DNA of 64,000 nt from Tubiluchus corallicola (taxonomy: Eukaryota > Priapulida > Priapulimorpha > Priapulimorphida > Tubiluchidae), in NCBI GenBank assembly GCA_030141605.1, contig JAQGDQ010000196.1, positions 124,001 to 188,000 on the forward strand, written 5' to 3'. The notes beneath the pieces were generated by a model. That model ran no database searches. It saw only the letters and a program-made list of their open reading frames with translations, and was not told the DNA's origin. The position numbers and the translations under genes were made by a program. This document shows, in pieces, positions 1-64,000 of the stretch (the first letter of the stretch is position 1; each line of letters starts with the position of its first letter).

Positions 1-1149
1 TAAACCAATTGGCTCAGTTACAATCCAGATATACTGCTTAAACTTGTATACATTTGCAATATAAAATCAACTTTTAAATAACATCAGTAATAATTAAGCC
101 CTGATGTAGTTAACGGTTATTTACTTACATTGTAGGTCCAATGATTTGGACTTTCCCGTGAGTCACAAAACTCGCAACGGTTGTTCGGATTTAGTTCAAG
201 ATCTTCAAAACACTGTTCTTCTATTAGACACGTGCTGGACTAAAGTAAAGAATAGTCTTATAAAACACACAGAAAAGCAGCCTGCCTACCATTCTAAAAA
301 CAGCTTATTTGCTCAAAAACGTATCCTATTATAAGCTATTATATCATTTCCTTGAGTGTTTTAACTTTTAAAGGGGAACATGACCCAATTTTAAACTATA
401 ACTCAAAATAATCTCGTACATAAAATACAGAAACAAAGTTAAGAATGACATACGTGAAAGAATTATTATTATAGAAGTTTCGTTTCACGTTCGCACCTTG
501 TTACATGCATTTCGCCATTTGCTAGTTACATTTATGACAGCATCCTGAATCTCAAGGCACATATTTATGAGGAAATCATCACACAGTGGTAAGCTTGTAA
601 TTTGAATTTTTAAACTTAAAATTTGATGAATTCTTCCATCTCACACAAACACGTGCAACACGGTCGTGCAATGTTTGTGCTGTTGAAAATTACGTTCAGT
701 TGTGACGTCATCACTAGCTGCGCTCGCTGTTCGTTAACTAAGTTTTTAGGCTATTATTAATTATCAGTTGTCGAGTAAATGAATGAAACAAGTTTAAATA
801 ACATCAAGTGAAGTTCGAAAACATAATCAGAGCACTCGTAACGCACATTTCACTAACAAAACAAAATAAAAAATTACTTTATTATATCAATAAGCTCAAT
901 ATATGCTTTTTGGAAAGCCAGTGGTGCACACTGGGAAGAATGAGTCAGAGACGTTTTACCAGCTGGCACAAATATTTTAAATTAGTAAGAATTTGCTTTT
1001 CTAGTGACATACGTTTTCAAACAGGCAAGTGAAAAGCTAAATGATATAACTTTGTATGGAAAATTTTTAGGACCTATCTTAAAATTCACTGATTCCTTTG
1101 CCTTCTCCTTTAATCTCAACACTACGCTCAGAAATTGCAATAAACAAAC
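1..1149. other. Downstream flank of VWDE-like gene, no gene seen
   Basis: This AT-rich stretch lies 3' of the last VWDE-like exon I can support. The short open frames in it look like chance. The gene may continue here or beyond the window edge, because no stop codon was found in the last recognised exon, but I saw no further 111-bp cysteine-module exon. Confidence 0.4.
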
Positions 1150-1260
1150 CTTTTGTGTCCAGGAGGTAGTGGAACTTGCTGGATCACAAACTAAACATTC
1201 TTTGCCGGGTTGTGGAGCTTGTGGTCCAAAACACTCGCCATTTATTTCGCAGCTGTTAGG
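1150..1260 (-). CDS. VWDE-like gene, cysteine-module exon 3 (111 bp)
   Basis: This phase 0-0 exon of exactly 111 bp encodes a 37-residue module that starts PNSCEINGECFG and ends in WTQK. An AG acceptor lies at 1262-1261 and a GTTTGT donor follows. It is the most 3' exon of the gene I can support. Confidence 0.7.
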
Positions 1261-4200
1261 CTGAATAATAACGACAATAAAAGTCACAAAAATATGAATG
1301 GCAACAATTACAATGGCAACAATTACAATGGCAATATTAATCATGTGTCAAATGGAGAAATAGGTAGTTAAACGGCAAAAAGAAAAAGCCTTTTCACAAT
1401 TTTGTAATTGACGCACAAATATGTGCGGGTCAAAGGTTAAGTGTATCACAGCAACGTGTTTTAAATACGTCCATAACGTGACAAGTGGTTAAAGCACAGT
1501 CATCTACCGCATCAGTTCAGTAACTTCAGTTGCTTAACGTGAACTTTGCTTAATTATGCGCTAGTCTGTGCATAGAGTAATTTACTGGCAGGATCTTGCT
1601 TGGGAACAATAAAAAATGAACTAGGTAAAGTTTTAGTTAGCTGTTAAAACAGTTACGATTACAACAGCATGGGCTGCGAGGTGTTGTCAAGTGTACACAA
1701 ATGTGTTGTCTGGTACATTTAACCTTTGACCTTTTCACGGTCACCATCAATCGCTGGAATCGTGAAAAGGCTTACTGTGAACACTTGAAAGGGGAAAGTT
1801 TTAGAGGTCTCATACTGGGCTGTATGGAAGGCCAGCGTATTGAAAGTACTTACATTTACCGACCAGACTGATGTTGAATAAGACACATTGCACATTTCAC
1901 ACACATCATTCGGGTTGATTTCTCCGTCGTTGAAACATTCGCTTGATATCAAACACGAATCATCCTAAAATGCAAACACAGACAAACCCTGTAACCCAGC
2001 AAAATGATGAAACAACAGAAAGTTCTATTCATTTGCTCAGTTATAACACCAAATTTCATTTTTTCTCACCTTTTGTGTCCAAGAACTATTAGAAACACTT
2101 GGGTTACAGACTAGACATGTCTGATCTTCTTTTTCTTCTCCATCACTATAGCATTTTCCTGCTATTAGACAACTATCATCCTACAAAAAGTCAGAAACTG
2201 TGTTAAATAACATTAACTGAGAAAGACATTAACTTGCAATTTCTCTATTGCTCGTTTTTTGTGCGGTAAACCCTGACGATTATCATCTGATAAAGAAAAC
2301 ATATTGACTTAAATGATGAATATTTGATTCAACGGTTATTTGGACAACAATCAAATAAGCCTTTTCGCTGTTTCGTTGTGCGCACGCGCACTTGCCCCAG
2401 GTCAAAGGTTAAGTGTACCACAGAAACACATCTTAACTACAGCCGTCACGCGACATGTCTGTCATGTCTGCCGCATCAGTTCAGCAACTTCAGTTGTTTT
2501 ACGTGGACTTTACTTAATTGTGCATTAGTCTGTGTGTAAAGTGATTTACTAGCAGGATCTTGCTTGGGAACAAGAAAAATGAAGTAAGTAAAGTTCTAGT
2601 TAACTGTTAAAACTGTTACTATTACAATAGCTTGAGCTGCAAAGTGTTGTCAAGTGTACACGAATGCGTTGTCTGGTACACTTAACCTTTGACTTTTTCA
2701 CGATCACCATCAATCGCATCGAAATGTAAAAAGGATTATTGTGCGAGTTTTCAAGCAGAAAATTATTTTCCTTTCTAGCTTACCTTGAAATTACACCCGG
2801 TAGAATTATCACATGCTTGGCAGACAGAATCGTAGACAACAAACAACAGAGGATTCTCACTGGGGTTAACACCGTCGTTGCTTACTCTGATCTGGAATGC
2901 TTCATAAAAATAAAGGATAACCTAATTTTGAATTCACAAATCATCACTTCAATACCTAAGAAACATGTGAGTATATTTAATTACTATCTTATAAATGGAG
3001 ACACGATGCAATGATTTTTACGATGCGAAGCAACATGAACTCTTCCAGGACCATTCAAAACAAGTCTTATAAGACCTATGACTTTTCTGAATCTCGGCTA
3101 TCCAATTATGCTATTTGCTTAAACATTTATAAGTGATTTAACTGGATAAAACTAAAAAACACCCTCTTAAGGCAGTTCAACTTTGTTTATTGAGCAGCTT
3201 AGTCTGTTGTACACCTGCGTGTGTTTAGCACAGGTTACACTATATTTTGCTACGGTGCAAACACTGCAGTTGTCTAAGATAAGCATAAGCATTTCATATA
3301 ATATTTTGCATGAAAATCCATTGTGTGAGGAATAGAAACCTATAAAAATTGTCAAATGTAATATAATCGTTGCTTAGCGAGAGAAGTTTTTCATGAACCC
3401 ATGCAAAATGCAGCAAACGCTTACAGTCCTGAAGGAGTTAAGTATCTTAATTTCTCCTCTCTAATTTCTACTAACACATGGCAAAATGGTCTGATCAGAC
3501 AAACTGTCAAAATCTGTACATAAGTTTACCTAAAAGAAGGACATTTAAATAAGAAAAATGCCAATGCCAGCGCCAATTGATTTACACTTTTTCGCTCACC
3601 TGCTGCTGGCTTATCGCTCAATATAGTGGATCTCAAGTTTTGCAGATGCAATGAGCACCTGACTTCACCAGAGTAAATATGGAAAGCCGGGGTAATTCTC
3701 ACGTCATCAGTTGGCTCGAATCCATCTGAAGATACCTATAAAATGGCCAGCAACAAAGTCTAAAAATACTACGAATACTTATAAGCCTGGCTTCACCGTT
3801 CAAAAGGATGATTTTTTGGGTAAATTCATGAATGTACAGATAAAGCATGCTCCGATGGTCCTGGGTCAAAAGGAGTGTTCAATCTGCTGTTGTTACAAGT
3901 AACCGGAGGTGTTGACTCCCTGTCCCAGAAAGCTTCATCTTCTGATGCTAGACTCGCGTCATCTGTTTTAACCCTTTCTGCCAAATTGCTGGACAAAGAC
4001 TACCTATTTTGAATACAGAATGAACTATTGCGGAACTAACAGCTTGGCTCCCTCCCTGCCTGTCGAGCAAGGAGTTCCTGCTAATCAGGAAGGAGGAGAA
4101 GGACCACTTAGCAAGATCCAGTAGTCCCCAATGCAGAAGCTGAATTACAGCAGAGCTCAGGGGGCATAGTATTTTATTGAATGGCACATTGAAGAATATT

Positions 4201-7200
4201 GTTTGTATTATGTGATAATTGCTACTATAGTGTTTTCATTTTGACAAAAATATTTGTTTTCGTACATTTATTTTGCATTCAAGCTTCAGTGTAAATTAAA
4301 ATACAGCTTTAGGATTTAGGAGACTACACAAACACCCTGTGCCTTGGTTAGCCCAACCAGTTAAGTGTAGGTTCTTGAAGTGCTAATAATTTACCTCTAC
4401 AGTTCTAATATGGCAGGAAAGATCGGGACTTTCCACAAATCTGTCTCCAATAATTGACGTCACTTCACATGGTCGACTCCGGATGTCACACAGGCCAGAA
4501 TGTGGAATAAGATAGGCGTCAGGTGGCGCTGTCCCATTGATAGAGCAGTCAGCACTAATAAAGCCGTCATCGCAAACACATTCACCTTTGAAGGAAAGAA
4601 CAAGTCACTTAGCACTTTTATTACTAGAGAAATTTGCTAAAAACTGTCTACAAAACACAAAGCTAATTTGTACACAGGTTAAATAGAAATTTTAAGCCTC
4701 CATTTACTTGAATTTCATGACGTAACTGGTGGTCTTCGTGGCTTTTCGTAAGCGTATCGTGGTTTTCCTAATGTTCTTAGCAAGTAATGGGGGAAAAATA
4801 TTATAAAATTAGCTTTCTGTAAGGTTTTTATTTTGTAAAATATTTTTACATAAATTATTGTATTTCTGACGGAAATTTCTAATGAGCTGCTTTTCTTCAG
4901 TGATGTCACTGGTGGAAAAATAGTCATTGTAAATGGGAGCGCCCAAGCACAAAATGATCACGACTTTAAAGTGATTTTACTAATTACACTAGTCGCTTAT
5001 AGCACTTTTATTACTTTCTAACATTTTTCGGCAACATTAAAGTAAACCAAACTTACAAGAAGGTTTGGCCTTTTTAAGCGCATATTGAGAAAATAAAAGG
5101 CCTTTAATAAACAGATGAGGGTCATTATTTATAAATAATCCGACTGTGAATGTTTTACTAACGGTTGCTTTATTTTAAAGCAATCTATTAGAATGTTATC
5201 ATTTGCAACGCAGCCAACACTTGAACAGCATCTTTTGTAGAAGTTCACATATTGATTCACTGTTTCCGTTCTTACACAAAGGATATTTTATTGATTTTGA
5301 AAAAAATTGCGCAAACACTGTTTTGGGTTAAGTTCACAAGAGCAGTGACAACGACAACGACAATGACGATCACGACAACACAAACTAGTGCTAGACATCC
5401 CATTCTGTGATGCCATAATAAACAACTACTGCTTTAAAAGCTTTTTACGTTTAAATGTTTTTATAATTACTATCAAACCTTGTAATAACGCCAGGTCTGG
5501 GGCACCACTAAATATGGCGCTATACCGGAGTTGATGGTAAGGCGAGATTCATTAAATATGAAAATCATTCCAGTCTGTAACCTCCATTTTGTTTCCTAGT
5601 TAATTTTAATACGTCACAAATAGTATAATATTACTATATCTACAACAATACATGTGTTGTACTGTACATTTTTTGTTGCATTTACAAAATTAATGCAGAT
5701 GTAGTTCTACGTCGACGAGTTGTAAAAGTTTTAGGTAACACAATGTGGAGTAGCAATCTTGTGAAACACGGCTGTTACCTGAAAAGAGAAATATGCAGCC
5801 ACGCAGCCTACACGCGCTCGCAACCTAACATCACTAGATAATTAAGACTATAAACAGCGGCCACATATAACTGACCTTGAGAAAAACACCTTTAACAGCC
5901 ATTAAACTCACATCAGTTCAGTACTGGTACTGAACCTTAGCTAGCAACTCTTAAAATGCAAACTCCTTGCTCAAAACCTCTAGTTTCATGCAGTCACTTG
6001 CTAGGAAACATGAGCCTTAATTTGAACAGCATAATGGTTTCTCTGTTTAGAGATTGTTTTTACAAGTTACTGTTTTTCTACAACAATTCATTGTGCTTTA
6101 TCTTGGCTGGTGTTATAACGAGGTAAAAGTAAAATAATTCGTTGTATTGGTTGTGTATAGCTGATTATTGATGTTTTAGGGATGGCAAAACTATGAAGAG
6201 TCAGATTATAAAACTACACGTTTATTAAACATCAAACACAATAAATATAACAGATAGTAATGCCAAGCCCCTGATCTAGCCTCATCTCATTCAGTTCCCA
6301 GACTCAATCCCCTGAGCTGGGCGCATCACAAGACTTATATATGGTGCGCCGAGCTTCGACGCCTCGACGCCTACGCTTCGGTTCTGAATCACTTGCTCAC
6401 TTGACACCACACTTTAACTGGGCTTCATACCACCATTCATCAACATAATTATCTATCATAATCTAACGCTTTTAACATAGTTTAACAGGTTCTCTTTACT
6501 GTAAATTTATTATGTAAAATAGACTTTTAGCACAACAGATACGCTGGCAGATATCCCCATATTTACTATATTATGGAAATCGGGACAGGGCAAAGTTTGC
6601 ATTATGGCTAGGCTGGCGTTATAACAGGGGGTGGCATAACGAAATTCAACTGTATTGCGTTTTTTGAGGTTGCTTTTAATTTACCTTCTACACAATCGCC
6701 ATTTCCGCTGCAGTCATTAAAGCAGATAGATTCTGCAATTTCTGGTGGTACGTCATACACAACTTCTCCTGTCTCTGATTCTGTGACATCCCAAGTGCTA
6801 ACGTTCTGTTCAATTTCTTTTGCACAACAAGATTTAATGTCCTCAAGAGCACTTTGTGCCCATTCACTATCACCAGTTGTCTGAAAATATGTTATCAGTC
6901 ATTTCACTTCATTCATTATTCTAGTGACATTAAATTGCAACACGCAAATTCATAAAAGTAACTACGAACAGGTGACTGTTGCTGCTGCTGCTGCTGGTGG
7001 TGGTGACGGTGGCGGCGACGGCAGTCGTGGTGTAGTAGATATAATTTTATAGCCATCATCGTCTCCTACATTACCTGTTGAGTACACAAGTATAACTTAC
7101 CATAATATCAAACACACAATTCTGTATTGGATTTTCGAAATCCAGAGCAGGCAACTTGCTACACGACTGGGCAGCAGCACTTCCGCTAGTAACCTGACGG

Positions 7201-7283
7201 CAATATTGTTCTGCCTCTTCCTCAGTCCACCTAGTAATCGAACGTTTGTGACGTTGAGATCTTTCAGACCTGCTTGAATGTCC
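1150..7283 (-). CDS. VWDE-like secreted cysteine-rich protein, 3' part of gene (8 exons)
   Basis: Exons read 7283-7101, 6880-6685, 4585-4395, 3735-3600, 2884-2784, 2180-2070, 1964-1854 and 1260-1150; all have AG/GT borders and all phases join. The first exon has a basic RHKRS site, then a Cys-containing helix-like region. The second ends in Cys-rich residues that join the third to form an EGF module (CSGNGDC...CVCDDGFISADC). Next come a segment with the VWDE-like signature LCDIRSRPC, a linker with VSNDG and YDSVCQAC, and three 37-residue modules of the form C-x4-E/K-C-x(9-10)-C-x2-C ending in a Trp. This domain order is typical of the C-terminal half of von Willebrand factor D and EGF domain proteins, which are extracellular. 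The 2884 acceptor was chosen because only it preserves the frame. No VWD domain, start codon or stop codon is seen, so the gene is partial here. Introns carry MITEs and a Tigger-like element. Confidence 0.72.
1386..1773. mobile_element. MITE copy 1 with compound terminal inverted repeats
   Basis: The 388-bp element begins with AAGCCTTTTCAC and ends with GTGAAAAGGCTT. About 40 bp further in, GGTCAAAGGTTAA is answered by TTAACCTTTGACC, giving inverted repeats of about 60 bp. It lies in the intron between exons 1964-1854 and 1260-1150 of the VWDE-like gene. The same family recurs at 2357-2737. No transposase is encoded. Confidence 0.72.
1854..1964 (-). CDS. VWDE-like gene, cysteine-module exon 2 (111 bp)
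   Basis: This second 111-bp phase 0-0 exon encodes a module beginning DDSCLISSECFNDGE with CEMC in its second half. It has TTTTAG acceptor and GTAAG donor borders. Same length and cysteine spacing as its neighbours, so it arose by exon duplication. Confidence 0.74.
2070..2180 (-). CDS. VWDE-like gene, cysteine-module exon 1 (111 bp)
   Basis: This third 111-bp phase 0-0 exon encodes a module beginning DDSCLIAGKCYSDGE with CLVC and WTQK. It has TTTGTAG acceptor and GTGAG donor borders. It is the first of three equal modules in transcript order. Confidence 0.76.
2357..2737. mobile_element. MITE copy 2, same family as 1386-1773
   Basis: This 381-bp copy aligns with copy 1 along its whole length, including the internal CAGGATCTTGCTTGGGAACA block and the inner GGTCAAAGGTTAAGTGTA repeat. 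Its terminal repeat is more diverged (AAGCCTTTTCGC on the left, AAAAAGGATT on the right). It sits in the intron between exons 2884-2784 and 2180-2070 of the VWDE-like gene. Confidence 0.7.
5474..6652. mobile_element. Tigger/pogo-like non-autonomous element, copy A (with internal insert)
   Basis: The left end reads CAAACCTTGTAATAACGCCA. The right end in reverse complement reads CAGTTGAATTTCGTTATGCC, which resembles pogo/Tigger termini (CAGTnnAACCTCGTTATAACG type). Both ends align with copy B at 26555-27348 in the opposite orientation. A similar internal end near 6105-6135 (GGTGTTATAACGAGG) suggests the copy is compound or was interrupted. No transposase frame is visible. It lies in the intron between VWDE-like exons 6880-6685 and 4585-4395. 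Confidence 0.5.
6970..7027. repeat. Short GCT/GGT/GGC trinucleotide repeat
   Basis: An imperfect trinucleotide tract (GCT units, then GGTGGT, then GGCGGCGACGGC) lies between two VWDE-like exons. It is far more GC-rich than its surroundings and is outside any supported exon. Confidence 0.7.
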
Positions 7284-7489
7284 CTGTCAATAAACACCAA
7301 ACAATAGCCGTTACGAGTTGTCAGTTGTCAGTTGTCCGGTGCACATCGTTTGTCTCGTGCTCCGGTTGCTAATTATACCAGTTAGTGTTGAATAGATTGT
7401 GATTAGGCCGTGAGGCCAAGGCTGTACAAATTTACTTATAGTTAAAAGATACTACGTCGAACAAAGTATATGTTAAAAGACATACATGA

Positions 7490-9043
7490 ATGGCAAGGAA
7501 AAGTTGCACGCTTTGCAAAAGTGCAAAAAATCCAGTAAATAAAAATCAGCTATTTCTTGCAACGTGCGAAAGGTGCTTCAAAAAACATAGGCAAACGACG
7601 AATATGGGAAATGATGGACACGAGGCGGCAGAAATTGTGTTTCCCGACTTCGTACTTGTTGGTGATCCAGAGGGCGAACGATATAAACAAATGCTAATTG
7701 CCTTGCAAATAAAAACCAAAAATGACGAAAAAGAGAGTAAAAAGACAATTCAATGCTTGGAGTCAAAACTAGCTGCCAGCTATAAAGAGCAGTCAACTCT
7801 CATCGAAAAGGTTCATAAATTATCAACGGAACTCTCTGAACTACAAAAAAGAAAGCGAAATGTAGGCAACCAAACAAGTGATAATTCCTCCAAAGATCCC
7901 AGTCACACAGATGAAGCAAGTCAAACTTTGCTTGTGAATGGAGACACCTCCTCATCGAAACACGGCAATAACGACCTTCCATCGCAGGGCGAAACCTTGC
8001 AGGAAAAGGAAACTTGCAATGCCACAATAACTGTGAATCAAAGAAGGAAAAATCATAAGACCATACATGCAACCACTCAAACGCTAGTCCTGGGAGACTC
8101 ACGGACCGTATACTTAAATCCAAAGGACATCGGGCAAAACGTCCAGGTACACTCATACAGAGGCTTAACATTAGAAGAGTTAAGCACAAAAGTGTTAAAC
8201 CATTATCCAGCTATGAAGCTTGAAAATGTGATCATCGCTTGTGGTGTAAATGACATAAGACGGCTAGCGCAAAAATGCGACGAGGTTGGACAGCAAATCG
8301 ACAAAGAATCATCAGTTAGAGACATCATTACAATTGCAGACAACTGTGCAAAAAACATTGCAAGTAAGTTTAAAGCTGCAAACATTTTTATTTGTAATAT
8401 ACCGCTGACTTCAAAAAGTAAGCATGTTAATGCAAAACCATGTAATATCTTTCTGACAAACGAGCTTATACGCTCTTTCAATGATGATCTAGTCTATTTA
8501 GCTAACAAAGAGGGCTATTTATTGTGCAACATTCAAAGTCATTTTTTAGCTGAAGGGTTAATGGCAAGAGACGGTTTACATTTAAGTCGTGCTGGTGTAT
8601 CAAAATTAGCAGAACGACTGAACTTATGTTTACACAATGATCCTAAGCGTTGGTACGAGAAAACAAGACGCAAGCCAATGTCCCATACAAACCCATACCA
8701 ACACAATTCTGCAATTTCGCGCCTAAATAACTCGTTTAATTTACGTATTGGTTCATCTCACAATACCAGCTATTCAGACGCAGTTAAGAAACCTGGTCTT
8801 CTCCCAACGCCAGTAATTAACGACCCACAGCGAACCTACTCCGTTTCGAACCGGAGAGAGCCATCTGAACGAAGCAGTTTGTACTACACAGAATCGGCTA
8901 AAGCTCATTATCCTAATAAATGTTCTACAACACTGCCAAGCCAAAATGAACCGCTGCTGTTAACTCAGGAACCAGTTCTAAAATCCGAGATTGAAAACAT
9001 ACTAACCAAAGCCTTTAAAGAGCTTATCTCCAAGTTCATATAG
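7490..9043 (+). CDS. CR1 ORF1: Cys-rich N-terminus, coiled coil, SGNH-type esterase
   Basis: The intact frame encodes 517 residues. Residues 6-29 contain CTLC and CERC pairs, suggesting a small zinc-binding or PHD-like fold. Residues about 80-125 form a Glu/Lys/Leu-rich coiled coil. From about 195 to 385 an SGNH/GDSL hydrolase domain shows all blocks: GDS at 202-204 with the nucleophile serine, a conserved glycine in the SYRGLT stretch, GVND at 252-255 and DGLH at 361-364 supplying the Asp/His pair. The C-terminal 130 residues are polar and disordered-looking. CR1-clade ORF1 proteins commonly carry such an esterase and are thought to bind RNA or chaperone the ribonucleoprotein; the esterase substrate is unknown. 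The gap to ORF2 is about 100 bp. Confidence 0.85.
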   Translation: MARKSCTLCKSAKNPVNKNQLFLATCERCFKKHRQTTNMGNDGHEAAEIVFPDFVLVGDPEGERYKQMLIALQIKTKNDEKESKKTIQCLESKLAASYKEQSTLIEKVHKLSTELSELQKRKRNVGNQTSDNSSKDPSHTDEASQTLLVNGDTSSSKHGNNDLPSQGETLQEKETCNATITVNQRRKNHKTIHATTQTLVLGDSRTVYLNPKDIGQNVQVHSYRGLTLEELSTKVLNHYPAMKLENVIIACGVNDIRRLAQKCDEVGQQIDKESSVRDIITIADNCAKNIASKFKAANIFICNIPLTSKSKHVNAKPCNIFLTNELIRSFNDDLVYLANKEGYLLCNIQSHFLAEGLMARDGLHLSRAGVSKLAERLNLCLHNDPKRWYEKTRRKPMSHTNPYQHNSAISRLNNSFNLRIGSSHNTSYSDAVKKPGLLPTPVINDPQRTYSVSNRREPSERSSLYYTESAKAHYPNKCSTTLPSQNEPLLLTQEPVLKSEIENILTKAFKELISKFI

Positions 9044-9139
9044 GCCTAGTATCGTTTAGCTTGGTTTTAGACATTACTCTGAACTTTAAAGCTAGTCTGC
9101 GTAAACCTGTTATAAAACTCTTTTTTTTACTATTCTATT

Positions 9140-10531
9140 ATGATTTTAATGATGACACTGAATAACAGAAAATTTTTAGCACTGCTGCTAGTGAATTTTT
9201 ACATAATATGGCAAAATAGGCCAATCCATCCTAACTCGTGTAAAGATTATAACGTAACAATTGTGTATACTAGTATTATAATAACAATTATCTCACCCAC
9301 GTTATTACATAATAGGAAATATTTACTTCTTATAGTACTGTATTCTATACAAGCCCTTTTACTCGCAACCGATATTAGTATCCTTATGATCGTTCTAAAA
9401 TTAATTTACCACGCATGTGTAACGTTCTACTGTGTAAGCTTGATACTATGCTGCCGTATTACTGCAAAAAAACTGCAAGTTAAAGTTATTTTATTTGTGT
9501 TAATAGGTACATTTTGGAAACCATACGAATTTACTTCTTGTATCATAGTTGATATTTCTAACGTATCTTATCATAAAATTACCAAATTTATTTGTGATTA
9601 TGGGAGCCTTTGTATATTTAACGCCAAATATCAAACAGTTAAGTTCTTTTATTGTAACTATGCTTACGTCTTAGTTATACTACGTACATTACTATACATA
9701 CTAAAACTGAAAATGATCTACGTAACAGTAATTTGTAATGTAATGACTAAAGGTAATTTAAACAACTTTTTCATTGCTTTTCCTGTAAATAGCGATAGAA
9801 TAAGACACTCTATGCAATTTATTTTAAAAAGATTTGTATCCATCTTAAAAGTTGTGTACCTCGGTGCTATAAGACAAATGCGTCATGTCAATCTAAAATA
9901 CGTAGCACTAAAAAAATTGGAAAAATTACAGATTTCATCTAAATTTGAAAGCACTCTATACTCATGTTCTGAACTGGCTTACATTTTAACCATAATTCGT
10001 TTACTACTTATACTTGGTGGTATCGAAACTAACCCTGGACCCATTTTGCCAAATAATAATAATAATAACACCAACAATAATAATACCAGTGATGAGCTAA
10101 AAGAATTCATGATTACTTATAAAAAGAACATCAAATTTCTAAATATAAATATTCAAAGTCTCGTCAAAAAACACTGGCTGCTGAAAGATACAATTCACGC
10201 CACCGAAAATCTGATTGTAGGCATAACAGAAACTTGGCTACATAAACAAATACTTAGCAACACTATAGAATTACCTAATCACACATTAATAAGAAGAGAT
10301 CGATGTAAAAATAAGAAAGGTGGAGGGGTTGCGATGTATATACCTTCACACCTGAGACCACAAGAAATGAAAAGCATCAGAACCGGCAAGATTGAATCTG
10401 TTTGGTGCAGCATTGAGAACTATGTAATAGGAACTATATATAGACCACCCAATCTCAAACACAAAACATTTTTCAAATACTTTAGTGAAGAACTAGAACG
10501 CAGTGTTTTCGAAAATAAAAAGTTCTTATAA
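9140..10531 (+). CDS. CR1 ORF2 N-terminal part: hydrophobic leader, 2A-like motif, endonuclease start
   Basis: This is the first segment of ORF2 (463 codons before a stop). Residues 1 to about 292 are very hydrophobic (Ile, Leu, Val, Tyr, Cys), with several potential membrane segments and a few basic stretches. Residues 293-301 read GGIETNPGP, matching the 2A consensus apart from G in place of D. Ribosome skipping would separate the leader from the enzyme between G300 and P301. An Asn-rich linker follows, then the start of an APE-type endonuclease (NINIQSL, ITETWL, GGGVAMYI, YRPP). The frame stops at 10529-10531 because one base appears missing just before the MGDFN block, which continues in the next frame. 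2A-like motifs are known in APE-type LINEs, but such a long hydrophobic leader is unusual. Confidence 0.8.
   Translation: MILMMTLNNRKFLALLLVNFYIIWQNRPIHPNSCKDYNVTIVYTSIIITIISPTLLHNRKYLLLIVLYSIQALLLATDISILMIVLKLIYHACVTFYCVSLILCCRITAKKLQVKVILFVLIGTFWKPYEFTSCIIVDISNVSYHKITKFICDYGSLCIFNAKYQTVKFFYCNYAYVLVILRTLLYILKLKMIYVTVICNVMTKGNLNNFFIAFPVNSDRIRHSMQFILKRFVSILKVVYLGAIRQMRHVNLKYVALKKLEKLQISSKFESTLYSCSELAYILTIIRLLLILGGIETNPGPILPNNNNNNTNNNNTSDELKEFMITYKKNIKFLNINIQSLVKKHWLLKDTIHATENLIVGITETWLHKQILSNTIELPNHTLIRRDRCKNKKGGGVAMYIPSHLRPQEMKSIRTGKIESVWCSIENYVIGTIYRPPNLKHKTFFKYFSEELERSVFENKKFL
10016..10042 (+). other. 2A-like ribosome-skipping site in CR1 ORF2
   Basis: The codons spell GGIETNPGP, preceded by a Leu-rich stretch ending LLLIL. 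The NPGP core is where 2A peptides prevent the Gly-Pro bond from forming, here between the codons at 10037-10039 and 10040-10042. The first residue of the D(V/I)ExNPGP consensus is G here, a substitution that can weaken activity in some contexts. Confidence 0.8.
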
Positions 10532-11136
10532 TGGGCGATTTCAACCTTGATATTTTAGCTACAAACACACTGGCATACAAAACATACACCGAGCTCTTAA
10601 AACAATATAATGTCCACATACTTAACAACAATAAACCTACTCGAATTTCTAAAACATCAGCCACAGTAATCGACCATTTCATTTCGAATAGTAACAATAA
10701 TTTCGTAGCATATGATACTTTTCCGTGTGATTATTCAGATCATCATTTCATAATATTAGTAGATAAAATGACCCCACAGCATAATAATAACCAAAATTCA
10801 GTCTGGCATTTAATGAGAGACTACGCCCAATACAACAAACATTCATACTTAATCGACTTAGCAAAAATGAACTGGACCTCCGTATATATGACTGATAAAA
10901 TAGATACACAAGTTAATATTCTGACATATAATGTCGAATATTGCCTTAATGTACATGCACCATATAAAAACGTAAAGCAAATCCCACAACAAAGCAAACT
11001 CTATAACGAAAGTACCTGGACAACACCTGAACTTGACAAACTAAGAATAGCGAAAAACAGAATGTATAATATATGGGAAAAGAACAAAACTAAAAACAAT
11101 CATAACAATTATAAAAAAAAAGAGAAATCAATTTAA
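10531..11136 (+). pseudogene. CR1 ORF2 middle segment: endonuclease C-terminus and linker, shifted frame
   Basis: The segment begins MGDFNLDIL and continues through VIDHFI and SDHHF, which are the conserved C-terminal endonuclease blocks including the catalytic SDH. It ends at a stop after a run of nine A at 11113-11121. Beyond this run the coding continues in the next frame, so a one-base change in the run broke the frame. The overlapping TAATG at its start could look like stop-restart coupling, but the ORF2 protein would be cut in mid-domain, so a frameshift is the better reading. Confidence 0.8.
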
Positions 11137-12241
11137 TAATCTTAATAAATGCTTGAAAAATAAACATATACAACAACAATGTAAAAACGCAACAAATACC
11201 AAAGAAAAATGGAAAATTATTAACAATGTAATAAATAAATGCCGTAACAAACTAATGCGTGTTGACGAAATTAAGATCAACAACACTGTTATTACAAAAC
11301 CCAAAGATATTGCCAACGCGCTAAATGCAATATTCCTGAATCTTGGAAATTTTAAGGGAGTGGCTTCTCATATTAGCAATAATATAATTAATAAATTAAA
11401 AAACAAATCGTCTAACACAGTATTCTCGTTCAAAAGCGTCACAGTAGGAGAAATTAACGACATATTAAATAACCTAAGTTCCAACAAAGGGAGTGGACCA
11501 TCAGATATTCCTATCAAAATTCTAAAAGATAGCGCATCTGTAATAGCCCCGCATATGACTTACATTACTAATCAGATAATTATGAGAGGCGAATTTCCAA
11601 CGGTATGTAAAATGGCAAACGTGACTCCAATCCATAAAAAAGATCCAAAATGTGATCCCATGAATTATCGCCCAATTTCCGTAATCCATTGTTTCGGTAA
11701 AGTTTGGGAAAGGGTAATTTATGATCAGATAAATTCATATGTAAATAAACATGAACTTTTATCAAAACATCAGTTTGGCTTCCGTAAACACCATTCAACC
11801 ATTGACGCCCTAATACACACAACAGAAAATTGGAGACATAGTTTAGACAACAAGCACTACATTTTAGCAGCATTTTTGGATTTAAGTAAAGCTTTCGATA
11901 GCATTAATCACGAACTACTTTACGATAATTTAAAACAAATCGGATTAGATTCGATATCGTTAAAACTGATACAAAATTATCTCAAAGATAGACAACAACG
12001 AGTAAAGTTAGATACAACCAACTTTTCTGACTGGGCCACGTTAAATAGAGGTATACCGCAAGGAACACTACTAGGTCCGTTATTATTTTGCCTATATATA
12101 AACAACATATCCAGTGTATTAAAACACTCACAAATAACGCAATACGCTGATGACACTACAATCTACATAGCCCATGAAAATGTCCAAACTGCAAAAAATT
12201 ATTTAGAAGAAGATATAAAAAAATATAAATATGGCATTTAG
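11117..12241 (+). CDS. CR1 ORF2 reverse transcriptase segment
   Basis: This frame encodes the RT fingers and palm. The first ATG in it is at 11153, but the coding resumes directly after the A9 run. Visible RT blocks are VTPIHKKDPKCDPMNYRPIS, HQFGFRKHHST, motif A (FLDLSKAFDSINHELL), motif B (RGIPQGTLLGPLLF) and motif C with catalytic QYADDTTIY. All catalytic aspartates are intact. The frame ends just after an A7 run at 12217-12223, where the protein continues in the next frame. Confidence 0.88.
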   Translation, partial: KKRNQFNNLNKCLKNKHIQQQCKNATNTKEKWKIINNVINKCRNKLMRVDEIKINNTVITKPKDIANALNAIFLNLGNFKGVASHISNNIINKLKNKSSNTVFSFKSVTVGEINDILNNLSSNKGSGPSDIPIKILKDSASVIAPHMTYITNQIIMRGEFPTVCKMANVTPIHKKDPKCDPMNYRPISVIHCFGKVWERVIYDQINSYVNKHELLSKHQFGFRKHHSTIDALIHTTENWRHSLDNKHYILAAFLDLSKAFDSINHELLYDNLKQIGLDSISLKLIQNYLKDRQQRVKLDTTNFSDWATLNRGIPQGTLLGPLLFCLYINNISSVLKHSQITQYADDTTIYIAHENVQTAKNYLEEDIKKYKYGI

Positions 12242-13103
12242 TCATTACAAGCTAAAAATGAATAATGACAAAACAGAATTCATGATACTGTCACCCTCAT
12301 TAAATACTAATGATGCATCATCAACCACTTTGACAATAGATAATGCTGTAATCAAACAAACTAACAATGTTAAATTCCTGGGCATACAAGTAGACAATAA
12401 TCTTTCATGGGATGATCACTTTAATAACATATACACAAAAATGGCATCTAGCACATCATATCTCCGACAAGTTAAAGGGCAACTAACAAAGGACACTAAA
12501 ACACTAATATATAAAACTTTAGTTCTACCACACTTCTTATATGGATGTACGCTACTTCAAAAAACCAAAAGAGAAAATTACTTAAAATTAAATCTCCTTC
12601 AAAACTATGCGTTGAGATTGATAGCTGGGTACTCATACAAACACAAGGCAGGTAGACAAAAATTCAAAGCTTCAACAACTAACCTGAGAAAAACTTTAAA
12701 ATTCCCAATCATTGAAGCACACAAAGAATATTTTACTCTGCTTTTTATATTTAAATACATTAACAACATCAGCAAACCATTCCAGAATAACAGATTTACC
12801 TTTTTTCCAAATCCTATCGTTAATTCCAGAACATTCAATCTAAAACAAATTAGGACAAATACCCACTATGGAACGAACTCTGTAATCAAACAAGCAATTT
12901 TACTTTGGAATTCTCTACCATTACAGGTTAAACAAATCAAGTCCCTATCAGCATTTAAAACAAAATTAAAATCACTAATATTAACCAGATATGAAATACC
13001 ATCACACCAGTACGACAACATACACACTAATTCCGAATTCATATACCCACGGCCATATTTATTAAATCATAGTTTTTTATTTTTTTTATTTTTTTGTGTA
13101 TAG
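12231..13103 (+). CDS. CR1 ORF2 C-terminal segment: RT thumb and tail
   Basis: The segment starts near the ATG at 12231 in the third frame and includes LKMNNDKTEFMIL, VKFLGIQVDNNLSW, the region with VLPHFLYGC, and the CR1/L2-type C-terminal block with ILLWNSLPLQVKQIKS. It ends with a hydrophobic F/L-rich tail. About 170 bp of AT-rich 3' UTR follow. Confidence 0.85.
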   Translation: MAFSHYKLKMNNDKTEFMILSPSLNTNDASSTTLTIDNAVIKQTNNVKFLGIQVDNNLSWDDHFNNIYTKMASSTSYLRQVKGQLTKDTKTLIYKTLVLPHFLYGCTLLQKTKRENYLKLNLLQNYALRLIAGYSYKHKAGRQKFKASTTNLRKTLKFPIIEAHKEYFTLLFIFKYINNISKPFQNNRFTFFPNPIVNSRTFNLKQIRTNTHYGTNSVIKQAILLWNSLPLQVKQIKSLSAFKTKLKSLILTRYEIPSHQYDNIHTNSEFIYPRPYLLNHSFLFFLFFCV

Positions 13104-13275
13104 TTGTAAATATGTTTGATTTTATTCGTCATTACTGCACAGTAGTTTAGATTGCACTGACGCATTTGCCTTCAGCAGTGTAAGTTTTTATTAACTAACA
13201 CTGATTGATTATCTCTATAAAGTTTTTATCAGTGATTATCAATGTTTTTAATGGCAAATAAATAATAAAACAAGA

Positions 13276-16263
13276 ATGCACTCAGTAGAAAGCAGATCTC
13301 TGCCAAAGTCGAACAATGGTATTCTTATTCATCTGATTTTTTTGATTAAAAAATTTAATACAAAGATAAACAAACAAATATACAATAATGTACATGTGTT
13401 GGCATTATATAGACTAGCAAAAGACTCACATATTTGTTCATTAAATGAATTTATAATCAATAATGCTCGAATGTTCCACATGGTGTTTCTCTACCTTTTC
13501 ACCAATAATTTTGGGGGTAATAGACTGACAAATATATACGTATCAAGTCATTATAAATTATAGACAACGTTACACACTTTTACAAGCGTGAATTTCTAGA
13601 AAAGGAACTGGAACTAACACGCTGTTGTTTGTCATGGTAGAGGTAATAAAAAAAGAACTAAACACTCCCTCTGAGATCTCCATGAACGTTTCTTGTATGT
13701 AGTTTTGCTAATAAAAGAACTGGCGAAAAGATTCCCGTTTTGGCAGTCTTTCTCCACCAAATTTGCGCAATTTTCCCCTGTACTATTTGTACGTACATTC
13801 CACAGGTGCCATAATACTTCATTACACAAAAATTCTGTTTTGTGGGCGGGGTGCATTGTGAATGGGTTAACAATTGAGGGAGCTAAAAATGCTTTTGCCT
13901 AGGCAGGGACATATTACGACGCTCTAGGCTGATAGTTCTGTCCTACCCATCTCTTTAATGTAATGAGCAGATTAAATAATTACTTGTAGTGTATTAGAAA
14001 TATTATTAACCTGGTTTCTACGTTGTCATTATTAACTGCATAGCGCTTACATTTAAGCAGGCTGCGCAACTGCTTGTTGTGTGATACCTTGCACCTTTTC
14101 GTTATGTGAGATTTATATGTCACCTGAGCACAATAACTGCCTGTGGTGTGTTATAAAATTCGCCCTTTACATGAATAGGGAAGCATAGGCATTCTCCAAG
14201 AAGAATAGGTTTTTTCTAAAATTTGACGAACCTCAAACTTTAGCGCCCTAGGTTGTAGCCTAGTTAGCCTATTGGTTAAAGCGCCCCTGTGCCTATATGG
14301 CGTCCTATTACCCAGAGCTGACACTGCATAGATGTGTCTATCAATTTTTAACAGTGCATGGGCAAATATGTGAATCAAAACGCAGAGCAATAATGAGCAA
14401 TTAAATAATAGTTATTATAATTTTACAGCCTAAAATGCACTAAAATTTGTAATGAACGAGACAGTTCTTCTTAATTGATCAAGGTTATAAAGTCTACAAA
14501 GGGTTATGCAAGTAACATAACATAACATAGTGCAATGCAATACAACAGAACACCATCACATTATACAACACATCTTAATTTATATGATCTAATAACGTGA
14601 CGTAGTGTAACACAACGCTGTAAATTGTTCTGATATAATGTGCAATTTATATCTATTTATATCATTGAGATACTAATGTGACATAATTATGTCAGACTCT
14701 CTTGAATGCCAATTTTATTTAATTATATCACATTGTTGTGTTACTGCATCTAAACACTGTCTAAACGAGAAACGTTATATCCACATACTCTCACTCATTT
14801 TATTTTTTTGTAAAAAATTTGTGTTACATTTACTGTACAGTTTGTAGCAATACCATAGTATGGTTTGTGTAGATCAAAGATCTCGGTGATTGCTTAGCAG
14901 TGTTCTGCATTCTAGACTGTCTTGCTGTCCTGATCTTCTTTTTCACTTCCTCAGTTTTATCACTAAGTGCAAGTTCTATATACAAGCTAAATTCTTCACG
15001 CCATTTTTTCCATGCTTGTCACACATTGTGTGATTCGAAATTTAGTGCGTTAGGTGGTTTTAGCTGATTCGTGGTTCTCTATAAATTTGCCGTCCGAATA
15101 AATATTCAAAACAAACTAGTTCACTTCTGACACCATGTTAAACGCTACAATAATATTAGCAGCCAGACAAATGTGTGCATAATAAAGTAGTATTTATTAA
15201 GCTAATTAGGAACTTAAACAAAGAAGATCAGGACAGCAATACAGTCTATTATCATCATCATACGCCCGTCACGTCTATTGTAGACATTGGGCAGGCAGAA
15301 TTCTAAAATAAAAGAAATCTGCCTTCAGACAGATAAACGCAGCAGTAATCCAGCAAAAAATCTAGACACTGCTACGCCAGTGGCTTGTCAGCACCACCTC
15401 CGAAAAAAGACAGTCTAGAATGCAGAACACTGCTAAGCAATCACTGAGATCTTTTATCTACATAAACCATATCTATGGTATCGTTACACAGTCCAAATTA
15501 TTATTTTATATAGATAGATAATGCTTAAATATTCCGAAATATCTGATCAAACAGTGCCATTAAACGGCCTAGTTTAGTCAGACCCTTACTTTACTTTAAA
15601 CTTCACTTGACTACGTTTTCTGCGCATTTTTTAATTTTATTTTATGATCGGTAAGGAGTCACATGACTTGTATTTTGCTGTTTAAATCCTATCTTAAAAT
15701 TAACTTTTACTTGCTTAAAACAGCGATGTGATGTGCAGAACACTGCGCATTGTTCATCGCGTCTTAACATAACAACGTAACATAACATAACATAATTGGA
15801 TGACTAGATGACCAATTGGTCTTTCGCTGCCCTTTCTTCACATTTTTGTTGCTAAATTAATTGTATTGTAACTGTGCGCGTTAAAAGATAAATAAAAGAT
15901 TATTATTATTATTATAACTTAATGCAACATAACACAATATAACATACCATATATAATATACATTCAGATGTTGCTCAGTATTCTATTGCTGTAGCATTGC
16001 AGAGGGCCACGTTAAAACCTGTACTATAACTCAGTACTTAATTTTTAATTTCATGCCTATTTTCATTTTTACATTTATTACTCTCTGTACCCTAGCATTG
16101 AGTTTTAACAACTCTTCCGTTTCAATTGTTTTAACTTTTAAGACATCTAGCTTTATTCCTGGCTTCTCTAATGATTTCCCAAGCGATGGCGCGCAGGAAA
16201 AGTCGCTAAACCAAAAACACGGAGCGTCAAAATTATTTGAGTTAGAAGTGAATGAATGTTAGG
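13276..16263. other. Spacer between CR1 element and PEX13 exon 1
   Basis: No conserved coding exon was found on either strand. The interval contains ACATAAC-type simple repeats (about 14510-14600 and 15765-15950), the three-armed foldback at 14845-15487 and an unassigned stretch at 13630-13870. The missing 5' exons of the VWDE-like gene are not visible here. The proximal promoter of PEX13 must lie toward the right end; no TATA box is obvious. Confidence 0.5.
14845..15487. repeat. Foldback element with about 78-bp inverted arms and a third internal arm copy
   Basis: The arm at 14845-14921 is the reverse complement of 15409-15487 at about 90 percent by eye; shared blocks include GATTGCTTAGCAGTGTTCTG. 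A third piece, AAGAAGATCAGGACAGCAAT at 15221-15240, is the reverse complement of the segment just inside the left arm (14921-14940). The loop encodes nothing recognisable. Confidence 0.7.
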
Positions 16264-16301
16264 ATGGCGGCGTCCAGTCCTCAAAAACCTTGGGAAACTG
16301 C
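16264..16301 (+). CDS. PEX13: PEX13 coding exon 1 (38 nt)
   Basis: The start codon opens MAASSPQKPWET, and the exon ends in phase 2 (ACT GC) before GTATCA. It joins the G at 19611 to give TANSRIPHPHG, keeping the family's conserved KPWET followed by RIP. The ATG is preceded closely by an AG. Confidence 0.85.
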
Positions 16302-19300
16302 GTATCAAGGCATTTCAGGGCTTACACCGAGTACATTAACGTCTACGTTAGTATATTTTTATGTGCAACATTTACTAAAATTTGGTGCGTTGTGTCATTG
16401 GTTACAGAAGGCGTAGCCGACTCGATAAGTCATTTATTTCACATTACATAGACATTTTATTTTTCTCCAATTTGCGTCACAAATTTTCGTTTTACAAAAA
16501 ATAACTTTTGTCTGTGGAGATGGGGCGAGGAAAGACCGTAGGTCATCTACTCACTCACCCCTTATAATTTAATGTCGATGACAGAAAAAGCATTGATGAC
16601 ACAGGATGCAAATAAACTAACAAAATAAAGCAATAACAAAAGCAGAATTATAAAAGCAAACATAACAACAATAGCATAAGCGAAAAAAAAGAATAAACAA
16701 ACAGTGGTAAAAATAAAATGATGATGAAATTAATCACAATGCCGTAATTTATGTAGATTTCTCATATTAAACGAATTTACACGAAATATTAGATACACAT
16801 TTACAATAGTTTCATGTAGTAGTAGTAGTAGTAGTTAATCTCCAGTAGTTATAATATAACTTTTGAGACAAATAGTTCTTCGACTGTAATTGCGACAAAT
16901 TGCACATTTAATAGATTGTCATCAACACCTAGGTGACTCCACTGGCAAGTTTTCTCACTATAATATGTAATCCAGCATCCTTGTTATAGGCATGTTCCAA
17001 TTAGCACGGTGATTAAATTTCAATGGATGATGTTCATAGTGTCTATCTAATTTTGATTTAAATAAATTTACAGATGTTGCTGTTCTCACATCACAGGGCA
17101 ATCTATTCCAGATTTCTGGCATCGTACAAGAAAAATAGTCGTATTTACCAGTTTTGTGTGCAGTTCTTGATTTATGAAGAATAGGACCTGATCTTGCTGT
17201 ACGATGTACTTCTAATTTAACAGGACAATCATCACAGCTGTAAACTCCAGATACATATTTGTATACATCAATTAGTTGGCCACGTAAACGTCTAAAAGCT
17301 AATGTAGTTAAACCTATTCGTTTTAACTGACTTTCATACGTCAAGTTCATTAGTTCCGGTAACATGTTGAAAGCTCTCATTTGGACAGTTTCGACTGGGT
17401 CCACTATATATGCCCTAGGACTATTCCAAATACTACTTCCATACTCCACTTTTGATCGCACAAGTGCCACATATAGAAGCTTGAAAGTTTGCAGATCTAG
17501 GTACTTGAAATTCCTCCTTATTAAAGCATTGTTTCGTTTGGCACTCTTTATGATTTCTGCTATGTGATCTTTAAAATTTAGTTTATTATCAAGTAATAAT
17601 CCAAGGTCTTTCTCACAAGCACTAAAGTCCAATTCTGCCGGAATGCCACTTGCATCATACATTTTGTATTTATATTCATATCCTGCTCCCACAGATACAA
17701 CCTTACACTTGTTGGGATGGAACTGCATACCATTTTCAACTGCCCAATCACAGAGCCCTTCTAGATCCAATTGAAGATCATTACAGCTGGTAAAAGAATC
17801 AGATTCAGACCAGATTTTGCTGTCGTCGGCAAAAAGACGAAGAGAATTACTCACACAACTAGGCAAGTCATTTATAAATACCACAAATAAACACGGACCT
17901 AATACCGAACCTTGCGCTACACCACTAGTAATCAAGGACTCAGTCGATTTGCAACCATCAACACACGTACATTGACTTCTATTTTCTAAGAAGTTTACTA
18001 TCCACTGTAAAACTGAACCAGTTATACCACAATTTTTAAGTTTTGCAAACAGAAAGTGATGAGGTACAACATCAAACGCCTTTTTCAGGTCCAGTAGTAT
18101 TATATCAAAAGGCTTATTAGCATCTTTTAACTCAAACCATGCATCGTAACATTGTAACAGTTGGGTAACCGTTGTTCTACCCTTAACAAACCCATGTTGT
18201 TCTTCACAAATAATGTTGTATCTTATCAGATGGTTCATTATATGTTTCCGCATGATTTTTTCTGTCACCTTATTAATTGTATTTAGTAAGCTAACTGGCC
18301 TGTAGTTCGATGGATCTGACTTGTCCCCTTTTTTATGAATGGGAGTAACCTGTGCCACCTTCCATTGTCCAGGTAACTGACAATCAGCAAAAGACCTATC
18401 CAGTAAGGTGTATATAGGCTTAAAAAGCACAGTTCTACATTCATTTAAAATACGTGGATGGTAACTATCTGGAGCGGATTTGTTTACATTGAGATTTTGT
18501 AACTCATAAAGCACCTCTTCTTCAGTTATGGAAACATTGCTGATATCAGGATATTGTTGCACTGTAGTTACTTCATAGTCAGAAGCGTTGGGACTAAATA
18601 CACTAATGAAAAAATCGTTCAAAATTTGTGCCTTCTCCTCTGAATCAGAGACAAGAATACCTTGGGAATTCTTCAGTGAATGAATTCTAGACTTTGGCTT
18701 CCGAAGCGCATTGATATACTGCCAGAATGCCTTGGGATTACTCTTGCAATTACTTGCTAAAATACGTTCATATCTTTTTCTCGCAGTAGTTATAAGGTTT
18801 TTCACCACATTACGCCTTGCAGCATACCGTTCATAAGAAAGTTTTGTTCTTCGTCTCTTCCAGTCAAAAAACAACTTTTCTTTCTCCTTAATACAGCCAA
18901 GCAACTGCTTAGTTAACCAAGGAGGCCGAGGTCGACTACTCTTATTATAAAAACTTGGATAGAAACTAGGCACATATTCATCAACAACTGACATGTACAC
19001 ATTATGAAATTTTGTCCACATATCATCAAGAGTAAGATTACTATTTAAAACATTAATCCAATCAACTTGGCTAAATGCATTACACATACTTTCATGTACA
19101 ATATATAGGCTTTTATAGTGAAAGGGCCTACAATGAACATAATACAAATAAGCTTCTTATTGTTTCTGCAAAAGAAAAGCCTCACACACTGTTCACCTAT
19201 GTACAAATGTGTTGTGGGCAATCAAAAAGCATGGCTTGTTAGATTGTCCCACACAGTGAAAGAAAAAAAGTAATAGAAATAATCAGGAAATTTAAAGTGA

Positions 19301-22300
19301 ATCGTATGATAAAAAAACATTTAGTGCTTAAAATGGAATGATGTAATGAACGAAGCTCATATATAAGATGATATAAAAGATAGAAAGACTATTATTTATT
19401 AATAGTATGTAAAATTAAGATAAGTTGAGTAAGATAACACCACTGTTTTGCCATTACTGTGAGGATGGATACTGATAGAAGTTTTGATTACTCACTGATA
19501 CTTACTTAAGTTTTTTATCATTGCATTTTAAGTTTCAGTTTGTAAACTATAGCAGCTATGGATGTTGACACAGGGTATAAGAGTATATGGATTCGTTTTT
19601 AAATCTTCAGGAATTCCAGAATCCCTCATCCACATGGAAATAATGTCCGGAATTACAGCTCCACTACAACTGTTAGTGGATCAGGTGGGGGTGACCAGCA
19701 GCCTCCACCACTTCCAACTCGACCAGCTCAGCAAGTGAATAGGTATTCCGGTTTTACTCCATATGGTACTGGTTTGGGAGGCATGTACTCACCATACAGT
19801 ACAGGGTATGACACATTCATTTTTGTTTATATTGGCAGTAAACGGCAAAGTATTATAATCAATTTTCATTGTGAAATTATTTTAACAATTATTAATTTTG
19901 TTTGTGGTTTTATACAGTTCGACTCACTGCAAGCCGCTATCCGTACTTACAACATTTACTTAATGTAGGTGGTTGTAGCAGTAACATAATAACGTAACAG
20001 AACTCAACTCATTACAAAATAGTTACTCTTTCTCTTTATTTTGCACTATGGTTTTCAAACTGTGACAATAGTTTTTACATTCTCTGTTTGTGTCTATTTT
20101 TCAGACTTTATGGTGGTTATGGTGGATATTCAGGAATGTACAGCAATGGACTTTATGGTGGACCATATAATTCAGTTGGAGCTACTGACCAGAGTACCTT
20201 TGCCAGAGCAGCAGAGGAAAATTCGAGGTATCTATTTTCGCCATGTATTGAATTTATTTTTTCTTCATTCTCATTCGTACGAGTTGTTACTATGGTAATT
20301 TGATAATGCCATGTTTTTACAACCTACCATAGAGCTTTAAAGCAATGCATGATGCGTATTAACTGTTTCCAACTAGATGCAGAGCAACATAATTATTGGC
20401 TTCTTCCAACATTCCAAAAAAAATGGAAGAAGTAGTAACCAAAACTCACCTAACCAGGAAGCCAATTAACGACACTGGTCAACAGAAACATGAAAACTCG
20501 CTTAATCGTCTAAGCAATGACTGTTTCCCATCTGCATGATATAGTGTTCACATTCATCTGAATACTTGTCATGCATCACACGTTATAGATTGTGCATTAA
20601 ATACATGTGGAAACACTTCCAATACACACAATGTGTATGCAAATACAAACTGTAGTATACGCTCTATGCATCATGGACCATGCATCACACATTTACTTGT
20701 ACATGGAGTGCGACCTTTATGCATATTGAAGAAGCAATCATGCAGAACAATAAAACCTTGGTTTTGTTAGGAAACTATTCTGCTTAACCTTGCTTGGCTC
20801 ACTATAACTTTGTTAGGCGAGTATGTTTTTATGTAAGTGGTAAAAATGAAATGATGAAGAAATAAAGTGAAATGCATTTGCCAAGACACAAAATTCTACG
20901 GATGCCTTCCAATGGGAAAGCCTGTAGCATGAGAGTTAATGCCGCACCAGTTAATAGGCCTTTGTTTGTATCGGCGTTACATAATTGATAAGAGCTTGTC
21001 TATTTCCAAGCTGTTTTATAGCGCTGTTTTGGTCACTTATTTCAAACTGCATAGAGATAAACTGTATTTTGTTTATTATGCAATCTGCCAAATAAGCTAT
21101 GTAGAAAAGAGAGAAAAGAACAGCAGAATAAAGGATTATCGCACAAAACAAAAAAATATCAAAACAATGATCTGAAGAACAAACTGCTTTTGCATCATTT
21201 GGATTTATATTTAGCTAAGGCGAAGCAAACCAAAGTGTTGAATTTTGATTTTTGAACTAGTTGTGGTATTGAATAAATTTCTAAGTAATGCATTCTGTTG
21301 TTATAGGCAAGCATTTCAGTCTATAGAGTCAATTGTTCGAGCAGTTGGGTCTGTCAGTATGATGCTAGAATCGACTTTCAATGCCGTGTATAGTTCATTC
21401 CGAGCTGTTTTGGGTGTGGCTGACCACTTTTCCAGGTAGGTTATAATGGACAGCCATCAGTTGCCGATGTATGTTAGTTTTATTTGAAAATTTTTGCAGC
21501 ATGCAATTTTGCAAAGGCCTACCTGAGTGTACCAAGTTTTACCCCGTCAGTGTTGTATGTCTAGTCCGCACAACTTGGTCAGGGTTTTTACTATGATGTC
21601 ATTGCTTACAAACTTCTTGCCATAGTAATTGCTAAGGTGTTGTTGTTACTATGTAGTCGTTGCCAAGAAGCAGTGTCTAACCCAAAATTCTTTAAAGTTT
21701 TTGCACTATAGTAATCAAATTGTCTAAAGTTTTTACGTCAGTAACCAAATTTTCTAAAGTTTTGGCTCTAGTAACCAAATTTTTTAAGATTTTGCTCTAA
21801 TAACCAAATTTTCTATACTTAAAGCTTTTGCGCTAGTAACCAAATTTTCTAAAGTGCACTAGTAACTATAATGTGATATTTTAGAGAATGCAATTAAGAA
21901 TTAATAGAAAATCTTTAAATTTTATTTTCAAAAATTTTTGTGATTGGCCAATTGGTCAGATGCAACAGTGTGATTGGCTATCTCTGTAACTAAATAATGC
22001 TGTTTTAAATGCTATTTTCAGTGCAATAAATGCTTCTTGTTGATGTTCACGTGCACTGTTTTGAGGTATTATATAAACACATGATGTGATTTTGTTTCTT
22101 TAGGACACATAAATGTAAGAAAAGGGACATTTGACTGAATTTCAATTTCAAGATTCAGCTTTAGATGACAGTCATAAATTGCTTGTACAATATAGTTTGC
22201 AAACTGATTTGTTTGTTTACAAATATCCATTGGATATTTTTTGTTAGGCTCTGAATCTCATTTACTGTTGTAGAATGTGCAAACTCTTGTGTTTAGATTT

Positions 22301-25300
22301 GTGCTTGTTTGTTAATGTAAGGTACACATGTGAAGATGTGTATCTGTTTGCATTTAGATTATGTCTGACAATAATATAAAAATATTGTACACATATTTAA
22401 TGATAAACAATGATGAACAAAATAAGGCTTTAGGAAAGGTTCTCCAGTTGAATTACCATTAATAAATGTTTGCGAAATTTTAATTAAGTGTATGGAAAAT
22501 AACTCGATTACTGTTGGTATATTTTGTGATCTCTCTAAAGCCTTCGATACCATTGACCATGTTATATTACACGATAAGTTATCTTTCTATCTTGATAACC
22601 ATAAGCAGTGCATCAGATGTAATAATTATACCTCAACTGAACTCTCCGTAAATTGTGGTGTTCCTCAGGGTTCTGTTTTAGGACCACTTTTATTTTTGAT
22701 TTATATCAACGATATAAAAAACATTTTTAGTTGTCATAATATTATTCAGTTTACTGATGACACCACACTCTTTTTCAATTTCATTCATTTCAGCATTACT
22801 AACATAAATAATAGTTTAAAAGCCAACAAATTATCTCTTAATCCCACTAAAACTAAGTACATTCTATTTCGATTCCTTTACATTGTAGTCTTTATATTGA
22901 TGGCCTTCCTATAGAAGGTGTTCAATTTACCAGATTTTTAGGTGTAGTTTTGCATCTGGACTGCTGGACTGGAACTCTCATATAAAAATGATTAGTCTAA
23001 AAATAGCCAAAAATATAGGTATTATGTCCCATATTAAATACAATTTGTCCAAATCACATATACTTACTGTTTATTATTCTTTATTCTATCCTTATTTAAA
23101 TTATGTTAGTTCCCTTTGGGGAATCACATACGCGACAAATCTTAACCCTTTACATTGACTTCAAAGAAAATTTCTTCGTTTGTATTTCAGATGAAATGAA
23201 TTCACCCCAGTATTTAACTCTTTAAACAATGTAACATCTTGTCTATTGATAACATAGTGTTTAATAATATTGCAATTTTCATGTTAAAACTAATAGCAAA
23301 TTATTACACAAGTTCTTCAAAAATCCTATCAAACTGAATGCAAGATTTCATACTCCACGATTTAATCAATACTTTCTTCCATATGTCCGAAAGTTGCCAA
23401 GTATTCATTTCCTTTGCTGGGCCATTAATTTGGAACTATCTACCTAATCATATAAAATCAGAACATAGTATTTGTAAATATAAAAAAGCCTCAAACTCTT
23501 TATTATGAACCATAATCCAAACATTTATCATCTGTAATGTTTCATATCACACTCAAAGATGAACAAGAATGGATTATACTCCATAACAAGAAGAGGTGAA
23601 AGAAACTTTGTAGGCAGGTGGACATAATCTCACTCCTCTCACCATTTGCAGTTGTGTTTGCCTTGCTGATTTATTTACATTTATTACGTTTTTATTAGCT
23701 CATGTGAATCGAATTCTCTACTTTTTTATTTTTTTCTTCTCTCACTTTCATATTACATTTTTCATATCCCTTCACTTTTCATACTCCTTTTCTTCCCATT
23801 AACCACCTTTTATTCTTGCATCTATGCTTTTCTTTCTATTTGCCATATTGGGGCTGACTTCTACAAGTTTTCTTTTTGGACAGCCCCAATAATCCATTAA
23901 TCAACTTTATTATTTACATGCTTGTTTCTTTTAATTTGGTATTTTGTATTTTCACCATATTTATGTGTTATTTGGTCATGGCAAATGGAATAAAATAAAC
24001 TAAACTATTTATGCATTTTTGTTTAATGGCCATTATAAAAAGTGCAGTGTAGAGGAGTTGAATATGATGGAAGGGAAATTGAAGGAATTAAATTTAAGCT
24101 TTATTATAAAGTTGTTATGCAGTTTTATTGTTGTATTCTCTAGGTTAAAATTACATTTTACCCAGATTCTTTCCGCTGTGGCACTCATACGAACATTAAA
24201 ATGGCTGTGGAGGCGTCTGCTGGTCTTGCTAAGGTTCCGACCACCAGGTCTTCCAGAAGATGCATGGGCTGATGCAGTTGGGAGTCTGAGTGCTGCTGAT
24301 GCTTTACCATTTGACTCATATGATAGGTAATTACTAAATCAGATATTTAGAGACAGATATTACTAGAGATATTACTAGAGACAGAAACAGCCAAGCATTT
24401 TAGCTTAAAAATAGGATAGTGCTCTTCTCAGATTAGCCATGGTCATAATCGTAAAAGAAGTTAAAATGCCCATAAATCTCAAAAAATTCTTTATTTTTTC
24501 TTTGGAAGCTTTCGTCCTCTCGGACTTCATCAGCTGCACAGAAAGATACAATAATAAAAAATTACAAATTTTACTTTTTCTTTTTCTTTATTTTTAATTC
24601 AGCCTCCTCATGCTTTTTGTACACTTTATTTTACTGACATTGCACATCATTATTTTATATGTAGCTTCATCTGTAATTTTTTATTATTATATCTTTCTGT
24701 GCAGCTGATGAAGTCCAAGAGGACGAAAACTTCTGAAGAAAAAATAAAGATTTTTTTGAGATTTCTAGCCAAGCATTTTATTAAGTTCATTATTTTGTTT
24801 CAAACTGTCAAAAATTTCCTTTTTTTCAAATTGCTTTAGACTACAATTAATTAAAATATAACGGTGTTCCTGTGTTTTTCTCTATTATCTAATGTGATTA
24901 ATCTGTTTGGCCCAAAACGCTGTAAATGTATTTATGTCAGAATGGCAAGATTATCACTAGAACGCTGATGCTAACACACCACAAATATTTTAAGAATCAG
25001 CACATTTTATTTGATCTAAGGCTGTGGGTCCCTGGCGAGCTTCCTTAACGTGAAAATTTAACATTATCAGAACAGATAGACAAACAATCAATTAGGTGTA
25101 AACTCAATATTATTTAACGTAAGAAAAACACATTTGAGAAATAAGTAACAAAGATATATTAAGAATTATTGTTTAGCTACTGTCTTTAATTTTAACCGGG
25201 ATTTTTAAATGTACCACAAAACAGCATAAACTGTACTTATCGTGAGTCTCTGTGCACACGTTGGCTAGCTAGCTTAACCTCGTCACTGTCGCTGTCGAGG

Positions 25301-28300
25301 CAGTAGATGGCACTACTATGCTTGCCTGAGAGATAATAATTACATAGATAAACAAAATAAGTATTTCGCTTAATAATGCAAAATTAAACTCATTGGCACT
25401 ACTCCGCTTAATTTAGCAAACCTAATTGTAGAAATTTAATTAGTACGATAAAATGAGAGCACTATTGTATAGGGCTGTCACATCTAACAATTTATGAAAA
25501 AAATGGAGTGTTTGCTTGGTCATTTCTGACATGCCTTGTATTTTATATTATCAAATTGGCATTTCTTTAATACAGCAAGAAGTCGAGCTGGCCAATCATC
25601 ATGTTTTTTGCTGTTGCGTTTGGTGGACCTTGGCTAATATGGAAATTGCTCAAATCAGTGTGTGATACAGATAACAAAGGTAAGCAACTTTGTTCAGAAA
25701 CATACTTTTCTGAAGCTGAATAATGGCAAGCTGGTTAGTTACAGTTGTATGGCGTGTTTTATATCAATTACATTTTGGTACAAATTCAGTGAACTTTAGT
25801 TCCATCAATTAGGAAGTTGCACATATTAATAAAATTGCTGTATGAATGACAGTCAAACACCTGAAAGCAATGATTATTTAGGATTTGTAATAAGTACCAT
25901 AGTTCAACTTCTTTGTGATATAATGTGGCAAAACAATTAATTTGGCGACATCTCAAAGAGGAGTGAGTATACCATAATTAAGCAATAGTAGTAGATGTTG
26001 TAAATGTTCTAAGAAGCATGCAACTCTTGTTTCATATTTTGTTACGCACATTTTCTGCAGATTTAAAATTGAAACAACTTTTTTAATTTAAACATAATTT
26101 TATTGGTTAAGTTTTTTTTAAAGATAAAGGCTGGGAATCTGGTAAAGGTGATCATTTTGTTGCACGTGCAGAGTACAATTTCTTGTCTGCTCAAGAAGAC
26201 GAAGTTGCATTTAGAGCTGGACAGTATTTGAATGTTGCACCAAAAGGTTTGTGCAAGTTTTCATTTTTGTGTGACAGTTCTGTGAATTTTATTTAGCTAG
26301 CTAAAGATGTGGTGTTTTACCAATTGCCTAATTTTTGTGAAAATGTGAGAACTATAATTTGTCTTCACCCTTTGTTTCATTTATATAGCAGTTAGATGGT
26401 CAAGTTGCATTTTAGATTTAATGAGTAAAGATTATTTAAACAAATCTCCTATTGATCTCTCCTTGATCTCCTATTTTGATCATATGAATGAAATTTACAT
26501 TATCTGTAGTAAACTGATTTCCAGATACATTGTATCAGAAAATGTTGTAAAAACAAACCTTGTTATACCGCCCATCATTATAATGCCAACTTTTGGCTTT
26601 TCCAGATTTCCATAATATATCATATAGGGAATACCGCCAACGTCGCTTTTGCCATCTGTCACCGTATCTGCTGTGCAGGAGTGTATTCTACATAATAAAT
26701 CTACCCCGTTATAATGTCAGCCAAAATAAAGCATAGTGAATTGCTGCCGGAAAACAGCCGTTGCTTTGTGAAAACAGTGATCTCTGATAAAAAAACTGTT
26801 TCGGTGTTTAGATTAAAATTTAGCTAGGTTTCATAACAAGTTACTGTACAAAAGTGAATGTTGAGGTTTTGAACAAGGAACATGCATTTTAAGAATGCAA
26901 GAGTTCTAAAGTTCAGTGCTGAACTGATGTAAATTTAACACCCGTTAAAGCTGCTCAATTTATGTGTCACAGTTACTTTAGAGCCTTAATTGTCAAGTAA
27001 TGTTATGTTGGACGCATGGACAGCTTGGTTGCATATTTCTCTTATCAGCAGTTGGCCAATTACCAGTCTATTTCACAAGATTGCTTCTGCATGTTGTGTT
27101 ACGTAAGTTTTGCAAGGTGCCACTGTAGAATTACACCTGTTTTGTTAATGTTTCAAAAACATGCAGTATAACACATGTATTGTTGTAGGTATAATAATAC
27201 TATTTATCACATACAAAGTTAACAAGGAAATAAAATCGAGGCTGCACAGTAGAATGTCTTTAATGTTTAATGAACATTGTCTTATTGTCAACCCTGCTAT
27301 AACACCACATTTAGTAGTGCCCCAGACCTGGCATTATAATAATGTTTAATTGTATTTCAAATATCCATTTTTCCTGATGTTTATCCCAGACTTTTCTTTG
27401 CTCATAGAATTGCAGCCCAGGGTACGAGGATGGCTTCTTGCCAGTGCAGATGGCCAAAAGACTGGTCTTATTCCAGCAAACTACGTTAAAGTTTTGGGAA
27501 AACGGAAAGGTCGAGCAAATACATCTTCTCCAACGCAGGTAATGATGGCCACAAGTGGCTCTATTAGTAGTTATAATTATCTTTTTTCAATAGTTTATAA
27601 TTCCAGCTAGGGTAAGATTCTGAACTGGGGATTGTACATGATAAAACTATTTGAATTAACTAACTCTAAAATGTATTTTCAACAAACCGTTATTATTAAA
27701 TAGATACTTTCTCTGTTGCTTTAGTGTGAAAATAATATGCAAAGATTGTGAGAAAGTAGATTACAACTAACTACTAAACAGTGGCAAATGTTGCACACGT
27801 TAAGTGTTTTGTCATTGCTGTTAATATTATTATTATTAGGACTTCGTTCTTCTGTTTGTTTTTTTCCTTTATACACTGTTGTGCAATAAAGAGTATGTTC
27901 GTTTGCGTAAGCCCAACAACAACTTTTTTTCGAAAACGAATCATTTGATTTACAGGGGTGGTCATATAACCTTTGTGACATTGAACAGTCTTTTTGCTGA
28001 CACTTGCCTTGCCAACATTCAGTAAATACATATATTTTCTTGAGATGTGCAGGTATATTCTTACGAAAAGTTCCTGCATTTTCCACAAGCTAGATAACAG
28101 CAAACTTAGCATCTGTATTTAAGCCTTAGCAACTGCAAAAAAGAAGTCCCAAGTTCCAGAGCTACTACTACATTTGCAAATGTGCATCATTTATTTTCTA
28201 CTAATGGAGAAATAAAATTACTGTTTACTGTAAACATTGAGTGAGAAACGGACAGTGACCTCCCCATTTAATATCTGTTGACATGTCGATGCGGTGGCAC

Positions 28301-28836
28301 TATTTATCGCTCTCCCAAATTTTGTTTTTGGGAGAAGTGGTGATAAAAATGCAAAGAAGTAGTGAAGGCATGAACATAGCCATAACTGAAAATAAAACAA
28401 TATATTACATTCACTGATGTACAATCAGTATAGTGATATTTGTGCTTTAATGCTTGTGTTATGTCGTCAGGTAGGCAAGGCGCATATGAGGAATCCATGA
28501 CTAATGGTAATGCTGGGTTGGATCAAGTGCAGGTACAGGAGATACAAATAGGCCGACGATGTGTATACCATGCTCATGTTAAAAATTATGATTCTCCTTT
28601 AGGCACTACTCAATGGTATTTTCTTGCAGGCTCAGCCATCAGCTTTGCAGCTGCAGCAGCCGGTTGCAAGTATCCAAAGCCCCAGTCAAGTGAACCTAGA
28701 TGAATATTTTGAGAACCCATCACCAGAAAGCGACAGACCAGGAACCATGCAAGCAAGCAACACGATCGCAGAGCTTACAGATACCCAAAGTAAAAACACT
28801 GAACTGAATGTGCTGGCAGCCGACATGCTTAAATGA
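16264..28836 (+). CDS. PEX13: PEX13, peroxisomal membrane docking protein
   Basis: Peroxin-13 is an integral peroxisomal membrane protein of the docking complex that receives cargo-loaded PEX5 for matrix protein import. Coding exons are 16264-16301, 19611-19805, 20105-20227, 21307-21435, 24144-24326, 25576-25679, 26124-26246, 27408-27538 and 28630-28836. They total 1233 nt (410 residues; family members have about 400), all with AG/GT borders and matching phases. Exon 1 encodes MAASSPQKPWETA, the conserved N-terminal PKPWE signature. Residues about 45-110 are Gly/Tyr-rich. Exons 4-5 contain the conserved core (FQSIESIV, SSFRAVL, HFSR). Exon 6 gives the hydrophobic stretch IIMFFAVAFGGPWLIW. Exons 7-8 give the SH3 domain (ARAEYNF, RGWLLAS, GLIPANYVKVLGKRKGR). 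The C-terminus is polar. Introns hold a LINE, a minisatellite, a foldback and a Tigger-like element. The gene converges on NMT. Confidence 0.94.
16830..19200 (-). mobile_element. 5'-truncated LINE (Jockey/CR1 group) antisense in PEX13 intron 1
   Basis: The element body is the RT reading frame at 19147-16958, followed on its 3' side by a short UTR and a (TAC)n-like tail (TAGTAGTAG on the + strand near 16816-16836). No endonuclease or ORF1 is present upstream of 19147, so the copy is 5' truncated. It accounts for most of the 3.3-kb first intron of PEX13. Confidence 0.75.
16958..19147 (-). CDS. LINE reverse transcriptase, 729 codons uninterrupted
   Basis: One open frame of 729 codons runs from the endonuclease-RT linker through the RT to the C-terminal thumb. 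Motifs in order: PPWLTKQL linker, VTPIHKKGDKSDPSNYRPVS, EQHGFVKGRTT, motif A (ILLDLKKAFDVVPH), motif B (GVAQGSVLGPCLF), motif C with catalytic FADDSKIW, then HPNKCKVV, DLGLLLDNKL, VRSKVEYGSSIWNS and a terminal MPEIWNRLPCDV block. The catalytic residues are intact. The ATG is simply the first methionine in the truncated frame; the native ORF would begin in the missing endonuclease. Lack of any stop over 2.2 kb means a young copy. Confidence 0.88.
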   Translation of the reverse strand: MYYVHCRPFHYKSLYIVHESMCNAFSQVDWINVLNSNLTLDDMWTKFHNVYMSVVDEYVPSFYPSFYNKSSRPRPPWLTKQLLGCIKEKEKLFFDWKRRRTKLSYERYAARRNVVKNLITTARKRYERILASNCKSNPKAFWQYINALRKPKSRIHSLKNSQGILVSDSEEKAQILNDFFISVFSPNASDYEVTTVQQYPDISNVSITEEEVLYELQNLNVNKSAPDSYHPRILNECRTVLFKPIYTLLDRSFADCQLPGQWKVAQVTPIHKKGDKSDPSNYRPVSLLNTINKVTEKIMRKHIMNHLIRYNIICEEQHGFVKGRTTVTQLLQCYDAWFELKDANKPFDIILLDLKKAFDVVPHHFLFAKLKNCGITGSVLQWIVNFLENRSQCTCVDGCKSTESLITSGVAQGSVLGPCLFVVFINDLPSCVSNSLRLFADDSKIWSESDSFTSCNDLQLDLEGLCDWAVENGMQFHPNKCKVVSVGAGYEYKYKMYDASGIPAELDFSACEKDLGLLLDNKLNFKDHIAEIIKSAKRNNALIRRNFKYLDLQTFKLLYVALVRSKVEYGSSIWNSPRAYIVDPVETVQMRAFNMLPELMNLTYESQLKRIGLTTLAFRRLRGQLIDVYKYVSGVYSCDDCPVKLEVHRTARSGPILHKSRTAHKTGKYDYFSCTMPEIWNRLPCDVRTATSVNLFKSKLDRHYEHHPLKFNHRANWNMPITRMLDYIL
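21690..21857. repeat. Minisatellite of about 38 bp, roughly 4-5 units, in PEX13 intron 4
   Basis: Units share a core of TAACCAAATTTTCTAAAG followed by TTTTG(C/G) and CTA. Five variants can be aligned by eye, with lengths varying by a few bases. No coding potential. Confidence 0.75.
22300..24010 (+). mobile_element. Degenerate LINE fragment in PEX13 intron 4
   Basis: The RT segment at 22492-22914 shows motif A (FCDLSKAFDTIDH), motif B (CGVPQGSVLGPLLFLIYIND) and a motif C changed to FTDDTTLF. Downstream, frameshifted pieces of the RT C-terminus (FTRFLGVVL, ALNWELSTxSYKI-like) continue to about 23500. The 3' end is probably the GGAATAAAATAAACTAAAC tail near 23988-24005. It is in the sense orientation to PEX13, 5' truncated and inactive. 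Confidence 0.7.
22492..22914 (+). pseudogene. RT palm fragment of the intron-4 LINE
   Basis: A 140-codon remnant carries RT motifs A to C. The first residue of the catalytic xxDD box is preserved only as FTDD, and the frame breaks shortly after. The ATG is incidental. Not a host gene. Confidence 0.8.
24474..24765. mobile_element. Palindromic foldback MITE with hammerhead-ribozyme-like cores
   Basis: The arms 24474-24567 and 24671-24765 are near-perfect inverted repeats around a roughly 100-bp AT-rich loop. Each arm carries, in opposite orientation, CTGATGA, then an extra A, then a GTCC/GGAC hairpin with a four-base loop (GAGA or AAGA), then GAAA. That resembles the conserved core of a hammerhead ribozyme. 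It lies in PEX13 intron 5. No protein is encoded. Confidence 0.72.
26555..27348. mobile_element. Tigger/pogo-like non-autonomous element, copy B
   Basis: Ends read CAAACCTTGTTATACCGCCC on the left and, in reverse complement, TTATAATGCCAGGTCTGGGG on the right. They align with the two ends of copy A at 5474-6652 in opposite orientation, including the shared GATTTCCATAATAT block. It fills most of PEX13 intron 7. No transposase frame. Confidence 0.55.
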
Positions 28837-31335
28837 AGTGAAATACTTATAAACACAAAGTAATGATTACTAAATTAATGATGGTTACACACAAGAAATG
28901 AACAGTACAAAAAATACGCAGAATTAATTGTAGTTTACTATTGATCATTGTAGTATCTTCGAAGTGATTTCCTGCAACTTTCCATAATCATGCAAAAATA
29001 GAAAATGTTACAGAGCATTTTTAACAATTTTGGAAAACAAAAATTTGGGTTTGGATGTCTTTCCTCTCTAGTTTAAAGTTTTAGTAATCTGTGCGAGCTA
29101 TTGGGTAATGCATGTGTCATTTTATGTAGAATGAATTTGTACAAAATGTAAATAATGATTGCAAAAATCTATTCACTGTGGCTCATTTGTTATAAATTTT
29201 ATTAAAACACAATGTTTCTTAAGTTAATAATAATAATGATTGTTTTTCGATGCTTTCAAAACTGGCTAAGAACTTGTAGCAATGGCTGGGTTATATAACA
29301 TGTCCAAAGCATTGCAAAAACATACCAAAAGCACGATTTTGTATTTGTGCTTTGTTACTCATCAATACCTTAAATTTGTTTATCTTGATTTGTTTACTAA
29401 CACGTTTACAGTGAAAATACAAAATAACAGTAAGTAGATATCAGCAGTTATGTATTTATCAAAGGCGGAAAAATCACTAGATTTACACACAATCTTATGA
29501 AAGGATACTAATTGTCATCTCATAAACAAAAACAAAATTCATTTTACTTTAATATTATTCAATGTTGTATTTAACTTTAATCACACTTAGGTAAGAGTGC
29601 TGCTGTGCACACAATAAACATTATGAAACTATTACATATATTGTAATTGTATCACACATAATTTAACATCACATACATGCTATAACATTAATTAATTTGC
29701 ATTTGCAACAATGAAAATGTTTTGCAGCAACGAAACAAATGACACCATTTATACTTAAAATGACAATTTATGACTAACATTCTTGGGCAATTACTGCGTA
29801 CCTTCAAGAAAGTGTATTAGATGACTATGTACAGAAAAAATCAATTTTGTTATCTATACTACAAGTAGTTAAGTAGTACCTTTACACAGTACCCTAGATT
29901 GTTTGCTAGCATCCACCTGAGCCTGATCATAAAGCATAGCTAATCGAAATTAAACGAGGGTTGGCCTTACGGGTGCGGAACCGTCCAGTTGCATAGCACT
30001 CACAGCTTTTGGGGGTTTGAAAAGAAGACTGATCTTTGCAAATATTTTTTTGCTTATGCACCTGCAATTTGTTTATATAACTGTTCGTGTTTATTTTATG
30101 TTTCATGTTTTAGTACATTCCTATTACAGAGGCTGAAAATTGTAAATTATTGATTAAATTGCTCTTTTTTGCTATTTTTACAAACTTCATTTGTGTATTT
30201 ACTTTTGCTGAATATTAAGATTAAATTTAAATGTTCTATTACTAATTAAAAATCCTAAGGCCTCTTTTGATATAATTTATAGTAAGAGGTATAAATAATC
30301 TATTAGAATAAGCTATTACAGGTGCTTTTGTACAGTAAAATTTTTATGCGTTTGTTAACGATTTACTAAAGTGGAATGACAACCACTGAAAACAATATAA
30401 CTTTTGCCATAGGGTAGTCATGGCCCGCACAAGCTGTTTTGTACGGGGCCCGAAATATCTTAAGGCCGGCACTGACTAAGCACTGTTTATATTGACGACG
30501 TAGAAAACATATCCTGTCAAGAACTCCTACAATCCAGGAAATAACTTGTAATAAATAAATAAACAGACATGATGTTTTAGCACATCACTGCGAACTATAT
30601 TTACTTAGACAAAAAAGAATGAAGTAGTGCAATAATCACTATATATGAATCTTTTTGGCATTTAGAATTATAAAATAATCATTAGTGAAGCACAAGAAAA
30701 CTCAAAAGAAAGAGCACAAAAAGCATGAAATATTGCTAATAACAAGAAACATCATGGTAGCAGGAACATCAGCTAAGATGCAATGAATACTACAATTTAG
30801 TATCTTTTGTGCTTTGAACATGTTTTTCAGCTGTGGATAGAAATGTGGTGTACTTTCATTTCTTTGGTGCAGTTTTATAAATTTGCCATTTTCTGTTCCT
30901 ATTTTCCCAAGTACAGAAAGGTAACATACATTTGCACATGATTAACTTTTTCTCGAGGGGTGTTTCTCTCACTTTATAATAAAGTCCTAATAAGGAAAAA
31001 ACAACGTAGAAGTAGTAATAACTAAAAAAGTCTGTTCTTAGTATGTTCTTACTCTCTGAAAGTGATACAGCAAACAGATGCACAAGTGATGTACAAGTGT
31101 ATAACTATTCTCATCTGCTACATAACAAAAAACATACTTCCTGCCATGAACCTTGTCAAGTGATGTAAGATCCTGTTAGGTATCAGGCATGTAAGTTTAT
31201 ATAACTTGTGCCAGCCCCGCCTGTAAAACATCTTTCTGCATAATTGCATACACCTGCTTGCATAATTATAGTCTCGGGTGTTGTCAGTTGACCAACTGCA
31301 CAGTTTCCTCCAAGTTAAGTGTATATTGTCCGGTG
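28837..31335. other. Convergent 3' intergenic region between PEX13 and NMT
   Basis: This 2.5-kb AT-rich stretch must hold both 3' UTRs. A candidate PEX13 AATAAA lies at 29613-29618. The middle holds a hAT-like element (29955-30474). No additional gene is supported on either strand. Confidence 0.5.
29955..30474. mobile_element. hAT-like non-autonomous element (tentative)
   Basis: The right end in reverse complement reads CAGTGCCGGCCTTAAGATAT followed by TTCGGGCCCC, a pattern common at hAT-superfamily termini. The left side has a related GGGTTGGCCTTACGGG. The arms are only partly complementary and no target duplication is evident, so boundaries are approximate. Confidence 0.4.
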
Positions 31336-42258
<10,923 letters not shown>

Positions 42259-42517
42259 CATTATTCCATACAACATTACTGCCATCTGGTGTAGGAAATT
42301 TGGAGATAGAATGAGTCACTAAATCTACTGTAGAATGCACACTGTACAGATGTGACTTACGTGATGTGTGACTGAACGTGCAGTAATTAAATTTTAGAGT
42401 TAACGGTTAACTTTATATCTTTGTAAAGGTGTAAGAAGTGGTACCAGAGCTAACGTCTTTTTTGCAGCCCTATGTTTACTTTTTATTTTAATGACATCAC
42501 GCTGTAATTATCTGATG

Positions 42518-43300
42518 GCTGCGAAGAATCTGACATTTGGGTTCTCGGTATTTGGCAATATTATGGCATTAGGGGAATTAAATGAGGTAGGTCTGAATAA
42601 AATTTATGGTAAACATTTGGGTGAAAGAGCATGGAATGTGCATATAGAGAAAACTATAGCTGAATTATAGCGGGATTAAAAATGTAGAATGAAAAGTTAA
42701 GTAAATGTTCGACAGTAGAAAGATATAGAGATTGCAAAAGTTGTATATAATTTGAACCCTGGATGAACGATATATGGGGTGCAGAATTGCTTGTCAAAGC
42801 TAGGGTTGGTGCATTAGAAGTATTGGGAAATCTTTTGTATGCTTGGAAAGTAGATTACCGCATAGAAAAAAGGCTTTGTAAATGTGGTAAAAATATTGAA
42901 ACTGCAGAACACATAATATTAAGTTGCGAATTTTACACACAGTTGAGAATCAAAGTCCCTTGGCAAGGAGCAGCTGACGAAAAATGCTTGAGATGGCTGT
43001 TATTTGGAGAGGGAAAAATTTATGCAGTCTGCCTACTGAAGGACATAATGGTCAAAAGAAGAAGCATTGCGAATGTTTAACTTTAAAGCTGAAAAGATAA
43101 AGAGGAATATATATTTAGCTCTGCGTAATGGCGGTATAACATTTATAAATCCAAATTTTGTTTTGTGGTGCTGTAGCATTGGTGCAAGCATATGTGTGCG
43201 CCTTACGTTTTTGAGTAGAAAATTAGCCTAGTAGTACAACAATCGTTGCTACTCGCCCTGATATATAAAAGGGATTTAGGCACCGGATGGATGGATGGAT
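42518..43300 (+). mobile_element. 5'-truncated LINE with zinc-finger C-terminus, copy 1
   Basis: The open piece 42763-43080 encodes a C-terminal RT-associated domain with C-x-C then H-x4-C (RLCKCGKNIETAEHIILSCE), as in zf-RVT domains of several LINE clades. The copy ends after CCCTGATATATAAAAGGG in a (GATG)n tail at 43286-43303. The whole segment matches the reverse complement of 45265-46045. Confidence 0.72.
42763..43080 (+). pseudogene. LINE C-terminal zinc-knuckle (zf-RVT-like) fragment
   Basis: This 105-codon remnant has the arrangement C-K-C, then H-I-I-L-S-C, followed by GAADEKCLRWLLFG. In this family the knuckle probably helps bind element RNA or target DNA. The RT domain is missing and stop codons lie just upstream. 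Confidence 0.72.
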
Positions 43301-43960
43301 GGACTGAATTTGAATACAATAAATATTACAGATACATATACTACAGCGCACATACGAAGTAGAGAAATACACAAATAACACCAAAGCTTATGATTTACGT
43401 CTACTGTACGTAATTACAATTCTGGTCCACTGTTAGGTCAAACGCTTTTAAATTTCACTGTTGTTTCGTTGTTTCCGCAGTGACCATTCTGTCTGGTTAG
43501 ATAGGCACAAATGAATGTCACCATGCGAGACACAAGTAACGTGTCTTTACTTAATCAACTTTAACTCTTTTATTTTGGCTAAATTTCCAGTTTGTCACCT
43601 CTTCTCTTTCATTCTTCCATTTACTATATATTTGTGGATTTTTTTACTCAATCAAATGTTCAATATTTATTTCTGCGATCTCCACAGAGGAAGAAATCAG
43701 ATTATATGGCAGCAAACTTTGATCATAATTCTTTTATAACTCATTCATTATTATTCTATTCTTTATGAACTTTTATTCAAATAGCTGAAACAAATACTAC
43801 TCAAGTCAATTTTTCATTGAGTAGTAAATTGAATTGAATTGAATTGGTTGGTAATACATTTTTTTATTACTGTACATTTGAATAGCTGCTCTGCTCTGTC
43901 GTGTCTTCTTTACTACATAGCAGACACCATAAATCTTCTTTAAACTTACTCTTATAATTA
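43290..43960. other. AT-rich spacer with (GAATT)n tail
   Basis: No exon is seen. A GAATTGAATTGAATTG repeat at 43829-43846 probably marks the 3' tail of the minus-strand LINE remnant whose coding end lies at 44215. Confidence 0.45.
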
Positions 43961-44214
43961 CATTTTATTCATAGCATATTGAGCTTTATTTCTAATATAA
44001 TTTTTGTGTTCTGGCCTCAATTTAGTGACTTTATCATGCTCATAGGTTAAGAACCTTAACTTAGTTTTTGAGCGTATCTTGTGATGTGCACTGACTTTAA
44101 TGAATTTTCTTATATTCCCTTTAGCATGCTTCTTCCTGACTTCTTAAGTGTCTTTGTAGACCCAAACTGAATAACTATATCATACTTCTTACTTAGACTT
44201 CTAACTTCTTTTAT

Positions 44215-44660
44215 CTAACTTCCTTCTATTTTTTGTCCCACATACTTTCCATCATCTTTGGACTCTCTTGAATTTATTAGATTATGTAAGAACATCAATC
44301 TTTTGTGATCGATTCTCTGTTCAATTAGCCACACGCTTGCTTCTATTGCCATACCCCAATAACTGACTGACACCTGTGATAATAGATTTGTAACATTTCC
44401 TTCTGAATTTTTTCTATCCTGCCCATTTCTATTTTCATTACTATATGTTGCTCGTTTATATATTGCTGTATCAGAGTATTGCACAATATGTGAAGGTAGA
44501 TTATTCCACTGGATGAATGAACATGGTGCAAATGAATATTTGAAACAATCTTTTTTGAACTGGTAGCATTGAAGTTTACGCTGATGCAAATTATGGTTTT
44601 TCCTGGTAGCTTTGGTAAATAATATATTGCTATTAATATTTACATAGCAGTCAATGAACC
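44215..44660 (-). pseudogene. LINE RT C-terminal fragment
   Basis: The minus strand reads NSNILFTKATRKNHNLHQRK and then FKYSFAPCSFIQWNNLPSHIV, the typical final block of CR1/Rex-type ORF2 proteins. Everything upstream of the thumb is missing. Its likely tail is the GAATT repeat at 43829-43846. Confidence 0.68.
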
Positions 44661-44950
44661 ATGCACAAATGTTGTAGTGCGATTTTAATTAAGCTCCATT
44701 TAAGCCATTCTGTTGAGTAGCCAGTTAATTCAATAATATTTTCGACACATATAGGTTACAAGACTAGTGAGCAAATAGTCGTCATTGTTCTTAACTGCGT
44801 TATTTATTTTTGACTATAGTTTCCACAATCCATAACTATAATCTGTCAAAGGGGATTTGTCAATGTTGCTAATACTGATACCTCTACTTTTTAAAGGAGA
44901 CGTAAATACTAAAAAATTTCAGAGATGCCATCAGTGGAGGACATATCTAG

Positions 44951-45255
44951 CTAAACTATGCTGCTCCCAAAAAGCCAGTGAGGATCAATGAATTTTTCAG
45001 GATGATTCTGCCAATACTTATCTAAGCGAGCTTTGAATTTGGTTATACTGGTTGGCTCGTGGTTCCAGGAGCATATGGTTTCAGGAACATTTTTTTCTTT
45101 TGTTCCAACTTCTGCGGAGTCTCATTTTATGCAGTTTCAATGAATGTCTTCAATGGTCTTTTTGTGTCATGTATTTTTATATGCATGTCTAAAAGTGGTC
45201 TGTCTATCCCAGTTAGTGTTCTGTATATTTGTATCATGTTGTCTATTTCTAATGG
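44951..45255 (-). pseudogene. CR1-like RT C-terminus, 3' half of an interrupted LINE
   Basis: Two frames together read LEIDNMIQIYRTLTGIDRPL and, after a shift, ICSWNHEPTSITKFKARLDK then YWQNHPEKFIDPHW before a stop at 44951-44953. It is related to the remnant at 63180-64000. The matching upstream part lies at 46945-47285, with another LINE between them. Confidence 0.62.
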
Positions 45256-46944
45256 CCTTCCATCCATCCATCTGGTGCCTCAATCCCTTTTATAACGGGA
45301 GAGTAACAACATATATTGTACTTTTAGGCTGCTTTCTACTCAAAAACGCTAAGGCACACACACATGCTTGCACAAATGCTACAACACAGCAAAACAAAAT
45401 TTGGGTTTATAAATGCTATATCACTGTTATGCAGAGCTAAATATATATTCTCTTTATCCTTTCAGCTTTAAAGTTAAATATTTACGATGCTTCTTCTTTT
45501 GACATTATGTCCTTCAATAGGCAGACTGCATGATTTTTTTCCCTCTCCAAATAACAGCTATCTCAAGCATTCTTCATCAGTTACTCCTTGCCATGGGACT
45601 TTGTTTCTTACCTGTGTGTAAAATTCACAACTTAATATTATGTGCTCTGCAGTTTCAACATCTTTACCATATTTACAGAGTCTTTTTTCTATGCAGTAAT
45701 CTACTTTCTAAGCATACAGGGGATTTCCCAACACTTCAAATGCATCGACTTTGGCTTTGACAAGCAATTCTGCTCACCATGTATCATTCGTCAAGGGTTC
45801 AAATAATGTACAACTTTTGCAACCTCTATATTTTTCTACTGTTGAACATTTACTTTGTTTTTTGTTCCACATTTTTAATCCCGTTTTAGCTATAACTTTC
45901 TCTATATGCACATCCCATGCTTTTTCACCCAATTGTTTATCACAAATTTTATTCAGACCTACCTCATTTAATTACCCCACTGCCATAATATTGCCAAACA
46001 CCGAGAGCTCAAATCTATTTCCCAAATGCCTGATTCTTTGCAGCCATTTTGGTCAAAGTCTGTGTGTCACTACCCTTATTACCATTTTTTCAGTAACCGA
46101 ACTTCACTTATAATTATAATTCTTTTAAAAAATTTTAGGTGAGTCTTTGTTTCTCGTTTTTCAAAAGATGAAAACCCAGCTTCACTTCTGATAGCAGCGC
46201 CACTGCATCCTTTTGCTTTCTAGAGCCATCTTACAAATTCTTCTTGTATGCTATTACATCAATCGATTTCTTTTTGGCTGTACGTTCTGTCTACACAACC
46301 AAACATTATTTTTGGGCCTACATTTGCTTTCCAGCCTGTTCTCCCTATTTCTAATCTTGCTTCTGATTGCATTGCCACAAATTTTACAGCACCTATGGTT
46401 CTTCTAATATCTGGTATTCTTTCTTTCCAGCTATGTTCATCTTCTATGGTTCTTATAATTACCCCGAGGTATTTTTCTCTTTCTGTTGCATGTATACTGT
46501 ATAGGTACATCTCCTATGATCTTAAAAACTTTATTAGCATTACCTCCACAAAGGAGAATTGATGCACTTGGTCACACTGAATTTCATGCCAAATTCTTTT
46601 ACAAGATCATTAGCAATCTTCAACAACACCAACATATCACCTTCAAATTCTGTAATTAGCGTTGTGTCGTTAGCAATTTAAGCATGGGATCACCCTGTTT
46701 TACACCTGACTATACTTTAGATTATCCGTTCTGATGTTTCTCCAAACAAATTTGACATTAAAACCATGGTATCATGATTTCCAAAATTCGAAAAAGGATT
46801 GCTCTGTACTTAAATGTGTCAATACTTGCCACAGCTTTTTTCTACATCTAACATCACCACCCACTTTAAAGACCAGCCCTAACTTCTTGATTGTGGATAT
46901 TCTTTTTCTCATATGCTTGGAAGTAATGTAGTAGGTTTCCTTTG
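45256..46944 (-). mobile_element. LINE with zinc-finger C-terminus, copy 2, inserted in an older LINE
   Basis: On the minus strand the order is VEKLWQVL-like palm residues, SGVKQGDP (motif B), ANDTTLI (decayed motif C; an interval between B and C is deleted), VKEFGMKFSVTKCI, YLGVIIRT, and the zinc-knuckle region homologous to 42763-43080. It ends in a (GATG)n tail at 45262-45275. Frame breaks are frequent, so it is inactive. Orientation is opposite to copy 1. Confidence 0.62.
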
Positions 46945-47285
46945 AGTTCTCTCTGCAAGCCTTGTCTGATCATACCTTGTCAGATGCTGTTATTACACCT
47001 GCATAGTTAGCAATGGGTCTTACCATAGATTTGTACAACTTCATCATTGTTACATGGGTGCTACCAAATACCTTCCCCTTTATGAGCATTAACTTTTGAT
47101 GTGCTTTATTTGTGATATACATGATTTGTTACTTAATATCAAGGTTACTATCAGTGATAATATTAAGATCCCTTTTGGTGTGTACTTATTATTATTGCTT
47201 CTTATTGCAGCTCATTGTGCACTTCGTGTCAATATTTGATCAGCTCACAGTTAAAACCGTACATTTATCATAGTTAAGAGCATTA
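46945..47285 (-). pseudogene. CR1-like RT thumb fragment, 5' half of an interrupted LINE
   Basis: Minus-strand translation shows LNYDKCTVLTVS, KRDLNIITDSNLDIK and KLYKSMVRPIANYAGVITA, the post-palm region of CR1-like RT. Its continuation appears at 45255-44951 on the far side of the inserted LINE. Confidence 0.6.
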
Positions 47286-47552
47286 ACGGGTTATCATGGT
47301 TTCAGCTATTCATTTCTTAATTTTATTTTTATTGTAGGTTTGTGGTGTGTCTTGGTATTATGTGATGGATCTTTTGCAGAGGCAACAAAACAACATTAGC
47401 CAATTTCGTGTTTTCTACTTGGCTCAGTTGGCTGTGACTGTGTTAAAAATTTGAATCTAAACTTGGCAGTTTCTAAGTTTTATACTCCAGTTAAGTGAGT
47501 GTGGTATTAAATTTAGTGATTTTTTATTGGACTGGACAGATTCTGTTCTTAC

Positions 47553-50500
47553 ATGGCAAAATTACTAATGGTGCGAAGGTTGGGTGCGCCAACCGCCATT
47601 CCATCTGTGGTGCAAGAGATACGAGTGACTTGTCTAGGAACTAGCAGACCGCTGCAACAACATTCGCCAAGTAACAAGGACATTGACAGATTGGCAATAA
47701 ATAGTCCTTTAAGTTCTTGTTACAGTATTAGAAATTATTATTGCTTGTCAGCACAGCAGTATGTTTTTAAAAATGCAACTCATTGTCGTTTTTATGGATT
47801 GAAGTTTGAAAGCCGCTTAATGAGCTCAGCTGCCAGATTCGGATTATTAGTCTCACGGTTGCTAAGGCTGAGGTACCTATTACTTGGTTCAGCAATTGGA
47901 GGTGGAGTGGCATTAGGAAATACATACGAGGCTTGGAAAGAAAGACTTCCTGACATGAGCTGGATGAAAGAACATTTGCCTAACAGCAATGATTACAATA
48001 AGTTTGTCAACTGGATGAAAGAGCTAATGCCTAGTAAAGAATATTACGAAAAGCTTAGTGACTGGTTCACGCAGAAGAAAGGTAGTATTCAAATACCAGA
48101 TGGAAGTGAATATATACGTGTAGGAAGAGAGAAACTGTCAGAATGGAGAGATAACTCTGCCGAGTGGATAAGTTCTGCAGGTCATATCGTTAGTAATGTG
48201 GTACAAGGAGGTGATGCTGGTGCTTTTCCCGAAGAGTCCACAGTAACCACAAAGGCAGCACCATCTGTAATGTCTTTCAATCCGTTTCAGTCAAAGACGA
48301 AAGATGCCGATGATGACTATCATGTGCTAACAGACAAGGAGAAGTTAGAAGAACTGCAAAATGAACTTATGCAAGTCCAACTTAAATATCAACGAGAAAT
48401 TGAACGTTTAGAGAAAGAAAATAGAGAATTAAAGAAGCAGTTACTGATCAGAGCTGAGAAGCATTCTAGGGTGAAAAGAAAGTTTAAGAAGTCTCTGATT
48501 GACATGTACTCCGAAGTTCTAGATGAACTTTCCATATATGACTGCAGCTACAATACACAGGATCATTTGCCAAGAGTTGTTGTTGTTGGTGATCAAAGTT
48601 CCGGAAAAACTAGTGTCCTGGAAATGATTGCCAGAGCACGTATTTTCCCACGAGGTTCTGGCGAGATGATGACACGAGCGCCTGTAAAGGTAACTTTGAG
48701 CGAAGGTCCATATCATATTGCTACATTTAAGGATAGCACTCGTGAATTTGATCTGTCAAAAGAATCAGATTTGGTTGAATTGCGAAAAGAAGTAGAATTA
48801 CGTATGAGGAACAGTGTCCGGCAAGGGAAAACTGTGAGTAGCGAAACCATTTCCATGACTGTGAAAGGCCCTGGTCTGCAGAGGGTAGTTCTAGTTGATT
48901 TACCAGGCATTATTAGCACGCAGACAACAGAAATGGCTGATGATACTAGAGATTCTATCCATGGCATTTGCAGGACTTATATGGAGAATCCAAATGCTAT
49001 AATTCTTTGCATTCAGGATGGTTCAATAGATGCAGAACGAAGCAACGTTACGGATCTTGTGCGAGAAATGGATCCAAATGGAAAACGAACTATTTTTGTT
49101 CTAACTAAAGTTGATTTAGCTGAAGAGAACATGTTCAACCCAGACCGACTAAAGAAGATTCTAGAAGGAAAACTGTTTCCCATGAAAGCTTTAGGATATT
49201 TTGCTGTCGTGACCGGTCGTGGCAATGTGAATGATAGTATTGCAACAATACGTGATTATGAGGAAAATTTTTTCCGAAATTCCAAACTTTTTAAAGATAT
49301 GAACTTTAAGGCTACACAGCTGACAACCCAAAATATGAGTATGGCAGTATCTGCGTGCTTTTGGAAAATGGTAAAAGAGTCAGTCGAACAGCAAGCTGAT
49401 GCTTTCAAGGCAACACGTTTCAATTTGGAAACAGAATGGAAAAACAATTTTCCGCGAGTGCGAGAACTTGATCGTGATGAGCTGTTTGAGAAGGCAAGGG
49501 GAGAGGTTCTAGACGAGATTATAAATCTAAGCCTAGTTACACCCAGAGAATGGGAAGAAGCTTTTTACAATCATCTCTGGCAGTCTGTCAATACCTACAT
49601 GTTTGAAAACATTTACATACCCGCTGCACAAGCTGATAGTCCGGGAACTTTTAACACAATGGTTGATATCCGATTGAAACAGTGGGCAGATCAGGTTTTG
49701 CCAAAACGATGCGTAGAAGTGGGGTGGGATACGCTAATGATGCAGTTTCGGGATCTCATTGATAAAGATTGTGAAAGTAAGGATCATGATGCTTTGTTTG
49801 ATAAGTTAAAATTAGCCGTCATCGATGAAGCAGCCAGTCAACATCGTTGGGACAGGAAGGCTCCAGATTCTCTGCGTGTGATTCAACTGAATGCTTTAGA
49901 GGATCGGTCAGTGCCTGATAAGCAAACATGGGATCAGGCCATTACGTTCATGGAAAAATTTTTAAGGTTAGTATTTACTTTTTTTAATTGCATAACCAAA
50001 CAGTAAACAAAGTAAAGGTCTTTTTTGTTCTAAATGTGTGTTGAATGCCTTTACTATAGTTTTCAGGTGGCATTATAAATATTGAATTAAGATACATTAT
50101 AGAAAATTTCCATTGATTTGACATTGAAAATTGTCACCGAAAGGGGAAATGTGATAGACTAATGTTTATTCATTAAAGAGAGAAACTTGACCAGACTGAG
50201 TTGTTGACGAAGCAGTTAATGGGACCAAGTTTAAGAGAGCAGTGGATGTTCTGGAAATCCATATCAGATGAACAGAGAAAATGGCGTGCCACCATGTTTG
50301 AACTGAGCAAGATCATACAGGGTGAAGAAAAAGCGAGACCCATTCTAACACTAGAAGAACTGACAGCAACAAGAAAAAATCTGCAAGTGAGTTGGATCAT
50401 AATTAGCACTGAATTAACTTTCAAACCTAGTTGAATTAAATAATGACTTGTATCTGAGAAAGATCAGCGGAGAAATTAAAAATAATGAGATAATTCAGAA

Positions 50501-52239
50501 TTTGAAATACACATTGAATGAACACGTAATTTACTAGTTACATAACATATTACAGTTTGCTGTAGGCTATAATAGTTTGGTGGTAGAGAATGAGTGTGAT
50601 CACTACTAAGTCTTGGGTTCAAATTTTCATTGAGTCAGTTTTTTATCATTTTCTGTTTGTCTTTAACAAATCAGAGCCTGGGTTTACTGATTAGCAGGTT
50701 TGGTAATTAGATACCTGGCACTGATTAGAGTTGCTAGGTTTTGTTAATCGTAACATCTTTTGCTACTTGCTTGTAAAATAGCCTAGGAGTTTTTCATGAT
50801 GTTGTTATCGTAGGCTTACTCGTTATTTGACTGATTGGTAGAAACCAAAAGATGAATGTACAATGCACATTTGCAGTGAATTGTTCTTTTAAAATCACTT
50901 TTGTATGTAGAAGAGACATTTCCTGCAGAATTTTTAGCTTTAGGTCCAGTTTTCTCTGTTTCGCTCTGTGATTTTAATATACTTAGTTTTGTCTTTGAAA
51001 AGCCTTGAACATTTTTTAAGGAAAAGTACCTGGCCTTGTACTCAGAGGTAATCTGAAGATTAACAGCGAGAGTGCATTGACATTGCATTTTATGTTCCTT
51101 TTAGGTTTCGGGTGTCGATGTGGACTTTGAGTTCATCCGTGACACATGGTTCCAAGTTTATCGCCTTCATTTCCTCAATACAGCCATTCAGAAAGCTGGA
51201 GATTGCAGAAAGGGATTTTTTCACTATCAACAGGGTTACACGGAGCAAGGACTCGAATGTCACGATATTGTTCTGTTTTGGAGAATACAGAGAATGTTAC
51301 AGATTACTAGTAATGCATTACGTCAACAGGTAGGAGCAGCATTTTCATTCTGTTGCATGATTACCTTTTCCACAATCAATTTTTTGTCGAATAAACAACA
51401 TATTTCGGAAATTCAAAGTCAACTTTTTTTCTAATTGAACAGACCTACTTGCTGTAGATGAATATCTCATTATCGAAGAAAATTCTGTAAGGTGAGACAG
51501 TGAACTAGGAGGGCAGAGCTAACAGTCAGATGTGTAATGTGTACATCCTTCCTCAATGAGGTGAATGCTAAGGACAGTTTTCTAGATGGTCACACATCCG
51601 CTGAGTGACTAACGTCACCATTGTTTAATTTCACTCGCTAACCTCAATATGTGACAACTTGGCTATTCTCGTTATGCTAACTAAAACTGCCTTGTACTGT
51701 CTTGGCAACGCATTACACAGTTATTTTGCTGTGCTAATGATTTCATTCTAAGCAAGCATTAAACAATAAATTACTATAGCAAGAGACAGACTTTTTTAAT
51801 AAAATAGTGTCAGTTTTTCAGCTCCACAGGTTCATACTAAACCAAAAGCAACATCAAAATAGGTTTGAAAAACTCTTCACTTCCTTTTAAAAAGAAACAT
51901 ATTTTAATAAGCTTGCAGAGGAAGCTAAACAATACAGCTGCAGAAAAAATACCACAAGTTTGAATTAGCAAGTCCTGTCACACATCTCACGCGGAGTGCA
52001 CACATCACACATTGTGTTTTTATTTGAATACTTTTCAAATCTTGTAGGTGATGAGTACTGAGGCAAGACGTTTAGAGAAGGAAATAAAACAAGTGCTAGA
52101 GGATGTCAGTCAAGATAAAGAGCGAAAAGAACAACTTCTCACTGGTAGAAGAGTTACTCTTGCTGAAGATCTGAAAAAAGTGCGGCAAATTCAAGAAAAA
52201 TTAGAGGAATTCATTGAACAATTAAACAAGGAAAAATAA
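47553..52239 (+). CDS. OPA1: OPA1, mitochondrial dynamin-like GTPase
   Basis: OPA1 is the inner-membrane dynamin that drives mitochondrial inner-membrane fusion and cristae maintenance. Coding exons are 47553-49966, 50179-50386, 51105-51329 and 52048-52239, giving 3039 nt (1012 residues, at the upper end of the family range). Residues 1-100 are basic and hydroxyl-rich, like a mitochondrial targeting sequence. A membrane anchor lies at about 105-122 ([10 protein letters not shown]). A coiled coil covers about 260-310. The GTPase has the G1 loop GDQSSGKTS at 346-354, DLPG at 449-452 and TKVD at 518-521. The middle, variable and GED regions follow, with [10 protein letters not shown] and LLTGRRV near the end, and the protein finishes [12 protein letters not shown]. 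The first ATG at 47553 fits the presequence and no acceptor precedes it. Unusually, 2.4 kb of coding sequence is one exon, while the last three junctions keep introns. Confidence 0.95.
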
Positions 52240-53455
52240 CATATAGTGTAATTAACTGTCTCAACACGCATACACGTGATCAAAGCTCAAGTATAGACAT
52301 GTGGAAAGATAATTCAGTGTTTAGCAACATATTGTCTTTTCCAAGAATTATTCGAATGTTGAAGAACTCATTTATGCACGTTTTCAGTTCTTGACTTAGC
52401 ATAGCTTTGCCTTAAGCTAAATTTGCTATCTAGCTGAGTGAAATTACTGTGATTTGTCACTTTAGCAATGAATTTAAAATATTCTGTTGTGCATACATGT
52501 AACAGCCTAAGCTGAAACTTATTTCTGTCAAAAGGTAAGAACTAGTCTAGATTCATTTGAATTTATACAGATTTTAACAATTTTTTAAAAGGTATTTATC
52601 ATTATAGACAATGTTGATATGCAACATTAAATACATTAGGTTATTACATAATTCAGTGTTGTTTATTTGACAGTTGTGATTGAATAGCTACTAAACGTGG
52701 TCTATTAAATTTTGAGTGTATTTTGATGAATCCCATTCGTTGAAACAAATGAACACAGATGTTTATAGAAAATAGTGATATAATCATACAAACACTACCT
52801 AAAATTTTAACAACTGAAGATTCTAATTTTATTTTAGTCACCAATATTGACATGAAATATTACTTAGGTTTAGAAATTACACCACAATTGTTAAACATAT
52901 ACAGAGTAAGAAGTTTGCATAAACCATATAGAAGCCATTTCAGTGTGAAATTAAAGTACGAACAAGTGCACCATTCGCACAAAAATGCTATACCGCATTT
53001 GCAGAAAAGTCCATACTTGAGCAAAAATCTGGCTTGTCAAAACTCTTGATGCCGTCGTTCAATACAACAAAAATTACGATCTCATAGTCGTGTCCGACAT
53101 ATCAATGGGAACTCAACCAATGACTATCTTTTATTATCAGTCATGTCTTAAAGGGCATAAAACCAGTAGTACGCCTTACATTTCATGTAACAGAATCTGT
53201 ATTTTAAACAATATTCCTGAAGATACCATATTCTTGTATACTTATATATATATATACTGAAGTCAGCTGTTGCTTCTACAGATTGCTCATGTTTCATCAA
53301 GAAGTTCATCAATGCATGGCATTACCAACTGGTATTTTTATATCTGTATCCTTGCAAGAGAAAAATAGTTTCATAAGTCTCTACTTTAGGGTGAACACAG
53401 CTTTATTTATACAACACGCGAATATTTACACAAAGCAAAAATGCAAGTCAAGTCC
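52240..53455. other. Convergent 3' intergenic region between OPA1 and PSMC5
   Basis: This 1.2-kb AT-rich gap holds both 3' UTRs. The open frame at 52759-53049 has no recognisable similarity and is probably chance. A (TA)n run lies at 53244-53259. Confidence 0.5.
53402..53407 (-). promoter_or_regulatory. Candidate poly(A) signal of PSMC5
   Basis: AATAAA occurs on the minus strand about 50 nt downstream of the PSMC5 stop codon at 53456-53458, a typical position for a short 3' UTR. Confidence 0.5.
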
Positions 53456-61999
<8,544 letters not shown>

Positions 62000-62359
62000 C
62001 TAGAAAAATCAGTTAGAAAATTAACCAGTTACAGTTACTTACATTAGTACATCAATCATAATTAAGGATACAGTAATTCCTCGCTTAACGGTGATAAGGC
62101 GTGCTAAACGTGACGTTAAGCGAAAAATCATTAAACGAAACCTAACATCTACAGAAAATAATGTAGAAGAACTGAGATACGTTCCAGAGGCAAAAGTCAA
62201 TGCTGGTTAATCATATAATTTCAACATTTTATGAGTTTCATTCATACTTCTACAGGTTGATTTTCTGTTTGCTTGAACTATCTTTCTTACCAATACCTAG
62301 CCGCTAGACTGCTAGCAAATTCACTTTGGTCAATGTTGAAGCCCTATATATACTTATAC

Positions 62360-62395
<36 letters not shown>

Positions 62396-63179
62396 TTTAA
62401 TGACACTGAACGCTTGACAGCTTTTCTCACTTAATATATATATATATACAGTTAGTGGTTAAGTTAAACACTGCTCAGTGAAAGTCAAGCCCTGAAGCAA
62501 TCTTGAAGTAGTAATAGCCTGGTGGCTGTAGCAACAGGTTGCAGATAAATTTCCTTGGCACAAAGTTTGAATTCAGGTGTCGTGCAAATAGCAAAGAGAT
62601 TTCACTTGATACAAATGACTAGCATTTAGTACGTAGTCAGTCAGGAAGCAAAAACATCCCACCATTTTACTGTTTTGTATTAATAGTTCGTTTTTAGAAC
62701 AGACAAATGCAATAACAATTTAGATGCTTCAAATTAGATAAAAAAGCTGTTGTTAAAATAAAAAATGACTTTGAGTAAAGTAGAAAAAAATCATTGTTAA
62801 AATGAAATGTGCGTCATTAAGTGAGAAAAGCACACAATCCACATTACATACAAGTACAATGCATATAGCAAATTCCTGTATAAGAATATAAACCTGGCAT
62901 GTAAATAGGAAATACTGAGGAAGCACTATTTACTTGTATAAAGTTCTCCTAATATTACAGCTTACAGTGTTGGATAGAGGTTAAGCATAAATGACTGCTT
63001 TTCACGCATCCAATCGTCTCTGGATACTTCATTTATGTTGAATACTCTAGTAGGTGGTGGTGCTAATGATGTGATCAAGAAGATAATATCAGTGTGTTCT
63101 ATGTACAATGGGTAGTGTCAGGTTCCCTCAAAAATCCAAGTGCCTTGTTGTCATTGCGGAAGTCCAGAATTAATATATT
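62000..63179. other. Upstream flank of PSMC5 with DNA-element end and microsatellites
   Basis: No host exon is recognised. A TA followed by CAGTAATTCCTCGCTTAACG at 62069-62090 resembles a Tigger/mariner-like terminus; a weak counterpart occurs near 62808-62825. (TA)n and (GT)n runs lie at 62345-62395 and 62434-62449. Any upstream leader exon of PSMC5 would have to be here or beyond. Confidence 0.45.
62345..62449. repeat. TA/GT dinucleotide microsatellites
   Basis: A (TA)n run continues into (TG)n ending near 62396, and a second (TA)n run lies at 62434-62449. The two are separated by a short unique stretch. Confidence 0.8.
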
Positions 63180-64000
63180 TCTCCGGATGATTGGCCCAGA
63201 GTTGATCTAATTGAGCTTTAAATTGAGAAACTGAAGAAGCACTCACTACATACTCAGAAAGCTTGTTCAGGCACTTGCAATACGAGCTGCAAAGAAATTT
63301 TGTTTTCTTCCCCATTTTGAGCCAAATTTCTTATTGATTTTAAGGGAATGTCTTCTTGTCCTGTGATGTATCTGAAGTTCAAATATATTATTATTGTGTA
63401 TCCGGTCAGTACCCTTAATGATTCCAAATGTCTGGATCATATCTTGTTTGTGTCTTCTGTGATTAAGTGTTGTACGTCCTAAGTGTCTTGACCTATCAGG
63501 ATACGTTCTTTCAGCTATACCTGGTATGGTCCTAGCTGCTCGACGCTGAATGCTTTCAAGGTCACAAATCATGCCATGTCTAGATGGGTTCCAAATCAAG
63601 TCAGCATAGCCTAAGACAGGTCTTACCATAAATTTGTAAAGGTTCATTAACATATCAGTGTCCAAGTATCTGAAGTTACGCTTTATTAATCTGCCGTGAA
63701 TATGATTTGTAGACTGAAGCTTGTTATTCACAGTAATGCCAAGATCTTTTTACTCAGATAGGTATTCGATAGGTCTGAGACTACTATTATGTGTCATGAC
63801 ATATAGTGATTTACTTGATATTTGGTTACCTATTTTCCTGACTTTATCATGGTTAAAATTCATCTGCCAAGTATTGCACCACTTATGTGCAAGCTCTACA
63901 TTAATTTGCATATGATGTTGATCCTCAGTGGTGGTTACCATATTATATATTTTGGTGTCATACATCATGTATATATATATACACGGATGTATATATATAT
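63180..64000 (-). mobile_element. CR1-like LINE 3' end, running off the right edge
   Basis: Minus-strand pieces read, in order, YDTKIY (a decayed catalytic FADDTKIY at about 63960), WCNTWQMNFNHDKV, a frame change near 63750, then LINKRNF-like RRNFRYLD, MVRPVLGYADLIWNPS and ESIQRRAARTIPG. The frame continues to NKKFGSKWGRKQNFFAARI and, past a stop, SVSQFKAQLDQLWANHPEKY. The 3' UTR starts about 63150. The rest of the element lies beyond the window. Confidence 0.8.
63267..63731 (-). pseudogene. RT thumb and C-terminal fragment of the right-edge LINE
   Basis: This 154-codon open segment covers the post-catalytic RT region (LMNLYKFMVRPVLGYADLIW, RRAARTIPG, LGRTTLNHRRHKQDMIQTFG). It is separated from the palm piece (63968-63750) by a frame break and from the last C-terminal block by a stop. 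Confidence 0.78.

Follow-up and report, generated by a model that had tools for sequence, protein, structure and literature searches.

A hydrophobic leader ending in a 2A-like motif at the start of ORF2 in an esterase-type LINE of Tubiluchus corallicola

A stretch of 64,000 nucleotides of the priapulid Tubiluchus corallicola genome (the window) contains a full-length esterase-type APE LINE of ~5.95 kb, whose ORF2 begins with a long hydrophobic leader, at the end of which stands a canonical 2A-like core. This layout was proposed in a first-pass annotation of the window, and the open reading frame, the hydropathy and the motif all bear it out. On the sequence evidence we think it rather likely that the leader is a third LINE protein, one that evolves fast, associates with membranes, is freed by 2A and works beside a lipid-esterase ORF1. 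The window element belongs to one of four related families in this genome, termed A (that of the window), B, C and D.

Organization of the element

The features of the window copy are summarized in Table 1. It is a recently active esterase-type APE LINE, probably of the CR1/L2-like group. The ORF1 product has the catalytic motifs of an SGNH esterase; its Pfam match to Lipase_GDSL_2 has E = 6e-4, under the curated cut-off, and the Lipase_GDSL cut-off is passed by ORF1 of family C. The RT is related to the RTs of non-LTR elements, and the EN region, which matches Exo_endo_phos_2 at E = 2e-4, under its curated cut-off, lies upstream of the RT in a single ORF. The leader, EN and RT share one frame in copies C507, C1793 and C2195, and in C507 the leader, 2A, EN and RT form an open frame of 1073 codons in the unedited sequence. 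The frame of the window copy is broken near 10519-10531 within EN, and again near 11050-11136 and 12219-12241. Position 10531, which had been taken as the end of ORF2, is thus an artefact of decay and not a natural end.

Table 1. Features of the family A element, in window coordinates
Feature	Position	Strand	Evidence
Whole LINE insertion	7316-13262	+	both ends (7316, 13262) common to C1543; 3' end common to C507 and C675
ORF1, 517 aa	7490-9043	+	coiled-coil-like region and SGNH/GDSL esterase domain; motifs GDSR, GVND, DGLH
Spacer, 96 nt, ORF1 stop to leader ATG, without any ATG	9044-9139	+	read directly
Hydrophobic leader, 301 codons including 2A core	9140-10042	+	ORF reading, hydropathy, copies
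Leader hydrophobic segments	near residues 8-26, 38-57, 59-90, 91-110, 111-129, 170-195, 279-297		
2A/StopGo-like core GGIETNPGP, RLLLIL just before	10016-10042	+	sequence motif
Asn-rich linker, (AAT)n-like repeats, length varies among copies	10043-10096	+	sequence
APE-type endonuclease (EN) region	10097-11040	+	motifs NINIQS, TETW, YRPP, GDFN, SDHH
Reverse transcriptase (RT) domain	11051-12241	+	RVT_1 E = 1.1e-32; PDB R2 reverse transcriptases E = 3e-9
ORF2 C-terminal part, frame-broken relative to RT	12219-13103	+	ORF reading
3' UTR	13104-13262	+	end common to three other copies

The poly-Asn linker past the 2A, encoded by AAT repeats, ranges from ~10 to nearly 50 codons across copies (the window copy and L032, L035 and L056). 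Elsewhere in the window, what seem to be other LINE families have left RT frames or fragments at 16958-19156 (- strand, open over 732 codons), 22426-22914 (+), 32458-34041 (+) and 63267-63749 (-). An 828-codon open frame at 47520-50006 was recognised by eye as similar to the mitochondrial dynamin OPA1, and is apparently intronless over most of its length.

An open, hydrophobic frame leading into a 2A-like core

From the ATG at 9140 there are 292 open codons before GGIETNPGP, as the first-pass annotation had read them, and the frame continues into the endonuclease by way of the Asn-rich linker. Across 2000 mononucleotide shuffles of the leader DNA the mean number of stops was 22.7 and none had less than 8, and no ORF of at least 200 codons was found in 20 shuffles of the window. 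The reported strong hydrophobicity also holds: leader GRAVY is +0.74, in the top 1.9% of 903-nt pieces drawn at random from the window (mean +0.13). It is driven by T at codon position 2, which is 45% in the leader compared with 24-30% in ORF1, EN and RT of the same element. In the window copy there is an in-frame stop upstream of a run of eight T nucleotides, and the reading frame is open from 9116 onward. That run (9124-9131) lies just 5' of the leader ATG, and in two copies with seven T the ORF2 frame is open back into the end of ORF1, with an overlap of ~25 nt.

AT-rich DNA tends toward hydrophobic residues, and another frame of the leader DNA has GRAVY = 0.62, as would be expected if a chance open frame had been joined to a chance NPGP motif. 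Yet no shuffle came near 301 open codons. In a scan of the genome the pattern (V/I)ExNPGP was found at 57 places, compared with 6 for the reversed control, and other copies and families have continuous frames of 1073 and 1219 codons. A chance ORF is rejected on the shuffle tests and contradicted by the copies, and we regard this explanation as extremely improbable.

The leader has 66 matches in its own genome. It is full length and free of stops (301/301 codons open) at 11 places, or ~5 after removal of redundant contigs. The window locus is present five times in the assembly on different contigs (C1796, C2016, C2136, C2140 and C2209, in each of which two matches lie exactly 274,864 bases apart), and C44, C2105 and C2125 are identical over the stretch compared; copy counts were corrected for redundancy. 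There are about five distinct full-length copies (the window locus, C1543, C675, C44 and C507), together with partial and decayed ones, and leader identity is ~98-99% in several other copies. The proposed check for an open leader in other copies therefore comes out in favor of one that has been kept open.

The core of tested StopGo/2A sequences is (D/G/C/N)(V/I)ExNPGP (PMC12846837), and both GIETNPGP of family A and GIESNPGP of family B fit it. Among the contexts known to function is a leucine-rich hexapeptide ahead of the core (PMC12846837), a class that the RLLLILG upstream of the core resembles by eye. The codons of the 2A differ synonymously between families (ATCGAAACTAACCCTGGACC, ATCGAAAGTAACCCAGGCCC), and the peptide core is kept. 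Family C has CTETNPGP, which is outside the core definition, with T where viral 2As have V or I, and its 2A may be weak or lost. The GCTETNPGP of this family is a natural test of a degraded 2A. Signal sequences upstream of a 2A can lower skipping in artificial constructs.

Two hydropathy scales place 5-7 hydrophobic segments in the leaders of families A, B and D, and 0-1 in that of C. The first-pass expectation of several potential membrane segments agrees with this count, although the number is no higher than composition predicts: family A has five hydrophobic windows compared with 4.4 in shuffles of the leader's own composition, which is no excess. In addition, the last segment overlaps the leucine-rich stretch that the 2A itself needs. 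On these grounds the leader is a candidate multi-pass protein, likely rather than proven. AlphaFold prediction of the leader alone from a single sequence gave pLDDT = 45 and was uninformative.

Sister families, recombinants and codon constraint

All four families have a leader closed by NPGP, and in three of them it is long and hydrophobic. Family B (C1793, C2195, C1820, C1873 and others) is ~64-66% identical to the window element in RT and 61% in EN. Its leader of 221 residues (GRAVY = 0.93) is followed by LLLILGGIESNPGP and continues through the RT, giving an ORF2 of 1219 codons. Family D (C692, C602 and C1451), with EN 51-57% identical to that of A, has a hydrophobic leader of ~240 residues (GRAVY = 0.65) ending in GCIESNPGP. 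The leader of family C (EN 59%) is just 129 residues long, Cys-rich and non-hydrophobic except at its end. The family C loci L071, L072 and L074 keep GCTETNPGP. L073 (C1171) has a different, hydrophobic N-part on a family C leader tail, and in C1873 (L064) the B leader is preceded by sequence other than B ORF1. The layout described as distinct in the first-pass annotation is therefore found in three families of highly diverged sequence, so it is not private to that of the window, and in family C the leader is short and non-hydrophobic.

Hydrophobicity is kept across the leaders while their sequence diverges. The A and B leaders align only over their last 59 residues, with 42% identity (hhalign P = 2.8e-6), B and D give a weak hint only (E = 0.001), and the N-parts of A and D do not align, so that a common origin for these is unsupported. 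We found no relative of any leader in Pfam, PHROGs, NCBIfam or PDB, the sole match being Med22 at chance level (E = 0.15), and none among viral or prokaryote contigs. Capture of a host or phage protein as the source of the leader was rejected on the database result. Four elements (C1810, C1831, C208 and C1080; L036, L051, L066 and L068) have ORF1 and the leader N-part of family D joined to the tail, 2A and EN of family A. Where compared with A, EN is 98% identical (C1080), but ORF1 only 38% (C1810). These joins indicate recombination; the break falls within the tail of the leader, close to an RQM that is shared.

Maximum likelihood (ML) estimates of omega over the whole tree are 0.86 for the leader of A (not significant), 0.83 for D and 0.63 for B (2dlnL = 6.5), compared with 0.48 for the A endonuclease (2dlnL = 20.6). 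Since many of the copies are dead, their decay dilutes an omega taken over the whole tree. We therefore compared changes shared by at least two copies, which mostly arose in the active lineage, with singletons, which mostly arose after insertion. Shared changes in the leaders are poorer in replacements, with pooled N:S = 54:37 compared with 238:75 for singletons (Fisher P = 0.0017, on copies that are not fully independent). The direction is the same in A (17:10 and 89:27), B (16:15 and 76:28) and D (21:12 and 73:20). The corresponding contrast for EN is 24:15 and 96:43, which is not significant even though its ML omega plainly reflects constraint, so the test is to be read with care.

Neutral simulations with the observed substitution spectrum give omega ~0.8, not 1, and pairwise NG86 P values thus overstate constraint. 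Set against spectrum-matched simulations, pairs from families B and D have omega = 0.39-0.47 (P = 0.003-0.03 for four pairs); decayed pairs are near the neutral value. Given the depletion of replacements among shared changes, translation of the leader is probable, as is a moderate constraint on it, weaker than that on the endonuclease. The dN/dS check proposed in the first pass thus rejects neutrality in the pooled test, but the window family taken alone gives weak evidence.

A putative third LINE protein

Where APE LINEs have a 2A signal, it reportedly lies near the N-terminus, in correlation with a single-ORF layout. Such elements belong to the CR1, L2, Rex1 and Ingi clades (Odon 2013; Heras 2006, on L1Tc). 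The window element is like these in that an ORF for APE EN and RT carries an NPGP skipping motif. In contrast to the single-ORF layout reported for them, the esterase ORF1 here is intact and the 2A comes after 220-300 hydrophobic residues. That APE LINEs may contain 2A sequences is known (Odon 2013, as cited in PMC12846837 and PMC11512398). The literature examined, in which Odon 2013 figures only by citation, describes no LINE with a hydrophobic leader of 220-300 residues ahead of a 2A. In zebrafish ZfL2-1, which has a type IV ORF1, an SGNH esterase ORF1 likewise precedes an APE-RT ORF2, and no hydrophobic 2A leader in ORF2 is mentioned in the excerpts of its description (Schneider 2013, PMC3905857). 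LTR elements of bdelloid rotifers with a small transmembrane or GDSL ORF3 likewise show an extra putative membrane protein and an esterase across element types; as far as excerpts of their description go, they differ in being of LTR type, with a separate ORF3 and no leader-2A fusion (Rodriguez 2017, PMC5408684). ORF1 exchange has been reported between the CR1 and L2 lineages (PMC4120745), and here the swap reaches into the leader.

How much of the leader matters? If only its last 20-60 residues were important, as the context of the 2A, the upstream part would be a fast-evolving spacer that is open and hydrophobic by happenstance. The confinement of the A-B alignment to the last ~60 residues, the lack of similarity between the A and D N-parts and the omega of 0.86 in the window family all agree with that. 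However, the D N-part alone (codons 1-186) shows a like trend, with shared and singleton ratios of 21:12 and 73:20 (P = 0.075), and omega for one pair is 0.43 compared with a neutral 0.83 (P = 0.003). Moreover, three families with EN identity of only 51-61% all still have a long, open, hydrophobic leader. We consider a mere spacer unlikely. A leader that serves as an N-terminal signal, directing unskipped product to the secretory pathway and leaving skipped EN-RT in the cytosol, with no role of its own, would follow the precedent of sea-urchin NLR proteins, in which 26-residue 2A signal sequences partition the products (Roulston 2016, PMC4981915). There too a hydrophobic stretch at the protein start runs straight into the 2A, and each hydrophobic leader here has an N-terminal or near-N-terminal hydrophobic segment. 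The NLR signals are short, single segments of a host immune gene, and they bear out only in part the first-pass remark that such leaders are usually short. Leaders of 220-300 residues with several hydrophobic segments go far beyond what a signal needs, and constraint was measured over the whole leader, so dual targeting appears quite unlikely.

We return to the reading of the leader as a membrane-associated third protein, under which the LINE most likely has three protein products. The leader ATG is 85-115 nt past the ORF1 stop in all four families, with no intervening ATG in A and D; family B has a 17-codon reading frame there, whose stop overlaps the leader ATG as TAATG. In the simplest model, ribosomes that have made the lipid esterase would restart at this next AUG. 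The leader, which is open, hydrophobic and probably under constraint, would then be translated and probably inserted into membranes. The canonical motif predicts that one Gly-Pro bond is skipped at GGIETNPGP, releasing the leader, and EN-RT would be made next with an N-terminal proline and the Asn-rich linker. In this way the 2A would spare the enzyme a fate as a membrane protein. By way of the leader, LINE RNA under translation might reach the ER or the outer nuclear membrane, where the lipid-binding ORF1 esterase would act as well. The leader evolves fast, and recombination between families exchanges it along with ORF1. Phospholipids and liposomes are bound by ORF1 proteins of the esterase type, from which a role of membranes in LINE assembly has been proposed (PMC3905857); a hydrophobic leader made before EN-RT and released by 2A would fit that proposal. 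The fullest version is tentative: a dedicated multi-pass protein at the head of ORF2, freed by 2A, which in concert with the lipid-binding ORF1 would tether translation of the LINE and assembly of its particles to membranes of the ER or nuclear envelope. Such a protein would diversify rapidly, as in a conflict with the host, and be passed between families jointly with ORF1. Against the third-protein reading stand the points made above on the number of segments and on upstream signal sequences. In addition, the codon evidence for the window-family leader is near neutral, the tips being dominated by post-insertion decay, and the short, non-hydrophobic leader and CTETNPGP of family C mean that a multi-pass leader is not essential in every relative.

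In the usual view, a LINE has just two products, the EN-RT enzyme and a protein that binds RNA or is an esterase. If the reading is correct, a membrane protein released by 2A would be a third LINE product. It would explain the presence of a 2A in a two-ORF element, as the nucleus-bound enzyme would be freed from a membrane protein encoded on the same RNA, and would make directly testable an idea of long standing, namely that LINE retrotransposition involves membranes and lipids.
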